Part shown: piece by piece, positions 1 through 64,000 of the stretch
Layout: the number at the start of each line of letters is the position of its first letter
Position numbering within the stretch: the stretch's first letter is position 1
From: Pelomonas sp. Root1444
GTDB taxonomy: Bacteria; Pseudomonadota; Gammaproteobacteria; Burkholderiales; Burkholderiaceae_C
Length of the DNA stretch: 64,000 bases
NCBI RefSeq assembly: GCF_001426885.1
Contig: NZ_LMFP01000003.1
Coordinates: 813,306-877,305 of the forward strand
Direction: 5' to 3'
Translations under genes and position numbers: made by a program
The notes under the pieces: model-generated
What the model saw: the letters and a program-made list of their open reading frames with translations, nothing else
The model's database searches: none
What the model was told of the DNA's origin: nothing

Positions 1-1
1 C

Positions 2-382
2 CTGCTGATGGCGGCGATCTTCGAGCGCCGCCCGCAGCTGGAGCTGGTGATCGCCACCCACGGCGAAGAAGCGATGCACAAGGCGGCGGGGCTCAAGCCT
101 TCGCTGCTGCTGCTGGACCTCAGCCTGCCCGATTGCCATGGCAGCGAGCTGCTCGGCCGGTTGCGCGCGGTGGCTGGCTGTGAGCGGGCGCCTGCCATCG
201 CGGTCACGGCTCATGCGGATTTCGACATCACCGGCACGGGCTTCTGCGAACTCTGGCCCAAGCCGCTGAACCTGGGGCATGTGCTGCGGCGGCTGGACTC
301 GCTGACGGGCGTGACGCCCGCACAGCCACCAGCGCCGGAGCCCTCTGCGCCGATGTCCCGCATGTGGGCGCTGGCGCGCTGA
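2..382 (+). CDS. Receiver-domain protein, C-terminal part (start outside window)
   Basis: The reading frame is open to the left edge, so the N-terminus is missing. The visible 126 residues are the larger part of a response-regulator receiver (CheY-like) domain: a hydrophobic strand ending in the phosphoacceptor aspartate (LLLLDLSLPD), the conserved threonine strand (AIAVTA) and the lysine-proline of strand 5 (WPKPLN). A Pro/Ala-rich tail of about 20 residues follows and there is no output domain, so this is either a single-domain regulator or the receiver end of a hybrid histidine kinase. The Asp-Thr-Lys set is intact and phosphotransfer should be possible. The partner kinase is not visible. 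Certain as a receiver domain; the full architecture is unknown. Confidence 0.85.
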   Translation: MLMAAIFERRPQLELVIATHGEEAMHKAAGLKPSLLLLDLSLPDCHGSELLGRLRAVAGCERAPAIAVTAHADFDITGTGFCELWPKPLNLGHVLRRLDSLTGVTPAQPPAPEPSAPMSRMWALAR

Positions 383-469
383 GGCCGTCTGCCCGGCACC
401 TGCCTTGCCCCGGGATGATGGCCCGCCCGCAAGTGGCGGGTGCAATGGCAACCACTCAAGGAGTTAGGC

Positions 470-844
470 ATGAGAAAGATCTTTTCCCAAGCGGCCGGCG
501 CGGCCGCAGTCCTCGCCGCCGCAGCCGCGAGCCTGGCCTATGCGCAGGGCACCGGCGGCGCCGCTGGCGGCTCGGCCAGTTCCCCTGGCAACACGCCGTC
601 GCAGACGCAGACCCGGCCGATCGACCAGACTTCAAGCACCAGCAGCGGCATGAACAGCGGCAGCACCGCGACCACCACGGCGCCCGGCAGCATGGACAGC
701 GGCAGCAACGCGACCACCCCGACGAGCGGCAGCAACAGCAGCTACAACGGCAATAGCAGCAGCAGCGGCACGTCCGGCACCACCACCACCAGCAGCGACT
801 GGAACGCCGACGGCACACGGGCGGCGCGCGCCGATCGCAACTGA
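470..844 (+). CDS. Small secreted Ser/Thr/Gly/Asn-rich protein
   Basis: A 124-residue protein with a clear Sec signal peptide: MRK, then an Ala-rich hydrophobic core, ending near SLAYAQG. The mature part is low complexity, made almost only of Ser, Thr, Gly, Asn, Gln and Ala with NSGS/TATT-like runs, and ends in a short charged tail. The ATG at 470 is preferred over the in-frame GTG at 440 because an AAGGAG ribosome site lies seven bases upstream and the signal peptide begins there. No known domain is visible. Such proteins are usually annotated as hypothetical exported proteins; an envelope role is only a guess. Confidence 0.75.
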   Translation: MRKIFSQAAGAAAVLAAAAASLAYAQGTGGAAGGSASSPGNTPSQTQTRPIDQTSSTSSGMNSGSTATTTAPGSMDSGSNATTPTSGSNSSYNGNSSSSGTSGTTTTSSDWNADGTRAARADRN

Positions 845-902
845 AGCCCCTGAAGACAGACGCCGGCGCCGCGGGATGCGGCCGCCTGGCGTCATTGCAG
901 CT

Positions 903-2039
903 TCACGCGGCGCCGCGGATGACCCGGTGCACGAGGTGCAGCTTGCGCACCGCCGGCACCGACAGCACGAACGGGTAGAAGTCCGCCACACCCATGCTGC
1001 GCGACAGCTCGTTGAGCACGCCCGTCAGCTCCATCCAGCTGTTGATCAGCGCCAGAAAGCCCTGGACGTCCGGGTCGTCGCCGCCGGCGATGACATCCGG
1101 CCCGAAGCGCTCGTAGCTCAGCTCCACGCGCTCGCCGTCCAGCCCGAAGCTGCGCGCCGTGTCCAGCGTGTCGGCCAGGTGCAGGTAGTGCGCCCAGGTC
1201 TCGGCCCAGTCCTCCCAGGGATGGGCGCTGGCGTAGGCGCTGACGAAGCGCTGGCCCCAGTCGGCCGGCGCGCCCTCGGCGTAATGGCGCTGCAGCGCGG
1301 CGGCGTAATCCTGGCGCTCGTCGCCGAACAGGCTGCGGAAGTGCTCCAGCCACGGTGACGGCTCGACCAGCAGCTGCCAGTAGTAATGCCCGGTCTCGTG
1401 GCGCAGGTGGCCCAGCAGCGTGCGGTAGGGCTCGCGGAGCTGGCCGCGGCGCGTCTCGCGGCGGGCGTCGTCGGCCTCCGAAGCGTCCAGCGTGATGATG
1501 CCGTCGGCGTGGCCGGTGATGACCGCCGGGCCGTCGGGCGGGCTCAGCAGCAGGTCAAAGGCCAGGCCGTGCGCCGCATCCTCGCTGCGCGACTTGACCG
1601 GCAGCCCCAGCCCGATCAACGAGGACACGAGGCGGCGCTTGGCCTCCTCGATGCGGCACCACCACACGCCGGCGTCGGGCTGGGACAGGTCGGGCACCGT
1701 GCGGGTGAGCCGGCAGCAGCGGCACAGCGTGAAGCCGGCGGCCACCTCCTCGGCGTCCAGCAGCCAGTTGCAGGCGGCCGCGCTGTCCAGGTTGGCGCAG
1801 CGGGCGTAGCGCGGCGCGCGGCGCACCGGTACGCCGGCCTCGCGCCAGGCGCCCTTGCCCGCGCGCGCCGGGGCGGCCTCCAGCGCCAGCAGGCTGCCGC
1901 GCGTGGCCGCGTAACCCAGCGGCCGCTGGCAGGCCAGGCACTGGCTGTTGCGAAAGAAGATGGGCCGGCCGCAAGCGCAGCTGAAGGCACGCGGCGTCTT
2001 GGGCAGCGGGACGGCGCGCAGGGCGGCGACGGGGACCAT
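903..2039 (-). CDS. Zinc-ribbon putative metallopeptidase
   Basis: A 378-residue cytoplasmic protein. The N-terminal 100 residues hold Cys pairs of zinc-ribbon type (CACG, CLAC, CRCC), followed by a larger domain with the gluzincin-like motif HETGHYYW near the middle and conserved downstream segments (WAETWAHYLH). This matches the family annotated as putative zinc-binding (metallo)peptidase, and the HExxH motif is intact. Substrate and role are not known. The start codon overlaps the stop of the upstream PAP2 gene (TGATG), so the two are translationally coupled in an operon that also holds the glycosyltransferase. No signal peptide is seen. Confidence 0.8.
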   Translation of the reverse strand: MVPVAALRAVPLPKTPRAFSCACGRPIFFRNSQCLACQRPLGYAATRGSLLALEAAPARAGKGAWREAGVPVRRAPRYARCANLDSAAACNWLLDAEEVAAGFTLCRCCRLTRTVPDLSQPDAGVWWCRIEEAKRRLVSSLIGLGLPVKSRSEDAAHGLAFDLLLSPPDGPAVITGHADGIITLDASEADDARRETRRGQLREPYRTLLGHLRHETGHYYWQLLVEPSPWLEHFRSLFGDERQDYAAALQRHYAEGAPADWGQRFVSAYASAHPWEDWAETWAHYLHLADTLDTARSFGLDGERVELSYERFGPDVIAGGDDPDVQGFLALINSWMELTGVLNELSRSMGVADFYPFVLSVPAVRKLHLVHRVIRGAA

Positions 2040-2572
2040 CAATGCACCAGCCGCACAAGGCTGGCGGTGGCCGTGCCGAGCAGCGCGCCGAACAGCACGT
2101 CGCTCGGGAAGTGCAGCCCCAGCACCACGCGTGACAACCCCACCAGCGCCGCGAAGCCCCACAGCAGCGGCGCCAGCGCCGGATGGAAGCTCGCCAGCAG
2201 CATCGCGAAAGCGAAGACATGCAGCGTGTGGCCGCTGGGGAAGCTGAAGGCATCGGGCACCTTCAGGCAGGCCCGGATGTCGTGGCAGCGCTCGAACGGC
2301 CGCTGGCGCCGCGTGCTGCGCTTGAGCGTGTAGTACACGGCCAGGTTGACGGCGCCGAGCAGCAGCATCAGTCCGGCCTCCCGGCCGCCGCCCTCGCTGA
2401 GCCAGGGCAGCAGCACGATGAGGGCCACCCACAGCGGACCGTCGGCCAGCCGGCTGCACAGGGCCAACAGGTGCAGCAACAGGGGCCGGGCGGCCGCGCG
2501 GTGCAGCGCCTGGGCGCCGCGCAGGTCCAGCTCGGCGCCGCGCAGCCGGCCGCTGTCAAGCCATGGCGGCAT
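2039..2572 (-). CDS. PAP2-family membrane phosphatase
   Basis: A 177-residue integral membrane protein with the three phosphatidic-acid-phosphatase type 2 signatures in order: KRSTRRQRP (K-x6-RP), SFPSGH and SRVVLGLHFPSD (SR-x5-H-x3-D). All catalytic residues are present, and the motifs are separated by hydrophobic helices. It should dephosphorylate a lipid phosphate or pyrophosphate in the membrane. It follows the glycosyltransferase gene with an overlap of about 17 nt and overlaps the metallopeptidase start by 1 nt, which points to a common transcript and perhaps a shared glycolipid pathway. The ATG at 2572 is chosen; an upstream in-frame ATG at 2602 lies deeper inside the neighbouring gene. 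Confidence 0.88.
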   Translation of the reverse strand: MPPWLDSGRLRGAELDLRGAQALHRAAARPLLLHLLALCSRLADGPLWVALIVLLPWLSEGGGREAGLMLLLGAVNLAVYYTLKRSTRRQRPFERCHDIRACLKVPDAFSFPSGHTLHVFAFAMLLASFHPALAPLLWGFAALVGLSRVVLGLHFPSDVLFGALLGTATASLVRLVH

Positions 2573-3728
2573 AGCCCGGCACCGGCTGGCCGGCGGCGGC
2601 AAGCTGCTGCAATTCCTGCTCGAAGCGGTGCAGCACGCTGGTCCAGTCGGCCTGCGTGGCAGTCAGCCGCGCCTCCAGCCGCAGCAGCCCGTCAGGCTCG
2701 GAGGCATCGAGCGCGCGCGTCGCGGCGTCCAGGAACGCGTCGGCCGCCTCCAGGCCATCGCAGGCCGGCGCGAGGCAGCCGCTGATGCCGTCGCGCACAT
2801 GCTGGCCAGGCGCCGCGGTGTCGAAGGCCGCCACGGCCAGGCCGCTGGCCAGCGCCTCCAGCACCACGTTGCCGAAGGTGTCGGTCAGGCTGGGGAACAG
2901 GAACACGTCGGCGCTGGCGTAGTGCCGGGCCAGCGCGGTGCCGGTCTGCATGCCGACGAACCTGGCGCGCGGGTGGGCGCGCTGCAGCTTGGCGCGCATC
3001 GGCCCGTCGCCGACGACCACCATGCGCAGGCCCGGCCGGCGCGCGCTCAGGCGCTCGAAGGTCTGCAAGGCCAGGCCGGCATTCTTCTCCGCCGCCAGGC
3101 GCCCGACATAGAGCAGCACGCGGCTGTCGCTGCCGGCGCGCCAGTCTTGGCGCAGCGCCGGGTCGCGCCGCTTCGGCGTGAACAACTTCGGGTCGACGCC
3201 GCGGCCCAGCACCTGCAGGCGCTCGAAGCCATGGGCCGCCAGCTGGCGCGCCAGCTCGCGCGTCGGCACGAAGCTGGTGGCCGCCATCGCATGCAGGCGC
3301 TTCAGGTAGCCCAGCACGACGGGCTCCAGCCAGCCCAGGCCGTAATGGCTGCAATAGGCATGGAAGTTGGTGCGGAAGTCGGCGCTGGCCGGCAGGCCCT
3401 CGGCCTGCGCGGCGCGCAGCGCGGCCCAGCCCAACGGGCCGGGAGTCGTGACGTGCACGATGTCGGGCAGGCCGCCGGTCTCGCGCCACAGCTCGCGCAG
3501 CGCGGCCGGCGTCGCCCACCCATAGCGCAGTTCGGGATACATCGGGATGGGGCCGCCGCCGCAGCGCCATTCCTCGGCGTTGCGGCAAGGCGCATCCTCG
3601 GGCCGGCGCGGCCGGATCAGCTGCACCGCATGGCCGGCAGCGCGCAGGTGGCGCACGGCGCGCTCGGCGGTGAGCGCCACGCCATTGATCTCAGGCGGGA
3701 AGGTCTCGGTGACGTAGGCGATGCGCAC
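2556..3728 (-). CDS. GT4-family glycosyltransferase
   Basis: A 390-residue GT-B fold glycosyltransferase. The N-terminus reads RIAYVTETFPPEINGV, typical of GT4 enzymes related to mannosyltransferases. The C-terminal donor site has LLYVGRLAAEKN, VVVGDGP and the EX7E-like segment around SLTDTFGNVVLEALASG. GDP-mannose or UDP-sugar transfer to a lipid acceptor is the usual activity; the donor cannot be read from sequence alone. The start is a GTG at 3728 with an AGGA about ten bases upstream; longer in-frame extensions run into the divergent promoter region. It heads a minus-strand operon with the PAP2 phosphatase and the metallopeptidase. Confidence 0.88.
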   Translation of the reverse strand: MRIAYVTETFPPEINGVALTAERAVRHLRAAGHAVQLIRPRRPEDAPCRNAEEWRCGGGPIPMYPELRYGWATPAALRELWRETGGLPDIVHVTTPGPLGWAALRAAQAEGLPASADFRTNFHAYCSHYGLGWLEPVVLGYLKRLHAMAATSFVPTRELARQLAAHGFERLQVLGRGVDPKLFTPKRRDPALRQDWRAGSDSRVLLYVGRLAAEKNAGLALQTFERLSARRPGLRMVVVGDGPMRAKLQRAHPRARFVGMQTGTALARHYASADVFLFPSLTDTFGNVVLEALASGLAVAAFDTAAPGQHVRDGISGCLAPACDGLEAADAFLDAATRALDASEPDGLLRLEARLTATQADWTSVLHRFEQELQQLAAAGQPVPGYAAMA

Positions 3729-3929
3729 GGGCGGTGTCCTGGGGCTGGCGAATGACCCCGCTGCATGGCAAGCGCAATGCCCGCGGCAGCGATTTCGCGG
3801 TGGGCATGCGGATTGCCGTTTGTTACCTCCCTCCCACCGCCTGCCCATCTCCAGCCCGCCAATGACGAACCCGAGCGCCCGCCCTGCCCCCTTGAGAGTC
3901 TTCTTGCAGCGCGGCGGCCGGTCGTCGTG

Positions 3930-4580
3930 ATGCTGTTCGCTTCCGGGCCATTGCGTTGGCGCCGCCATCCGGCGCAGGCAGGCGACATCTGGCCGGCCAC
4001 GCAGCCACCGCCGCCCGGCCGGGCCGCGGTGTTCATCGACAAGGACAGCCTGCTGGACGGCACGCCCGGCAGCATCGACGCGCAATTGCTGCACCTGAAG
4101 CCCGGCGTGGCCGAGGCGCTGGTGGCGCTGGACGGGCGCGGCTTCGCGCTGTCCGTCGTGACCAACGAAAGCGGGCTGGCGCGCGGCTGTTTCACACGGG
4201 CGCAGTTCGCACGGCTGCAGGCGGCGCTGGAGCAGGCGCTGCGCGCCGCGGCCGGCGTCGCGCTGCTGGACTTCCTCGTCTGCCCGCACGCGCCGGGAGC
4301 GGACGGCCGGCCGTCCTGCCTGTGCCGCATGCCCGCACCCGGGCTGCTGCTGCGCGCGGCGCGCCGCCACGGCATCGCGCTGGAGCGTTCATGGCTGGTG
4401 GGCGGCACGCTGGACCACGTCGAGGCCGGCCGCCGCGCCGGCTGCCGCACGCTATTGCTGGCAGGCAGCCGCAGCGCCGAAGCGCCGCGCCTGCTGCGCC
4501 AGCCCGACTTGGAATGCACTGGCTGGGCCGAGGCGGCCTGCTTGCTGCCGCTCAACGGCGCGCTGTCGCTGCCGCGCTGA
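3930..4580 (+). CDS. GmhB-like HAD phosphatase, altered motif IV
   Basis: A 216-residue HAD-superfamily protein. Motif I reads FIDKDSLLDG (the DxD pair is kept), motif II gives VVTNES, and a zinc-loop pattern CPH...SCLC resembles the Cys/His loop of D-glycero-D-manno-heptose-1,7-bisphosphate phosphatase (GmhB). Motif IV is unusual: the family VGD appears here as WLVGGTLDHVEAG, so the first acidic residue is a glycine. Either Asp in LDHVEAG compensates or activity is reduced. The gene is divergent from the glycosyltransferase and converges on topoisomerase IB with a 29-nt overlap. A sugar-phosphate substrate for envelope glycan synthesis is an inference. Confidence 0.75.
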   Translation: MLFASGPLRWRRHPAQAGDIWPATQPPPPGRAAVFIDKDSLLDGTPGSIDAQLLHLKPGVAEALVALDGRGFALSVVTNESGLARGCFTRAQFARLQAALEQALRAAAGVALLDFLVCPHAPGADGRPSCLCRMPAPGLLLRAARRHGIALERSWLVGGTLDHVEAGRRAGCRTLLLAGSRSAEAPRLLRQPDLECTGWAEAACLLPLNGALSLPR

Positions 4581-5628
4581 TCGCAGCGCTGCGCGAGCGC
4601 AGCAGCGCCATCAGCTGGCGCTCGGCCGCACTCAAGCCGGTGCGGGCGGCCGGCGCCGTCGCCCAGGGCAGGCCGCGCAACGCCGCGCGGGCCGCCTCGT
4701 CGCCCAGCGCCTCGCTCAGCGCCAGCACGCGCGGGTGGATGTAAGCCTTGCGGCAAACCGCGGCGGTGTTGCCCAGGCGCTGGGCGACCGCCCCCACCAC
4801 CTGGGCGGGCCGGCAGGGTTCGGCCCCTTCGGCGCAGGCCTGCAGCGTCAACTGCAGCGCCAGCACGCTGCCGTGCCAGGTGCGGAAGTCCTTGGCGGTC
4901 ACGCGCTCGCCGGCCGCCGCGGCCAGCCAGGCGTTGACGTCGGCCGAGCCGACCGCATGGCTCACGCCGTCCTCGTCGAGGTAGCGGAACAGCTCCTGCC
5001 CCGGCAGCTCGCGGCAGCGCCGCACGATGCGGGCGACGCGCCGGTCGGCCAGGCGCACGTGGTGGCGCACACCGCTCTTGCCGACGAAGGACAGCTCGAT
5101 GGCGTCGCCCTTCACGCCGGCATGGCGGTTGCGCAGCGTCGACAGGCCATAGGAACCGTTCTCGCGCGCATAGGCCTCGTTGCCGATGCGCAGCCAGGTC
5201 GTGTCCAGCAGGCGCACCAACGCGGCCAGCACGCGCTCGCGCGTCGGCTCGTCGGGGCCGGCCAACGCCTGCTGCACGCGCCGGCGCAGCCGTGGCAGCA
5301 CCGTGCCGAAGCGGCGCAGGCCGTCGAACTTGGTCTGGCCGCGGCCGGCTTGCCAGTCGGCGTGATAGCGGTACTGCTTGCGCCCGCGCGCGTCGCGCCC
5401 GGTGGCCTGCAGGTGGCTGTCGGCATGCGGGCTGATCCACACGTCGACCCAGGCCGGCGGGATGGCCAGCTGGCGGATGCGCGCCAGCGTCGCTTCATCC
5501 TTGACGCGGCGGCCGCGGGCGTCGACATAGTCGAAGCCGCCTGCCTTGCCCGGCCGCCGCGTGAGGCCGGGTTGCGCATCGTTGACCCAGCGCAGGCCGG
5601 CCTGGCGGGCAGTGGTGGTCGAGGCCAT
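4552..5628 (-). CDS. DNA topoisomerase IB
   Basis: A 358-residue poxvirus/eukaryote-type topoisomerase IB of the bacterial short form. It shows the N-terminal segment LRWVNDAQPGLTR, the region IPPAWVDVWISP, a catalytic-domain segment with KDFRTWHGS (histidine of the active site) and the nucleophilic tyrosine in GNTAAVCRKAYIHP. Such enzymes relax supercoils through a 3'-phosphotyrosine intermediate and occur sporadically in Proteobacteria as accessory topoisomerases. The start ATG at 5628 (MAST) is preferred over the upstream M at 5733, whose extra residues are Arg-rich and unlike the family. The 3' end overlaps the convergent HAD gene by 29 nt. Confidence 0.92.
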   Translation of the reverse strand: MASTTTARQAGLRWVNDAQPGLTRRPGKAGGFDYVDARGRRVKDEATLARIRQLAIPPAWVDVWISPHADSHLQATGRDARGRKQYRYHADWQAGRGQTKFDGLRRFGTVLPRLRRRVQQALAGPDEPTRERVLAALVRLLDTTWLRIGNEAYARENGSYGLSTLRNRHAGVKGDAIELSFVGKSGVRHHVRLADRRVARIVRRCRELPGQELFRYLDEDGVSHAVGSADVNAWLAAAAGERVTAKDFRTWHGSVLALQLTLQACAEGAEPCRPAQVVGAVAQRLGNTAAVCRKAYIHPRVLALSEALGDEAARAALRGLPWATAPAARTGLSAAERQLMALLRSRSAAISAAATARR

Positions 5629-5696
5629 GGGCGGCCGAAGCAAACGGCAGGCCAGGCCCTTGCGGCGTCGGGCATGCCGATTGCCTTGGCGTGCGG

Positions 5697-6935
5697 ATGC
5701 AGCCTCAACCCGACCTCGCCGCGCCACCGGCACGCCTTCATCCCATCCAGGCCGCGGCCGGTCCGCACCTGCTCGATGTCTCGATGTTCTGGGGCGCCAC
5801 GGGCGGCGTGCGCCGGGTGCTGACCGCCAAGCACGAGCGGCTCAAGGCACTGGGCTGGCGGCACACCATCATCGCGCCCGGCGCACAGGGCAGCGGCCAG
5901 CTGGACTGTGGCGGCATCCCTCTGCCGCGCAGCGGCGGCTACCGCGTGGTGCTGAGCCGGGCCCGTGCGCGGCGCCAGATGGAGTTCCTCGCCCCCGACG
6001 TGATCGAGTCCGCGGACCCCTACACGCTGGCCTGGGCGTCGCTCGCCGCCGCCGAGTCGCTGCAGGTGCCGGCGGTGGCCTTCTGCCACAGCAACCTGCC
6101 GGCGCTGGCGGCGCGGCTGGTCGGCGGCCCGCGCGGCACGGCCACGCGGCGCGGCTTCGAGGCCGAGCGCTGGGCGCGGCGCTACCTGGTCGGGCTGTAC
6201 CGGCATTTCGACCTGGTGCTGGCACCCAGCCGCGGCCTGGCCGACAAGCTCAAGGCCTGGGGCGTGCCGCGCGTGATGGTGCAGCCGCTGGGCGTGGACT
6301 GCTCGGTGTTCACGCCGCGTGCGCACGACGAGGCCTGGCGCGCCGGCTTCTGCCGCGAGCACGGCCTGTCGCCGTCGACGCGGCTGCTGGTCTACACCGG
6401 GCGCTTCGCGGCCGAGAAGAACCTGCAGCTGCTCGCCAACGCGGTGCGGCGGCTGGGCCCCGGCCACATGCTGGTGGCGGTGGGCAGCGGCCCCTTGCCG
6501 CCGGTCGGCCCGCAGGTGCTGGTGCTGCCGCCCGAGCATGACGCCAGCCGCCTGGCCCGCCTGGTGGCCAGCGCCGACGCCTATGTGCACGCCGGCGACC
6601 AGGAGACCTTCGGCCTGGGTGTGCTGGAAGCGATGGCCTGCGGCACGCCGGTGGTCGTCGCCGCGGCCGGCGGCCTGGCGGAGTTGGCCGAAGGCGCGGG
6701 CCTGTTGGTCGACCAGCCGCGCTCGCACCGCTGGGCCGAGGCCATGCGTGCCAGCCTGGCCGGCAACAACGCGGCGCAGCGCCGCGCCGCGCTCGCGCGA
6801 GCCCAGGCGCAGGACTGGCCGCTCGTCATGACCCAGCTGACCCAGCGCTACACGGCCCTGCTGGGCCGCTCCGCCGCGCCGGCCCTGATGCCTGCGGGCG
6901 GCCTGGCGCTGCCGCAGCTGGCACGCCACCGTTGA
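5697..6935 (+). CDS. GT4-family glycosyltransferase
   Basis: A 412-residue GT-B glycosyltransferase with an N-terminal acceptor domain (HLLDVSMFWGATGGVRRVL) and a C-terminal nucleotide-sugar domain containing LLVYTGRFAAEKN and the segment QETFGLGVLEAMACGTPVV, which carries the E-x7-E motif. It is a second enzyme of the same fold as the one at 2556-3728, but clearly different in sequence. A GTG lies six bases upstream of the chosen ATG and could equally be used; neither has a strong ribosome site. The stop overlaps the TTG start of the deacetylase gene by 4 nt, implying coupled translation. Donor and acceptor sugars are unknown. Confidence 0.87.
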   Translation: MQPQPDLAAPPARLHPIQAAAGPHLLDVSMFWGATGGVRRVLTAKHERLKALGWRHTIIAPGAQGSGQLDCGGIPLPRSGGYRVVLSRARARRQMEFLAPDVIESADPYTLAWASLAAAESLQVPAVAFCHSNLPALAARLVGGPRGTATRRGFEAERWARRYLVGLYRHFDLVLAPSRGLADKLKAWGVPRVMVQPLGVDCSVFTPRAHDEAWRAGFCREHGLSPSTRLLVYTGRFAAEKNLQLLANAVRRLGPGHMLVAVGSGPLPPVGPQVLVLPPEHDASRLARLVASADAYVHAGDQETFGLGVLEAMACGTPVVVAAAGGLAELAEGAGLLVDQPRSHRWAEAMRASLAGNNAAQRRAALARAQAQDWPLVMTQLTQRYTALLGRSAAPALMPAGGLALPQLARHR

Positions 6936-7774
6936 CCCCGAGCAGCTTCAGCGGGGGGCTGGCGCGCACGCCCGGCATGGCCACGCCGCGCCCGGTCACG
7001 GGCGGCAAGGCGTGCAGCACGCGCGACCTCTGCGTGGTGCTGCACGACGTGGCCCCATCGCGCTGGGAGGGCTGCCAGCGCGTGCTTGGCCATGTGCGCC
7101 GCTGTGCCGATGCCGCCGGCATCGAGCTGCCATTGACGCTGCTGGTGGTGCCGCACATGCACGGCGACACCGCCCTGCCGGCGCGCTACCTGCGCTGGCT
7201 GCACCGCATGGCGGGCGCGGGCCATGAACTGTGCCTGCACGGCCTGACCCACCGCGACGAGGGCCCGCCGGCGCGCGGGCTGCGCGAGCACCTGCTGCGC
7301 CGGCACTACACCGCCGGTGAGGGTGAGTTCGCGGCGCTGACGCGGGAGCAGGCGCTGGCAAAGCTGCGCGAGGGCCGCGCCTGGGCCAAGGCGCTGGGCC
7401 TGAGCATGGACGGCTTCGTCGCGCCGGCCTGGTTGATGAGCCCGGCCAGCCTGAAGGCGGTGGGCAAGGCCGGCTTCCGGCACACCTGCACGTTGACCGA
7501 GGTGATCGCGCTGCCGCAGCGGCAGGCGCTGAAGGCACCCAGCCTCGTCTTCAGCACCCGCGCGGCGTGGCGGCGGCAGCTTTCGAGAGCCTGGAACACC
7601 TACCTGGCCCATCAGGCCCGCGACACCCGGCTGCTGCGGCTGGAGCTGCACCCCGGCGATGCCGACCACCCCGACATCCTGCGCTGCTGGACCGGCCTGC
7701 TGACCGAAGCGCTGCGCAGCCGCATGCCGCTGCGCCTGGGCGAAGCGGCAATGCTGGCGCGGCGGCTGGGCTGA
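6932..7774 (+). CDS. DUF2334-like polysaccharide deacetylase family protein
   Basis: A 280-residue protein of the NodB-like/DUF2334 type. Seen are the first metal motif LCVVLHDVAPSRW, a second His cluster (HELCLHGLTHRD, the HxxxH pair), a conserved APAWL segment and ELHPGD near the C-terminus. These enzymes remove acetyl groups from amino sugars in envelope or surface glycans. The TTG start at 6932 overlaps the preceding glycosyltransferase stop (TTGA), a coupling arrangement; an alternative ATG lies at 6977. Together with the two GT4 enzymes, the PAP2 phosphatase and the HAD phosphatase it suggests local synthesis of a glycolipid or polysaccharide. Confidence 0.8.
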   Translation: MTPSSFSGGLARTPGMATPRPVTGGKACSTRDLCVVLHDVAPSRWEGCQRVLGHVRRCADAAGIELPLTLLVVPHMHGDTALPARYLRWLHRMAGAGHELCLHGLTHRDEGPPARGLREHLLRRHYTAGEGEFAALTREQALAKLREGRAWAKALGLSMDGFVAPAWLMSPASLKAVGKAGFRHTCTLTEVIALPQRQALKAPSLVFSTRAAWRRQLSRAWNTYLAHQARDTRLLRLELHPGDADHPDILRCWTGLLTEALRSRMPLRLGEAAMLARRLG

Positions 7775-7789
7775 CGGCCAAAGGCAGGG

Positions 7790-8296
7790 CTAACGCGGCG
7801 GCTGGCCGACGGGGTCGCCGTCCTCGTCCTCGATCTCGCCGTGCTGCTGGATTTCGGCGCGCCAGCGGCGCAACAGCGCCCGCATCTCTTGCTCCAGCGC
7901 CGCCCAGGGCATGCCGGCGGGGTCGGCGTCGCGCAGCAAGGCCTGAAGCGCCTCGAAGTGCAGCCGCGCCATGCCTTCCAGCGTGCCGACCAGCAGCGCC
8001 CGGTGCGAGGCCTCGGCGCCGTCGATGCGGCGGGACAGCTCACGCAGCCGCTCGACATCGCCCATCGCCTCCGTGAGTGCCGGCCAGGCGGCATCACGTG
8101 AGCGCTTCAAGGCGGGATAGAGCAGCTGCTCCTCCAGCTTGCACAGCAGCTCCACGCCGAGCTGCAGGCGCTCGGGCCCGACGCGCGGGGCCGGGCGCCA
8201 GGTTTCGAAGCAGTCCTCCAGCGCCTGCTGCAAATCTTGCAGCAGGGCGAGCAACGGGCGCCGGGACGCCACCGGGGCGTCCAGCGTGCCCTGCAT
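7790..8296 (-). CDS. Hemerythrin-like helical protein (tentative)
   Basis: A 168-residue, almost wholly helical, soluble protein. The spacing of segments such as LLCKLEEQLLYPAL and EASHRALLVGTLEGMARLHFEAL recalls the HHE/hemerythrin four-helix bundle, but several iron-ligand histidines of true hemerythrins are not in place, so oxygen or metal binding is doubtful. The C-terminal tail is acidic (EIEDEDGDP). The ATG at 8296 overlaps the stop of the ElaB/DUF883-like gene (TGATG), so both are made from one message. Function unknown; a stress-related role is suggested only by the neighbours. Confidence 0.6.
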   Translation of the reverse strand: MQGTLDAPVASRRPLLALLQDLQQALEDCFETWRPAPRVGPERLQLGVELLCKLEEQLLYPALKRSRDAAWPALTEAMGDVERLRELSRRIDGAEASHRALLVGTLEGMARLHFEALQALLRDADPAGMPWAALEQEMRALLRRWRAEIQQHGEIEDEDGDPVGQPPR

Positions 8297-8553
8297 CAAC
8301 GCGAGCTGCGCGAGCTCAGCAGGCGCACCAGGCCGAAGACCAGTGCGCCAGCGGCAACGGCCACCAGCGCCGAGCGCACCGGCGCATCGTGCACGTAGCC
8401 CACCGCGCGGTCGGAGACGCGCGCGACCTGCGTGCGCATGCCGTCGACGCTGTCGGCCAGGCGGTCGATGCTGCGGCGCGCGGCGTTTTCCACCTTCTCC
8501 AGCGCGAGCTTGGAGGTGTCGGCGGCTTGGTTGTAGAGATCGGAGTGGCCCAT
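8296..8553 (-). CDS. ElaB/YqjD/DUF883-like membrane-anchored protein
   Basis: An 85-residue protein with an amphipathic, charged N-terminal helix (MGHSDLYNQAADTS onward) and one C-terminal transmembrane helix (APVRSALVAVAAGALVFGLV) followed by an Arg-rich end. This is the layout of the ElaB/YqjD/DUF883 group, whose members are stress-induced and bind ribosomes at the inner membrane in E. coli. The start at 8553 is set by a strong AAGGAAG ribosome site five bases upstream; the longer reading frame to 8595 lacks one. It is the first gene of a two-gene unit with the hemerythrin-like protein and lies just downstream of the NtrC-type regulator. Confidence 0.72.
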   Translation of the reverse strand: MGHSDLYNQAADTSKLALEKVENAARRSIDRLADSVDGMRTQVARVSDRAVGYVHDAPVRSALVAVAAGALVFGLVRLLSSRSSR

Positions 8554-8620
8554 GGTGCTTCCTTCAACGAGAGTGGTGATGGAAGCCCTGGGCAAGCGGC
8601 GCGCCCGCGCCGCTCCGATC

Positions 8621-10096
8621 TCACTCGCCGCCGCGCTGCGGCGGGCGGTCCGGCACGGTGGCGCCTTCGGCGGCGTATTCCTTCAGCCGGTTGTAGAGCG
8701 TCTTGAGGCTGATGCCGAGGGCGGCCGCCGTGCGCTCCTTGTGGTGGTTGAAATGACGGAGCGTGGCCAGCATGAGGGCACGCTCGGCCTGGGCGACGCT
8801 GGAGCCGATGGGCAGCGTGATGCTGGGCACGCCCTCCGCCACGACCGGTATGTCGGCCGCCGATGTGGCCGGGGCATGCACCGGCGTCGCCGTCTCGTGC
8901 GCGCCGCTGAGGGTGCCCCAGCCGGACATGCCGCCCGCATCACCGCTGCTGGGCAGCCAGGTCTCGTCGATGACGTCGCCCTGCGCCATCACGTAGGCAC
9001 GCTGCACGGCATTGCGCAGCTCGCGCACGTTGCCCGGCCAGGGGTACTCCACCAGCGCCGCGATCGCCGCCGGCGTGAAACGACGCACCTCGCCCTCCTG
9101 CTCGCAGATGGCAGCCAGGAAGTGGTTGGCCAGCAGCGGGATGTCGGCCGCGCGGTCGCGCAGCGGCGGCAGGTCGATGGGGAAGATGTTGAGGCGGTAC
9201 AGCAGGTCCTCGCGCAGCTTGCCGCTGGACACCGCCTGATAGGGCTGGCGGTTGGTGGCCGCGATGATGCGCACGTCGGTCTCCTGGCTGACCGTGCTGC
9301 CCACGCGCATGAAGCGCCCGGTCTCCAGCACGCGCAGCAGCTTGACCTGCAGCTCCAGCGGCATCTCGGTGATCTCGTCCAGGAACAGCGTGCCGCCGCT
9401 GGCGCGCTCGAAGAAGCCCTGGTGCTGGCGGTCGGCGCCGGTGAAGCTGCCCTTCTCGTGGCCGAAGATCTCGCTCTCGATCAGGTTGGGGCTGATGGCG
9501 CCGCAGTTGACGGCCAGGAAGGGCCGCTTGCGGCGGCGGCTGAGGTCATGCACCGTCTGCGCGACGACCTCCTTGCCGGTGCCCGACTCGCCCGTGATGA
9601 ACACCGACACGCTGGTGCCGGCCACGCGCGAGATCTGCTCGTAGATGCGCTGCATCGGCGCGCTGCGGCCCCACAGGTGGCCGAAATGGCCGGACTGCGC
9701 GAGGTTGGCCGTCAGGTCCTGCACCTCGGCCTGCAGCGCGGCGGGCTTCATGATGCGCGACAGCACGCCCTGCAGCTGTGTCAGGTTGACGGGCTTGATC
9801 AGGTAGTCGGCCGCGCCCAGGCGCAGCGCCTGGATCGAGGTTTCGAGGTTGGCATGGCCCGTGCAAAGCACGACCTCCGAATTGGCGACCAGCTTGGGGT
9901 CGGCCAGCAGTTCCATGCCGTTGCCGTCCGGCAGCCGCAGGTCCAGCAGCAGGATGTCCGGCTGCTGCAGCGAGATCTGGCGGCGCGCATCTCGCAAGTT
10001 GTGGGCCACCGCCACCGTGAACTGTTCGCCCGCGATCAGGGCGCGCAGCGACGCGGCCGAGTCCGGGTCATCGTCCACCACCAAGGCATGCGGCAT
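8621..10096 (-). CDS. Sigma-54-dependent response regulator (NtrC type)
   Basis: A 491-residue regulator with three domains. The receiver domain occupies residues 1-120, with phosphoacceptor D52 in LLLDLRLPD and K101 in YLIKPVN. The AAA+ domain has Walker A GESGTGKE (about 169-176), the sigma-54 contact loop as GSFTGA (216-221, Ser replacing the usual Ala) and Walker B GGTLFLDE. A Fis-type helix-turn-helix sits at the C-terminus (TAAALGISLKTLYNRLKEY). It should activate sigma-54 promoters on phosphorylation. No cognate kinase is adjacent. The start at 10096 has AAGGA about twelve bases upstream; a further in-frame ATG at 10147 is possible. Confidence 0.93.
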   Translation of the reverse strand: MPHALVVDDDPDSAASLRALIAGEQFTVAVAHNLRDARRQISLQQPDILLLDLRLPDGNGMELLADPKLVANSEVVLCTGHANLETSIQALRLGAADYLIKPVNLTQLQGVLSRIMKPAALQAEVQDLTANLAQSGHFGHLWGRSAPMQRIYEQISRVAGTSVSVFITGESGTGKEVVAQTVHDLSRRRKRPFLAVNCGAISPNLIESEIFGHEKGSFTGADRQHQGFFERASGGTLFLDEITEMPLELQVKLLRVLETGRFMRVGSTVSQETDVRIIAATNRQPYQAVSSGKLREDLLYRLNIFPIDLPPLRDRAADIPLLANHFLAAICEQEGEVRRFTPAAIAALVEYPWPGNVRELRNAVQRAYVMAQGDVIDETWLPSSGDAGGMSGWGTLSGAHETATPVHAPATSAADIPVVAEGVPSITLPIGSSVAQAERALMLATLRHFNHHKERTAAALGISLKTLYNRLKEYAAEGATVPDRPPQRGGE

Positions 10097-10262
10097 CGCG
10101 CTCGTTTCCTTCTGAAGTTGTTTGAACGCCTCGACCGAGGCGGCCATGAATTTTCAACACATTCGAGCGTGGGCAGAAAAACATTTGTGACGGCCTAGGG
10201 GGGTGGCACGGGCACGCCCATTGCCAGCACGCCGTATCGCCGCTCCGCACGATCAGGCCCTT

Positions 10263-10514
10263 ATGTCGTCCCTTTTTACCGGGTTGCAAGACCGCGAAGA
10301 CGCCGATGCGGCGCTGTTGCATCTGGCCTGTGTCGTGGCGCTGGGCGGCCTGCTGACGCTGGCGTGGCGCTCCTGCCATGCTCGCCACCAGCACCGCCGC
10401 ACGTCGCGCTCGGCCCGGCCGCCAGCGCCGGTGGACCGCTGGGAAGGCGAAGGCGGCAGGCCGCTGCCGCCCGAGCACGAAGCCAGCTCCGCGGCCACCG
10501 CCAAGCCGGCCTGA
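10263..10514 (+). CDS. Small single-pass membrane protein
   Basis: An 83-residue predicted protein with one hydrophobic segment (HLACVVALGGLLTLAW) near residues 18-33, followed by a basic, His/Arg-rich stretch and an Ala/Pro-rich tail. No family is recognised. The ATG at 10263 starts close to the hydrophobic helix; a GTG at 10203 would add 20 Arg-rich residues with no better ribosome site. It is divergent from the NtrC-type regulator gene, and the 166-bp gap between them contains no clear sigma-54 promoter. It could be a genuine small inner-membrane protein, but coding potential is modest. Confidence 0.5.
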   Translation: MSSLFTGLQDREDADAALLHLACVVALGGLLTLAWRSCHARHQHRRTSRSARPPAPVDRWEGEGGRPLPPEHEASSAATAKPA

Positions 10515-10602
10515 AGGCGGCGCCGGCAACATTTACCGCAAATCCGGCCAGGGCCGAGGCGTTGCCCCGCTTGGCGGACCCTGTTCACCGAAAGGCGCCC
10601 TC

Positions 10603-10767
10603 ATGAATGCAACGCAGATCCCTCCCCCAGCGTCCGTGCCGGGGTCCCACCCCGATGACGATTCGGTCGCAGGCGAGGAAGACCCGGGCGCGAGCCTGGA
10701 CGACCAGCCCGAATCCACGCCGGTGCCCGGCACGCCGCAGGCACCGGTCCCGCCGGTGCCGCGCTGA
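10603..10767 (+). CDS. Small acidic Pro-rich hypothetical protein
   Basis: A 54-residue acidic peptide rich in Pro, Asp, Glu and Ser with no hydrophobic segment, probably disordered. The ATG at 10603 is preceded by GAAAGG at about the right distance. Small unstructured proteins of this kind are common beside stress genes in Burkholderiales, but nothing in the sequence indicates a function. Convergent with the lipoprotein gene 12 bases downstream. Confidence 0.45.
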   Translation: MNATQIPPPASVPGSHPDDDSVAGEEDPGASLDDQPESTPVPGTPQAPVPPVPR

Positions 10768-10779
10768 GGCCGGCTCGCC

Positions 10780-10986
10780 TTACTGGCTGGCCGGCGATGC
10801 CGGCCAGGCCGGGCTGGCTGGCAGGTCTGCGGCCGGCGGCGGTGTGGTCGTCGGGGTCGTGGTGGCCGGTGGAGGGGTCACCGTCACTGACACGTCAGGT
10901 GTCGGCTGGCGGCGTTCGCAGCCGACCAGGCTCAGGGCGAACATGGCGCCCAGCAGTGCAGCGGCGCCTCGGCAGAACTTGTGCAT
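10780..10986 (-). CDS. Small Thr/Pro-rich lipoprotein
   Basis: A 68-residue protein with a lipoprotein signal: a hydrophobic helix ending in LSLVGC, which fits the lipobox, with the lipidated cysteine at residue 23. The mature part is a short Thr/Pro/Ala-rich tail (TTTPTTTPPP), likely an extended tether. It should be anchored to the inner or outer membrane through the lipid; no catalytic domain is present. The gene is divergent from the PLD-like gene, and an inverted repeat lies directly upstream (10995-11024). Confidence 0.68.
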   Translation of the reverse strand: MHKFCRGAAALLGAMFALSLVGCERRQPTPDVSVTVTPPPATTTPTTTPPPAADLPASPAWPASPASQ

Positions 10987-10994
10987 GGTGGATC

Positions 10995-11024
10995 CCGTTG
11001 AAAGGTTGAACAAAGGTTCAACGG
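10995..11024. promoter_or_regulatory. Inverted repeat in the lipoprotein/PLD divergent region
   Basis: CCGTTGAA (10995-11002) and TTCAACGG (11017-11024) form a perfect 8-bp inverted repeat with a 14-bp spacer that itself holds GTTGAAC, pairing with GTTCAAC four bases on. It lies nine bases upstream of the lipoprotein start and 100 bases upstream of the PLD gene. It could be a regulator site or a hairpin in the lipoprotein leader; the binding protein is unknown. Confidence 0.35.
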
Positions 11025-11124
11025 ACTTGACGGCAAGCCCCGTGCCCAGGCGGCTGGCCCCTGGGGGCACGCGCCTTGCCTTGACCGGCGGAGCGACGGA
11101 TTCACCGGCGCCTGCAAAGCCTTC

Positions 11125-12549
11125 ATGAAGCAATCTCGCGGCTGGCGCCGTATCGGCCTGGTGTGGACCTTGGCTGCGCTCTGGGCGCTGGTCGGTGCGG
11201 CCGCCTGCGGCAATCTGCTGGAACGCGACCGCCAGGTGCGGCCATTGCCGCCGCAGCAAACAGCCGACCGCATCACGATGGTGGACCGCGACGGCCCGGT
11301 GCCCGCGTCCGCCGAGGCGCGCGAGCTGGCCCGGGTGCGCGCCGAGGGCAGCAGCGCATTGTTCGAACGCCACCTGGGCGTGCTCGCGGGGAAGGGCGAC
11401 GCCCAGCTGCTGCGCGGCAACACCGCCAAGCTGCTCATCGATGGCCCGCAGACCTTCGCGGCCATGAAGGCCGCCGTCGCCGCGGCCCGCCATCGCATCC
11501 TCGTCGAGTTCTACATCGTCGAGGACGACGGCGTCGCGGCCGAGTTCGCCGACTTGCTGATACGCAAGGCCGCCGAGGGCGTCAACGTGGCGTTGATGTA
11601 CGACAGCGTCGGTTCACTGGGCACGGAGAAGGCCTTCTTCGAGCGGCTGCGCGCGGGCGGCGTCGCGGTCTGCGCCTTCAACCCGATCAACCCGCTGGAG
11701 CGGCCGGGCCACTGGGGCCTGCTGCAACGCAACCACCGCAAGATGCTGGCGGCCGACAGCGACGTCGCCTTCACCGGCGGCATCAACCTGAGCAACGTCT
11801 ACGCCAAGGGCTCCTTCGGCAGCGGCCGCGGCCGGCCGCCGGCCGAGGACGCCGACCGCGAGGGCTGGCGCGACACCCAGGTCGAGCTGCGCGGGCCGGT
11901 CGTCGGCGCGCTGGCGGCCGTGTTCCGCGAATCCTGGGCCCGCCAGGGCTGCGAGGGCACGCTGCCGCCGGCACCGCCGCCGCGCGTCGCGATGCCCGGC
12001 CAGCGCGTCGTCAAGCTGGTGGCCGGCGACCCCGAGCAAGGCATCAACCCGACCTACACCGCGCTGCTGCGCGCCATCGACGCCGCCCAGCGCAGCGTGC
12101 AGCTGACCATGGCCTATTTCGCCCCGGGCCCCGAACTGATCCAGGCCTTGTGCGACGCCGCGCGGCGCGGTGTCGCGGTCTCGCTGGTGCTGCCTGGCCG
12201 CAGCGACGTGAAGATGGTGCTGCACGCGGCGCGCTCGCGCTATGCCCAGCTGCTGGAGGCCGGCGTGCAGGTGCACGAGATGTCGCACGTCGTCATGCAT
12301 GCCAAGACGGCCGTGATCGATGGCGTCTTCTCCAGCGTGGGCTCCAGCAACCTCGACTGGCGCAGCATCGTCGGCAACAACGAGATCGACGTCATCGTGC
12401 TCGGTGACGACTTCGGCGAGCAGATGCAGCAGCTCTTCGCTCGCGACGTGACGGCCTCCAAGCCCATCCTGGCCGAACAGTGGGCGCGCCGCGGCCTCGG
12501 CCAGCGGCTGCTCGAGGGTTTCGCGCGCATCGTGGAGCCGTTGCTTTGA
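11125..12549 (+). CDS. Cardiolipin-synthase-like phospholipase D family protein
   Basis: A 474-residue protein with two HKD motifs, HRKMLAAD (about residues 204-211) and HAKTAVID (392-399), each followed by a GG/GSSN segment as in cardiolipin synthases of the PLD superfamily. The N-terminus is a hydrophobic signal or anchor with a cysteine at residue 28 (AAACG), so it may be membrane-anchored or a lipoprotein. The ClsB/ClsC group makes cardiolipin from phosphatidylglycerol or a second phospholipid. Both catalytic His-Lys-Asp sets are intact. It is separated from its neighbours and probably transcribed alone. Exact lipid substrates cannot be assigned. Confidence 0.87.
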   Translation: MKQSRGWRRIGLVWTLAALWALVGAAACGNLLERDRQVRPLPPQQTADRITMVDRDGPVPASAEARELARVRAEGSSALFERHLGVLAGKGDAQLLRGNTAKLLIDGPQTFAAMKAAVAAARHRILVEFYIVEDDGVAAEFADLLIRKAAEGVNVALMYDSVGSLGTEKAFFERLRAGGVAVCAFNPINPLERPGHWGLLQRNHRKMLAADSDVAFTGGINLSNVYAKGSFGSGRGRPPAEDADREGWRDTQVELRGPVVGALAAVFRESWARQGCEGTLPPAPPPRVAMPGQRVVKLVAGDPEQGINPTYTALLRAIDAAQRSVQLTMAYFAPGPELIQALCDAARRGVAVSLVLPGRSDVKMVLHAARSRYAQLLEAGVQVHEMSHVVMHAKTAVIDGVFSSVGSSNLDWRSIVGNNEIDVIVLGDDFGEQMQQLFARDVTASKPILAEQWARRGLGQRLLEGFARIVEPLL

Positions 12550-12615
12550 CGGCCCCTGGCGCGTCGTTTGCCCAAGCAGGCTACTTCGACTCATTCGCTA
12601 CCAAGGAGCGATGCC

Positions 12616-13116
12616 ATGGAACCTGAAGGTCTTCTCGCGCGCACTGCAAGCCACGACGAACAACCCCCATTGATGGGCGGCATGCCGGCCAACTGGGACA
12701 ACAGGATCTCAGCAGTGCCGACGCCGGGCGACGATGCCCAGGCCGCCGCTGAGTCCGCCAGGGCACGCCGCCCCGGTGGCAGCAAGATGGGGCGGCTGAT
12801 GTGGCGCAGCCGCACGCGCACCGCCGGCATCCGCTTCGAATGGGCCATGCGCTCGTGCGGGCCGGTGCTGCGCGTCGTCGCGACCTGGACCGATCAGCAG
12901 GGCCAGCCGCACCACACCTCCTACTCGGTGCAGTGCAACGGCCTCGAGGGCGCCCTCGACCGTGCCATCGCCTCGCGCATCTCCTGTGGTGCGCCGATGC
13001 CGGATCGCGAGGACTTGCTGCAGCGACTGCGGCAGGAGTTCGCCACCGCCCCGCACTTTGCGAACGGCGCTGCGACGGCGCCATCGTCGACGGGCTTGAT
13101 GGCCCAGGCGGCCTGA
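12616..13116 (+). CDS. Hypothetical protein
   Basis: A 166-residue protein of no family I recognise. The first 55 residues look disordered. A basic stretch (SKMGRLMWRSRTRTAG) precedes a compact region with alternating strands (IRFEWAMRSCGPVLRVVATW, then TSYSVQCNG) and a final helix (DREDLLQRLRQEFATA). There is no signal peptide or membrane segment. The ATG at 12616 is set by an AAGGAG eight bases upstream; the ATG at 12611 is out of frame. It ends just before a strong GC hairpin that may end transcription. Confidence 0.6.
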   Translation: MEPEGLLARTASHDEQPPLMGGMPANWDNRISAVPTPGDDAQAAAESARARRPGGSKMGRLMWRSRTRTAGIRFEWAMRSCGPVLRVVATWTDQQGQPHHTSYSVQCNGLEGALDRAIASRISCGAPMPDREDLLQRLRQEFATAPHFANGAATAPSSTGLMAQAA

Positions 13117-13129
13117 CTGCCCGCACGCC

Positions 13130-13161
13130 GACGCGGCCGCGGCGCAACCGCGCGCCGCGTC
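13130..13161. terminator. GC hairpin between convergent genes
   Basis: GACGCGGC (13130-13137) pairs with GCCGCGTC (13154-13161), with a further inner GCGG/CCGC stem. It fills the gap between the hypothetical gene ending at 13116 and the micro-ORF ending at 13162, so it could end transcripts from both sides. There is no U-tract on either strand, so Rho-independent termination is unsure. Confidence 0.4.
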
Positions 13162-13242
13162 TCAGAGCCAGTTGATGAGGCGCTTCAACCAGCGCGGCAG
13201 CGGGCGGGCGGGCGTGTAGTTCTGGCGGTATTGGCTCGGCAT
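13162..13242 (-). CDS. 26-residue cationic amphipathic peptide, probably SOS-controlled
   Basis: A micro-ORF of 26 codons. The peptide has a polar N-terminus (MPSQYRQNYTPARP) and a cationic amphipathic end (LPRWLKRLINWL) with two Trp, three Leu and three basic residues. It is supported by context more than by length: an AGGA lies eight bases before the ATG, a TATAAA -10 element lies at 13271-13276 on the same strand, and two LexA-type boxes cover and precede that element. With transcription starting near 13263 the longer frame to 13374 would not be included. Size, charge and SOS control recall TisB-like membrane peptides, but there is no detectable sequence kinship. Function unknown. Confidence 0.5.
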   Translation of the reverse strand: MPSQYRQNYTPARPLPRWLKRLINWL

Positions 13243-13263
13243 CGGAGAGGTCCTGTTCTTGGG

Positions 13264-13279
13264 CTGTCGATTTATACAG
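13264..13279. promoter_or_regulatory. LexA-type SOS box 1 (over the -10 of the micro-ORF)
   Basis: CTGT (13264-13267), eight AT-rich bases, then ACAG (13276-13279): an exact match to the CTGT-N8-ACAG LexA operator of gamma- and betaproteobacteria. On the minus strand it overlaps TATAAA (13271-13276), the likely -10 element of the micro-ORF promoter, as expected for a repressor site. Confidence 0.7.
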
Positions 13280-13284
13280 CATAG

Positions 13285-13300
13285 CTGTTGATGCATACAG
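13285..13300. promoter_or_regulatory. LexA-type SOS box 2
   Basis: A second exact CTGT-N8-ACAG site (CTGT 13285-13288, ACAG 13297-13300). Its centre is 21 bp from that of box 1, two helical turns, so two LexA dimers could bind on the same face. The two 18-bp units (13263-13280 and 13284-13301) agree at 15 positions. Confidence 0.68.
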
Positions 13301-13327
13301 CCTCTTCGCCCACCACCTCCGGAGTTC

Positions 13328-13538
13328 GCTCGCAAGAAAATGGTAGCGAGCACATAACGCCGTCTTCGCAGCATCTACAGCAGCCCTTCAAGCTTGGGGC
13401 CATCTCGTCAGCCCCTTGGCAGACTGGAAGGTAACGCTCACAATCGCGGCAAGACCTGTGTCTCTGGTCGGACGCCACCCCCTGGTAGCGCGTCCTGTCT
13501 CTTACGGCGGCCTGCGCGAGCGGACCGCCGTTTTTTTA
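13328..13538 (+). ncRNA. Candidate structured small RNA with intrinsic terminator
   Basis: The largest gene-free stretch (13243-13676) holds a row of short perfect hairpins on the plus strand: GCTCGC/GCGAGC (13328-13351), GGGGC/GCCCC (13396-13415), GACC/GGTC (13453-13469) and GGACGC/GCGTCC (13470-13495). It ends in ACGGCGG/CCGCCGT (13504-13531) followed by a run of seven T, the clearest Rho-independent terminator I noticed in the window. Open frames across it are not convincing as genes. The promoter is not clear; TATACA at 13273-13278 inside LexA box 1 has only a weak -35. It could be an independent sRNA divergent from the SOS peptide gene. No known RNA family is recognised. Confidence 0.4.
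13504..13537 (+). terminator. Rho-independent terminator
   Basis: A perfect 7-bp stem (ACGGCGG with CCGCCGT) and 14-base loop, directly followed by seven T residues (13531-13537). It acts on plus-strand transcription, yet no convincing plus-strand protein gene precedes it within 380 bases. This is the main reason for proposing a small RNA here. Confidence 0.7.
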
Positions 13539-13676
13539 TGTCCGGTCGATGGCGCCGTACCGCACGCGGGCACCCGCATTGCGCGTGGCGGACCGCCCGG
13601 TAAGGGATGCAGCAATCCCTGGCTAAGGGGCGCGCGCTCGCGCGGCCCGCCATCGCGCGCCTCACGACGCGTCGCG

Positions 13677-14735
13677 TCAGCCGGCGATAACGGTGCCGAA
13701 CCGATGCAGCGTCGCCGAGCGGAACACCTCGCCCGGCCGCAGCACGGTGCTGGGCCAGTCCGGCGCGGCGGGGCGGTTGGGCGAGTCGGGGCTGTGCTGG
13801 GTCTCCAGACAGACACCCGCGCCGCGCGTGTACAGCCGCCCGCCGGGACTGGCGAGCGAGCCGTCCATCCAGGTGCCGGCATAGAACTGGATCGCCGGCT
13901 CGGTCGTCAGCACCTCCATGCAGCGGCCGGAGGCAGGGTCGCGCAGGCGGGCCGCCGGCTGCAGGCCACCGCCCGGCGGCGCATCGAGCAACCAGTTGTG
14001 GTCGTAGCCTACGTCCATGCCGATGATGCGTTCACGGCGGAAATCGAACGGCGTGCCCTCGACGGCGCGGTGGGCGATGGGGATGCCGGTCGCATCGACC
14101 TCGGTGTAGCGGCTGGCATGCAGCGTCAGGCGCTGGCCCAGCGCCGGGCCGGACTCGGCGCCCGCCAGGTTGAAGTAGGCGTGCGAGGTCGGGTTGATGA
14201 CGGTCGCGCGGTCGCAGGTCGCCTCGTAGTCGATGCGCCAGCTCATGTCGGCGCCCAGCGTGTAGCGCACCTGCAGGCGCAGCTCGCCCGGGAAGCCCTG
14301 GTCGCCATCGGAGCTGGTGAGGTCCAGCAGCAGGCTGACCGCATCGTCGGTCGGCGGCTGCGGCGTGGCCCGCCACAGCCGGCTGTGGAAGCCGCCCGGG
14401 CCGCCATGCAGGCAGTGCCCGCCGTCATTGGCGGGCAGCGGGTGGCGCACGCCGTCCAGCTCGAAGCTGGCGCCCGCGATGCGGTTGGCATAGCGCCCGG
14501 CGATGACGCCGAGGTAGCTGCCGGCACCGCTCAGATAGGCGTCCAGGTCAGCCAGACTCAGCACGACGTTGTCGCTGCGGCCGGCCGCGTCGGGCAGCCA
14601 CAGGCCGGTGACGATGCCGCCCCAGTCCAGCGCCGTCAGCACCAGGCCGCGGCCGTTGTCCAGGCGGTACTCGCGCACCTGGCGGCCGTCGGGCAGGCGG
14701 CCGTAGTCGCGCACGGTGATGCCGGGCGCGGGCAT
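13677..14735 (-). CDS. galM: Aldose 1-epimerase (mutarotase)
   Basis: A 352-residue GalM-family mutarotase that interconverts the alpha and beta anomers of aldoses. Recognisable are the sugar-binding strand GRYANRIAGASFELDG, the catalytic-histidine segment NPTSHAYFNLAG, and later VGYDHNWLL and TTEPAIQFYAG, in the family order and at normal length. It is the last gene of the lacI-udh-lactonase-galM unit, and its ATG overlaps the lactonase stop (TGATG). In this setting it may supply the anomer of glucuronate or galacturonate that uronate dehydrogenase prefers; that role is inference from position. Confidence 0.9.
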   Translation of the reverse strand: MPAPGITVRDYGRLPDGRQVREYRLDNGRGLVLTALDWGGIVTGLWLPDAAGRSDNVVLSLADLDAYLSGAGSYLGVIAGRYANRIAGASFELDGVRHPLPANDGGHCLHGGPGGFHSRLWRATPQPPTDDAVSLLLDLTSSDGDQGFPGELRLQVRYTLGADMSWRIDYEATCDRATVINPTSHAYFNLAGAESGPALGQRLTLHASRYTEVDATGIPIAHRAVEGTPFDFRRERIIGMDVGYDHNWLLDAPPGGGLQPAARLRDPASGRCMEVLTTEPAIQFYAGTWMDGSLASPGGRLYTRGAGVCLETQHSPDSPNRPAAPDWPSTVLRPGEVFRSATLHRFGTVIAG

Positions 14736-15712
14736 CAGCGCACCAGCCCGCGTGCGTTGACGTACAGCGCGTACAGCGAATGGCTGCTGGCCATGAAGAG
14801 CCGGTTGCCCTTGGCGCCGCCGAAGCAGACGTTGGCGCAGCGCTCGGGCAGGTGGATGTGGGCCAAGGGCTCACCGTCGGCGCTGTAGACGCGCACGCCG
14901 TCGAGCTGCGCCGCATCGGCCCCGGGCTGGCCATCGCTGCCGAAGCCGCACCAGATCCGGCCCCGCGTGTCGAGGGCGATGCCGTCGAAGGCGCCATGGC
15001 CCTCGGCGTCGATGAGCAGGCGCTTGTCGCTCACGGTGGCGCCCTCGACGGCGTAGGACCAGATCAGCCGGTGCGGGTGCGCGCGGCTCTCGACCACCAG
15101 CAGCCGGCCCTCGGGGGTGAAGGCCAGGCCGTTGGGCGCGGCCAGGTCGTCGATGGCGCGTTGCAGCGCGCCGGTGCCGGGGTCGATGCGGTAGACGCCG
15201 TGCGGCTGCTCGCGCGCGGCGGGCGCGCCTTCCCAGTCGCCGGAGATGCCGAACTCGGGGTCGGTGAACCAGATGCCGCCGTCGGGCGCGCAGGTGATGT
15301 CGTTGGGCGAGTTCAGCGGCTTGCCGTCGAAGCGGTCGGCCAGCACGGTGAGGCGGCCGTCGAGCTCGGTGCGTGTGATGCGTCGGCCCAGGTGCTCGCA
15401 GCTGATGAGCCGGCCTTGCGGGTCGCGCGCATGGCCGTTGGCATTGCCGGCCGGCTGGCGGAACACGCTGACGGCGCCGCTGCAGTCGTCCCAGCGCAGG
15501 ATGCGGTCGTTGGGGATGTCGGACACCAGCAGGTAGCGGCCGTCGCCGAACCACACCGGGCCCTCGGCCCACTGCAGGCCGGTGGCGAGCTGCTCGACGC
15601 AGGCCGAGAACAGGCGCAGCTCGCGACCCTGGGGCGCGAGGATCTCGAAGGCCGTGTCGGGCAGGCGGGAGGCGGGCTGGAAGGGAATGCGAGGGCCTTG
15701 CTCGTGGCTCAT
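14735..15712 (-). CDS. SMP-30/gluconolactonase-family aldarolactonase
   Basis: A 325-residue six-bladed propeller of the SMP-30/regucalcin family. Metal-site residues are seen in WAEGPVW (Glu), NSPNDIT (Asn) and FDGIALDTRGRIW (Asp). Family members hydrolyse sugar lactones. Uronate dehydrogenase makes aldaro-lactones, and this gene overlaps that gene by 4 nt (ATGA), so it most likely opens galactaro- or glucaro-lactone to the free aldarate used by GarD or GudD. No signal peptide, so cytoplasmic. A general gluconolactonase role cannot be excluded from sequence alone. Confidence 0.87.
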   Translation of the reverse strand: MSHEQGPRIPFQPASRLPDTAFEILAPQGRELRLFSACVEQLATGLQWAEGPVWFGDGRYLLVSDIPNDRILRWDDCSGAVSVFRQPAGNANGHARDPQGRLISCEHLGRRITRTELDGRLTVLADRFDGKPLNSPNDITCAPDGGIWFTDPEFGISGDWEGAPAAREQPHGVYRIDPGTGALQRAIDDLAAPNGLAFTPEGRLLVVESRAHPHRLIWSYAVEGATVSDKRLLIDAEGHGAFDGIALDTRGRIWCGFGSDGQPGADAAQLDGVRVYSADGEPLAHIHLPERCANVCFGGAKGNRLFMASSHSLYALYVNARGLVR

Positions 15713-16566
15713 GCGCCCTCCCCGCCCGGCTGGCCCGCGAACGCGAACGGCCCCAGCACGACGAAGGCGCCGCCCTGGTAGCGCGCCTCGGGCCGGCTCG
15801 GGTCGATGTGCGGCTGCTTAGCCTCGACGGCGGCGCGCCAGGGCTCGGAGCTGTCCTGCGGGCGGTAGCCCACGTGCTTGCCCTGCGAGTTGTCCCACCA
15901 GGTGGTGCGGTTGTCGCTGGCGCCGTAGACGATGCTGTGGCCCACCACGGGCGCGCTCAAGGCGGCGACGAGCAGGCGCTCCATGTCGTCATGGCTGATC
16001 CAGCTCGACAGGTGGCGGCGGTCCTGCGGCTCGGGCAGGCAGGAGCCGATGCGGATGCTGACGGTCTCCAGGCCGTGGCGGTCGAAGTAGAACTGCGCGA
16101 GGTTCTCGCCGAAGGCCTTGGACAGGCCGTAGTAGCTGTCGGGCCGGGGCACGACGTGGGCCGGGATGGTCTCGCCCTGGCCGTAGAAGCCTGTCACGTG
16201 GTTGGAGCTGGCGAAGACGATGCGCCGGGTGCCGCGGCGGCGCGCGGCTTCGTAGAGGTTGTAGGCGCCCACGATGTTGGCCGGCAGCACGGTGCCGAAG
16301 GGCTTCTCGATGGACACGCCGCCGAAATGCAGCACCGCGTCCACGCCTTCGAGCAGCGCGTACATCGCCGCCTCGTCCTCCAGCGGCGCGACGACCACTT
16401 CCTCGCCCTCGCCGGCCGGGTCCATCGCGGCCAGGTCGGAGACGCGCAGCGTCTCGCAGTAGCGCTTCATGCGCGGGCGCAGCATGCGGCCCAGGGTGCC
16501 GGCGGCGCCGGTCAACAGCAGGCGCTTGAAGCGCAGTCCGGTCAGTTGTTCCATGTCGTTGTCCAT
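15709..16566 (-). CDS. udh: Uronate dehydrogenase
   Basis: A 285-residue NAD-dependent short-chain-type dehydrogenase closely resembling bacterial uronate dehydrogenases. It has the Rossmann motif LLLTGAAGTLGR, LHFGGVSIEKPF, ASSNHVTGFY and the catalytic YGLSK, and then RIGSCLPEP and SHDDMERL, all hallmark segments of Udh. It oxidises glucuronate or galacturonate to the aldarolactone with NAD+. Side-chain glucuronate from GH67/GH115 action and galacturonate from pectin would be its substrates. The ATG at 16566 or 16554 may be used; neither ribosome site is strong. It is followed by the lactonase with a 4-nt overlap. Confidence 0.92.
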   Translation of the reverse strand: MDNDMEQLTGLRFKRLLLTGAAGTLGRMLRPRMKRYCETLRVSDLAAMDPAGEGEEVVVAPLEDEAAMYALLEGVDAVLHFGGVSIEKPFGTVLPANIVGAYNLYEAARRRGTRRIVFASSNHVTGFYGQGETIPAHVVPRPDSYYGLSKAFGENLAQFYFDRHGLETVSIRIGSCLPEPQDRRHLSSWISHDDMERLLVAALSAPVVGHSIVYGASDNRTTWWDNSQGKHVGYRPQDSSEPWRAAVEAKQPHIDPSRPEARYQGGAFVVLGPFAFAGQPGGEGA

Positions 16567-16664
16567 CGTGATCACGGTATTCGTCGTCGGCCGAGCGCTG
16601 GAACGTCCGGAGCCGGCCGGCGGGCGATGTGCGCCCATGCCGGCGCGGCGCGACCAGGGGCTGC

Positions 16665-17741
16665 TCACCGCCGCATCGGCGGTCTCAGGCGCGGCGCGGC
16701 GTCGGACTGGCGACGCACGACCTTGAAATCCCGCAGCTCGTGCTCGCACGGCAAGGGCTCGCCGGCACGCCGCGCGCGGATGTGGCGCACCAGCAGGTCG
16801 ACCGCGGCGCCGGCCATCTCCATGATGGGCTGGCGCACGGTGGTGAGTTCGGGCCAGATGGTGGTGGCCAGCGGCGCATCGTCGAAGCCGACGACGGTCA
16901 GGTCGCTGGGCACGTCCAGGCCCATGCGGTGGGCGATGGCGACCGTCGCCGCAGCCATGTCGTCGTTGCTGGCGAAGATGGCCGTCGGCCGCTGCTCCTG
17001 CGACAGCAGGAACTCCGCCGCGTCGAGGCCCGAACGGTAGGTGAACATGCCCTGGGCGACGACCTCTTCCTCGGCGATGTTCAGGCCCGCGTCGGTCATC
17101 GCGGCATGGAAGCCCGCCAGGCGCCGCGAGCTGCTGCTCTGGTAGGGGTCGCCGATGATGAAGCCCAGGCGGTGGTGGCCCAGGTTCAGCAGGTGCTGGG
17201 TCATCACGTAGGCGGCCTGGAAGTCGTCGATGCCGACGGCGCAGACCGATTCGGACGGCTTGCCGCTGGACACGGCGACGGCGGGCGTGTCGGTCTCGGC
17301 GACGAGCTTGAGCAGCGGCTGCGAATCGCAGAACGGCGGCGGCAGGATGAGGCCGTCGATGCCGTTGGCGATCATCTCGGCGACGGGCTTCTCCTCGCCG
17401 TCGCGGGCGGCATCGCAGCGCTGCACGATGAGCTGCACGTGGCTCAGGCTGCTCTTGTTCAGCAGGCCGATCAGGAACTCGTTGAGGTAGCCGGCCGTCG
17501 GGTCGATGTAGAGCATGCCGATGCGGATGGGCTCCGAGCCGGCCAGCCGGCGCGCGGCCTGGTTGGGCAGGTAGTTCAGCTGCGCGATGGCCGCCTGCAC
17601 CTTCTCGCGCGTGCCCGGCCTCACGTTGAGCTCGCCATTGACGACACGTGACACCGTCATCGGCGACACCCCGGCAAGACTGGCCACATCGGCGATGGTG
17701 GCCACCTTGGTGCTACGCCCCTGGCGCACGTTTGGCTTCAA
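16665..17741 (-). CDS. LacI-family transcriptional regulator
   Basis: A 358-residue repressor. The N-terminal helix-turn-helix reads TIADVASLAGVSPMTVSRVVNG, followed by the hinge region (NYLPNQAARRLAG) and a periplasmic-binding-protein-like sensor domain to the C-terminus (IFASNDDMAAATVAIAHRMG, VVGFDDAP). It is first in line with udh, the lactonase and galM, about 100 bp upstream of udh, and probably controls them in response to a uronate or aldarate. TAGCGCTA-type palindromes that suit this family lie in the aguA-xynB promoter region, so it may control the xylan genes as well. Effector not determinable. Confidence 0.92.
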   Translation of the reverse strand: MKPNVRQGRSTKVATIADVASLAGVSPMTVSRVVNGELNVRPGTREKVQAAIAQLNYLPNQAARRLAGSEPIRIGMLYIDPTAGYLNEFLIGLLNKSSLSHVQLIVQRCDAARDGEEKPVAEMIANGIDGLILPPPFCDSQPLLKLVAETDTPAVAVSSGKPSESVCAVGIDDFQAAYVMTQHLLNLGHHRLGFIIGDPYQSSSSRRLAGFHAAMTDAGLNIAEEEVVAQGMFTYRSGLDAAEFLLSQEQRPTAIFASNDDMAAATVAIAHRMGLDVPSDLTVVGFDDAPLATTIWPELTTVRQPIMEMAGAAVDLLVRHIRARRAGEPLPCEHELRDFKVVRRQSDAAPRLRPPMRR

Positions 17742-17838
17742 TCTGCACCTCGAGAGTTCATTGTTCTGGCACCCGCGCGGTCAGCGCACGGACGAAGCTG
17801 CGATTTTGTATCAACGACATGGCGGGCCGTCCTGGAGC

Positions 17839-19980
17839 TCAGCCGCCGCGGCCGGGCGCGAACGGGAAGCGCATGGCCTTGTACGCCTCCAGCGGCTGCG
17901 CCGGGGGCCGCACGCCCGGCGGCAGCGGCAGGCCGGAGACCGCTTGGAAATAGGCGATGCAAGCATCGCGCCACCAGCGGGCCTCGCCCTCCTGCACGGC
18001 CAGGTAGGCCGCCACCTCGGCATGGCGGGCGGCGTCGATGTCGGGCTCGAGCGCCGCCCAGCGACGGCGCATGTCGGCCACCGTCGCCACGCCGCGGTCA
18101 TAGCGGGCGACCAGCTCGGCCCACAGCGTGCGCCCCGACGGCATGGCGTGATCCCACGGCAGATGGTGGAACCACAGCAGCAGCTCCGGCGGCGTGGTTC
18201 GGGGGTCGCCGAAGCGTCGCGCGACGGATGGCGCGTACTGGGCGACGGCGTTGCTGCCCGTGGCGCTGCGGTCGAAGCCGATGCCATCCCGCCCGGCGCG
18301 GTGGAAGTAGACCGGGTTCCAGTCGGCCCGCTCCAGGTTGTCGACCCAGGGCGCCGGGCCATGGTGGTGGCCGGTGCCCATCAGGTGATGCAGGCCGAGC
18401 GGCGTCATGTAGTCGACCACGGCCTCGCGCGAGGCCAGCATCAGGCGGGCGATGGCGTCGCGCGCGGCGGGCCGGGCCGTGAAGGTCTGTGCCACCCAGT
18501 CGCGCGCGACGGCGGCGGCGGGCAGGTCGGGGTCCCAGGCCAGGCGGCCGAAGGCGTACCAGTTGGCCTGGTCGAACTGCGAGCCGCTCCAGTTGCGGTC
18601 GGTGCCGATGTTGGCCACGCCGGCGATGGCCGTCAGCCTGTGGCCGTGCAGGCGGCCGTCGACGACGCGGGCCACCGTGCCGCCGTGGCCGGTGTCGGCT
18701 TGCAGGACCTCCTCGAACAGCGGGCCGAGGTGCACGAGGTGGGTCGAGAAGCCGAGGTACTCCTTGGTGATCTGCAACTCCAGCGCCAGCGGCGTCTTCG
18801 GCATCGCGCCGAACAGCGGGTGGAAGGGCTCGCGCGGCTGGAAGTCGATGGGGCCGTTCTTGACCTGCACGATGACGTTGGGCGCGAACTTGCCGTCCAG
18901 CGGCTGGAACTCGGCAAACGCCTGGGCGGCGCGGTCCTTGGCATCGGGCGCGTAGACGAAGGCCCGCCACATGACGACGCCGCCATGCGGCGCCAGGGCC
19001 TCGGCCAGCATGTTGGCGCCGTCGGCATGGTGGCGGCCATAGTCCTGCGGGCCCGGCTGGCCTTCGGAATTGGCCTTGACGAGGAAGCCGCCGAAGTCGG
19101 GGATGCGCTCGTAGATCTCCGCCGCCTTGGCCCGCCACCAGGCGCGCACGGCCGGGTCCAGCGGGTCGGCCGTCTTCAGGCCGCCCAGTTCGACCGGCGC
19201 CGAGAAGCGCGCCGACAGGTAGACCCGGATGCCGTAGGGCCGGAACACATCCGCCAGCGCGGCGGCCTTGGCGAGGAAGGGCGCGGTCAGCGACTCGGCC
19301 TTGGCGTTGACGTTGTTCAGCACCGTGCCATTGATGCCCAGCGACGCGTTGGCGCGCGCGTAGTCCACATAGCGCGGGTCCAGCAGGTCGGGCAGCTTCC
19401 ACCAGTCCCAGATCGAGGCACCGGCATAGCCGCGCTCCACGCTGCGGTCCAGGTTGTCCCAGTGGTTGAGCAGGCGCAGGCCGACCTTGGGCACCGAGCG
19501 CTGCTCCAGCCGGGACAGGTCGGCACCGGTCTGCGCCGCGCGCAGCCAGGCAAAGCTGCCGTAGAGCAGGCCCGCCTCGCTGTTGGCGGCGATCAGGGTG
19601 ACCGGGCGTCCCTGCAGCCGCGTGCTGCGCAGCAGCCAGCCTTCGCGGCCCAGTTCGTCCCAGCGCAGCTCGACACCGGGCGGCGCGCTGCCGGGTGTGG
19701 CCAGCACCAGGGCGCCTTGGGCGATGCGTGTCGCCAGCACCGGCTCGCGCCCGGCCATGGCCGTGATGCCGCGCTGCAGCTCGGCCACCGCCGCCCGCAG
19801 CGTCGGCGAGCCCGGTTGCGCCGGGACCACGATGCTGCGGGCGCCGGCCTGCAGTTGCACCATGGCCTGGCCCTGCAGCGGCCGGTAGCGCAGCCACAGC
19901 TCATGGCCGTCCTCGGCCGCCGCCCAGGCGGGTAGCAATACCAGCCACAGCGCCCACAGCCATTTGCCCATCGTCCTCAT
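17839..19980 (-). CDS. aguA: GH67 alpha-glucuronidase, exported
   Basis: A 713-residue protein: a signal peptide ([20 protein letters not shown]) followed by a full-length GH67 fold. Conserved segments include [35 protein letters not shown] (likely general acid Glu), [20 protein letters not shown] (Asp of the base pair) and [19 protein letters not shown] (Glu). GH67 enzymes remove (4-O-methyl)glucuronate from the non-reducing end of aldouronic oligosaccharides made from glucuronoxylan. The start is fixed by an AGAGGAG ribosome site five bases before ATG 19980. The signal peptide places it in the periplasm or outside the cell. It is divergent from the xynB operon. Confidence 0.93.
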
Positions 19981-20035
19981 TCCGTCTCCTCTTCGCCCGC
20001 AAGGTATGCGAAACCCTGGCTTGCGCGACACCAAA

Positions 20036-20049
20036 TGGTAGCGCTACAT
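20036..20049. promoter_or_regulatory. LacI-type operator 1 in the aguA/xynB divergent region
   Basis: TGGTAGCGCTACAT with the perfect 10-bp palindrome GTAGCGCTAC at 20038-20047, about 56 bp upstream of the aguA start. CG-centred palindromes of this kind are typical for LacI-family repressors, including sugar regulators of other xylose-using proteobacteria. The local LacI regulator is the obvious candidate. Confidence 0.55.
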
Positions 20050-20179
20050 TTCCATCTGACAATACGCATCCGGCGGCACCACCGATGCCCCATTCTCCAG
20101 GAGACAAGTCTTGAACAAGCACGTGCGCGGCGCCTGCGCTGCGCTGTCCCAGCGCCAGGGGTTTACCCGAGCGCGTTGC

Positions 20180-20193
20180 GCTAGCGCTACCAA
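20180..20193. promoter_or_regulatory. LacI-type operator 2 in the aguA/xynB divergent region
   Basis: Holds the palindrome TAGCGCTA (20182-20189). On the minus strand it shares TGGTAGCGCTA exactly with operator 1, about 143 bp away. It is about 90 bp upstream of xynB. Two such sites flanking the divergent promoters would allow joint control or looping. Confidence 0.5.
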
Positions 20194-20282
20194 CGGCGGC
20201 GTCTAGGCGCCCACGCCGCCCCGGCGGTGAACCCTTCTTCCGAACAGCACCTGCGCACGGTGCCCGAACGCCAGTCCTGACG

Positions 20283-21947
20283 ATGATCACCAATCCCATC
20301 CTGCCCGGCTTCCATGCCGACCCGTCCATCTGCCGCGTCCCTGGCGAAGGTGGCGACGACTACTACATCGCCACCTCGACCTTCGAGTGGTGGCCGGGCG
20401 TGCGCATCCACCATTCGCGCGACCTGGTGAACTGGCGGCACCACAGCTATGCCGTCACTCGGACCAGCCAGCTCGACCTGACCGGCCACCCCGACTCCGC
20501 CGGCGTCTGGGCGCCCTGCCTGAGCTATGCGCACGGCCAGTTCTGGCTGATCTACACCGACGTGCGCAGCACCATCGGCGCCCACAAGGACACGCACAAC
20601 TACCTCGTCACCGCGCCCAGCATCGACGGCCCCTGGAGCGAGCCGATCTACCTGAACAGCTCGGGCTTCGACCCCAGCCTGTTCCATGACGACGATGGCC
20701 GCAGCTGGCTGCTCAACCAGCAGTGGACGCATGTGCCGGGCAAGAACCACTTCAACGGCATCCTGCTGCAGGCGTACGACCGCGAAGCCAAGCGCCTGGT
20801 CGGCCCGGTCAAGAACATCTACGCCGGTACCGAGCTCGGCGTCGTCGAAGGCCCGCACCTGTACCGCCGCAACGGCTGGTACTACCTGCTGACCGCCGAG
20901 GGCGGCACGTTCTATGAACATGCCGTGACGCTGGCGCGCTCGCGCAGCATCGACGGGCCCTACGAGACGCTGCCCGGCAACCCGCTGCTGACCGCCTGGC
21001 AGAAGCCCACCGACGGCCTGCAGCGCGCGGGCCACGCCAGCCTGGTCGAGACGGCGCAGGGCGAATGGTTCCTGGCCCACCTCTGCGGCCGGCCGCTGGA
21101 ATGGACCGGCCCCAATGCCGAGAGCAACTCGCCGGAGTCCGGCTACGCCGGCCTGCACTGCCCGCTGGGCCGCGAGACGGCGCTGCAGCGCCTCATCTGG
21201 CGCGATGACGACTGGCCCGAAGTGGTCGGCGCCAATGGTCAAGCGAGCCAGCAACCCGGCATGAAGGTCGCCCTGCCCGACCTGCCGCCCCACCCCTTCC
21301 CCGCCGAGCCGGTGCGCGACGATTTCGATTCGGCCACCTTCAACGGCCACCTGAACTCGCTGCGCAAGCCGTTCGACGACAGCTGGGCCTCCCTGACCGC
21401 GCGCCCCGGCCACCTGCGCCTGACCGGCCGCGAGTCGCTGATGAGCCTGTTCGACCAGAGCCTGGTCGCGCGCCGCCAGCAGCACTTCAATTGCCGCGTC
21501 GAGACGCGTGTGGACTTCGAGCCCGAGAACTTCCACCAGATGGCCGGCCTCGTCGCCTACTACAACACCCGCAACCACGCCTACCTGCATGTCACGCGGG
21601 ACATCGACAGCGGCGAACGCGTCGTGCGCCTGCACGTGAACCGCGACGCCGCACTCAGCTCGGTCAGCGCCCCGGTGCCGGTCGCGCCCGGGCCGGTGGA
21701 CCTGGCCGTCGAGTTCAGCCACGACAGCTACCAGTTCCACTTGAAGCAGGACGGCCAGGACTGGCAGCCCGTCGGCCCGGCGCTGGACACCGCCATGCTG
21801 AGCGACGAGTTCGCGACCCGCTTCATCAACGGCTTCGCCAACCACTTCGGCTTCACCGGCAACTTCATCGGCATCGCCTGCCAGGATATGGCCGGCACGC
21901 GCAAGCATGCCGACTTCGACTTTCTGAGCTATGAAGCGAAGGCCTGA
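20283..21947 (+). CDS. xynB: GH43 beta-xylosidase
   Basis: A 554-residue intracellular beta-1,4-xylosidase of the GH43 type with a C-terminal beta-sandwich. The five-bladed propeller shows the catalytic base Asp in NPILPGFHADPSICR (D13), the pKa-modulating Asp in GFDPSLFHDDDG and the acid Glu in GVVEGPHLYRR. The second half (from about residue 340, VRDDFDS) is the typical accessory domain. There is no signal peptide, so it acts on imported xylo-oligosaccharides. It starts a four-gene plus-strand run: xynB, GPH transporter, xylA, xylB. Confidence 0.94.
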   Translation: MITNPILPGFHADPSICRVPGEGGDDYYIATSTFEWWPGVRIHHSRDLVNWRHHSYAVTRTSQLDLTGHPDSAGVWAPCLSYAHGQFWLIYTDVRSTIGAHKDTHNYLVTAPSIDGPWSEPIYLNSSGFDPSLFHDDDGRSWLLNQQWTHVPGKNHFNGILLQAYDREAKRLVGPVKNIYAGTELGVVEGPHLYRRNGWYYLLTAEGGTFYEHAVTLARSRSIDGPYETLPGNPLLTAWQKPTDGLQRAGHASLVETAQGEWFLAHLCGRPLEWTGPNAESNSPESGYAGLHCPLGRETALQRLIWRDDDWPEVVGANGQASQQPGMKVALPDLPPHPFPAEPVRDDFDSATFNGHLNSLRKPFDDSWASLTARPGHLRLTGRESLMSLFDQSLVARRQQHFNCRVETRVDFEPENFHQMAGLVAYYNTRNHAYLHVTRDIDSGERVVRLHVNRDAALSSVSAPVPVAPGPVDLAVEFSHDSYQFHLKQDGQDWQPVGPALDTAMLSDEFATRFINGFANHFGFTGNFIGIACQDMAGTRKHADFDFLSYEAKA

Positions 21948-21989
21948 CCCGGCTCACCGGGCAGGCAACAAAACGACAAGAGGAGACGT

Positions 21990-23504
21990 ATGAGCCAGAG
22001 ACTCTCGTTCATGGAGAAGGCGGGCTACAGCTGCGGCGACGCGGCGGCCAATTTCGTCTTCATGACCATGGTGCTGTTCCAGCTGAACTTCTACACGGAC
22101 GTGTTCGGCCTGTCCGCCAGCACGGCCGCCGCCATCCTGCTGTGGCCGCGGCTGTGGGACGCCGTCTTCGACCCCATCATGGGCGTGCTGGCCGACCGCA
22201 CCAACACGCGCTGGGGCAAGTTCCGCCCCTGGGTGCTGTGGACGACGGTGCCGTGGTGCGTCGTCATGATCGCGGCCTACACGGCGCCCGACCCGAGCTG
22301 GGGCTGGAGCACCGGCATGGTCATCGCCTACGCCGGCATCACCAACACGCTGCTGATGACGCTGTACTCGATGAACAACATGCCGTACTCGGCGCTGGGC
22401 GGCGTCATGACGGCCGACCTCAACGAGCGCACCAAGCTCAACTCCTACCGCTTCGTGTCGGTCAACGTCGCGCAGTTCATCGTGGGCGGCTTCACGCTGC
22501 CGCTGGTGGCCAAGTTCGCGCAGGGGCATGACCGTGCCCACGGCTGGCAGGTCACGATGACCATCTGGGCCGCCGTCTGCCTGCTGCTGTTCCTCGTCAC
22601 CTTCTTCACGACGAAGGAGCGCATCAAGCCCGTCGTCGAGACCCATGCCTCGCCCAAGCAGGACTTCGCCGACCTGTTGAAGAACGGCCCGTGGATCGCG
22701 CTGGTCTGCTACACCGTCTTCAACTTCGGCATGCTGGCGCTGCGCGGCGGCGCGCACTACAACTATTACCACCACTACACCGACAAGGCCGCGATGTTCG
22801 ACTTCGTCGCCGCCCTCGGGCTGACGACGCCCGACCCAGCCGGCACCGGCAGCCTGGCCGATGCCCTCGGCTACATCGTCCACGGCACGCGCGACAACCT
22901 GGCCAGCTCCAACGTGGCCGACGTGTTCAACAGCATCCTCAACATGGCCGGCTTCGCGACGACCATCGTCGTCATCATGCTGTCCGCGGGCCTGTCGGCA
23001 CGCTTCGGCAAGCGCACCGTGGCGACGGTCGCCTTCGGTTTGTCGACGCTGCAGGCCTGCGCGATGTACCTGCTGTCGCCAACCGACGTCTGGGGCATGC
23101 TGGGCCTGCACATGCTGGGCGCCGTCTTCTACGCGCCGACCATCGCCGTCATGTGGGCCATGTACGCCGATGCCGCCGACTACTCCGAGTGGCAGACCGG
23201 CCGGCGCTTCACCGGCATGGTGTTCGCCACCATCGGCTTCTCGCTGAAGGCGGGCCTGGCGCTCGGCTCGGCGGCTTTCCTGTGGCTGCTCGCCGGCTTC
23301 TTCGGCTACGACACGCAGGCCCCCTCGGCACCCAACGCAGTGGAGGGCTACCGCGTCATGTCGAGTTTCGTCGTCGGCGCGCTGTTTGCCGGCTGCTTCT
23401 TGAGCCTGCTGGCCAACAAGCTGGACAAGCGCACCACGCTGAAGATGTCCGAAGAGCTCGCTGAACGCCGCCTCAAGGCTGGCGTGGCGCCCAACGCCGT
23501 CTAA
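21990..23504 (+). CDS. GPH-family (glycoside-pentoside-hexuronide) sugar transporter
   Basis: A 504-residue, roughly 12-helix MFS-type symporter of the glycoside-pentoside-hexuronide:cation family. It begins [20 protein letters not shown] and has the conserved [26 protein letters not shown] region. It is longer than classical members because of a roughly 50-residue loop (around [20 protein letters not shown]). Position between a cytoplasmic beta-xylosidase and xylose isomerase points to import of xylo-oligosaccharides or xylosides. A strong AGGAG site precedes the ATG, and the gap to xynB is 42 bp. Confidence 0.9.
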
Positions 23505-23547
23505 CCTCTTCATCACCACCACTTCTCCCGCCAGTCAAGGACCCGCC

Positions 23548-24864
23548 ATGAGCACCGCCTATTCCGACCTCCCCGTCGTCCAGTACGAAGGCCCGCAATC
23601 CACCAACCCGCTGGCCTACCGCTGGTACGACGCCAACCGCGTCGTGCTCGGCAAGACGCTGGCCGAGCACCTGCGCCCGGCCGTCTGCTACTGGCACAAC
23701 TTCTGCTGGAAGGGCGAGGACGTCTTCGGCCTGGGCGCCACCGCCCACCAGCGCAACTGGTTCAGCGAGGCGGACGCCGTCAAGGCGGCGCAGCTCAAGC
23801 TTGACGCCGCCTTCGACTTCTTCGGCAAGCTGGGCCTGCCCTGGTGGTGCTTCCATGACCGCGACGTGGCCCCCGAGGGCGCGACGCTGGCCGAGTCCAA
23901 CCGCAACCTCGACGCCCTGCTCGAAGCCGCGGCCAAGAAGATGCAGGACCAGAAGATCGGCCTGCTCTGGGGCACGGCCAACCTGTTCTCCAACCCGCGC
24001 TTCATGAGCGGCGCGGCCACCAACCCCGACCCCGAGGTGTTCGCCTACGCCGCCGCGCAGGTGAAGCATGTGCTGGAGTGGACCCACCGCCTGGGCGGCC
24101 AGAACTATGTGCTGTGGGGCGGCCGCGAGGGCTACGAGACGCTGCTCAACACCGACCTCAAGCGCGAGCTGGCGCAGTACGGCCGCTTCCTGTCGGCCGT
24201 CGTCGAGCACAAGCACAAGATCGGCTTCAAGGGCACCATCCTCATCGAGCCCAAGCCGCAGGAGCCCACCAAGCACCAGTACGACTACGACAGCGCCACG
24301 GTCTACGGCTTCCTGAAGACCTACGGCCTGGAGAACGAGGTCAAGGTCAACCTGGAGGTCAACCACGCGACGCTGGCTGGCCACAGCTTCGAGCACGAGG
24401 TGGCCACCGCCTGCGCTTTAGGCATCTTCGGCTCCATCGACGCCAACCGCGGCGACGAGCAGCTGGGCTGGGACACCGACCAGTTCCCCAACAACCACGC
24501 GGCGCTGGTGCCGGCCATGCTGGAGATCATCCGCGCCGGTGGCTTCACGACCGGCGGCACCAACTTCGACGCCAAGGTGCGCCGCCAGTCCATCGACCCC
24601 ACCGACCAGCTCGAGGGCCACATCGGCGGCATGGACACCATGGCCCGCGCCTTCCTCAGCGCCGCCGCGCTGTACGAGAGCGGCCAGCTGGAGAAGGCCG
24701 TGGGCGACCGTTACGCCGGCTGGGACGGCGACCTCGGCAAGAAGATCCACGGCGGCGCCAGCCTGGACGACCTGGCCAGCATCGTGCACGCCCAAGGCAT
24801 CTCGCCGGTCGCGCGCTCGGGCCGCCAGGAGCGCCTCGAGAACATCGTCAACGCGTTCGTGTGA
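23548..24864 (+). CDS. xylA: Xylose isomerase
   Basis: A 438-residue class II xylose isomerase. Seen are the active-site His/Asp segment [13 protein letters not shown], the metal-site region [17 protein letters not shown] and NVEVNH-like [13 protein letters not shown], and the C-terminal metal site [21 protein letters not shown]. It converts D-xylose to D-xylulose in the cytoplasm with divalent metal ions. Length and motifs are normal. It is followed, after a 165-bp gap that holds an interspersed repeat, by xylulokinase. Confidence 0.97.
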
Positions 24865-24998
24865 GCCCCTCGCCCAGTCGCGCCGCGCTGAACGCGGGCG
24901 CGGCTGGTCGGTCCCCCGAGGGAACGGCGATGCTCGCCGGGCTTGCCCCGCTCGCACATCGCCCAGGGCGGGCCGGCTTGGGAGCGGCCCGGCGCTCG
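24865..24998. repeat. Interspersed intergenic repeat, copy A
   Basis: About 134 bp starting directly after the xylA stop and closely matching 58018-58149, in the same orientation relative to the flanking operon. Exact blocks include CGGCGATGCTCGC, CCCCGCTCGCACATCGCC and a 30-bp block ending GGCGCTCG. It can fold: GGCGATG with CATCGCC, and GGGCCG with CGGCCC. The minus strand of both copies carries a similar short open frame starting MCERG; this follows from the DNA repeat and is not evidence for a protein. Probably an intergenic RNA-structure element of REP type. Confidence 0.8.
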
Positions 24999-25029
24999 GC
25001 CCGCAAACGCAATACAAGTTCAACACACC

Positions 25030-26493
25030 ATGTTCCTCGGCATCGACCTCGGCACCTCCGAGCTGAAGCTGCTGCTGCTCGACGAGCAGCACCACATCGT
25101 CGCCACCACCGGCGTGGCGCTCACCGTGCAGCGCCCACAGCCGTTGTGGAGCGAGCAGAACCCGGCCGACTGGTGGGCCGCGCTCGACGCCGGCATGGCC
25201 CAGCTCAAGCAGGACCACGGCGCGGCGCTCGCCGCCGTGCGCGGCATCGGCCTGTCGGGCCAGATGCACGGCGCCGTGGCGCTGGACGCGGCCGAGCGCG
25301 TGCTGCGCCCGGCCATCCTGTGGAACGACGGCCGCAGCGGCCCGCAGTGCGCCGAGATGATGGCCGCCTGCCCCGAGCTGCCGGCCATCACCGGCAACCT
25401 GGCGATGCCGGGCTTCACGGCGCCCAAGCTGGCCTGGATGCGCCAGCACGAGCCCGAACTGTTCGCCAGGGTGGCCAAGGTGCTGCTGCCCAAGGACTGG
25501 CTGCGCCTGGGCCTGAGTGGCTCGTGCGTCAGCGAGATGAGCGACGCCGCCGGCACGCTCTGGCTCGATGTCGCGCGCCGCCGCTGGTCCCCCGAGGCGC
25601 TGGCGCTGACCGGCCTGAACGAAGGCCACATGCCGCGCCTGGTCGAAGGCAGTGAACCCAGCGCCGGCCTCAAGCACGAGCTGGCCCAACGCTGGGGCCT
25701 GAAGGCCGGCATCCCGATCGCGGGCGGTGGCGGCGACAACGCGGCCAGCGCCGTCGGCATGGGCGTCGTCAAACCGGGCCAGGGTTTCCTGTCGCTCGGC
25801 ACCTCGGGCGTCATCTTCCTGTGCAACGAGGCCTTCAGCCCCAACCCGGCGCGGGCCGTGCACGCCTTCTGCCATGCGCTGCCAAACACCTGGCACCAGA
25901 TGAGCGTCATGCTCAGCGCCGCGAGCGCGCTGCGCTGGGTCACGCAACTGCTGGGCGAGCCGAACGAAGCGACGCTGATCGACAAAGCGGCCGCGCTGAG
26001 CGACACGCAGCGCCGGCAGGCGCCTATCTTCCTGCCCTACCTCAGCGGCGAACGCACGCCGCACAACAACGCCCATGCGCAGGGCGTGTTCTTCGGCCTG
26101 ACGCATGAGCATGGCGCCGCCGCCATGGGCTACGCCGTGCTCGAAGGCGTCGGCTTCGGCCTGCTGGACGGCTGGCAGGCGCTGCAAGCCGGCGGCGGCA
26201 AGGCCGACGCGCTGTGGCTGGTCGGCGGCGGCGCGCGCAGCGCGTGGTGGGCGCGGCTGCTCGCCTCGCTGCTGGATGTGCGCCTCCTCAACGGCGTGGG
26301 CGCCGAGGCCGGGGGCGCCCTGGGCGCGGCGCGGCTCGCCTGGCTGGCCTGCGGCGGCACGGTGGACGACGTCTGCCGCACGCCCGACATCGCCCGCGTC
26401 GCTGAACCCGACACCGCTCTCGCCGCCGAGCTGCAGCCCCGCCACGCCCGCTTCCAACGCCTCTACACGGCGCTACGCAGCGAGTTCGCCTGA
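25030..26493 (+). CDS. xylB: Xylulokinase
   Basis: A 487-residue FGGY-family kinase: MFLGIDLGTSELKLLLLDEQ at the N-terminus (phosphate-1 motif), GLSGQMHGAV and AILWNDGR (sugar-binding region with conserved Asp), GGGGDNAASAVG (nucleotide site) and GGGARSAWWARLLASLLD near the C-terminus. It phosphorylates D-xylulose to xylulose 5-phosphate. The ATG at 25030 is chosen because it starts the FGGY motif directly; the longer frame upstream lies in the repeat. Last gene of the xylose operon. Confidence 0.95.
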   Translation: MFLGIDLGTSELKLLLLDEQHHIVATTGVALTVQRPQPLWSEQNPADWWAALDAGMAQLKQDHGAALAAVRGIGLSGQMHGAVALDAAERVLRPAILWNDGRSGPQCAEMMAACPELPAITGNLAMPGFTAPKLAWMRQHEPELFARVAKVLLPKDWLRLGLSGSCVSEMSDAAGTLWLDVARRRWSPEALALTGLNEGHMPRLVEGSEPSAGLKHELAQRWGLKAGIPIAGGGGDNAASAVGMGVVKPGQGFLSLGTSGVIFLCNEAFSPNPARAVHAFCHALPNTWHQMSVMLSAASALRWVTQLLGEPNEATLIDKAAALSDTQRRQAPIFLPYLSGERTPHNNAHAQGVFFGLTHEHGAAAMGYAVLEGVGFGLLDGWQALQAGGGKADALWLVGGGARSAWWARLLASLLDVRLLNGVGAEAGGALGAARLAWLACGGTVDDVCRTPDIARVAEPDTALAAELQPRHARFQRLYTALRSEFA

Positions 26494-26568
26494 AGCCTCC
26501 CCAACGTTGAGGACCCGCCGCGGTGCACCGGCGGCGAACAATCCGAGCCTGCTCACCGGGAGGCTCAC

Positions 26569-28695
26569 ATGGCGACACAGGACGACCGGCGGCTGCACCC
26601 CAAGCTGCGCGCGATCGGCAACCGCACCGACCGCGTCAACGCGACCGCGTCGGTGTTCTCCAGCCGCATGACCAGCCAGATGAAGCTGGACGCCGGCAGC
26701 CTGAGCACCGCCGCCGAAGCGCAGCTGGCTGCCTGCGAAGGCTTTGCCGGCGGCACGCTGGACGGCGGCCAGGTGCCCGTCACCCGGCGGCCCGAGCGGC
26801 GCCCCAAGATGGCCGAAGCCGGCGCTGCGGCGCAGGCCTATGTGAACGTCTTCATCGAGACCGTCAACGCCGACCCCGGCGAGGCCAGCCCGGCCGAGCA
26901 GGTCCAGGCCGGGTTGGAAGACCTCCTGCAACAGGCCGACTTGCCCGATGGCATCTCGCGCCGGGTCGTGCCACGGCGCAACTTCATCTCGGCCACCGTG
27001 CCGGTCGCGATGTTGGCCGAAGTCGCAGCGATGCCGGGCGTCAGCTTCGTGCATGCGGCCGAGTCGCTGTCGCTGTCACTGCCCATGGCCACCGGCGCCA
27101 GCGCCCGGCTCAAGCCCACGCCGCGTGCGGTCACGGTCGGCGGCAAGCGCCAGACTGGCGCGGGCGTGCTGATCGGCATCGTCGACGTCGGCGGCTTCGA
27201 CTTCGCGCACCCGGACTTCCTGGACCGCCACGGCGACACCCGCTTCGTCGCCATCTGGGACCAGGGCGGCGACTTCCGCGCGCCGCCGGCGGCCTATGGC
27301 TACGGCTCGGAGCTGACCGCCGCCCGGCTCGCCAACGCCGTCAAGGCGCAGCGCGGCGGCGGCGGCCTGCCGGCCGTCGAGCTGGAGCGCCAGTCGCAGC
27401 GCTCGGTCGGTTCGCACGGCACCCATGTCGCCAGCATCGCGGCGGGCGCCAGCGGCGTGTGCCCCGGCGCCCGCATCGCCGGCGTGCTGGTGTCGGTACC
27501 CGAACCGCAGGGGCCGCGCGAGCAGCGCCGCATGAACTTCAGCGATTCCTCCCGCATCGTCGACGCCATCGAGTACCTCTACAGCCTGGGCCGCGAATTG
27601 GGCCTGCCGGTGTCCATCAACATCAGCCTGGGCACCAACGGCGGCGCGCACGACGGCTCCAACGGCCCGTGCCGCTGGATCGACGCGTCGCTGAATACCC
27701 CCGGCCGCGCCATCTGCGTGGCGGCGGGCAACGCCGGCCAGGAGGGCGGCGTGACGCCGGACGACCTGGGCTGGGTGATGGGCCGCATCCACACCATGGG
27801 CCGGGTGCAGTCGCGCGGGCTGGACGTCGAGCTGGAATGGGCGGTCGTCGGCGACGGCATCGCCGACTTCTCCGAGAACGAGATGGAGATCTGGTACGGC
27901 CCGCAGGACCGGCTCTCGGTCGCGGTGCAGCCGCCCGGTTCATCGGACTGGTTCAAGGTCGGGCCACGCGAGTACATCGAGAACCGCCGCCTGGACAACG
28001 GCACGGTGCTGTCCATCTACAACGAGCTCTACCACCCGACCAACGGCGACAACTACATCGCCATCTACCTGTCGCCCAACCTCAACCCCGGCACCATGGC
28101 GCCGGTGGCGCCCGGCGTGTGGAAGGTGCGGCTGCATGGCGAGGAGATCCGCTCGGGCGAGTTCCACGCCTGGATAGAGCGCGACGACCCGATGGAGATC
28201 GGCCGCATGGATCAGCTGCGCGCCTTCCGCTTCCCATCCTTCTTCACGGCCGCCAGCAACGTCGACTCGCACTCCATCGGCTCGCTGGCCTGCGCCCACC
28301 GCGTGGTCGGCGTCGCCAACATCGACGCGTCGGCCGGCAAGGTCAACCGCAGCAGCAGCCAGGGCCCCACGCGCGACGGCCGCGGCAAGCCCGACATCGC
28401 CGCGCCCGGCACCGGCATCGTCGCGGCCAACGGCTTCGGCGGCGGCGACACCTGGGTCGCCATGACCGGCACGAGCATGGCCAGCCCCTACGTCTGCGGC
28501 GTCGTCGCATTGATGCTGGCCGCCAAGCCCAGCCTGAACGCAGCCCAGTGCGAGGGCATCCTGAAACGCACCGCCCGGCCGCTGCCCTCGCACGGCTACG
28601 AGTGGCGCAACGACGCCGGCTTCGGGGTCATCGACCCGGTCGCCGCCATCGAGGAGGCGCGGGTGTTCGACGAGCGCGCCGAACGGCGCGGGTGA
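26569..28695 (+). CDS. S8 (subtilisin-like) peptidase without signal peptide
   Basis: A 708-residue subtilase with a complete triad: D206 in IGIVDVGGFDFAHPDF, H283 in GSHGTHVASIAAG and S635 in GTSMASPYVCGVVALML. Residues about 90-165 look like an inhibitor-I9-type prodomain (YVNVFIETVN ... VSFVHAAES). Between His and Ser there is an insertion of roughly 170 residues with strand-rich sequence (395-560). No signal peptide or membrane helix is visible, so the protein is predicted to be cytoplasmic or exported by another route. It is followed after 14 bp by an MBL-fold hydrolase, an arrangement that suggests a two-gene functional unit. Substrate unknown. Confidence 0.88.
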   Translation: MATQDDRRLHPKLRAIGNRTDRVNATASVFSSRMTSQMKLDAGSLSTAAEAQLAACEGFAGGTLDGGQVPVTRRPERRPKMAEAGAAAQAYVNVFIETVNADPGEASPAEQVQAGLEDLLQQADLPDGISRRVVPRRNFISATVPVAMLAEVAAMPGVSFVHAAESLSLSLPMATGASARLKPTPRAVTVGGKRQTGAGVLIGIVDVGGFDFAHPDFLDRHGDTRFVAIWDQGGDFRAPPAAYGYGSELTAARLANAVKAQRGGGGLPAVELERQSQRSVGSHGTHVASIAAGASGVCPGARIAGVLVSVPEPQGPREQRRMNFSDSSRIVDAIEYLYSLGRELGLPVSINISLGTNGGAHDGSNGPCRWIDASLNTPGRAICVAAGNAGQEGGVTPDDLGWVMGRIHTMGRVQSRGLDVELEWAVVGDGIADFSENEMEIWYGPQDRLSVAVQPPGSSDWFKVGPREYIENRRLDNGTVLSIYNELYHPTNGDNYIAIYLSPNLNPGTMAPVAPGVWKVRLHGEEIRSGEFHAWIERDDPMEIGRMDQLRAFRFPSFFTAASNVDSHSIGSLACAHRVVGVANIDASAGKVNRSSSQGPTRDGRGKPDIAAPGTGIVAANGFGGGDTWVAMTGTSMASPYVCGVVALMLAAKPSLNAAQCEGILKRTARPLPSHGYEWRNDAGFGVIDPVAAIEEARVFDERAERRG

Positions 28696-28709
28696 GCGAA
28701 AGGCAAGCG

Positions 28710-30026
28710 ATGCAGATCCACATCTTCCAGTCCCAGGAGGGCGACTGCCTGATGGTCGAGGACGACGCCGGCCAGGCGCGGCTGCTGTCCGACGGCGGCA
28801 CGCCCGGCGCCATGCGCGACGGCATCGCGGCGGCACTGGCGGCATGGCAGGAAGCCGGCAAGGACATCGACCTGCTCTGCGTGTCGCACATCGACAGCGA
28901 CCACATCGGCGGCGTGGCGCTGCTGCTGGACCTGGCGGTGCAGTGGAAGGTGTTCGACTTCCACCAGCGCAACGGCGACCCCTCGGCCGAGCCCACGCTG
29001 CCGCGGCCGCCGGCCATCAAGACGATCTGGCACAACGCCTTCCGCGACCTCATCACCAGCAACGCCGGGCGCATCGAATCGCTGCTGGCGGCCAGCGCGC
29101 CGCTGCTGCAGGCCAGCCGCGACCCCGGCCTGGCCGACATCGGCCACGCGCAGGCGCAGATCGCCACGTCCATCAAGGAGGCGCTGACCGTCTCCCGCCT
29201 CATCAAGCCCGAGTTGCTGGGCATAGGCCTGAACACGCTGGCGGCCTCGCCGCAGCATGCCGGCAAGCTGCTGATGGCCCGGCCTGGCCAGGCGGCCGAG
29301 ACGCTGGGCGACCTGAAGGTGACCGTGCTGTGCCCCACCGCGGCGGAGCTGCGCAAGCTGCGCGAGGGCTGGAACAACTGGCTGCGCAGCGAGACCAACC
29401 GGCAGACGGCCCGGAAGATCCGCGACCTCTACGCCGGCCAGCTGGAGAACGGCACGACCAGCCTGGCCATCGATGCCTTCCAGCTGTTCGACTGGCAGGG
29501 CGTGCCGGACTACAAGCAGGTCACGGTGCCCAACGTGGCATCCACCGTGCTGCTCGTCGAGGAGGCCGGGCAGCGACTGCTGCTCACCGGCGACAGCCAC
29601 CCGGACATGATCATCGACGGCCTGGAGCGCGCCGGCCTGGTCCCCGACGGGCACATCCACCTGGAGGCGCTGAAGTTCCAGCACCACGGCTCGGACCACA
29701 ACCTCTCCGACGAGTTCCCGCGCATGGTGTCGGCCGACCACTACCTCTTCTGCGGCGACGGCTCGCACAGCAACCCGGAACTCTCGGTGCTGGAGGCCAT
29801 GTTCGCCGCCCGCCTCGGCCCTGCGCCCAAGCGGGCGCGCTCACCGCGCGCCGCCGGCCGGCCGTTCAAGTTCTGGTTCAGCACCTCGCCCGAGGTGCAG
29901 GCGGCCGGGCAGAACCGCGACCACATGCTGAAAGTGGTGCGCTGGGCGCAGGCCAAGCTGCAGCAGCACCCGGGTCACTTCGACTTCCACTTCGGCGTGG
30001 AGCCGTTCACGACGCTGGTGCTGTGA
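28710..30026 (+). CDS. ComEC-like MBL-fold metallohydrolase
   Basis: A 438-residue soluble metallo-beta-lactamase-fold protein. Metal motifs: SHIDSDHIGG (HxDxDH at 60-65), TGDSHPD, and KFQHHGSDHN, the last typical of the MBL domain of ComEC/Rec2 competence proteins. An alpha-helical insert of about 130 residues (from about 115 to 245) separates the first two motifs. There are no membrane helices. The ATG at 28710 has AAAGG about eight bases upstream and lies 14 bp after the S8 peptidase stop. A nuclease or phosphodiesterase activity is plausible from the motifs; the true substrate is unknown. Confidence 0.85.
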   Translation: MQIHIFQSQEGDCLMVEDDAGQARLLSDGGTPGAMRDGIAAALAAWQEAGKDIDLLCVSHIDSDHIGGVALLLDLAVQWKVFDFHQRNGDPSAEPTLPRPPAIKTIWHNAFRDLITSNAGRIESLLAASAPLLQASRDPGLADIGHAQAQIATSIKEALTVSRLIKPELLGIGLNTLAASPQHAGKLLMARPGQAAETLGDLKVTVLCPTAAELRKLREGWNNWLRSETNRQTARKIRDLYAGQLENGTTSLAIDAFQLFDWQGVPDYKQVTVPNVASTVLLVEEAGQRLLLTGDSHPDMIIDGLERAGLVPDGHIHLEALKFQHHGSDHNLSDEFPRMVSADHYLFCGDGSHSNPELSVLEAMFAARLGPAPKRARSPRAAGRPFKFWFSTSPEVQAAGQNRDHMLKVVRWAQAKLQQHPGHFDFHFGVEPFTTLVL

Positions 30027-30042
30027 GCGGTTGAACCGGCGC

Positions 30043-30366
30043 TCAGTGGTGCGTGCGCGCCTTTGCCGCGGCGTTGCGCTTGCGTGTCTCGGCGCCCTTC
30101 CTGGCCGAGGCCGAGCGCTCCGCCGCCGTGCGGCTGGCCGCGGCCTTGCCGCCCAGGCGGCCGCCCTTGCGCGAGGGCTCGTGGTTCTCCGGCTGCCCAC
30201 GGCCCGAGCCCGACTTCTTGCCGCCGCCGGTCTCCTTGTTGACCGTCGCCCAGGCACGGGCCTCGGCCTCATCCTCGGGCACGCCGCGTTCTTCATAGCC
30301 GGCCTCGATGTGCGCGGCCTGGCGCTTTTGCTTGTCGGTGTACGACGACTTGTCACCTCGGGGCAT
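30043..30366 (-). CDS. Small basic KGG-type protein (plasmid-stabilization annotation)
   Basis: A 107-residue, very basic protein. The N-terminal half (MPRGDKSSYTDKQKRQAAHI, then EERGVPEDEAEARAWATVNK) and the Gly/Lys/Ser-rich half (GGGKKSGSGRG, KGGRLGGKAAA) match a family often labelled plasmid stabilization protein in Pseudomonas and Burkholderiales, a label with little experimental basis. Nucleic-acid binding is likely from composition. A CAGGAGAG ribosome site precedes the ATG. Convergent with the MBL gene. Confidence 0.75.
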   Translation of the reverse strand: MPRGDKSSYTDKQKRQAAHIEAGYEERGVPEDEAEARAWATVNKETGGGKKSGSGRGQPENHEPSRKGGRLGGKAAASRTAAERSASARKGAETRKRNAAAKARTHH

Positions 30367-30443
30367 GGCGCTCTCCTGGAATGGGAAAACCCATACCTTG
30401 CGACCTTCGGGCGGGCCCGTTTGTAGGACTTCGCCGTGCTTAC

Positions 30444-31943
30444 TCAGTCCAGCCGAACGGCCGTGTCGAAACGCCAGGTGCGGCGAATCTCGACGACATC
30501 GAAGTCGCGCAGCAGCGCCGGCGAAAAGGCCGGGTAGTTCTCCTGGCTGTGCACGATGCGGCGCACCGCGTCGTCGATGGCCGGCACGCCGCTGGAGCGC
30601 ACGAAGGTGACCAACTCCACCGAGCCGTCGCTGCGCACCGCCACCGTGACGATGGGGTGGGCGTGCGGCTGCTTGGCCGCTTCTCGCACCATCTCGAAGG
30701 TCAGGTTGAGCTGGATCTTGCGCGCCCAGGTCTCGCCGTAGGCCGCCAGCTCTGCATTCGCATCCGTGCGGCCGAACAACCGGCCGCGCCGCGCGGGCGC
30801 CCAGTCGGGGCGTTGGCGTTCGGCTTCACGTTGGGCGTCGCGTTGGGCCGCCTCCGCGTCGAGCTGGCGGCCGATGGCACGCTTGCGGGCTTCGCGCTGC
30901 TCCTCCTCGGCCTTCGCTTGCGCCTGAGCCGCGGCCAGCCGGGCCGCGTCGATGCGGCCAGCCTCGAGCCGCGCTGACGCCGAGCGCGCCGCCTCCTGCC
31001 GCGCTGCCTCCTCGCGCGCCGCATCAAGCCGCGCCGCCTCGGCACGCGCGGCTTCCTGGCGGGCGGCGGCCTCCACACGCGCCGCCTCGGCGCTTGCGGC
31101 CCGCTGGCGCGCGGCCTCCTGCCGGATCGCATCCTGGCGCACGGCCTCCTGGCGGGCTGCCTCCATCTGCTGGGCGCGCTGCTGCGCCTGCTGCCGGGCG
31201 ATGTCGAGCTGGGCCAGCTCGGTGATGCGCTCCCGATCGGTGGTCACGCGCAGCGCGTCGGTGGCACCGCGCAGCCGCTGCGTGGAAGGGCTGGATGCGG
31301 CACCGAAGGCCGCCACGACGGCGGCCGGCTTGGCGGCGTCGAGCTGCGCCAGTTCAGCGCTGCGTTCCCTGTCGGCCGCCAGCCGCAGTGCCTCGGTCGG
31401 CCGGCGCAGCGGCTCCACGGCGGGGCTGGACGCGCTGGACAAAGCGCCGACGACGGCGGCCGGCTTGACGTCCAGTTGCGCCAGTTCGGCGGCGCGCTGC
31501 TGCGCCTCGCGGTCGCTGGTCGGGCGCAGGCTGTCGGCGGCGCGACGCAGCGTTTCGACCGCCGGTGCCGACGCAGCGCCGAGGGATGCAACGACAGCGC
31601 TCGGCACCGCCGACGCCGCCGGCACGGCCCAGTCCGCCGGGCGCTCCACGGCCAGCAGCGCCGGGCCGCTCACGGGCGGGGGCAACTCGGTCGGCGCACT
31701 GCGCCTGGCCTCGGCGACGGCATGCGTTTCGGGTGGCGCGGGTGCAGCCTCGGGCGCCGGCAGCTGGGCGGCAGCGGGCGCCGCAGGCTCCAGCACGACG
31801 CGCAGATCGGGCTGCGCCAGCCCCGCCAGCACGGCGCTGCCGCCGCCGAAGGTCAGGCTCAGCAGCAGCGCATGAGCCAGCAGCGACGCCGCCAGCGCCG
31901 GCGGCAATCGTCGGCGGCCCCGCCTCGGCGCGGCGTCGGTCAT
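30444..31943 (-). CDS. Energy transducer TonB with repeated linker
   Basis: A 499-residue TonB-family protein: an N-terminal cytoplasmic basic patch, one transmembrane helix (LPPALAASLLAHALLLSLTF), a very long periplasmic linker and a C-terminal TonB domain (PIVTVAVRSDGSVE, VRSSGVPAIDDAVRRIV, YPAFSPALL, IRRTWRF). The linker has three imperfect repeats of about 40 residues, each with a (S/T)PxxxxLR core and ending in AELAQLD or TELAQLD, then a long Ala/Glu/Arg/Gln helical region of EAARQEAAR type. It would transmit proton-motive force to outer-membrane receptors. ATG 31943 is preferred to GTG 31949. Confidence 0.88.
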   Translation of the reverse strand: MTDAAPRRGRRRLPPALAASLLAHALLLSLTFGGGSAVLAGLAQPDLRVVLEPAAPAAAQLPAPEAAPAPPETHAVAEARRSAPTELPPPVSGPALLAVERPADWAVPAASAVPSAVVASLGAASAPAVETLRRAADSLRPTSDREAQQRAAELAQLDVKPAAVVGALSSASSPAVEPLRRPTEALRLAADRERSAELAQLDAAKPAAVVAAFGAASSPSTQRLRGATDALRVTTDRERITELAQLDIARQQAQQRAQQMEAARQEAVRQDAIRQEAARQRAASAEAARVEAAARQEAARAEAARLDAAREEAARQEAARSASARLEAGRIDAARLAAAQAQAKAEEEQREARKRAIGRQLDAEAAQRDAQREAERQRPDWAPARRGRLFGRTDANAELAAYGETWARKIQLNLTFEMVREAAKQPHAHPIVTVAVRSDGSVELVTFVRSSGVPAIDDAVRRIVHSQENYPAFSPALLRDFDVVEIRRTWRFDTAVRLD

Positions 31944-32056
31944 GCGCACGCCGCCGCCTTCCTCTGTCCTGCGTCAATGTCCCTGCATGTCATCAGGGCG
32001 ATTGTCAGTGCCCGGCCCGGGCGGGCGAAGCGCGGCCGCCCCCTCAATGCCGGGTC

Positions 32057-34651
32057 TCAGTGGTCGTGCCCGGGCCAGCAGGACTGGTGAGCCGCGTCGT
32101 CATCGGCCTGGTGGCCGAGTACGCGCAGCAGCGCCGCCGCCGGGTTGGCCGGCGGCGCGAAGCGCGGGTCCAGGGCCTTGGCGATGGTGTCGGCCAGGCC
32201 CTGCAGATGGGCCCGTCGCGTGCGGTCGCCACGCGCGGCGCCGGCACTGATCACGCCCTTGAGCTCGACCAGTTCCGCCCTCACGCCGGCCTGGCCGTCG
32301 TCCAGGCCCAGCGGGTTGCCGGTGCCGAGGCGGGCGGTCAGGGTGTCGACATGGTGGCGCTGCAGGCTGCGCCGCGCTGCCGGGATGGCCGCGCCGCTGG
32401 CCAGCTCGGTGAACACGGCGCGGCGCAGGTCGGCCAGCAGGTCCTCCAGCCGGTAGGCCCGGGCGCCCAGGTCGGCCTCCTGTGCGATCAGGCGCTGCGT
32501 GCGCGAGGGTGCCAGCAGCTGACGCAGCAGGGTGCGCTGGTTCATGCCGAGCCACAGCGAAGCCTCGGAGGCACTCAGGCGCTGGAGGATGGCCGCGTCC
32601 TGCATCCATTGCGGCGTGGCCAGCGCCTGTTCGGCCAGGAACTTCATCGCCCGCACCTGGCGGTCACGCGACACCGGCTCGGCGATGGCGCCCGGCTGGT
32701 CGTTGTGCTTGTTCTGCACGTCATAACCGCCGATGAGCGCCACGACATGCGACATCTCGCGGGACCACTGCTGCCACGTCCCGCGGTACAGCCGCTCCAG
32801 CAGTTGGTCGTCCTTGCCGTCCTGCGGCACGACAGCGGGCAGCATCTTCACGACGCGCTGCAGGTTCAGCAGGCCCAGGCCGGTGCCCACCACCGCGTCG
32901 GCATCGCCCACCGCCTCGACGTTCTCGCCAAAGTCGCCGCCCTCGGCCTTGGGCGCGCTGAAGCGCAGCCAAGGTGTGGCCTGCTGCTCACGCGCCCACA
33001 GGTTGAGCTGCTGGCGCTCATCCTCGGGCGTCCTGGCGCTGGGGATGGGCGTATAGCCCCAGCGGGCGGCGAAGACGTCGTACGGCCCGATCTTGGGAAC
33101 AAGAAGCGCCGGGTCGACCTGGTCCTGCGGCTGCACGACGTAGTTGAAGCGGCTGTAGTCCATCAGCGACGGCGTGTGCCCCATGGTCTTGAGCCACTCC
33201 GGGTCGCGCAGCTTCGCCACGGGGTACAGGGAGCTGGCCTTCATGTTGTGCGGGAAGCCCAGCGAGTGCCCCACCTCGTGCGTGACGACGAAGGCCACAA
33301 GGTCGCCCATCAGGTCGTCGGGCAGCGGCAGCTTGCGGGCGCGCGGGTCCAGCGGCCCGGCCTGCGTGACGTACCAGTCCTGCTGCAGCTGCATGATGTT
33401 GTGGAACATCACGATGTTGGCGTTCAGGATCTCGCCGCTGCGCGGGTCGGACAGGTGGGGCCCATAGGCATTGGGGATGGGCGACGGCACCCAGCGGATG
33501 ACGCTGTAGCGCACGTCCTCGGGGTCGAACTCGGGGTCCTCCTCGGGCGTCGGATAGGGCCGGGCCTGCACGGCGTTCTTGAAGCCGGCGGCCTCGAAGG
33601 CGGGGTTCCATGCCTCGATGGCCTTCTTCACATGGGGCACCAGCGCGGTGGGGGTGGCCTTGTCGATGTACCAGACGATGGGCTTGACCGGCTCGCTGAT
33701 GGCCGCGCCTGGGTCCTTCTTCTCCAGCCGCCAGCGCGTGATGAGGCGCTCGCGGCGGGCTTCCTGCAGGCCGTCGCCGAAGTCCATGCGGCTGACGCTG
33801 AAGAAGCCCACACGGTCGTCAAACAGGCGCGGCATCATGGGCTGCGCAGGCAGCTGCACGATGTTGTAGGCGAGGTTGAGCGACACGCTGCGCGAGGGCT
33901 GCATCGGCGGCACGATGGTCACGCCCGGCACTGCGGGCATGGGCGCAGGCTGCGGTGCGATGGTGTAGGTCTGCACGGCATCCACCCGCACGCTGCCTGG
34001 GAAGGCCTTCGTCTTGTCGACATAGCTGCGGCTGCTGTCCATCGAGCCGCGCACCATGGCTCGGGCGCTGAAGTCGCCCACCTCCGAAGCGAACAGCCGC
34101 GTGACCTCGATGACCGGCGCACCGCCTTTGCCGTAAGCCTCCACGGGGAAGACAGCCAGGATGGCATCGCGCTGGGACTGCCGGACGGCATCGGCCAGCA
34201 CGTTGTCGGGCGCGGTCACGGCGCTGTGGGACACCAGTTGCAGCAGCACGCGGTTCTGGTTAAGCACGAAGCGCAGCACGTCCTGGTTGATCGTGCGCCC
34301 CAGGTGGTCCTGGCCGGCCGGCACGGCCGTGGCATTGGCCACCATCAGCAGCGGCTGCTCCAGCAGCGTCTTGGGAATCTCGAAGTACAGCTTGTTCTTC
34401 AGGCGGTGGACCGCGAACAGGCCCCGCTGCGTCTTGGCCTCGGCGGTGATGACCTTGTCGAAGGGCTTGGGCTCGCCGGGGTCCGGCAGAGCTGCGGCGG
34501 GCCGGGTTGCGCCCGTGGCGGCGGACGCCGCCGAGGCCGGCGGGGAAGGCGGGGAAGGCGGCGCGGGTGGATCCTGCGCGAATGACTGGCCGGCGGCCAG
34601 GGCGAGGGTCAGCAGCGCGAGCCGGGCACGGCCGGAGGTCTTGTTTTTCAT
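32057..34651 (-). CDS. Exported zinc-dependent metalloprotease (metzincin-like, DUF5117/DUF4953 type)
   Basis: An 864-residue protein with a signal peptide ending near LAAGQSFAQD and a Pro/Ser/Ala-rich spacer. The catalytic motif THEVGHSLGFPHN (HExxHxxGxxH) lies near residue 465, and a candidate Met-turn SLMDYSRFNY follows about 45 residues later. Segments FDKVITAEAKTQRGLFAVHR and PIVWYIDKATP fit the large bacterial family of zinc-dependent metalloproteases with DUF5117/DUF5118 regions. It probably acts in the periplasm or outside the cell on proteins. ATG 34651 has AGGG six bases upstream and is preferred to the ATG at 34657. The C-terminus is His-rich (GHDH). Confidence 0.87.
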   Translation of the reverse strand: MKNKTSGRARLALLTLALAAGQSFAQDPPAPPSPPSPPASAASAATGATRPAAALPDPGEPKPFDKVITAEAKTQRGLFAVHRLKNKLYFEIPKTLLEQPLLMVANATAVPAGQDHLGRTINQDVLRFVLNQNRVLLQLVSHSAVTAPDNVLADAVRQSQRDAILAVFPVEAYGKGGAPVIEVTRLFASEVGDFSARAMVRGSMDSSRSYVDKTKAFPGSVRVDAVQTYTIAPQPAPMPAVPGVTIVPPMQPSRSVSLNLAYNIVQLPAQPMMPRLFDDRVGFFSVSRMDFGDGLQEARRERLITRWRLEKKDPGAAISEPVKPIVWYIDKATPTALVPHVKKAIEAWNPAFEAAGFKNAVQARPYPTPEEDPEFDPEDVRYSVIRWVPSPIPNAYGPHLSDPRSGEILNANIVMFHNIMQLQQDWYVTQAGPLDPRARKLPLPDDLMGDLVAFVVTHEVGHSLGFPHNMKASSLYPVAKLRDPEWLKTMGHTPSLMDYSRFNYVVQPQDQVDPALLVPKIGPYDVFAARWGYTPIPSARTPEDERQQLNLWAREQQATPWLRFSAPKAEGGDFGENVEAVGDADAVVGTGLGLLNLQRVVKMLPAVVPQDGKDDQLLERLYRGTWQQWSREMSHVVALIGGYDVQNKHNDQPGAIAEPVSRDRQVRAMKFLAEQALATPQWMQDAAILQRLSASEASLWLGMNQRTLLRQLLAPSRTQRLIAQEADLGARAYRLEDLLADLRRAVFTELASGAAIPAARRSLQRHHVDTLTARLGTGNPLGLDDGQAGVRAELVELKGVISAGAARGDRTRRAHLQGLADTIAKALDPRFAPPANPAAALLRVLGHQADDDAAHQSCWPGHDH

Positions 34652-34756
34652 TCGCATCCCTGGGTTGTACGCACCGCAGGGTACGCGGCTGCGATGTTAG
34701 GCACGCCTGTTACCGGCAACGCTCACCGGCGTGAGATTTTCGCGGGCTCGGCAACT

Positions 34757-34790
34757 TCACCAGGCCTTGAAGCGCCCCGTGATGTGCTGC
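34757..34790 (-). pseudogene. Remnant of a GH8-type 3' end, left flank of the ars cassette
   Basis: On the minus strand this reads ...QHITGRFKAW followed by TGA, nearly the same as the last residues of the GH115-GH8 protein (HVTGRFKAW then TAG) encoded at 40426. The DNA shares 19 identical bases (34759-34777 with 40428-40446) and about 28 of 32 overall, and some of the differences are synonymous. No further glycosidase coding is visible upstream of these residues. The simplest reading is a duplicated or displaced gene end produced when the ars cassette came in between. Confidence 0.6.
34759..34777 (+). repeat. Direct repeat, left (ars cassette boundary)
   Basis: ACCAGGCCTTGAAGCGCCC, 19 bp, repeated exactly and in the same orientation at 40428-40446. 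The two copies bracket arsR to the MFS gene, about 5.67 kb. The right copy is the 3' end of an intact gene, as is usual for attachment sites of integrating elements, but no integrase gene lies between the repeats. Confidence 0.65.
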
Positions 34791-34881
34791 GTCGGACGGC
34801 TGGCGCGGTTGCGCCGGGCCATCACCCATTCGCAGGGTGGGAATGCTTGCATCATTTCCATATTTCCATGAAACTCGAATC

Positions 34882-35199
34882 ATGGAAGAAGCCGTAGTCA
34901 TCAAGAGCCTTGCCGCGCTGGCCCAGCCGCTGCGGCTGCAGGTCTTCCGCGCGCTGGTCGTCGTCGGCGACGCCGGCCTGACCCCCGGCGCCATCCAGGA
35001 GGCCCTGGGCGTGGCCCCGGCGACGCTGTCTTTCCACCTGAAGGAACTCGTCAACGCCGGCCTGGTGACCCAGGAGCGCGCCAGCCGCAACCTGATCTAC
35101 CGCGCCCACTACGCGCACATGAACGCCGTGCTCGGCTACCTGACCGAGAACTGCTGCCAGGGTGCCGCCTGCACCACCACGCCGCCCTGCGGCTGCTGA
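34882..35199 (+). CDS. arsR: ArsR-family arsenic-responsive repressor
   Basis: A 105-residue winged-helix protein: KSLAALAQPLRLQVFRAL, then the recognition helix APATLSFHLKELVNAGLV and the wing (SRNLIYRAHY). The C-terminus is rich in Cys (NCCQGAACTTTPPCGC), which may bind As(III); in several ArsR subgroups the inducer site is formed by C-terminal cysteines. It should repress this operon until arsenite binds. The ATG at 34882 (MEEAVVIKS) fits the family start. It is the first gene after the left repeat; arsC follows after 8 bp. Confidence 0.92.
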   Translation: MEEAVVIKSLAALAQPLRLQVFRALVVVGDAGLTPGAIQEALGVAPATLSFHLKELVNAGLVTQERASRNLIYRAHYAHMNAVLGYLTENCCQGAACTTTPPCGC

Positions 35200-35207
35200 T
35201 CCAAGCC

Positions 35208-35714
35208 ATGACCACCCACGTCCTCATCCTCTGCACCCACAACTCCGCCCGCAGCGTCCTCGGCGAGGGCATGCTCAACCACTGGGCCCGCAAGCTCGGC
35301 AAGGACGTCGAGGCGCACAGCGCCGGCAGTGCGCCGAGCGGCCGCATCAACCCGTTCGCGCTCGAGGCGCTGCGCAACGCCGGCGTCGACACCGCGGGCT
35401 GTCACAGCAAGAGCTGGGACGCATTCAGCCAGGCGGGTGCGCCGCCGCTGTCAATCGTCATCACCGTCTGCGACAGCGCGGCGGCGGAGCAGTGCCCGGT
35501 GTTCTTTGGCGGCACGGCCGGCCAGCCGGTGAAGGTGCACTGGGGCTACCCCGACCCGTCCAACGCCGAGGGCGGCGACGCGGGCAAGCGCCGCGCTTTC
35601 GAGCTGACCCGCCAGGCCCTCGGCTACCGCATGTTGCAGCTGCTGCAGCTGCCGTTCGAATCGCTGGATCGCCCGGCGCTGCAGGGGGCGTTGAGCGACA
35701 TCGGCAACAGCTGA
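35208..35714 (+). CDS. arsC: Arsenate reductase, low-molecular-weight phosphatase type
   Basis: A 168-residue protein with the phosphatase loop LCTHNSARS (C-x5-R, catalytic C9) at the N-terminus, the segment AHSAGSAPSGRINPFALEAL and, later, HWGYPDPSNAEG with the catalytic aspartate. This is the LMW-PTPase-like ArsC class, which reduces arsenate to arsenite using thioredoxin or glutathione/glutaredoxin. C104-like cysteines are seen in VITVCDSAAAEQCPVF. It sits 10 bp before acr3. Confidence 0.93.
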   Translation: MTTHVLILCTHNSARSVLGEGMLNHWARKLGKDVEAHSAGSAPSGRINPFALEALRNAGVDTAGCHSKSWDAFSQAGAPPLSIVITVCDSAAAEQCPVFFGGTAGQPVKVHWGYPDPSNAEGGDAGKRRAFELTRQALGYRMLQLLQLPFESLDRPALQGALSDIGNS

Positions 35715-35724
35715 GGCGCCCGCC

Positions 35725-36801
35725 ATGAGCACCACGGCCCTGCCCGCATCGGCGCCCGCACCCGCGCCGATGAGCGTCTTCGAGCGCTACCTGACCGTCT
35801 GGGTCCTTCTCTGCATCGTCGTCGGCATCGCCCTCGGCCAGCTCCTCCCCGGGCCGTTCCAGGCCGTCGGCCGCATGGAGTTCGCCAAGGTCAACATCCC
35901 GGTCGGCCTGTTGATCTGGGTGATGATCATTCCGATGCTGCTGAAGGTCGACTTCAGCGCGCTGCACCAGGTCAAGCAGCATTGGCGCGGCATCGGCGTC
36001 ACGCTGTTCATCAACTGGGCCGTCAAGCCCTTCACGATGGCCTTCCTTGGCTGGCTGTTCGTCCGGCAGGTGTTCGCGCCCTACCTGCCGGCCGGCCAGC
36101 TCGACAGCTATGTCGCCGGCCTGATCCTGCTGGCCGCGGCGCCCTGCACGGCGATGGTCTTCGTGTGGAGCCGGCTCACCCACGGCCACCCCCTGTTCAC
36201 TCTCAGCCAGGTGGCGCTGAACGACACCATCATGGTGTTCGCCTTCGCGCCCATCGTGGCGCTGCTGCTCGGCCTGTCATCGATCACCGTGCCGTGGGAC
36301 ACGCTGCTGACCTCGGTCGTGCTCTACATCGTGGCCCCGGTGGCGATCGCCCAGGTCTGGCGCAAGGCCTTGCTGGCCAGGGGGCAGGCCGCCTTCGACG
36401 CGGCGCTGGAGAAGATCGGGCCGCTGTCGATCGCCGCGCTGCTCGCCACGCTCGTGCTGCTGTTCGCGTTCCAGGGCGAGGCGATCCTCAAACAGCCGCT
36501 CGTCATTGCGATGCTGGCCGTGCCCATCCTCATCCAGGTGGCCTTCAACTCGGCGCTGGCCTACTGGCTCAATCGCAAGCTGGGCGAGTCCCACAGCGTC
36601 GCCTGCCCCTCCGCGCTGATCGGCGCCAGCAACTTCTTCGAACTGGCCGTCGCCGCCGCCATCAGCCTGTTCGGGTTCGAGTCCGGCGCCGCCTTGGCCA
36701 CCGTCGTCGGCGTGCTGATCGAAGTGCCCGTGATGCTGCTGGTGGTTCGCGTCGTGAACCGCAGCAAGGCCTGGTACGAGAGCGGCGTCCATGCCCGCTG
36801 A
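35725..36801 (+). CDS. acr3: Acr3-type arsenite efflux permease
   Basis: A 358-residue, roughly 10-helix protein of the Acr3 (BART) family. The signature AAPCTAMVFVWSRL contains the conserved cysteine needed for As(III) transport, and VNIPVGLLIWVMIIPMLLKV and GASNFFELAVAAAISLFG are also typical. It exports arsenite across the inner membrane with the proton gradient. An alternative start at 35770 (MSVFERYLT) would remove a Pro/Ala-rich N-terminus. Confidence 0.94.
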   Translation: MSTTALPASAPAPAPMSVFERYLTVWVLLCIVVGIALGQLLPGPFQAVGRMEFAKVNIPVGLLIWVMIIPMLLKVDFSALHQVKQHWRGIGVTLFINWAVKPFTMAFLGWLFVRQVFAPYLPAGQLDSYVAGLILLAAAPCTAMVFVWSRLTHGHPLFTLSQVALNDTIMVFAFAPIVALLLGLSSITVPWDTLLTSVVLYIVAPVAIAQVWRKALLARGQAAFDAALEKIGPLSIAALLATLVLLFAFQGEAILKQPLVIAMLAVPILIQVAFNSALAYWLNRKLGESHSVACPSALIGASNFFELAVAAAISLFGFESGAALATVVGVLIEVPVMLLVVRVVNRSKAWYESGVHAR

Positions 36802-36921
36802 GCCCTTGAACCCGCGCGCGGCCTGACCCGGCAATCGCCGGCGCACGGGGCCCAGGCCCCGTTTCTTTGATTCATGTAGTTGCGATTGACAACCAACCGC
36901 ACGGAACGGAACATGCAGCCA

Positions 36922-36934
36922 GATAGTTGCTATC
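36922..36934. promoter_or_regulatory. Palindrome before the marR-type gene
   Basis: GATAG-TTG-CTATC, a perfect 5-bp inverted repeat with a 3-bp centre, nine bases before the ATG of the MarR-family gene. A second element GTTG-N7-CAAC lies about 35 bases further upstream. Autoregulation by the MarR-type protein, starting a second transcript inside the ars cassette, is likely but not shown. Confidence 0.45.
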
Positions 36935-36943
36935 CACCACCAG

Positions 36944-37444
36944 ATGACCGCGTCCGCCCCCGGCAGCCTGTTGCGCGAAGTCGCGCGCCTGTACACCCGC
37001 GCCCAGCGCGTCGTGGCCGATTGCTGCCGCACCACCAGCACCCAATGCCACCTGCTGACCGAGCTGGGGCGCTCCGGGCCGCTGCCGCTTTCGGAGCTGG
37101 GCACGCGGGTCAGCCTGGAGAAGAGCTGGGTGTCGCGCGCGGTCGAGGCCATGGCAGCCCGTGGATTGGTGACCAAGGAGCCGAACCCGCAAGACGCAAG
37201 GAGCTGGCTCGTCACGCTCACCGCCGACGGCGAACGCACCGTCCGTGAGCTGAACCAGACCCTCGACGAGCATGCCCGGCAGTTGCTGGCGTCACTGAGC
37301 GAGCGCGAGCGCGCCGCCGTCGAGACCTCGTTGCTGACGCTCCTGAACGCCTTGCGCGAAGACGCGGCGGCCAACTGCTGCCTGCCGCCGCCGTCGCCTG
37401 CAGCGCCTCGGGAGCCCACCCAGGATTCCAAACCATGTTGCTGA
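36944..37444 (+). CDS. MarR-family regulator with cysteine pairs
   Basis: A 166-residue winged-helix protein: LTELGRSGPLPLSELGTRVS, the recognition helix LEKSWVSRAVEAMAARGLV and the wing PNPQDARSWLVTLT are MarR-like. Unusual are the cysteines: DCCRTTSTQC in the dimerisation helix, NCC after the last helix and CC as the last two residues. Within an ars operon they suggest As(III) sensing. The 3' end overlaps the start of the GNAT-flavoprotein gene by 10 nt, so both are coupled. The operator candidate is just upstream. Confidence 0.85.
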   Translation: MTASAPGSLLREVARLYTRAQRVVADCCRTTSTQCHLLTELGRSGPLPLSELGTRVSLEKSWVSRAVEAMAARGLVTKEPNPQDARSWLVTLTADGERTVRELNQTLDEHARQLLASLSERERAAVETSLLTLLNALREDAAANCCLPPPSPAAPREPTQDSKPCC

Positions 37445-39264
37445 ACCCCACTTCCCTCTCCCTGCGCCAGGCCGGCGCCGCCGACTGGCCGGCCGTGGAA
37501 GCCCTGCTGCTGGCCAACAAGCTGCCGACCGAGGGCGCGCAGGCCCACCTGAGCACCTACCTGCTGGCCACCCACAATGGCGAGGTCATCGGCTGTGCCG
37601 GCGCCGAGGTCTATGGCAGCGTGGCGCTGCTGCGCTCGGTCGCCGTGGCGCCGGGCTTGCAGAAGCAGGGCATCGGCCGCCTGCTCGTCGAGCGCCTGCT
37701 GCAGGAGGCCGCGGCGCGCGACATCGCGACCCTCTACCTGCTCACCGTCACCGCCCCCGAGTACTTCGCGCAGTACGGCTTCAAGCGCATCAAGAGCGAG
37801 GCCGCGCCGGCAGCGCTGAAGGCCTCGGCGGAGTTCCAGGGCGCCTGCCCCGCGTGTGCGGCGCTGATGGCACTGACACTGCGCGAGGCGCCGGCCGGCG
37901 ACGCCACGCTGCCGGTCGCGGTGCTGGGCGCCGGGCCGGTGGGGCTGGCCGCGGTGGCGCAGCTGATCGAGCGCGGCCTGCCCTTCGTCGCGCTGGAGGC
38001 CGGCGCCGAGGTGGGCGCCAGCCTGCTGGACTATGGGCACGTCGCGCTGTTCTCACCCTGGCAGTACGACGTCGACCCGGCGATGGCGCGGCTGCTCGCG
38101 CCCGCCGGCTGGGCGCCGCCGCCCGCGGCCGAGTTGCCCACGGCCGGCGAGGTGGTCCGGCGCGTGCTCCAGCCCTTTGCCGCACTGCCCACCGTGGCCG
38201 CCTCGCTCAAGCTCGGTGCCCGCGTGCAAGCCGTCAGCCGCGAGGGCTTCGACAAGGTCAAGAGCGCCGGCCGCGACCGGGCCGCCTTCGTGGTGCGCTA
38301 CACGCAGGGCGGCGCAATGCGCGAGCTGCGCGCCCGCGCCGTCATCGACGCGACCGGCACCTGGAACCAGCCCAACCCGCTCGGCGCCGATGGCCTGCCC
38401 GCGCGCGGCGAAGCCGAGGCGCGCGACCGCATCTTCTACGGCATCCCAGACATCGCCGGCGCGCTGCGCAGCCGCTACGAGGGCAGGCGCACGCTGGTCG
38501 TCGGCGCCGGCCACTCGGCGGCCAACGCACTGCTGGCGCTGGCCGAACTGGCCAAGGCGTCTCCGGGCACGCGCCTGGCCTGGGCGGTGCGCTCGCCCGC
38601 GCTGCAGCGCGTCTTCGGCGGCGGCACGGCGGACGCCCTGCCCGCCCGCGGCGCATTGGGCGCCGCGCTGCGCCGGCTGCGCGACGGCGGCGCGCTGGAG
38701 TTCTTCAGCGGCCTGCGCATCACGGCCATCGAGCGCGTCGGCCCCCGGTTGCGCGTGAGCGGCCTGGACAACGACCAGCGGCCGGTGGTCGTCGACGGCA
38801 TCGACGAGATCATCTGCGCCACCGGCCAGCGGCCCGACCTGACGCTCACCAGCGAGTTGCGCCTGAAGCTCGACCCCTGGCTGGAATCCACCGAGGCGCT
38901 GGGCCCGCTGATCGACCCCAACCTGCACAGTTGCGGCACCGTGCGCCCGCACGGCCACCGCGAGCTGGCCCATCCCGAGCCGGACTTCTACACCGTGGGC
39001 GTGAAGAGTTATGGCCGCGCGCCGACCTTCCTGATGGCCACCGGCTTCGAGCAGGCGCGCTCGGTCGTCGCCGCGATCGCCGGCGACCTGGCGGCGGCGG
39101 ACCGCGTGGAGCTGGACCTGCCCGAAACCGGCGTGTGCTCGACCGAGTCGGGCCCCGCGAGCGAGGCCACGGGCTGCTGCGGGCCAGCGACGGAAGACAA
39201 GGTGGCCCTGCCCAAGCCAGGCTGCGCACCCAAGCCCGCGGCCGCCGCGCGCTGCTGCGGCTGA
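37435..39264 (+). CDS. Fusion of ArsN2-like N-acetyltransferase and FAD/NAD(P)-binding oxidoreductase
   Basis: A 609-residue two-domain protein. Residues 1-150 are a GNAT acetyltransferase (acetyl-CoA loop LRSVAVAPGLQKQGIGRLLV; end FQGACPACAALMALTL) of the ArsN2 type found in arsenic operons. From residue 160 there is a flavoprotein with a dinucleotide motif VAVLGAGPVGLAAV, a second one TLVVGAGHSAANALLAL near 355, and ATG-type segments (VIDATGTWNQPNP, IICATGQRPDL), as in flavin-binding monooxygenase-like proteins. The tail is Cys-rich (GCCGP ... PGC ... ARCCG), possibly binding metalloid. It may modify organoarsenicals such as arsinothricin; the substrate is unproven. An MFS gene follows after 2 bp. 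Confidence 0.85.
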   Translation: MLLNPTSLSLRQAGAADWPAVEALLLANKLPTEGAQAHLSTYLLATHNGEVIGCAGAEVYGSVALLRSVAVAPGLQKQGIGRLLVERLLQEAAARDIATLYLLTVTAPEYFAQYGFKRIKSEAAPAALKASAEFQGACPACAALMALTLREAPAGDATLPVAVLGAGPVGLAAVAQLIERGLPFVALEAGAEVGASLLDYGHVALFSPWQYDVDPAMARLLAPAGWAPPPAAELPTAGEVVRRVLQPFAALPTVAASLKLGARVQAVSREGFDKVKSAGRDRAAFVVRYTQGGAMRELRARAVIDATGTWNQPNPLGADGLPARGEAEARDRIFYGIPDIAGALRSRYEGRRTLVVGAGHSAANALLALAELAKASPGTRLAWAVRSPALQRVFGGGTADALPARGALGAALRRLRDGGALEFFSGLRITAIERVGPRLRVSGLDNDQRPVVVDGIDEIICATGQRPDLTLTSELRLKLDPWLESTEALGPLIDPNLHSCGTVRPHGHRELAHPEPDFYTVGVKSYGRAPTFLMATGFEQARSVVAAIAGDLAAADRVELDLPETGVCSTESGPASEATGCCGPATEDKVALPKPGCAPKPAAAARCCG

Positions 39265-39266
39265 GC

Positions 39267-40439
39267 ATGGCGAGCGCGCGGCTGCGGGTGGTCACGACGC
39301 TGGGCATCGCCCAGACGCTGGCCTGGGCGTCGTCCTACTACCTGCCGGCGCTGCTCGCGCGGCCGATGGCGCGCGACCTCGGCGTGTCGGAGCCCACCGT
39401 CTTCGCGGCGTTCTCCGCGGCGCTGGTGGTCTCGGCCGTCATCGGGCCGCAGGCTGGCCGGCGCATCGACCGCTGGGGCGGCCGGCCGGTGCTGATGGCG
39501 ACGAGCGCGCTGTTCGCGCTCGGGCTGGCGGCGATGGCGCTCGCCACCGGGCCGGTCAGCCTGTTCGCGGCCTGGCTGCTGATGGGCGTCGCGATGGGCA
39601 GCGGGCTGTACGAGGCGGCGTTCGCGTCGCTGGTGCGGCTGTACGGCCACGACGCGCGCGGCGCCATCACCGGCATCACGCTGATCGCCGGCTTCGCCAG
39701 CACCGTCGGCTGGCCGCTCACGGCGGCGCTGGAACACGCGCTCGGCTGGCGCGGCGCCTGCTGGGCCTGGGCCGGCCTGCACCTGGCCATCGGCCTGCCG
39801 TTGAATGCCTGGCTGCCCAGGATCCCGGCGCCTGTCGAACGCAGCGATCCCTCGGTTGCGCCTGCAGCCGAGCCGGCGGCGCCGCCGCTGATGACCTCGG
39901 TGATGCTGGCCTGGGTGTTCGCCGTGACCTGGTTCATCAGCACGGCCATGGCCGCCCACCTGCCGCGGCTGCTGGACGCGGCCGGGTCGGCGCCGGCGGC
40001 GGTCATCGCCCTGAGCGCACTGGTCGGGCCGGCGCAGGTGGCGGGGCGGCTGCTGGAGTTCGGCCTGCTGCGGCGGCTGCACCCGCTGCATTCGGCGCGC
40101 GTGGCGGCGCTGATGCACCCGCTGGGCGCCGCACTGCTGGCGCTATTGGGCGCGCCGGCGGCCGCGGCGTTCGCGCTGCTGCATGGCGCGGGCAACGGCA
40201 TCCTGACCATCGCCAAGGGCACGCTGCCGCTGGCGCTGTTCGGGCCCAGCGGCTACGGCCACCGGCAAGGCCTGCTGATGCTGCCCGCGCGGCTGGCACA
40301 GGCGTTGGCGCCGTGGCTGTTCGGCGTGCTGCTGGCCGGCTTCGGCACCGGCGTGCTGTGGTTCTCGGCCGGCCTGGCGCTCAGCGCCCTGCTGGCGCTG
40401 CTGGCCATCCGCATGGCGGCGCGGCCTACCAGGCCTTGA
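39267..40439 (+). CDS. MFS exporter of the arsenic cassette
   Basis: A 390-residue, 12-helix major facilitator with the loop 2-3 motif GPQAGRRIDRWGGRPVL. It begins two bases after the flavoprotein stop and so belongs to the same transcript. MFS exporters next to ArsN-type or flavoprotein genes are thought to export organic or modified arsenicals; here that is inference from position. The last codons and the stop lie inside the right direct repeat, and the gene overlaps the convergent GH115-GH8 gene by 14 nt. Confidence 0.85.
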   Translation: MASARLRVVTTLGIAQTLAWASSYYLPALLARPMARDLGVSEPTVFAAFSAALVVSAVIGPQAGRRIDRWGGRPVLMATSALFALGLAAMALATGPVSLFAAWLLMGVAMGSGLYEAAFASLVRLYGHDARGAITGITLIAGFASTVGWPLTAALEHALGWRGACWAWAGLHLAIGLPLNAWLPRIPAPVERSDPSVAPAAEPAAPPLMTSVMLAWVFAVTWFISTAMAAHLPRLLDAAGSAPAAVIALSALVGPAQVAGRLLEFGLLRRLHPLHSARVAALMHPLGAALLALLGAPAAAAFALLHGAGNGILTIAKGTLPLALFGPSGYGHRQGLLMLPARLAQALAPWLFGVLLAGFGTGVLWFSAGLALSALLALLAIRMAARPTRP

Positions 40440-43400
40440 AGCGCCCGGTCACGTGCAGCATGGCCATGAACTGCAGCAGGCCGTCGTAGTAGCGCCATTG
40501 CCCGCTGGGCGGCTCCAGCGCCCACAGGTCGTCGACGAAGCGCGTGGCCAGCGGCTTGCCCACCAGCAGCGCCGCGACCGCGTTGCTGGCCATCAGCCCC
40601 TTGGAGGGCTCGTCGTTGAGCGGCGTGCCGTCCAGGCGGAACAGGTGCTGATAGGGCTTGGGCCCGAGTGACGCGAAGAAGCCCAGCAGCCGGCCGCTCA
40701 GCTCGGCCGCGGCCGGGTGGCGGCCCCACCAGGCCTGGTCGACGCTCCAGTTCACCGCCGTGCGGAAGGCGTCATAGCGGAAGTCCTCATGGCCCTCGTG
40801 CACGCGCGGGCGGCCATCGAACTCGGCGTAGTCCGGCGTGAGGCCGGTCTTGGGGTGCGCGGCTTTGTGGAAGTAGGCGCGGCTGACCTCCGCGATCTCG
40901 CGCCAGCGCTGGCTGTCCTCGGGGCGGCCGCGCTGCGCCCAGAGCTCGTAGAAGGCCGGCAGGTGGTAGGACGGGTCGCTGAAGCCGGCCGCGTTGCCGA
41001 TGGGCACGAACACGACCTGCTTGTGCTGCGCCGAGAACATCGAGCGCACGCCGTCGACGACGCCGCCGTTCATGCGCTCCTTGTGCAGCATCACGTCCAG
41101 CAGCGCCTGGGCCTGCGCGGTGTAGTCGTAGATGCCGGGGCCGTTGCCCCAGCGGCTGGCGGCCATCAGCAGCGCGGTGGCGATGTACTCCTCGCCGTCG
41201 GAGGCGGGCACGGCATCCTTGTTGCAGCCGCTGGGCTGGCACTGCCAGCGGAAGTAGCCGGCGCGCGGCCCCGAGCGGTAGCGCATGTGGGTCCAGGCCC
41301 AGTTCCACAGCGCATCGAACTCCGTGCGGCGGCCCATCTGCACCGCGACCATCATGGCGTAGGACATGCCTTCGCTGCGCACATCGGCGTTGCCGACGTC
41401 CAGCACGTACGACGCCGGGCCGTCGGGCGTCGGCGCCGCAGCGTAGACGATGCGCTGGTCGGCACCGCCCTCGAACAGCGCATGCCAGTAGCCGGCCAGC
41501 TTGGCCTCGATGGCGGCCTCGCCGATGTCCGGCCGGATCTCGCGCAGCAGGTTGCGGTACTGCCCGGTGACGGCCGCACCGCTCGCCACCGGGCCGGCCT
41601 GGGGCGCCAGCATCAGCTTCTGCAGCAGCGCGTTGTCGTCCAGCCGCCAGACCTTGATGACGTGCCGGCCGGGCTTCACGCCAGTGAAGCGGGCCTGCAG
41701 CACGAACTCGTTGTCGCGGACCGCGCGCGCCCAGTCCTTTTCCTCGCGGCGCGACTCGGGGCCCGCCGTGGGCACGAGGTGCAGGTTGAGCTCCTGCGGC
41801 GGCCGGTCGTCGAGGGCGACGGCCAGGCGGATGCCACCGGCGTTGCGCGTGTCCAGCGTGGGCAGCATGTGCAGCGCCAGGTTCATGTCGCCGTCGTGCG
41901 TGGTGTCGACGTCGTACTCCAGCCGCACATCGTCGGCCAGCGTGGTCGGCGCGCGGCCCTGCGGCAGCGCGGTGACGGCGCCCAGGCCGTGGCCCAGATT
42001 CGGAATGGCCGTCCAGTTCAGGCCCTTGCCGTTGACGGCGCGGCTGAAGCGCGGCGCCTCGATGGTGATCCCCTTTGCAGCCGCGACCGGCGTGGCGGCT
42101 TCGAGCTGCTTCTGCACCGCGGCGGCATCGGCCTGGCCGGCGACGCGCTGCACGGCGGGCATGATGTTCTTCGCCGGCTGCTGCCAACTGGTGTAGCCGA
42201 TGTGGACCTGCAGCATCATGCCGGCCCACTTGCCGCCGTGGATGGCGTGGTACTGGTCGCTGAGGGCCTGGTCGCGCTGGATGGCGGCCTCGGCGCGGTC
42301 GGCAAACACATTGGCGCGCGCATCGCCGGCCGCGGCCAGCTTGCGGTTCCAGGCCACCGCGTCATAGAGGCGATAGAGGTTGGCCAGCGCCAGCACCGGG
42401 TGCTCGACGAGCTGGAAATAGGCGTCGAGCTGGTCCGGCCGCAACCCCTGCTTGATCTTCGCGACGCGGGCCTCCAGCGCGGCCCACTCGGCCACGCGGC
42501 GGCCGAAGTCGCCACCGTCCAGCGCCTCGGGCGACGCCGCGCCGAGCGCGAAGCTGCCGGCATCGATCAGCTCGGGCTTGCGCCGCGCCGCGTACTGGCT
42601 GAAGCGGGTGACGGCCTCGCCGATGTCGGCCGCGTGCGCGGGCCCGAACGTGCGTGCCGCCCAGTCCTGCGGGTAGGCCGCCAGCGCGGCGGGCGTCATG
42701 CGGGCCGGGGCCCAGGCCATGTCGAGGAAGAAGCTGATCGGGAACTCCATCGGCTTGATGTCGCCGACATTGACGATCCACAGCGCGTCCGCGCCGCGCT
42801 CGTGCGCGAGGTTCATCTGCTGCCAGGTCTTCTCGATCTGGTTGGTGTTGAGCCACTTGTAGTTGCGCGGCCCGCCGACGTAGTCGAAGTGGTAGTAGAC
42901 GCCGTAGCCGCCGGGGCGCTTGGCACCCGCGTCCGGCAAGCGGCGGATCTGGCCCCAGTTGTCGTCGGCGAACAGCAGCAGCACGTCGTCGGGCACCTTC
43001 ATGCCTTTGTCGTAGTAGTCCTGCACCTCCTTGTAGAGGGCCCACATCTGCGGCGTGCGCTCGGCGGGCTGGCGGGTCACGTCGGCAATGATCCGGCGCT
43101 GGTCCTTGACGATGCCTTCGAGCAGCGCCGTCGCCGTGCCCTCGCTCATCGGCTCGTCGCCGTCGCCGCGCATGCCCAGCGTGACGAGGCTGTCGAAGGG
43201 CTTGCCATCGGGCCGGCCCATCATGCGCTGGATGCCGCCGCGCCAGAACTCGCGCAGCTTCTCGCCGTTCTTCGTGTAGTCCCAGGCACCGCCTTTGACG
43301 CGGCCCCACTCGTCATGGGCGCGCATCATGGGCTCGTGGTGCGAGGTGCCCATGACGACGCCCATCTCGTCGGCCAGGACCATGTTCTTCGGGTCGTCGG

Positions 43401-44187
43401 CGTTGAAGGCGCGCGGCTGCCACATCGCCGGCCAAAGGTAGTTGCCACGCAGCCGCAGGATCAGCTCGAACACGTGCGCGTAGAACGCCGAGTTGGTGCC
43501 GCCGAAGCGCGCCTGCGCCCAGGTGCTCAGCGCCGGCGCCTCGTCGTTGATGAAGATGCCGCGGTACTTGACGCCCGGCTGGTCGGCCCGCGCGCCGGCG
43601 GTGACGAAGACGTCGGCCTGCTTGGCCGTCGGCACATCGGCCCACCAGTGCCAGGGGCTGACGCCGATGCGCGCCGACAGGTCGTAGGTGCCGAACACCG
43701 CGCCGCGGCGGTCCGTGCCGACGATGACGAGAGCGCGGTCCACACCGGGGAAGGGTTGGTCGACGACGGCCTGCCTGTAGCCTTCCCACTGTCCTTTCAG
43801 ATCGGCGGCCTTGAGCTTGCCCTGTTTCACCAGCGCGTCGATCGCAGCGCTGCGGCCCAGCTCACCGATGACGACCAACTCGCGCGGCGCGCCGGCGAGC
43901 TGGCCCCGCAGCGCCGCCGGCCGGCCGGACACGCGCTCCAGGTCGGCCACGAAACTGCGCCCTGCATGCTGCAGCGCCGGGTCCGCGCCGGCCTCGACGA
44001 GGACCGCGGCCGGCTGGCCGGCGCGAACCAGAGCGAAACTGCCGCCCATGTCGCGCGTGCAAACCGATGCCGGCGTGTCGCAAGCCAGCGCTGCACCCGT
44101 GAGCAGCTGGAACGCCAGCGCCCCCAACAGCTTGAACCGGGAGATGGGTCGGCTGAACGGCCTGGCGGCCTCGGGAACGATGTGCAT
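40426..44187 (-). CDS. GH115 alpha-glucuronidase fused to GH8 xylanase, exported
   Basis: A 1253-residue protein. A signal peptide ends near TGAALACDT. Residues about 30-860 form a GH115 xylan alpha-1,2-glucuronidase ([50 protein letters not shown], and a strand-rich domain after [12 protein letters not shown]). From about 872 to the end is a GH8 catalytic domain ([20 protein letters not shown] with acid Glu, [36 protein letters not shown] with base Asp), like reducing-end xylanases. One chain would thus remove glucuronate from polymeric or internal positions and cut the xylan backbone. ATG 44187 or 44211 may be the start. Divergent from the dehydratase operon. Confidence 0.9.
   Translation of the reverse strand: [1253 protein letters not shown]
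40428..40446 (+). repeat. Direct repeat, right (ars cassette boundary)
   Basis: Exact copy of 34759-34777. Here it encodes on the minus strand the last six residues (GRFKAW) of the GH115-GH8 enzyme, and on the plus strand the end of the MFS gene. Sequence to the right is the intact glycosidase gene, and sequence to the left is the cassette. The stop codon differs between copies (TAG here, TGA on the left). Confidence 0.65.
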
Positions 44188-44287
44188 GGTTCGAAATGGT
44201 TGCGCGATCATTCCCAGTCTAGCGGCTCGCCTCCGGACCGACGATCCTGGGGGAAACGCTGAGCAGGGCACCCCGTCACCGTCACTA

Positions 44288-44301
44288 TGATAGCGATAAC
44301 A
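44288..44301. promoter_or_regulatory. LacI/ROK-type operator candidate
   Basis: TGATAGCGATAACA, a near-palindrome around CG, between the divergent GH115-GH8 and pentonate dehydratase genes. It resembles the TAGCGCTA sites at aguA/xynB but with A replacing C. It could be used by the LacI-family regulator or by the ROK regulator downstream. Confidence 0.4.
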
Positions 44302-44363
44302 ACATTGCCACTCCTTCGTGCCGGTCCGCAAGGCGTCGGCCGCGCTTCGGCCGCAGGGCGCCC

Positions 44364-46091
44364 ATGACCAAGAAACTCCAAGACCTGCGCAGCGCACGCT
44401 GGTTCGCGAAGGACGATTTCCGCAGCTTCGGCCACCGCAGCCGCGTGCTGCAGATGGGCTATGGCCCGGAAGACTTCATCGGCAAGCCGGTGATCGCCAT
44501 CGTCAACACCTGGAGCGACGCCAACCAGTGCCACACCCATTTCAAGCAGCGGGTGGAGGACGTCAAGCGCGGCATCCTGCAGGCGGGCGGCTGGCCGCTG
44601 GAGCTGCCGGCCATCTCGCTGAGCGAAAGCATGGTCAAGCCGACCTCCATGCTTTATCGCAACTTCCTGGCGATGGAGACCGAAGAGCTGCTGCGCAGCC
44701 ACCCGGTGGACGGCGCCGTGCTGATGGGCGGCTGCGACAAGACGACGCCGGGCCTGCTGATGGGCGCGCTCAGCATGGGCCTGCCCTGCATCTACCTGCC
44801 CGCCGGCCCCATGCTGCGCGGCAACTGGCGCGGCCAGGTGCTGGGCTCGGGGTCGGACGCCTTCAAGTACTGGGACGAGCGCCGCGCCGGGCGCCTCTCC
44901 GACCAGGCCTGGGCCGAAATGGAAGCCGGCATCGCGCGCAGCCACGGCACCTGCATGACCATGGGCACGGCGGCCACGATGATGGGCATCGCCGAAGCCA
45001 TCGGCTTCACGCTGCCGGGCGCCAGCAGCATCCCGGCGCCGGATGCCAACCACGTGCGCATGTCGGCCGAATGCGGCCGGCGCATCGTGCAGATGGTGTG
45101 GGAGGACCTGACACCCGCGCGCATGCTCAGCGCCGGCAGCTTCGCCAACGGCATCGCCGTCGCGATGGCCATGGGCTGCAGCACCAACGCCATCATCCAT
45201 CTGGTGGCCATCAGCCGCCGCGCCGGGCTGCCCGTCACGCTGGACGACTTCGACGCGGCCAGCCGCCACGTCGGCGTCATCGCCAACATCCGGCCCAGCG
45301 GCGACCGCTACCTGATGGAAGACTTCTTCTATGCCGGCGGCCTGCCGGCCATGATGAAGGTGATGGCGGCCAAGCTGGACCTGGCCGCGTTGACCGTCAA
45401 CGGCCGCACCGTCGGCGAGAACATCGCAGGCGCCGAGGTCTTCAACGACGACGTCATCCGCCCGCTGGACAACCCGATCTACGCCGAGGGCGCACTCGCC
45501 GTGCTGCGTGGCAACCTGGCGCCCGACGGCGTCGTCATCAAGCCCAGCGCCGTCGCACCGCACCTGCTCAAGCACACCGGCCGCGCGCTCGTCTTCGACG
45601 ATTACCCGAGCCTGAAGGCCGCCGTGGACGACGCGGACCTGGACGTGACGGGCGACGACATCCTCGTGCTGCGCAACGCCGGGCCCAAGGGCGCGGGCAT
45701 GCCGGAGTGGGGCATGCTGCCCATCCCGACCAAGCTGCTCAAACAAGGCGTGACCGACATGCTGCGCCTGTCCGACGCCCGCATGAGCGGCACCAGCTAC
45801 GGCGGCTGCCTGTTGCACTGCAGCCCCGAAGCCTTCGTCGGCGGGCCGCTGGCGCTGGTCAAGACCGGCGACCGCATCACCGTCGACGTGCCGGCGCGGC
45901 GCATCCACCTCGAAGTCAGCGATGAAGAGCTGGCCGCGCGCAAGGCGGCGTGGACACCACCGCCCCCACGCTATGAGCGCGGCTACGGCTGGATGTTCGG
46001 CCGCCACATCCTGCAGGCCCATGAGGGCTGCGACTTCGACTTCCTCGAAACCCAGTTCGGCGCCCCGGTGCCCGAGCCAGTGATTTACTGA
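44364..46091 (+). CDS. IlvD/Edd-family pentonate (aldonate) dehydratase
   Basis: A 575-residue iron-sulfur dehydratase. Three cysteines sit where sugar-acid dehydratases ligate [2Fe-2S]: C56 (DANQCHTHF), C124 (GGCDKTTPG) and C197 (SHGTCMTMG); the metal-binding and C-terminal segments (LSDARMSGTSYGGC) are normal. The pattern is closest to L-arabinonate/D-xylonate dehydratases rather than to IlvD itself. It would give a 2-keto-3-deoxy-pentonate. It is followed by an RraA-like gene after 1 bp and a ROK regulator, with no branched-chain amino acid genes nearby, which supports a role in sugar-acid catabolism. Confidence 0.88.
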   Translation: MTKKLQDLRSARWFAKDDFRSFGHRSRVLQMGYGPEDFIGKPVIAIVNTWSDANQCHTHFKQRVEDVKRGILQAGGWPLELPAISLSESMVKPTSMLYRNFLAMETEELLRSHPVDGAVLMGGCDKTTPGLLMGALSMGLPCIYLPAGPMLRGNWRGQVLGSGSDAFKYWDERRAGRLSDQAWAEMEAGIARSHGTCMTMGTAATMMGIAEAIGFTLPGASSIPAPDANHVRMSAECGRRIVQMVWEDLTPARMLSAGSFANGIAVAMAMGCSTNAIIHLVAISRRAGLPVTLDDFDAASRHVGVIANIRPSGDRYLMEDFFYAGGLPAMMKVMAAKLDLAALTVNGRTVGENIAGAEVFNDDVIRPLDNPIYAEGALAVLRGNLAPDGVVIKPSAVAPHLLKHTGRALVFDDYPSLKAAVDDADLDVTGDDILVLRNAGPKGAGMPEWGMLPIPTKLLKQGVTDMLRLSDARMSGTSYGGCLLHCSPEAFVGGPLALVKTGDRITVDVPARRIHLEVSDEELAARKAAWTPPPPRYERGYGWMFGRHILQAHEGCDFDFLETQFGAPVPEPVIY

Positions 46092-46092
46092 C

Positions 46093-46803
46093 ATGAACCC
46101 CGATACCCGCCAAAAGCTGATGGGCGTCAGCACCGCCACGCTCTGCACCGCCCTGTTCAAGCGCGGCCTGCGCAACCAGTTCATCCAGGACGTGCGCCCG
46201 CTCAACCCCGGCCTGCCCAACATGGTCGGCCCGGCCTACACGCTGCGCTACATGCCGGCGCGCGAGGACCTGAACGCCATCGCGGTGTTCCAGGACCGCA
46301 GCCACCCGCAGCGCAAGGCCGTCGAGGAATGCCCCGCGGGCGCCGTGCTGGTCATCGACAGCCGCAAGGACGCCCGTGCCGCCTCGGCCGGCGGCATACT
46401 CGTCGCGCGGCTGATGGTGCGGGGCGTGGCCGGCGTCGTCACCGACGGGGGCTTTCGCGACAGCCCCGACATCGCCAGGTACACGATGCCCGCCTACCAC
46501 TCGCGCCCGAGCGCGCCCACCAACCTGACGCTGCACCAGGCCATCGCCATCAACGAGCCCATCGGCTGCGGCGATGCGCCGGTGTTCCCCGGCGATGTGG
46601 TCGTCGGCGATGCGGAGGGCGTCGTCGTCATTCCCGCGCATCTGGCCGATGAGATTGCCGACGAGGCGGTACAGATGACCGTCTTCGAGGACTATGTGCA
46701 GGAGAAGGTCATCGGCGGCCGCAGCGTGCTCGGGCTGTACCCGCCGACCGACGCCGACGTTGCCGCCGACTTCGCCGCCTGGCGTGCCAGCAAGGGCCGC
46801 TGA
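46093..46803 (+). CDS. RraA-family protein, possible keto-acid aldolase
   Basis: A 236-residue protein of the RraA/HMG-CHA aldolase fold: VGPAYTLRYMP, AGAVLVIDS, AGGILVARLMVRGVAGVVTDGG with FRDSPDI (the GGxRD active-site motif) and FPGDVVVGDAEGVVVIP. Many such genes are labelled regulator of RNase E activity, but those that lie with dehydratases more likely act as metal-dependent aldolases or decarboxylases on keto acids. The gene is translationally close to the pentonate dehydratase, and the R and D of the active site are kept. Reaction not proven. Confidence 0.8.
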   Translation: MNPDTRQKLMGVSTATLCTALFKRGLRNQFIQDVRPLNPGLPNMVGPAYTLRYMPAREDLNAIAVFQDRSHPQRKAVEECPAGAVLVIDSRKDARAASAGGILVARLMVRGVAGVVTDGGFRDSPDIARYTMPAYHSRPSAPTNLTLHQAIAINEPIGCGDAPVFPGDVVVGDAEGVVVIPAHLADEIADEAVQMTVFEDYVQEKVIGGRSVLGLYPPTDADVAADFAAWRASKGR

Positions 46804-46807
46804 AAGC

Positions 46808-47950
46808 ATGCTGATGAAAACCCAAGGCGCCAGCGGGCAGGCGTGGCTCAAGCGCGGCAACCGCATGGCGTTGATCCGCCGCCTGCGCGTGCACCCGGGC
46901 CAGTCGCGCGTCGACCTGGCCCATGCGCTGGGCCTGACCAAGTCCACCGTCAGCGCGCTGGCGCGCGAGCTCATCGACGAGGGTTGGCTGGTGGAGCGCG
47001 AGGTCATCGCGACCGGCGACCTCGGCCGCCGCCCCACGCCGCTGTTCGTCGACCCGTCCCGGCTGCTGCTGCTGGGCACCCAGGTGGGCATCGGCCACGT
47101 GCGCGTGGTGCTGACCTCGCTGACGGGTGAGGTCCTGCAGGCCCGCAGCGCCGGCTACGACACCAGCCTGGACGTCGAGGCCTGCATCGGGGAACTGACC
47201 CGCACCATGCTGGCCGTGGCGGCCCGGTGCAGCAAGGCACAACGCATCATCGGCATCGGCGTGGGTCTGCCCGGCGGTGTGGACCAGGCCCGCGACCAAC
47301 TCGTCTTCGCACCGCACGTGCATTGGCACCAGGTGCCTTTCGGCGCGCTGCTGCGCGAGGCGCTGCAGGGCACGCCACTGTCGGGCGTACCCGTTTTCAT
47401 GCAGAACGACGCCGATGTCGCCGCCCTGGGCGAGACCGAGTTCAACCCTTCGCCGGTGGCCGACCCGCTGCTGCTGGTGCTCGTCGGCGAAGGCGTCGGC
47501 GCCGGCCTCGTCGTCGGCGGCCGGTTGCTGACCGGCGCGCGCGGCCTCGCCGGCGAGGTCGGCCACATGGTGCTGCAGATCGACGGCCCGCGCTGCTCCT
47601 GCGGCCGCCGCGGCTGCGCGGAGGCGCTGATCGGCAGCCGCGCCCTCCTGCAGGAGGACGGCGCCTCGCCGCCTGCACCTGCCGTGGCCAGGGCCGGGCA
47701 CTACCTGGGCGTGCTGCTGCAAAACCTGGCCGTCGCCTACGACCCTGCCTGCATCGTGCTGGGTGGCGGCACGGCTGTGGCACTGGGCGATGCGCTGCTG
47801 GCGCCGGTGCGCGCGACGCTGCAGCAGTACGCGGAGGCGGCAGGCCTGCCCGAGCCGACGCTGCGCTTGTCGCGCTTCGGCGCCGATGCCATCGCGGTCG
47901 GCGCAGCTGCCCTGGCCGGCTATCGGCTGACGCAGCCCTCGCCGGACTGA
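46808..47950 (+). CDS. ROK-family transcriptional regulator
   Basis: A 380-residue protein with an N-terminal winged helix (RVDLAHALGLTKSTVSALAREL) and a ROK sugar-binding domain with the zinc motif CSCGRRGCAEA. The kinase phosphate motif DxGxT at the start of the ROK fold is not kept (LLGTQVGIGHVRVVL), so it is a regulator and not a kinase. It is the third gene after the pentonate dehydratase and probably controls that operon. An operator candidate is at 44288. Confidence 0.88.
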   Translation: MLMKTQGASGQAWLKRGNRMALIRRLRVHPGQSRVDLAHALGLTKSTVSALARELIDEGWLVEREVIATGDLGRRPTPLFVDPSRLLLLGTQVGIGHVRVVLTSLTGEVLQARSAGYDTSLDVEACIGELTRTMLAVAARCSKAQRIIGIGVGLPGGVDQARDQLVFAPHVHWHQVPFGALLREALQGTPLSGVPVFMQNDADVAALGETEFNPSPVADPLLLVLVGEGVGAGLVVGGRLLTGARGLAGEVGHMVLQIDGPRCSCGRRGCAEALIGSRALLQEDGASPPAPAVARAGHYLGVLLQNLAVAYDPACIVLGGGTAVALGDALLAPVRATLQQYAEAAGLPEPTLRLSRFGADAIAVGAAALAGYRLTQPSPD

Positions 47951-47963
47951 CCTGGGCCGGCGC

Positions 47964-49277
47964 CTACTGGGCCGGCGCCTCGCCGTAGCTGCGCGGCAGC
48001 AGGATGCGGAAGGTCGTGCCGACATCGATCTCGGACTGCATCTCGATGGTCGCATCGAGCAGGTCGCACAGGCGCTTGACGATGGACAGGCCCAGGCCCT
48101 CACCGGCCTGCTGCCGGACGGGGCGCAGGTCCTCCGGCGCCGAGGCCGTCTCGGCCAGGTCGACGTTGACATGCGTGACGGCGCCGGTCGCATGGTCGGC
48201 CGCCACCTGCCGGGCCTGGTCGGTCGCCTCCTCGATCGCGCCGACGAGCTGCGAGCCCGGCCCCGCATGGAAGCCCGGCCCGGTGTCCTGGATCTGCATG
48301 AACCAGCGCTCGCGGTCCCCCACCATGCAGTCGCCGCAGCTGACGGTGACGCCGCCGCTGCGCGTGTACTTGATCGCGTTGAGGATGAGGTTCTGCGCGA
48401 TGCGCCGCGTCTTGATCGCATCGCCCTCCACCCGCAGCGTGAAGAGGCCTTCGAACCGCAGGTAGAGCCCGCGCTGGTGGGCGTGCGGCTGCAGGTCTTC
48501 GCACAGCGCGCACAGCAGTTCGGCGGCGTCGATGGCCACCACGCGCCGCTGTTCCAGGCCGCCCTGCAGGCGCGCCAGGCTGGTCACGTCGTTGAGCAAC
48601 TGGTTCAACGAGTTCACGTTGCGGTCCAGCAGGCGCAGGAAGCTGCTGCGCATCAGGTCCGAGGCCTGCGGCAACGCGAGCCCCGCGGTGGCGGTGGCCA
48701 CCACGCCGAGGCTGCCGCGCAGATCGTGGGCCGCCTGCTGCCACAGCCGCGCGCGCTCCTGCTCCAGCTCCTTCAACGACTGCAAGGCGTGTTCGAGATC
48801 GCGGATGTGGGTGCCGGCCTCGATCTGCTGCAGCTGGAAGTACTGCGACACGCTGGCGCTGATCGCCTCGCCGCACTGCTTGGCCCAGATGCGGCGTGCG
48901 TCCGCCATCACCTCGGGGGCGAGTTCGGGATGCTCCGCCGCATAGCCTTCCAGTTCCACCACCACGCATTCGTTGAGGCGCCCGAGCTCGCGCGTCACTT
49001 CGGACAGGTCGAACCCTTGCTGCCAGCGGTGCAGGCCGTGGGCCGTCGCATCACCCTGCTGCACCCCTGCGCTGTCGCTGTGGGGCGCGCCGCCGCTCAG
49101 CGCCTGTTCGAAATTCGCCAGCAACGCCGGGATGTGGTCATGCAACTGGTCCCGCGGCAATGCGGCCCCGCTGGTCAGCGACGGGTCGACCATGACCGCC
49201 GTGCGCCAGGCCTGCAGGATGGCGCCACGACGGCGCTTCAGGTGGGCGCCCAGCGCCGCATGTTCGATGGCGTGCAT
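47964..49277 (-). CDS. Soluble sensor histidine kinase with RsbRD-like N-terminus
   Basis: A 437-residue kinase without transmembrane helices. The N-terminal 150 residues form a helical sensor region resembling RsbRD/RsbT co-antagonist domains (GFDLSEVTRELGRLNECVVVEL). The dimerisation helix has the phospho-accepting H184 in QAAHDLRGSLGVV, then an N-box (ILNAIKYT), G1 (QDTGPGF) and G2 (GEGLGLSIVKRL), all intact. It is a cytoplasmic sensor. No response regulator lies next to it; the NtrC-type regulator at 8.6 kb and the receiver at the left edge are distant candidates only. Convergent with the ROK gene. Confidence 0.88.
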   Translation of the reverse strand: MHAIEHAALGAHLKRRRGAILQAWRTAVMVDPSLTSGAALPRDQLHDHIPALLANFEQALSGGAPHSDSAGVQQGDATAHGLHRWQQGFDLSEVTRELGRLNECVVVELEGYAAEHPELAPEVMADARRIWAKQCGEAISASVSQYFQLQQIEAGTHIRDLEHALQSLKELEQERARLWQQAAHDLRGSLGVVATATAGLALPQASDLMRSSFLRLLDRNVNSLNQLLNDVTSLARLQGGLEQRRVVAIDAAELLCALCEDLQPHAHQRGLYLRFEGLFTLRVEGDAIKTRRIAQNLILNAIKYTRSGGVTVSCGDCMVGDRERWFMQIQDTGPGFHAGPGSQLVGAIEEATDQARQVAADHATGAVTHVNVDLAETASAPEDLRPVRQQAGEGLGLSIVKRLCDLLDATIEMQSEIDVGTTFRILLPRSYGEAPAQ

Positions 49278-49369
49278 GGCCGCATCGTATTCCTCCGAAG
49301 GACCGGGCTTCGTGGCTCAAGGGGCGCATCGGCGGCTCAGCCGCGACGCAACCGGCATGCAGGATTCGT

Positions 49370-50407
49370 TCACCCTGTCGGGCCGGAGCGCTTCTTGATC
49401 CGCTCGATGCCGGCCTTGGCCAGGCCCAGCGTGCGCCTGGCCGCGTCCTCGACCTGGTCTGCCGCGGGCAGCTTCTCCTGCGCCCAGGACGCCGCCTTCT
49501 GCACCGTCTGTTGAACCTGGGTCGCGGCGGTGCTCGTGACCGCCTGCAGTTGCCCCGGCGAGGGCAGGCGCTCGCGCGTCCAATCGGCGGCGTCCTTGGC
49601 CGTGGCGCCGATGTGCACGGCTGCCTTGCCCGCCCCCGACCGGGTGGCCGTCCAGGCCTTGGCCAGCGGGCCGTCCGGCTCCTCCAGCAACCGCGCCAGG
49701 CTGGCGGCCAGTGCGGCCTCCTCGGCCTCGGACAGCGGCCCGCCTGCCTCCAACAGCCGGCGCAGGAACTCGCCGAGATCGCCGGCAATGGCCTTGTGGT
49801 TGCAGTCCGGGTTGGCATGCAGGAAGGCCGACAGCTCGGCCGCCATCTCCTCGACCGAGCCCTGCATGACGCCCGGCTCGATCTGCGCGATGGCCTGCGT
49901 GACGAAGCCGTCGTCGAGGCCCCAGTCGTCCACCAGGTGCTGCACCAGCGCCTGCCGCTCGACCGGCTCGATGGCGCCATCCACGGCAGCCAGCCGCAGC
50001 GCCAGCGGCGCGATGAGGTCGAACAGCGCCAGGCCCAGCGTGTCCAGCGGCGTGTTCAGGAACTTGGGGATCTCGATGACGCGCGAGCCCTTGGTGTCAC
50101 CCAGCCAACGGTAGAGCCCGTAGCAGGCGCCGCCCGAGGCGACGGCCGCCAGAGCCACCCAGCCGATGGGCGTGGTGGCGGCGCCGATGCCCAGCACGCC
50201 CGACTTGACGACGGCCGCGCCCGCGCCCGCGGCGCCCAGCACGTCCCAGACCTCGCGGGTGCGGTTGATCATGCGCAGCGAGGCGTAGGCGTTCTCGCCG
50301 ATGGCGAGCTTGGCCTTGAAGCGCAAAGGTTCGGCGACGACCTGCGTCACGCCTTCGAGCGCGGCGCCGGATTCGGCTGGATTCACTGGAGGTTGCTGGG
50401 TGCTCAT
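49370..50407 (-). CDS. TerB-like membrane-associated protein
   Basis: A 345-residue protein. Residues about 55-100 contain a Gly/Ala-rich hydrophobic hairpin (VLGIGAATTPIGWVALAAVA). A helical, acidic domain follows (LIAPLALRLAAVDGAIEPVERQALVQHLVDDWGL ... SEAEEAALAASLARLLEEPDG) resembling TerB-type domains, in which paired acidic residues can bind metal. The C-terminus is a set of amphipathic helices. TerB proteins occur in stress and membrane-surveillance operons; nothing here identifies the exact role. ATG 50407 is preferred to the M at 50416. Confidence 0.65.
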   Translation of the reverse strand: MSTQQPPVNPAESGAALEGVTQVVAEPLRFKAKLAIGENAYASLRMINRTREVWDVLGAAGAGAAVVKSGVLGIGAATTPIGWVALAAVASGGACYGLYRWLGDTKGSRVIEIPKFLNTPLDTLGLALFDLIAPLALRLAAVDGAIEPVERQALVQHLVDDWGLDDGFVTQAIAQIEPGVMQGSVEEMAAELSAFLHANPDCNHKAIAGDLGEFLRRLLEAGGPLSEAEEAALAASLARLLEEPDGPLAKAWTATRSGAGKAAVHIGATAKDAADWTRERLPSPGQLQAVTSTAATQVQQTVQKAASWAQEKLPAADQVEDAARRTLGLAKAGIERIKKRSGPTG

Positions 50408-50427
50408 GGCGCCCAAGCATAGAACCC

Positions 50428-52017
50428 TCAGGTGACCGGCGCCGGGTTGAACAGCACCAGGCTGTTGTGCAGCTTCCAGTGCTCGGCCCAGGTCTTCTTG
50501 CGACCACTCGCCACGTCCAACAGCAGGCGGAACATCTCCCAGCCGGTCTCTTCGATCGTCGCCTCGCCGTCGGCGATGCGGCCGGCGTTGACGTCCATCA
50601 GGTCATGCCAGCGGCGCGCGAGGTCGGTGCGCGTCGCGACCTTGACGACCGGGCATTCGGCCAGGCCGTAGGGCGTGCCGCGGCCGGTGGTGAAGATGTG
50701 CAGGTTCATGCCGGCGGCCAGCTGCAGCGTGCCGCAGATGAAGTCGCTGGCCGGCGTGGCGGCGTAGACGAGGCCGCGCTGGTCCTGGCGCAGCTTCTCG
50801 CCCGGCGACAGCACATGCGAGATGGCCGAGCTGCCGCTCTTGATGATGGAGCCCATCGCCTTCTCGGCGATATTGCTCAGGCCGCCGGCCTTGTTGCCGG
50901 GCGTCGTGTTGGCCGAGCGGTCGACGCGGCCACGGTCCAGGTAGCGGTCGTACCAGCCCAGCTCTCGGATGATGGCGTCGGCCACGTCCGGCGTTGCGGC
51001 GCGGCTGGTGAGCTGCTCGACGGCGTCGCGCACCTCGGTGTTCTCGCTGAACATGATGGTGGCGCCGGCGCGCACCAGCAGGTCGGCGCAGAAGCCCACG
51101 GCCGGGTTGGCCGTCACGCCGGAGAAGGCGTCGCTGCCGCCGCACTGCACGCCCACCACCAGCTCGCTGGCGGGCACGGTTTCGCGGCGGCGCGCGTTCA
51201 GGCGTTCGAGGTGCGGCTTCGCGCTGCTGACGATGTCGTCCAGCATGGACATGAAGCCGACGTGCTGGTCGTCCTGCAGGCAGATGGTCTCGGGGCCGCT
51301 CGCGGGGTCGCGTTCATCGGTGATGGGAAAGGAGCCCGGCGGCAGCAGGCGCGCGGGCTGCAGCTTTTCGCAGCCCAGGCTGACGACCATGACCTCGCCG
51401 CCGAAGTTGGGGTTCAGCGAGATGTTCTTCAGCGTGCGGATGGGGATGACCGCATCCGGCGCGTCGATGGCCACGCCGCAGCCGTAGCTGTGCTCCAGGC
51501 CGATGACGTCGTCGACGTTGGGGAACTGCGGCAGCAGCTCGGCCTTGATGCGCGCCACGGCCTGCGCGACGACGCCGGCCACGCACTGCACCGTCGTCGT
51601 GATGGCCAGGATGTTGCGCGTGCCGACCGAGCCGTCCTTGTTGCGGTAGCCCTCAAAGGTGTAGCCCTCCAGCGGCTCGGCCGTGGGCGGCTTCACGGTG
51701 GCGATGGGAAGGCCTTCGAGTGCGCGGGCGGCGGGCATCTGCAGCAGGCGCTCATGCACCCAGCTGCCGGCGGGGATGGCTTTGAGCGCATAGCCGATGG
51801 GCACGGCATAGCGCAGCACCACCTCACCCTCGGCGATGTCGCGCAGCGCGACCTTGTGGCCTTGCGGCACCTTCTCACGCAGCACCAGGCCGGCGCCGGG
51901 CACGCCATCCGGCAGCCGCGTGCCCTCGGGCAGGCCGCCGTCGTTGGCGACGATGGCGACGTTGTCCTCCGCGCGCATGCGCAGCGTCAGGGGCGGGCGG
52001 GGGGAAACAGCAGTCAT
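50428..52017 (-). CDS. garD: Galactarate dehydratase
   Basis: A 529-residue enzyme of the UxaA/GarD family: an N-terminal SAF-like domain ([19 protein letters not shown]), a linker (YEGY-like [16 protein letters not shown]) and a large catalytic domain with [47 protein letters not shown] and [10 protein letters not shown]. It dehydrates meso-galactarate to 5-dehydro-4-deoxyglucarate, needing iron. E. coli GarD has nearly the same length. It is divergent from the FadR-type regulator, with the operator palindrome between them, and feeds KdgD. Confidence 0.93.
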
Positions 52018-52044
52018 TGGGAAGCCGAGGCGGAGCTACAGTTG

Positions 52045-52076
52045 ATGTTGTACGTCGTCTAGTTGTCGTACAACAT
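52045..52076. promoter_or_regulatory. FadR-type operator between garD and its regulator
   Basis: A 10-bp perfect inverted repeat, ATGTTGTACG (52045-52054) and CGTACAACAT (52067-52076). Inside its right half is TTGTCGTACAA (52063-52073), which fits the FadR-subfamily consensus TNGTNNNACNA. It lies 28 bp upstream of garD and 50 bp upstream of the regulator gene, so it can control both. Confidence 0.65.
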
Positions 52077-52126
52077 GCGTCACTTTAGACGGCGCGACCG
52101 TTTCAAAACCCCGGGAAAACCCGCGA

Positions 52127-52936
52127 ATGCACGCCCCTCTTTTGCCGTCGGCCCGCCGCCGGCCCCGCACGCTGGCCCTCGAACTGGTCGATTCGCTCGG
52201 AGACCGCATCCGGGCCGGCGAACTGCAGCCGGGCGACAAGCTGCCCACCGAGGCAGCCATCATGGGCGAGTTCGACGTCAGCCGCACCGTCGTGCGGGAG
52301 GCCATCTCCAAGCTGCAGGCGGCCGGTCTGGTGGAGACCCGGCACGGCATCGGCACCTTCGTCCTTGGCCCCGGCGACGGACCGTCCTTCAAGATCTCGC
52401 CGGAACAGTTCAGCACGCTGCAGGACGTCATCGCCGTGCTGGAACTGCGCATCGGCCTGGAGACAGAGGCGGCTGGCCTGGCCGCCCAACGGCGCAGCGA
52501 GGCCAATCTGCTGGAGATGCGCAGCGCGCTGGACGCCGTCATCGCCGCCGTCGAGGCGGGCCAAGATTCCGTCGTGGCGGACTTCCAGTTCCACCTGGAG
52601 ATCGCCCGGGCGACGCAGAACAGCCACTTCGCCGAGTTGATGTCCACGCTGGGCAGCCAGATCATTCCGCGCGCGCGGCTGGAGCCGACGGCTGACATCG
52701 GCCCCGCGCGGGCACCCGCAGGGGCTCCGCTCCCCCCCGGCGGCACGGTGCAAAGCGCGAAGGGTGCGGACCTCAGTGCCGAGCGCCTGGCCTATATGCG
52801 CCGCGTCAATGCGGAGCATGAAAGCATCTTCGACGCGATCGCCAGCCAGGATGCCGAGTCGGCCCGCGCCGCCATGCGCACCCACCTCAGCAACAGCCGC
52901 GAGCGCCGCCGGCGCGCACAGGCGCAGCCCGCCTGA
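52127..52936 (+). CDS. FadR-subfamily GntR regulator of aldarate use
   Basis: A 269-residue regulator: N-terminal winged helix (GDKLPTEAAIMGEFDVSRTVVREAISKLQAAGLVETRHGIGTFV) and a helical FCD effector domain (LELRIGLETEAAGLAAQRR; HLEIARATQNSHFAEL). The FCD metal site is represented by D, H and H residues in these helices. Between LGSQIIPRARLEP and AYMRRVNAEHESIFDAI there is an insert of about 30 residues, Pro/Ala/Gly-rich and of low complexity, not usual in the family; it is probably a loop. It is divergent from garD, with an operator between, and a similar site precedes kdgD. Confidence 0.9.
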   Translation: MHAPLLPSARRRPRTLALELVDSLGDRIRAGELQPGDKLPTEAAIMGEFDVSRTVVREAISKLQAAGLVETRHGIGTFVLGPGDGPSFKISPEQFSTLQDVIAVLELRIGLETEAAGLAAQRRSEANLLEMRSALDAVIAAVEAGQDSVVADFQFHLEIARATQNSHFAELMSTLGSQIIPRARLEPTADIGPARAPAGAPLPPGGTVQSAKGADLSAERLAYMRRVNAEHESIFDAIASQDAESARAAMRTHLSNSRERRRRAQAQPA

Positions 52937-52948
52937 CAGGCCCACCCT

Positions 52949-53155
52949 TCAGCGGCCGGTACCGGGGCGAAAGAGAAAGATCGCCTCGATGGGCTGGCCG
53001 AACAACGCAGCGATGGCGAAAGCCAGCGCCAGGCTGGGCTCGTAGCGCTCGGTCTCGATCGCATTCACCGATTGCCGGGACACGCCCAGGCGCGTCGCCA
53101 GTTCGCCCTGCGTCCAGCCGCGTTCGGCGCGCAATTCGGGAAGGCGGTTCTTCAT
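52949..53155 (-). CDS. Small XRE-family regulator
   Basis: A 68-residue protein made of one helix-turn-helix domain of the Cro/CI type (LPELRAERGWTQGELATRLG, then SRQSVNAIETERYEPSLAL). Small regulators of this group (YozG-like) commonly sit beside a multi-spanning membrane protein gene, as here, and repress their own operon. The ATG overlaps the stop of the membrane protein gene by 4 nt. The long, perfect inverted repeat upstream of that gene is the probable operator. Confidence 0.88.
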   Translation of the reverse strand: MKNRLPELRAERGWTQGELATRLGVSRQSVNAIETERYEPSLALAFAIAALFGQPIEAIFLFRPGTGR

Positions 53156-53538
53156 CGCGCCTGCAGGACCAGCCACAACATCTGGGCGTTGAAGACGCTC
53201 CAGCCCACGACGTGGACCCACATCATGCTCAGCTTGGGCAGGCCCACCAGCTCGAGCAGGAAATAGACCAGGCACAGCAGCGCAACGACGCAAGCGGTGA
53301 AGGTGGCTGCCTGCAAGGTTCTCAGCCGGATGTACTCGTCGCACGATCGGTACAACCAGTAGCAGACAGCGAAGACGAGCACACCCGGCATGACCGGCGT
53401 CAGGATGAGCGCGGTGCGGACGCTTCCGTCGGGCAGGACGAAATAGGCCCAGACGGCCATCGCCAAAGCGCACCAATACGCCCACTGGCTCCAAAAGATC
53501 GCGCTGAGGGCGGATCGGCTGAATCGGGTCAAAGACAT
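53152..53538 (-). CDS. Small four-helix membrane protein paired with the XRE regulator
   Basis: A 128-residue protein with four predicted transmembrane helices (WSQWAYWCALAMAVWAYFVL, ALILTPVMPGVLVFAVCYWL, TFTACVVALLCLVYFLLELV and WVHVVGWSVFNAQMLWLVL). No enzymatic motif is visible. Together with the downstream XRE gene it forms a two-gene unit similar to pairs of small regulator and DUF2178-like membrane protein. The ATG at 53538 has AGGA six bases upstream; the M at 53562 lies in the operator repeat. Function unknown. Confidence 0.75.
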   Translation of the reverse strand: MSLTRFSRSALSAIFWSQWAYWCALAMAVWAYFVLPDGSVRTALILTPVMPGVLVFAVCYWLYRSCDEYIRLRTLQAATFTACVVALLCLVYFLLELVGLPKLSMMWVHVVGWSVFNAQMLWLVLQAR

Positions 53539-53552
53539 TCCTGATCCTGGGA

Positions 53553-53609
53553 TGTAAAGCATGCTTGACTATGGCGGCGCGCCGGATGAGCTGTCAAGCA
53601 TGCTTTACA
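53553..53609 (-). promoter_or_regulatory. Promoter framed by a 17-bp perfect inverted repeat
   Basis: The arm TGTAAAGCATGCTTGAC (53553-53569) is repeated perfectly in reverse at 53593-53609, with a 23-bp spacer. Each arm contains the 10-bp palindrome AAGCATGCTT, so there are two equal dimer sites 40 bp apart. On the minus strand TTGACA (53592-53597) and CATAGT (53568-53573) form a promoter with an 18-bp spacer for the membrane protein/XRE operon; the repeat arms overlap both elements. Strong candidate for autoregulation by the XRE protein. Confidence 0.7.
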
Positions 53610-53660
53610 AGCAGGGAGGCTTCTAGGTATTCGCCCTAGGCTTGCTCAGGGCCCATGCCA

Positions 53661-53680
53661 GTTGTACGATGACATACAAC
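53661..53680. promoter_or_regulatory. Second FadR-type operator, before kdgD
   Basis: GTTGTA (53661-53666) and TACAAC (53675-53680) form an inverted repeat with an 8-bp spacer. The arms match the GTTGTACG and TACAAC parts of the garD operator. It is 57 bp upstream of kdgD, suggesting that the FadR-type regulator controls both the garD side and the kdgD operon. Confidence 0.55.
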
Positions 53681-53736
53681 AACGACGTCTGGCGTTGCAT
53701 CCACCCGTCCTTCCATCCATCCCCGGAGACCAGCCC

Positions 53737-54648
53737 ATGTCGCCCCAAGAACTCAAAGCCGTCCTGCAAGCCGGCCTCCTGTCCTTCCCGCTGACCGATT
53801 TCGACGCGCAGCTGAATTTCGCGCCCAAGGCCTATGCCGACCGGCTGGAATGGCTGCAGCCCTATGGCGCGTCGGCGCTGTTCGCGGCCGGCGGCACGGG
53901 CGAGTTCTTCTCGCTGGAACCGGGCGAGTACACCGACATCATCAAGGTCGCGCTGGACACCTGCCGGGGCCGCACACCCATCCTGGCCGGCGCCGGTGGC
54001 GGCACCCGGGTGGCCATCCAGTACGCGCAGGAGGCCGAAGCGCTGGGCGCGCAAGGCGTGCTGCTGCTGCCGCACTACCTGACCGAAGCCAGCCAGCAAG
54101 GCCTGATCGACCACGTCGAGGCCGTTTGCAAGAGCGTCAAGTTCGGCGTCGTCGTCTACAACCGCGGCGCCTGCAAGCTGACGCCGCAGTCGCTGCAGAT
54201 CCTGGCCGACCGCTGCCCCAACCTGATCGGCTTCAAGGACGGCCTGGGCGACATCGAGAAGTTCGTGGCCATCCGCCAGACGCTGGGCGAGCGCTTCGCC
54301 TACCTCGGCGGCCTGCCGACGGCCGAGGTCTTCGCCGGCGCCTACAAGGCGATGGGCTGCCCGGTCTATTCGTCCGCCGTCTTCAATTTCATCCCCAAGA
54401 CGGCGATGGCGTTCTACAACGCGCACGCCGCCGGTGACACCGCCACCTGCGACGCGCTGATCCGCGACTTCTTCCTGCCCTACCTTGCCATCCGCAACAA
54501 GGGCGAGGGCTATGCCGTGTCCATCGTGAAGGCCGGCGCGACGCTGATCGGCCACGGCGCCGGTCCCGTGCGCCCGCCGTTGTCCGACCTGCTCCCCGCA
54601 GAAGTCGACCAGCTCGGCGCGCTGATCGCCAAGCTCGGCCCGCAATAA
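53737..54648 (+). CDS. kdgD: 5-dehydro-4-deoxyglucarate dehydratase
   Basis: A 303-residue member of the DapA/NAL aldolase superfamily. The Schiff-base lysine lies in [15 protein letters not shown], the substrate-binding GTGEF segment in [17 protein letters not shown], and the tyrosine in [13 protein letters not shown]. It dehydrates and decarboxylates 5-dehydro-4-deoxyglucarate to 2,5-dioxopentanoate (2-oxoglutarate semialdehyde), the product oxidised by the dehydrogenase at 58222. First gene of the six-gene aldarate operon, with a CGGAG ribosome site. Both GarD and GudD products converge here. Confidence 0.94.
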
Positions 54649-54681
54649 CGCCCCCCGTCACGACCACCCCTGGAGACAACG

Positions 54682-55653
54682 ATGAAGCGACTGCTGACGT
54701 CCGTGCTGCTGAGCCTTGGTGCCCTTTCCTTCACGGGCGCCGCCCTGGCGCAGGCTTGGCCGGCCAAGCCCGTGACCCTGCTCGTGCCCTTCCCGCCTGG
54801 CGGCTCCAGCGACTGGATCGCCCGGCTCCTCGGCACCAAGCTGCAGGAAAAGCTCGGCGGCAACTTCGTCGTGGACAACCGCGGCGGCGCTGGCGGAACG
54901 ATCGGCACCGCGACGGTCAAGCGCGCGCCAGCCGACGGCTACACCCTGCTCGTCACGTCGCTCGGCCCCCTCGTGATCGGCCCGCACCTACTTAAGAACG
55001 TGGGCTACGACCCGACCAAGGATCTCGACTTCATCAGCGTCGCCGTGCAGGCGCCCAACGTGCTGGTCGTGCCGGCCGCGTCGCCGCACAAGACGCTCGC
55101 CGACGTGCTGGCCTTCCTGAAGGCCAACCCCGAGAAGATGAGCTTCGCCTCCTCCGGCAACGGCTCCAGCGACCACATCACCGCCGAGATGTTCTGGCAG
55201 CAAACCGGCACGAGCGGCCTGCACATCCCCTACAAGGGCGGCGGCGCGGTCATGACCGACCTGCTGGGCAACCAGGTGGACTCGAGCTTCATGAACATCA
55301 ACACCGCCTTGCCGCAGATCAAGGCCGGCAAGCTGCGCGCCCTCGTCATCACCAGCACCAAGCGCTCGCCCGTGCTGCCCGACGTGCCGACGACGGAGGA
55401 AGCCGGCATCAAGGGTCTGCAGGTGTACTCCTGGCAGGCGGTGGCCGCACCCAAGGGCTTGCCGGCGGACATCAAGACCAAGTTGCACGGCGCCGTCGTC
55501 GCCGCGCTGAACGCGCCGGACGTGAAACCGAAGCTGCTGGAGCAGGGCTTCGAGATCGTCGCCAACACGCCCGAGCAGTTCACCGCCTTCCAGGCCTCGG
55601 AGTTCGCCCGCTGGAAGAAGGTCATCGAGGACCGCAAGATCACGGCAGATTGA
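54682..55653 (+). CDS. Bug-family (TctC-like) periplasmic binding protein 1
   Basis: A 323-residue protein with signal peptide ([20 protein letters not shown]) and the Bug fold: [55 protein letters not shown]. Bug proteins bind carboxylates in the periplasm; they are very numerous in Burkholderiales, and most lack TctA/TctB membrane partners, as here. Place in the operon between kdgD and gudD suggests aldarate binding. Ligand inferred, not proven. Confidence 0.9.
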
Positions 55654-55657
55654 GCCC

Positions 55658-56986
55658 ATGAGCGCCACCCCCGTCATCAAGGAGCTGCGCGTCGTGCCCG
55701 TCGCCGGGCGCGACAGCATGCTGCTCAACCTCAGCGGCGCGCATGCGCCCTTCTTCACGCGCAACCTGCTGATCCTCACCGACAGCGCCGGCCACACCGG
55801 CGTGGGCGAGGTGCCCGGCGGCGAGAAGATCCGCCAGACGCTGGAGGACGCGCGCGCCTTGGTCGTCGGCCAGCCCATCGGCGCCTACAAGGGCCTGCTG
55901 CAGGCCGTGCAGAAGACCTTCGCCGACCGTGACGCCGGCGGCCGCGGCCTGCAGACCTTCGACCTGCGCACGACCATCCATGCCGTCACGGCCATCGAGT
56001 CGGCGCTGCTGGACCTGCTGGGCCAGCATCTGGAGGTGCCCGTGTGCGCGCTGCTCGGCGAAGGCCAGCAGCGCAGCCACGTGCCCATGCTGGGCTACCT
56101 GTTCTACGTCGGCGACCGCCGCAAGAGCGACCTGCCGTATGACACCCAGCCCGATGCCGCCGACCCCTGGCTGCGCCTGCGCCATGAAGAGGCCATGACG
56201 CCCGAGGCCATCGTCAAGCTGGCCGAGGCGGCCCAGGCCCGCTACGGCTTCCAGGACTTCAAGCTCAAGGGCGGCGTGCTGCGCGGCGAGGAGGAAGTCG
56301 AGGCCGTCAAGGCCCTGAAGGCGCGCTTCCCCCAGGCGCGCATCACGCTGGACCCCAACGGCGGCTGGCTGCTGCAGGACGCGATCCGCCTGATGCGCGA
56401 CATGCACGGCGTGCTGGCCTATGCCGAGGACCCCTGCGGCGCCGAGGGCGGCTTCTCGGGCCGCGAGGTGATGGCCGAGTTCCGCCGCGCCACCGGCCTG
56501 CCCACGGCCACCAACATGGTCGCCACCGACTGGCGCCAGCTGGTGCATTCGCTGTCGCTGCAATCGGTGGACATCCCGCTGGCCGACCCGCACTTCTGGA
56601 CCATGGCGGGCGCCGTTCGCGTCGGCCAGACCTGCCGCGACTTCGGCCTGACCTGGGGCTCGCATTCCAACAACCACTTCGACGTCTCGCTGGCCATGTT
56701 CACCCATGCCGCGGCCGCCGTGCCGGGCCGGGTCACCGCGATCGACACGCACTGGATCTGGCAGGACGGCCAGCAGCTGACCGCCAACCCGCTGCAGATC
56801 GTCGGCGGCGAGGTGGCCGTGCCCACCCAGCCGGGCCTGGGCGTGACGCTGGACATGGCGGCCGTCGAGGCCGCGCACCAGCTGTACCTGCAGCATGGCC
56901 TGGGCAGCCGCGACGACGCGATCGCGATGCAATACCTGGTGCCGAACTGGACCTTCGACAACAAGCGGCCCTGCATGGTGCGCTGA
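55658..56986 (+). CDS. gudD: Glucarate dehydratase
   Basis: A 442-residue enolase-superfamily enzyme. Seen are the conserved N-terminal cap, the catalytic lysine region [13 protein letters not shown] (KxK), metal ligands in LDPNGGW and YAEDPC, and the His-containing [21 protein letters not shown] with [10 protein letters not shown] at the end. It dehydrates D-glucarate (and L-idarate) to 5-dehydro-4-deoxyglucarate. Glucarate would come from glucuronate through Udh and the lactonase. Starts 4 bp after the first Bug gene. Confidence 0.95.
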
Positions 56987-57031
56987 ACCTGCGCCGGCCC
57001 CGAGGTCGGCGCTCCACGGAGAGACCTTCCC

Positions 57032-58006
57032 ATGACCAAACTCCCCCGCCTCGGCCTGATCCTGCTGTCCAGCCTGACCCTGGCTACCGCGGCTACGGCG
57101 GCGCCGGCGTCTCCCGCCTGGCCTACCGGGCCCATCAAGCTGGTCGTGCCCTATCCGCCGGGCGGTTCGTCGGACATCATCGCCCGCGCCATCAGCACCC
57201 AACTGGGCGCGGCGCTGAAGCAGAACGTCATCGTCGACAACCGCCCGGGCGCCAGCGGCAACATGGGCGCGGACGCCGTCGCCAAGTCCACCGACGGCCA
57301 CACCCTGCTGCTGTGCGACGTCGGCGCGCTGGCCATCGCCCCCTCGGTCTACACCAAGCTGCCCTTCGACCCGTCCAAGGACCTGCGCGGCGTGACCATG
57401 CTGGCCTATTCGCCCCACCTGCTGGTGGTCCATCCCGGCGTGCCGGCGAACAACCTTGGCGAACTGGTGGCGCTGTCCAAGACCCGGTCGTTGAACTTCG
57501 CCGTCACGGCGCTGGGCAGCGCGCCCCACCTGGCCGGGGTCGCTGTCGAGCAGGCCACCGGCGCGAAGTGGACCTACATCCCCTACAAGGGCGGCGCGCA
57601 GTCGGTGGCCGACACGATTGCCGGCCAGACCGAGGTCACGATGAACGGCATGCTGGCCACCCTGCCTCATGTGCAGTCCGGCAAGCTCAAGGTGCTGGCG
57701 GTGTCCAAGGGCACGCGTGTGCCGCTGCTGGCCAACGTGCCCACCGTCGCCGAGCAGGGCATCAAGGGCTTCGAGTCCGGCACCTGGCAGGGCGTGCTGG
57801 CGCCGGCCAGCATGCCACCGGCCGCGCTGGCCAAGCTCAACGCCGTGCTGACCGAGGTCATTCGTTCGCCCGAGGTGCGCGAGCGCCTGGTCTCGCAGGG
57901 CGCCGAGGTCCGTACCATGACTACGGCTGAGTTCGCCAGCTTCTTCGACGCCGAGCGCAAGCGCTGGGCCCAGGTGGTCGCCAAGGGCGGCGTCAAGCTC
58001 GATTGA
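57032..58006 (+). CDS. Bug-family (TctC-like) periplasmic binding protein 2
   Basis: A 324-residue exported protein (signal LGLILLSSLTLATAATAA) with the same Bug layout as the first (GPIKLVVPYPPGGSSDI, VDNRPGASGNMGADAV, YIPYKGGAQSVADTIAGQ). The two are clearly different in sequence, so they are not a recent duplication and may bind different aldarates or uronates. No TctA/TctB genes are in the window; a dedicated MFS transporter gene ends the operon. A copy of the interspersed repeat follows. Confidence 0.9.
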   Translation: MTKLPRLGLILLSSLTLATAATAAPASPAWPTGPIKLVVPYPPGGSSDIIARAISTQLGAALKQNVIVDNRPGASGNMGADAVAKSTDGHTLLLCDVGALAIAPSVYTKLPFDPSKDLRGVTMLAYSPHLLVVHPGVPANNLGELVALSKTRSLNFAVTALGSAPHLAGVAVEQATGAKWTYIPYKGGAQSVADTIAGQTEVTMNGMLATLPHVQSGKLKVLAVSKGTRVPLLANVPTVAEQGIKGFESGTWQGVLAPASMPPAALAKLNAVLTEVIRSPEVRERLVSQGAEVRTMTTAEFASFFDAERKRWAQVVAKGGVKLD

Positions 58007-58017
58007 AGTGAACGTGC

Positions 58018-58149
58018 GCCCCTCGCCCGGTCTTGCGCCGCTGGACGCGGGCCAGCCCAGTCGGTCCCCCGGGGGGACGGCGATGCTCGCGGGGCGTACC
58101 CCGCTCGCACATCGCCAGACGGGCCGGCTTGGGAGCGGCCCGGCGCTCG
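58018..58149. repeat. Interspersed intergenic repeat, copy B
   Basis: A 132-bp counterpart of 24865-24998 in the gap between the second Bug gene and the semialdehyde dehydrogenase gene. The core folds as GGCGATG...GCGGGG-CGTA-CCCCGC...CATCGCC, followed by GGGCCG-loop-CGGCCC. Like copy A it begins just after a stop codon within an operon. No transposase or target duplication is seen. Confidence 0.8.
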
Positions 58150-58221
58150 CCCCGAAATGCGTCCGTTAGCCCAGTCGGCGGCGTCCGCACTGCCTTTCCT
58201 TTTCTTCATCGCGGAGTCCCC

Positions 58222-59661
58222 ATGAAACCGAACTACATCGCCGGCGCCTGGACCGAAGGCCCTCACGTCTCCCGCAACATCAACCCCTCCGACACCCGCG
58301 ACCTGATCGGCGAGTACGCGCAGGCCGACGCCGCCCAGGCCGACCTGGCCATCGCGGCGGCCACGGCCGCCTTCCCGGCCTGGAGCCTGTCCACGCCGCA
58401 GCAGCGCTTTGACATCCTGGACGCCGTCGGCACCGAGATCCTGGCCCGCCGCGCCGAGCTGGGCGACCTCCTCGCCCGCGAGGAAGGCAAGACGCTGCCC
58501 GAGGCCATCGGCGAGGTCCAGCGCGCCGGCAACATCTTCAAGTTCTTCGCCGGCGAGGCGCTGCGCCCGGGCGGCGAGACGATGCCGTCCGTGCGCCCCG
58601 GCGTCGGCGTCGAGATCACGCGTGAAGCCGTCGGCGTCGTGGGCCTCATCACGCCGTGGAACTTCCCCATCGCCATTCCCGCCTGGAAGATCGCGCCGGC
58701 GCTGGCCTGGGGCAACTGCGTCGTCTTCAAGCCGGCCGACCTCGTGCCCGGCTCGGCCTGGGCACTGGCCGAGATCCTGTCGCGCAGCGGCCTGCCGGCC
58801 GGCGTGTTCAACCTCGTCATGGGCCGCGGCTCGGTGGTCGGCGAGAAGCTGCTGAACGACCCACGCGTGGCGGCCATCAGCTTCACCGGCTCGGTCGCCA
58901 CCGGCCAGAAGGTGGCCGCCGCCTGTGTCGCCCGCATGGCCAAGTTCCAGCTCGAGATGGGCGGCAAGAACCCCATGATCGTGCTGGACGACGCCGACCT
59001 CGGCGTGGCCGTCAACGCTGCCGTCAACAGCGGCTTCTTCTCCACCGGCCAGCGCTGCACCGCCTCGTCGCGCTTGATCGTGACGGAAGGCATCCATGAC
59101 CGCTTCATCGCCGCCATGGTCGAGAAGATGAAGGGCCTGAAAGTGGACGACGCCCGCAAGGCCGGCACCGACATCGGCCCGGTGGTGGATGCCAGCCAGC
59201 TCGGCCAGGACACCGACTACATCGGCATCGCCAAGACCGAGGGCGGCAAGCTGGCCCACGGCGGCGAGCGCATCGAGACCAACGCCGACGGCGCGCCGGG
59301 CTTCTACCTGACACCGGCGCTGATCACCGACACGACCCCCGCCATGCGCATCAATCGCGAAGAGGTGTTCGGCCCGGTCGTCAGCGTCATCCGCGCGCGG
59401 GATTACGAAGAGGCGCTCGCCTTGTCCAACGACACACCGTTCGGCCTGGCCGCGGGCATCGCGACGACTTCGCTGAAGCACGCGACGCACTTCAAGCGCC
59501 ACGCGCAGGCCGGCATGGTGATGGTCAACCTGCCGACCGCGGGCGTGGACTACCACGTGCCCTTCGGCGGCCGCAAGGGCAGCAGCTACGGCCCGCGCGA
59601 GCAGGGCCGCTACGCCGCCGAGTTCTACACGACCGTGAAGACGGCTTACACCCAGGCCTGA
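58222..59661 (+). CDS. 2-oxoglutarate semialdehyde dehydrogenase
   Basis: A 479-residue aldehyde dehydrogenase: ITPWNFPIAIPAWKIAPALA (NAD(P) site), FTGSVATGQ, the general base Glu in FQLEMGGKNP and the nucleophile Cys in STGQRCTASS. By operon context it oxidises 2,5-dioxopentanoate, made by KdgD, to 2-oxoglutarate, which enters the TCA cycle; the same step ends the oxidative pentose pathway. The ATG at 58222 (MKPNYIAGAW) follows a GGAG site; a longer frame upstream lies in the repeat and is not used. Confidence 0.93.
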   Translation: MKPNYIAGAWTEGPHVSRNINPSDTRDLIGEYAQADAAQADLAIAAATAAFPAWSLSTPQQRFDILDAVGTEILARRAELGDLLAREEGKTLPEAIGEVQRAGNIFKFFAGEALRPGGETMPSVRPGVGVEITREAVGVVGLITPWNFPIAIPAWKIAPALAWGNCVVFKPADLVPGSAWALAEILSRSGLPAGVFNLVMGRGSVVGEKLLNDPRVAAISFTGSVATGQKVAAACVARMAKFQLEMGGKNPMIVLDDADLGVAVNAAVNSGFFSTGQRCTASSRLIVTEGIHDRFIAAMVEKMKGLKVDDARKAGTDIGPVVDASQLGQDTDYIGIAKTEGGKLAHGGERIETNADGAPGFYLTPALITDTTPAMRINREEVFGPVVSVIRARDYEEALALSNDTPFGLAAGIATTSLKHATHFKRHAQAGMVMVNLPTAGVDYHVPFGGRKGSSYGPREQGRYAAEFYTTVKTAYTQA

Positions 59662-59724
59662 TCCCACCCTTTCGGCACGACCGCCCGGCAAGAGGCGGAG
59701 CTGCCGCATTGCCCGGAGACTCCC

Positions 59725-61095
59725 ATGAGCACCACCACCGCCTCGCTGGCCCAAGCCGCCAGCGGCAGCGCCGTCCGCACGAAGAAGCGCTTCGCCATCC
59801 TGGCCATGCTCTTCATCGTCACGACGATCAACTACGCCGATCGCGCCACGCTGTCCATCGCCGGCCCCGCGTTGTCGAAGGACCTGGGCATCGACTCGGT
59901 GACGATGGGCTACATCTTTTCGGCCTTCGGTTGGTCTTACGTCATCGCGCAACTGCCTGGCGGCTGGCTGCTGGACCGTTTCGGCTCCAAGCTCGTCTAC
60001 GCGGCCAGCATCTGCCTGTGGTCCGTCTTCACATTGCTGCAGGGCGGCATCAGCTTCATTGCCGCCAACGTGGGCCTGGCCGTCGTCACGCTGTTCGCGT
60101 TGCGCTTCCTCGTCGGTGCGGCGGAGGCCCCGTCCTTCCCGGCGAACGGCCGCATCGTCGCGAGCTGGTTTCCTGCGGCCGAGCGCGGGACGGCGTCGGC
60201 CATCTTCAACTCGGCCCAGTACTTCGCCACCGTGCTGTTCGCGCCGCTGATGGGCTGGATCACGCACAGCTACGGCTGGCCGGCCGTGTTCGTCGTCATG
60301 GGCCTGCTGGGCATCCTGCTGAGCGCCGTGTGGCTGAAGACCGTCTTCACGCCCCGGACCCATCCGGGCGTCAACCAGGCCGAGCTGGACCACATCGCCG
60401 CCGGCGGCGCGCTCCTGAACATGGACCAGCCCGGCACGCAGAGCCGCAGCTTCGCGCCCGCCTCGCCCAAGCTGGGCTACATCAAGCAGCTGCTCTCCAA
60501 CCGCATGCTGATGGGCGTCTACGTGGGCCAGTACTGCATCACGACGCTGACCTACTTCTTCCTGACCTGGTTCCCGGTCTACCTCGTCAAGGAGCGCGGC
60601 ATGTCCATCCTCAGCGCCGGCTTCGTCGCGGCGCTGCCGGCCATCTGCGGCTTTGCCGGCGGCGTGCTGGGCGGGCTGATCTCCGACGGCCTGCTGCGCC
60701 GCGGAAAAAGCCTCACCTTCGCCCGCAAGACGCCCATCGTCGTGGGCATGCTGCTGAGCACCAGCATGATCCTGTGCAACTATGTCGACAGCTCGGCCGT
60801 CGTCGTCGCCATCATGTCGCTGGCCTTCTTCGGCAAGGGCCTGGGCGCGCTCGGATGGGCTGTCGTGTCGGACACCTCGCCCAAGGAGATCTCCGGCCTC
60901 TCCGGCGCGCTGTTCAACACCTTCGGCAACACGGCCGGCATCACGACGCCCATCGTGATCGGCTACCTGGTCAAGGGCACGGGCTCGTTCAACGCGGCGC
61001 TGGTGTTCGTCGCGGCCAACGCGCTGGTGGCCGTGTGCTGCTATCTGTTCGTCGTCGGCGACATCAAGCGCTTCGAGCTCAGGAAGGCTGCCTGA
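59725..61095 (+). CDS. gudP: Aldarate (glucarate/galactarate) MFS transporter
   Basis: A 456-residue MFS permease of the anion:cation symporter group: NYADRATLSIAGPALSKDLG, SYVIAQLPGGWLLDRFG and FPANGRIVASWFPAAERGTAS are the hallmarks of GudP/GarP-type transporters. About 12 helices. It imports glucarate or galactarate. Last gene of the aldarate operon; its 3' end overlaps the convergent pectate lyase gene by 17 nt. Confidence 0.9.
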   Translation: MSTTTASLAQAASGSAVRTKKRFAILAMLFIVTTINYADRATLSIAGPALSKDLGIDSVTMGYIFSAFGWSYVIAQLPGGWLLDRFGSKLVYAASICLWSVFTLLQGGISFIAANVGLAVVTLFALRFLVGAAEAPSFPANGRIVASWFPAAERGTASAIFNSAQYFATVLFAPLMGWITHSYGWPAVFVVMGLLGILLSAVWLKTVFTPRTHPGVNQAELDHIAAGGALLNMDQPGTQSRSFAPASPKLGYIKQLLSNRMLMGVYVGQYCITTLTYFFLTWFPVYLVKERGMSILSAGFVAALPAICGFAGGVLGGLISDGLLRRGKSLTFARKTPIVVGMLLSTSMILCNYVDSSAVVVAIMSLAFFGKGLGALGWAVVSDTSPKEISGLSGALFNTFGNTAGITTPIVIGYLVKGTGSFNAALVFVAANALVAVCCYLFVVGDIKRFELRKAA

Positions 61096-62380
61096 TCCAC
61101 TTGACGGCCCAGGCGTCGTAGGCCGCCAGCGTCTTCTGCGGCCAGTTGCCCCACCAGGCATAGCCGTTGCGCCGCTCCAGGCTGATGTCGTTGACGTCGT
61201 CGTGCAGGCTCTTGTCACGGTCGCCGAACACGGGCCTGAGCGTCGCGGGGTCGTAGTAGCGCGCCCACAGCGGGCCGGCGCCCGGCTGCACCACCAGCTT
61301 GCGCCCGTCGTCTGTCTTGACGAAGGCGCGGTCCCGCACGCCGAGGGCCTTCAGCGTCGCGACGCCGGCGCGTACCGCCTCGACGACGGCGGGTGACGGC
61401 TGGGGCAGGCCCATCAGGAAGGCCAACACCTTGGCGCTCTCGCCACTGCTCAGCGCCGGCGGCTCGTAGTTGCGCGCCGACGCGGGCGCCAGCGTCAGCG
61501 CGTCATGCTGCTGCGCCCACAGCGTGAGCTTGCCGTTCACACGGATCTGCGTTGCCAGCAGCAGTTGCACGGCCTTGGCCTCGGCGGCCGCGGCCGCCGT
61601 GCGCTGCGATGCGGGCAGGAAGCCCAGATCCGCTTCGCCCCGTCCGATGTCGCCCATCAGCTCGGCCACCTCCACCAGCGCGTTGTCGTTCAGCGTGATG
61701 GCGTCGTGGTAGCCGCCCTGCAGCGGCCACACCTGGGGCCAGCCGCCGCCCGGGAACTGCGCCGCCAGCAGGTAGGCCACGCCGCGCTGCGCCGCCTGGC
61801 GGTAGGCCTCGCCGGGCGCGCCGGGTTGCGCGGCGGCCACGCGGGCCAGGAAGCGGATCTCGGTGATGGTCGCGTCGTTGTCGATGGTGCCGACATAACT
61901 CCACTGGGCGTCTTCGGCCTTGTCGAAATCACCGGCGACGGCCGGCTTCTTGGGGCTGTTGTCGGCGACGTAGCTCTGGCCGCGCTCGCGCGGCGGCTTG
62001 TCGCGCGGCTGGTTCTTGCCCCAGCCGCCGGCCGGCGTCTGGTAGCTGAGGATGTTGCGCGCGACCTGCAGCGCGGCTTCGCTCGCGTACCAGTCGGCCG
62101 GTTTGTCCAGCGGCATGCTGGCCTCGCCGTTGCCGCCGGCCGGCGCCGCCGGCCAGGCCGCCAGGCCCTTGCGCTCCGCCGCCAGCGCGGCGCGGTCGGC
62201 GGCGCGCTGGGCAGCGGAACGGGCCAGGTAGTCCACCCACGCGGCGCGCTCGGCGGCCGGCAGGGCGGCCACGCGCTCGGCCGTCAGTGGCTCGGCCGGC
62301 GGGATGACGCCGATCTGGGCGGCAAACGCCGGCGACGACAGTACCAGCGCAAGCAGGGCGGAGCGGCTGAAGGCGGGCAT
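61079..62380 (-). CDS. pelA: PL10 pectate lyase, exported
   Basis: A 433-residue protein with signal peptide (LLALVLSSPAFAA) and the PL10 alpha/alpha-toroid: ILSYQTPAGGWGKNQP, TIDNDATITEIRFLARV, WPQVWPLQGGYHDAITLNDNA, and the C-terminal WARYYDPATLRPVFGDRDKS with ISLERRNGYAWWG. It cleaves polygalacturonate by beta-elimination outside the cytoplasm. Its place next to the galactarate genes fits supply of galacturonate through Udh. The catalytic Asp/Arg residues of PL10 appear kept. Confidence 0.92.
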   Translation of the reverse strand: MPAFSRSALLALVLSSPAFAAQIGVIPPAEPLTAERVAALPAAERAAWVDYLARSAAQRAADRAALAAERKGLAAWPAAPAGGNGEASMPLDKPADWYASEAALQVARNILSYQTPAGGWGKNQPRDKPPRERGQSYVADNSPKKPAVAGDFDKAEDAQWSYVGTIDNDATITEIRFLARVAAAQPGAPGEAYRQAAQRGVAYLLAAQFPGGGWPQVWPLQGGYHDAITLNDNALVEVAELMGDIGRGEADLGFLPASQRTAAAAAEAKAVQLLLATQIRVNGKLTLWAQQHDALTLAPASARNYEPPALSSGESAKVLAFLMGLPQPSPAVVEAVRAGVATLKALGVRDRAFVKTDDGRKLVVQPGAGPLWARYYDPATLRPVFGDRDKSLHDDVNDISLERRNGYAWWGNWPQKTLAAYDAWAVKWIRQPS

Positions 62381-62475
62381 GGCGGGCAGTGAAGTTGGGG
62401 ATGGGCGGCAATCTACCGGCTCGCGCCGGCTGGCGCGCGGCTAACCTTGCGCCGCTCACACAGTTGACTGCTTTC

Positions 62476-63855
62476 ATGACCCCTCGCGCCCTCGCCCTCG
62501 TGTCGACCCTGCTGGCCGGCTGCGCCGCCACCCCGCCGGGCGAACCGCCGGCCGCGCCGCCCGCCGTCGGCCTGCAGCAAGCCTGGGTCCAGGCCGTCGC
62601 CGGCCCGGGTTGGGCTGTGCGCGCCCTGACCGCCGAGGCCAGCTGCCCGACGCTGCACTGGGCCGGCGCGGCGGCGGTCATGCAGCCGCGCAGCGCACCC
62701 GGCGAGGAGCCATCACCGCCGGGCAACACCCAACCGGAACGCAGGCCCACGCAGTTCACGCTGCGCGCTTGCGAAGCGCCCTGGCCTGCCGACGCCACGA
62801 GCGTGCAGGTGGGCGCCCTCACGCTGCGGGCGCCCGCCGCCGAGCTGCGCCGCATCGTCGTCATCGGCGACACCGGCTGCCGGCTCAAGGCCAGCGACAA
62901 GGACTTCCAGGCCTGCAACGACACGTCCCGCTGGCCCTTCCCACGCGTGCTGGCCCGCGCCCTGGCGCTCAAGCCCGACCTGGTCGTCCACGTGGGCGAC
63001 TACCACTACCGCGAAAGCCCCTGCCCACCCGGCCTGGCGGGCTGCGCCGGCAGCCCCTGGGGCTACGGCGACGACGCCTGGCAGGCCGACTTTTTCCAGC
63101 CGGCCCGCGCGCTGCTGGCGGCCGCGCCCTGGGTGTTCGTGCGTGGCAACCATGAGGCCTGCTCGCGCGCGGGCCAGGGCTGGCTGCGCTACCTGGACGC
63201 CGAGCCCGGCACCGCCCGCGCCTGCCAGCCCGAGGTGGCCGCCGGCAGCGTCAACGAGGGCGATTTCACCGCGCCCTTCGCCGTGCCGCTGTCGCCGCGC
63301 CGCCAGCTCATCGTCTTCGACTCCGCGGAAATCGGCAGCGGCACGCCGCCGGCCGGCTCGCCCGCCTGGGCGCGCTGGCGCCAGCAGCTCGACCGCGTCA
63401 CCGAGCTGTCGCGGGAGCGCACGCAGAGCCTCTTCCTCAGCCACCATCCGAGCCTGGCCTTCAGCCCCAGCCGCAGCGGGGCGCCGGGCACGGTGCGTTC
63501 GGGGCTGACGCCGCTGCTGGAGGACGCCACGCCGGGCCGGCTCCTCCCGCCGGGCGTGCAGGCCACGCTGCACGGCCATCTGCACATCCACCAGGTGCTG
63601 GGCTTCGCCACCAACCAGCCCGCCAGCCTCGTCATCGGCAACGGCGGCTCGGCCGCCTCCGGCCGCCTCAATGCTGCGGCGGCATTGCGGGCCGAGCCGC
63701 TGCCGGGCGTGCAGCTGGAGACCTTCCAGAGCCACAGCGAGTTCGGCTTCTCGCTGCTGACCGCCACCCCGCTGGGCTGGCAGCTGCAGGCGTTCAACAC
63801 ACTGGGCCAGCCGCTGGCCACCTGCACGCTGGCGGGCCAGCGGCTGCGTTGCTGA
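62476..63855 (+). CDS. Lipoprotein metallophosphoesterase
   Basis: A 459-residue protein with a lipobox (TLLAGC, lipidated C16) and a calcineurin-like phosphoesterase domain from about residue 125: VIGDTGC, VVHVGDYHYRE, FVRGNHE, LSHHPS and HGHLHIHQ hold the five metal-ligand motifs in order. It is expected on the periplasmic side of a membrane. Phosphatase or phosphodiesterase substrate not known. ATG 62476 is chosen as it starts the lipoprotein signal; the longer frame to 62389 is Ala/Gly-rich. Divergent from pelA with a 95-bp gap. Confidence 0.85.
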   Translation: MTPRALALVSTLLAGCAATPPGEPPAAPPAVGLQQAWVQAVAGPGWAVRALTAEASCPTLHWAGAAAVMQPRSAPGEEPSPPGNTQPERRPTQFTLRACEAPWPADATSVQVGALTLRAPAAELRRIVVIGDTGCRLKASDKDFQACNDTSRWPFPRVLARALALKPDLVVHVGDYHYRESPCPPGLAGCAGSPWGYGDDAWQADFFQPARALLAAAPWVFVRGNHEACSRAGQGWLRYLDAEPGTARACQPEVAAGSVNEGDFTAPFAVPLSPRRQLIVFDSAEIGSGTPPAGSPAWARWRQQLDRVTELSRERTQSLFLSHHPSLAFSPSRSGAPGTVRSGLTPLLEDATPGRLLPPGVQATLHGHLHIHQVLGFATNQPASLVIGNGGSAASGRLNAAAALRAEPLPGVQLETFQSHSEFGFSLLTATPLGWQLQAFNTLGQPLATCTLAGQRLRC

Positions 63856-64000
63856 CGGGCGCACTTCGTTACGCATGACTTCCGACAGGTAACGCCCGCG
63901 CATTCCATCACTGCAAGGCCAAATTGAAGGGTTTCAGTCGGGTAAATCGACGGGTCCGCCAGAGCCCCGGGGCTACACTGGATGCACCTGTCAAGCGGTT
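63856..64000. other. Right-edge intergenic stretch
   Basis: No coding frame or RNA gene is visible in the last 145 bases. A CCGGGGC/CTACA region near the edge may be a promoter for a gene beyond the window, but nothing firm can be stated. Confidence 0.3.

What the first reader, a model, noticed from the sequence alone, without database searches (positions are those of the whole stretch)
34757..40447. Arsenic cassette inserted at the 3' end of a glycosidase gene, with 19-bp direct repeats
ACCAGGCCTTGAAGCGCCC occurs at 34759-34777 and 40428-40446. The right copy is the end of the GH115-GH8 gene; the left copy still reads HITGRFKAW-stop on the same strand, with some synonymous differences beyond the core. 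The cassette in between has six arsenic-related genes and no integrase. This looks like site-specific insertion that rebuilt the gene end, as elements do at tRNA genes, but here at a glycosidase gene and without a visible recombinase.
Basis: partly seen in the sequence, partly recalled or inferred. Interest (0 to 1): 0.72.

Follow-up and report, generated by a model that had tools for sequence, protein, structure and literature searches.

The report
Arsenic operon beside displaced gene tail
An arsenic-resistance operon has been spliced in right after a sugar-cutting enzyme gene, next to a 30-odd-base scrap of such a gene's end; the repeats look more like a scar of ordinary recombination between related bacteria than like a dedicated insertion site.

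Summary
The 19-mer is at both stated places, with no other exact copy in the 5.89 Mb genome; similarity extends to 28 of 32 bases. Five same-genus relatives (Roseateles/Pelomonas) show the predicted empty site: metalloprotease beside the GH115-GH8 gene, one gene end, no ars. So ars DNA was inserted. The site-specific reading is not supported: the 19-mer is conserved GH8 coding sequence (exact in 3 of 15 relatives); each of 15 GH8 loci has one copy and none of 10 other ars loci has one; no recombinase family was hit; G001 has ars at this place without a repeat. The two copies differ as much as gene ends of different species: the left is 1 base of 32 from G015's end and joins the native metalloprotease spacer; the right is 1 of 32 from G013's. 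Best reading: the left copy is the tail of a resident GH8 allele, left behind when ars DNA entered by homology-anchored recombination. Donor, route and replacement of the right-hand gene are not shown. Side finding: the genus's usual ars site has lost its ars genes here.

The parts
32057..34657 (-). Metalloprotease (DUF4953 met-zincin, DUF5117, DUF5118), left neighbour; directly follows GH8 in five relatives
   Evidence: Pfam; synteny
34658..34756 (.). Native metalloprotease-GH8 spacer, long form otherwise seen only in G015 among the five empty-site relatives
   Evidence: alignment
34757..34790 (-). Left copy: displaced tail of a GH8 allele (QHITGRFKAW-TGA); 19-mer at 34759-34777
34882..35199 (+). 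arsR (ATG at 34882; ORF also open from GTG 34837)
35208..35714 (+). arsC, LMWP-type arsenate reductase
   Evidence: below NCBIfam cut-off
35725..36801 (+). acr3, arsenite efflux transporter
   Evidence: over cut-off
36944..37444 (+). MarR-family regulator, conserved with the next two genes in the genus
37435..39264 (+). ArsN2 acetyltransferase fused to a flavin-monooxygenase-like (ArsO-like) part
39267..40439 (+). MFS exporter (ArsK-like); its C-terminus runs into the GH8 tail, whose sequence supplies the last residues and the stop
40426..40459 (-). Right copy: tail of the intact gene (HVTGRFKAW-TAG); 19-mer at 40428-40446
40426..44397 (-). GH115-GH8 gene, right neighbour
   Evidence: Pfam

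Best explanation
An ars operon was captured between the GH115-GH8 gene and the metalloprotease gene by homology-anchored recombination with incoming DNA, without a dedicated recombinase. A GH8 gene end was the shared anchor. The left copy is the last 31-34 bp of a GH8 allele still attached to its native downstream spacer; the right copy belongs to the intact gene, whose allele differs. Shown: insertion, empty sites, one tail per relative locus, homology of both copies to GH8 tails, divergence at between-species level, no recombinase family hit, MFS frame running into the GH8 tail. Inferred: that the copies come from different lineages, that GH8 was the anchor, and the route: either one-sided homologous joining with illegitimate joining at the other end, or a single crossover of a circle bearing a short GH8 tail.
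For: Five empty sites with one tail. One tail in each of 15 GH8 loci, none in 10 other ars loci, so the repeat belongs to the place and not to the cargo. The copies differ by 4 of 32, the mean among 15 relatives being 4.5; left is 1 from G015, right is 1 from G013; drift simulations reach such closeness in 0.00026 and 0.00005 of 200,000 draws. The left copy's outer flank is the native spacer in its long, G015-like form. The MFS gene is cut at the GH8 stop. G001 has ars beside GH8 in the same orientation, so a donor of that layout is conceivable. Papers: HFIR and, more often, duplications through single crossover of partly degraded circles were seen in E. coli (PMC3240628, abstract and passages); a like displacement was proposed for T6SS modules (PMC5361080, passages).
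Against: No donor with the same junctions was found. GH trees do not settle the window's place: grouping with G008+G015 is not rejected (p-AU 0.18), so the right gene may be resident. Windowed identity shows no clear breakpoint. HFIR usually deletes about as much resident DNA as it inserts and is rare; here nothing is seen to be deleted and some bases are duplicated, which fits the single-crossover variant better. The drift simulation ignores coding constraint and overstates the contrast. The 32 bases are few.
Confidence: 0.5

Rival explanations
1. Illegitimate insertion that duplicated about 32 bp of one and the same GH8 allele (staggered break), followed by drift of one or both copies.
For: Geometry fits a target duplication; the right copy is coding and the left is not, so they can diverge; GH trees allow a resident right gene.
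Against: Each copy lies 1 of 32 from a different relative's gene end, rarely reached by random change (0.00026 and 0.00005 of 200,000, no selection modelled).
Confidence: 0.25
2. Remnant of a longer duplicated GH8 copy (tandem duplication or single crossover of a larger segment) that decayed, with ars beside it.
For: The left copy is a true GH8 tail.
Against: 34779-34882 shows no match to the GH genes fetched; the only hits are 21-bp matches elsewhere in the own genome; no relative has a second GH8 tail.
Confidence: 0.1
3. Site-specific insertion at the GH8 tail by a recombinase acting in trans or since lost, the element carrying a gene-end mimic.
For: Direct repeats at both borders, gene end intact, single copy in empty sites; gene-end targeting by integrases is known (recalled).
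Against: No recombinase family hit; repeat absent from 10 other ars loci and from G001's junctions; no other insert with a second tail in 15 relatives; no exact match in viral contigs; the cassette would end inside its own last gene.
Confidence: 0.08
4. Source variant: the operon was relocated within this lineage from the genus's usual ars site.
For: The usual site (PHB depolymerase - ars - Trp halogenase in G008, G002, G012) has 2.36 kb of non-ars DNA here. ArsC and MarR trees pair the window with G008 at SH-aLRT 87 each; both lack the acetyltransferase gene after MFS.
Against: Acr3 here instead of the genes found between ArsC and MarR at the other loci; ArsC-Acr3 DNA is closest to other genera at about 84%; ArsR, ArsN2O and MFS trees leave the window unplaced.
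Confidence: 0.07

Closest known systems
Homology-facilitated illegitimate recombination (HFIR) and single crossover of degraded circles (PMC3240628, abstract and passages)
   Same: Homology at one end only, no dedicated recombinase; the single-crossover products carry a duplicated gene segment
   Different: Seen there in the laboratory; HFIR products usually carry a deletion, not seen here; donor unknown here
Displacement of resident genes at T6SS effector loci of Vibrio cholerae (PMC5361080, passages)
   Same: Conserved gene as anchor, new module put in, a resident piece left downstream
   Different: There a whole immunity gene remains; here only 31-34 bp
Integrative elements at 3' ends of protein-coding genes (recalled; listing only)
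   Same: Insertion at a gene end with direct repeats and an intact gene
   Different: No recombinase found, repeats imperfect, not carried by the cargo elsewhere
Burkholderiales ars operons (PMC3954881, passages)
   Same: arsR, arsC and acr3 units with extra genes, many arrangements (68 forms among 223 operons), taken there as sign of rapid movement
   Different: This exact gene order was not checked in that paper; its figures are not held

Membership tests
Site-specific integrative element | Integrase or other recombinase in or beside the element | tested here: not met
   No such family among 8 + 10 proteins; a factor in trans not excluded
Site-specific integrative element | Direct repeats at both borders, one copy in the empty site | tested here: met
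   (imperfect, 28 of 32)
Site-specific integrative element | Repeat travels with the element or is used by other cargo | tested here: not met
   0 of 10 other ars loci; no second tail beside any of 15 GH8 ends
Site-specific integrative element | Excision or circular form | not testable with these tools
   Needs DNA of the strain
HFIR | Homology anchor on one side shared by donor and recipient | tested here: inconclusive
   GH8 is the candidate; donor not found; GH trees unresolved
HFIR | Insertion coupled with deletion of resident DNA | tested here: not met
   Spacer and gene tail are kept and 31-34 bp are duplicated; single-crossover duplication is the better fit
HFIR | No dedicated recombinase | tested here: met
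Transposon or IS-borne insertion | Transposase | tested here: not met
   No such family among the proteins
ars operon | arsR, arsenate reductase and arsenite efflux pump in one unit | tested here: met
   ArsR, ArsC and Acr3 in a row; ArsC below the NCBIfam cut-off

The most novel reading that the evidence does not exclude
The conserved tail of this glycosidase gene is a true attachment site: an ars element with a recombinase acting in trans inserts there using a gene-end mimic, and the ars insertion at the same place and orientation in G001 is a second, repeat-less outcome of the same targeting.
Probability: 0.06. Interest if true: 0.6.

Novelty: new member of a known kind. Interest (0 to 1): 0.3.

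Why it matters
It shows how a direct repeat that looks like an integrase site can be the scar of gene-end displacement, and suggests a simple test: compare each copy with the orthologous gene ends of sister species. It also shows that in one bacterial genus the same kind of ars operon sits at several unrelated places and can be missing from its usual one.

Tried and rejected
Attachment-site idea: the repeat or the left border was looked for in the own genome, beside relatives' GH8 ends, at other ars loci, in viral contigs and in plasmids; only GH8 ends and chance-level matches came back. Mosaic breakpoint in the GH gene: windowed identities and trees gave no clear switch. In one search the rows of G009, G014 and G011 were extracted in a wrong frame and are not used. 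The rpoB rows were taken with an antisense reading frame; the rpoB tree and test are discarded and were redone. There the window lies in a 100/99 clade with G002, G008, G012 and G016, its sister unsettled (one search had G008 at 94). rpoB rejects G008+G015 (p-AU 0.0003) while the GH gene joins them at 100/100, so GH genes are exchanged in this genus. Neighbouring genes (dehydratase, RraA-like, TonB end) did not place the window either. The paper search for Roseateles and ars listed 12 of 286 papers, none of which names Roseateles in the counts shown (listing only); this is no proof of absence from print. One search was seen as a listing only.

Full report
Observation. The two 19-mers are where stated and are the only exact copies in the genome. 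The similarity is 28 of 32 bases. The right copy is the end of a GH115-GH8 gene on the minus strand; the left copy reads QHITGRFKAW-stop. Between them lie ArsR, ArsC, Acr3, MarR, an ArsN2-ArsO-like fusion and an ArsK-like MFS gene (ArsC, ArsO and ArsK matches are below the curated cut-offs). No recombinase or transposase family was hit by the cassette's six proteins and its two neighbours or by ten further ORFs around; not every flanking ORF was scanned. The G+C content of the cassette is like that of its flanks.

Relatives. Of 60 genomes searched, the own one included, 18 hold the GH protein: the own genome, 16 of the same genus and G057 of another family. I compared 15 of the 16 same-genus relatives; G010 (47% identity, end shown) was set aside. 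Downstream of GH8 the metalloprotease follows directly in five (G012, G013, G015, G018, G019) and after an extra ORF of 338 aa in G005; a TonB-like gene follows in G003, G006, G009 and G011, and after other genes in G016; other genes follow in G002, G008 and G014; ars genes follow in G001. The place is variable in general. Each of the 15 loci has one GH8 tail; the window's genome alone has two (stretches of about 3 to 14 kb, up to 9 mismatches of 32, at which level matches that look like chance also appear in L091, L136, L139, L146 and at window 6975).

What the copies are. The exact 19-mer is the GH8 end of G008, G013 and G015, so it is conserved coding sequence. Left and right copies differ by 4 of 32; the mean among the 15 relatives is 4.5. 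The spacer on the left copy's outer side aligns with the native metalloprotease-GH8 spacer and has the long form otherwise seen only in G015 among the five compared; its middle part is poorly alike. Four random changes to one copy rarely yield something within 1 base of a relative (0.00026 from the right copy, 0.00005 from the left, of 200,000 draws each); this ignores coding constraint and overstates the contrast. I read the left copy as the tail of a resident allele and the right gene as a different allele. Whether the right gene was replaced is not shown: identity windows show no clear breakpoint and GH trees leave the window unplaced. Grouping with G008 alone (p-AU 9e-6), G014 (0.002), G012+G002 (0.008), G016+G002+G012 (0.002) and the rpoB clade of five (1e-65) is rejected; with G008+G015 (0.18), G016 (0.27), G001 (0.125) or G016+G001 (0.43) it is not.

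The right border. At other loci the MFS protein has a different C-terminus. It is followed by an acetyltransferase gene (arsN1-like, a name recalled) in G002, the second copy of this genome, G012, G005, G018 and G001, not in G008 and G009; G016's contig ends before (family hit for the G005 gene only). In the window the MFS frame runs into the GH8 tail, which supplies its last residues and stop. An element ending inside its own last gene is not what a self-contained integrative element looks like.

The ars operon in the genus. Ten other ars loci (one of them this genome's second copy, one, G003, only a fragment) do not carry the tail. In G008, G002 and G012 the operon lies between a PHB depolymerase and a tryptophan halogenase gene, aligned on both sides with contig C1 of this genome (families); G005 and G018 look alike from ORFs and upstream sequence. 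In this genome those two genes stand 2.36 kb apart with no hit to ten ars-operon proteins or to the window's cassette DNA. Its second operon lies on contig C28 near a P-type ATPase and two MerR regulators. In G001 ars lies between TonB and GH8 in the same orientation, on two contigs that both end in the ArsN2-ArsO gene, so the link is inferred; by comparison with G003 and G006 the insertion is within about 10 bp of the GH8 stop and left no tail copy. Gene trees do not group G001's ars genes with the window's. Of 399 family genomes, 252 match the cassette DNA at 1e-50. The ArsC-Acr3 part is closest to other genera and the MarR-ArsN2O-MFS part to this genus, so the cassette is itself a mosaic.

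Mechanism. The best fit is homology-anchored capture: incoming DNA with ars beside a GH8 end recombined at that gene and left the resident tail outside. Laboratory work gives two routes (PMC3240628, abstract and passages): HFIR, rare and usually with a deletion, and single crossover of partly degraded circles, which duplicates a gene segment and fits the duplication here better. A like displacement was proposed for T6SS modules, whose authors also call HFIR rare (PMC5361080, passages). A plain target duplication with later drift is the main rival. The site-specific reading fails two tested features (recombinase; repeat travelling with cargo).

Consequence. In the empty-site relatives GH8 and the metalloprotease are co-directional and close, so the insertion, in the opposite direction, may have split a transcription unit and put the metalloprotease divergent from arsR; this is inference.

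Verdict. A real, well-delimited insertion with an instructive scar, most likely from ordinary recombination; new member of a known kind, modest interest.

Noticed in passing
L225 3408-5764 (G000 contig C1): The genus's usual ars site, between PHB depolymerase and Trp halogenase genes, holds 2.36 kb of non-ars DNA in this genome; two ORFs there have no Pfam match.
   Followed up: partly
L086 (G000 contig C28:51000-67000): A second ars operon in the same genome, ArsN2-ArsO protein 84% identical, near a P-type ATPase and two MerR regulators.
   Followed up: partly
L052 and L092 (G001): Another species has ars genes at the same GH8 3' end in the same orientation, without the repeat and with an acetyltransferase gene between MFS and GH8; link across two contigs inferred.
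   Followed up: yes
GH115-GH8 gene of G008 and G015 (L144, L145): The GH gene joins G008 and G015 at 100/100 while rpoB rejects that pair (p-AU 0.0003), a sign of GH gene exchange between species.
   Followed up: partly
window 40426-40439: Convergent genes overlap by 14 bp: the MFS stop lies inside the last codons of the glycosidase gene.
   Followed up: yes
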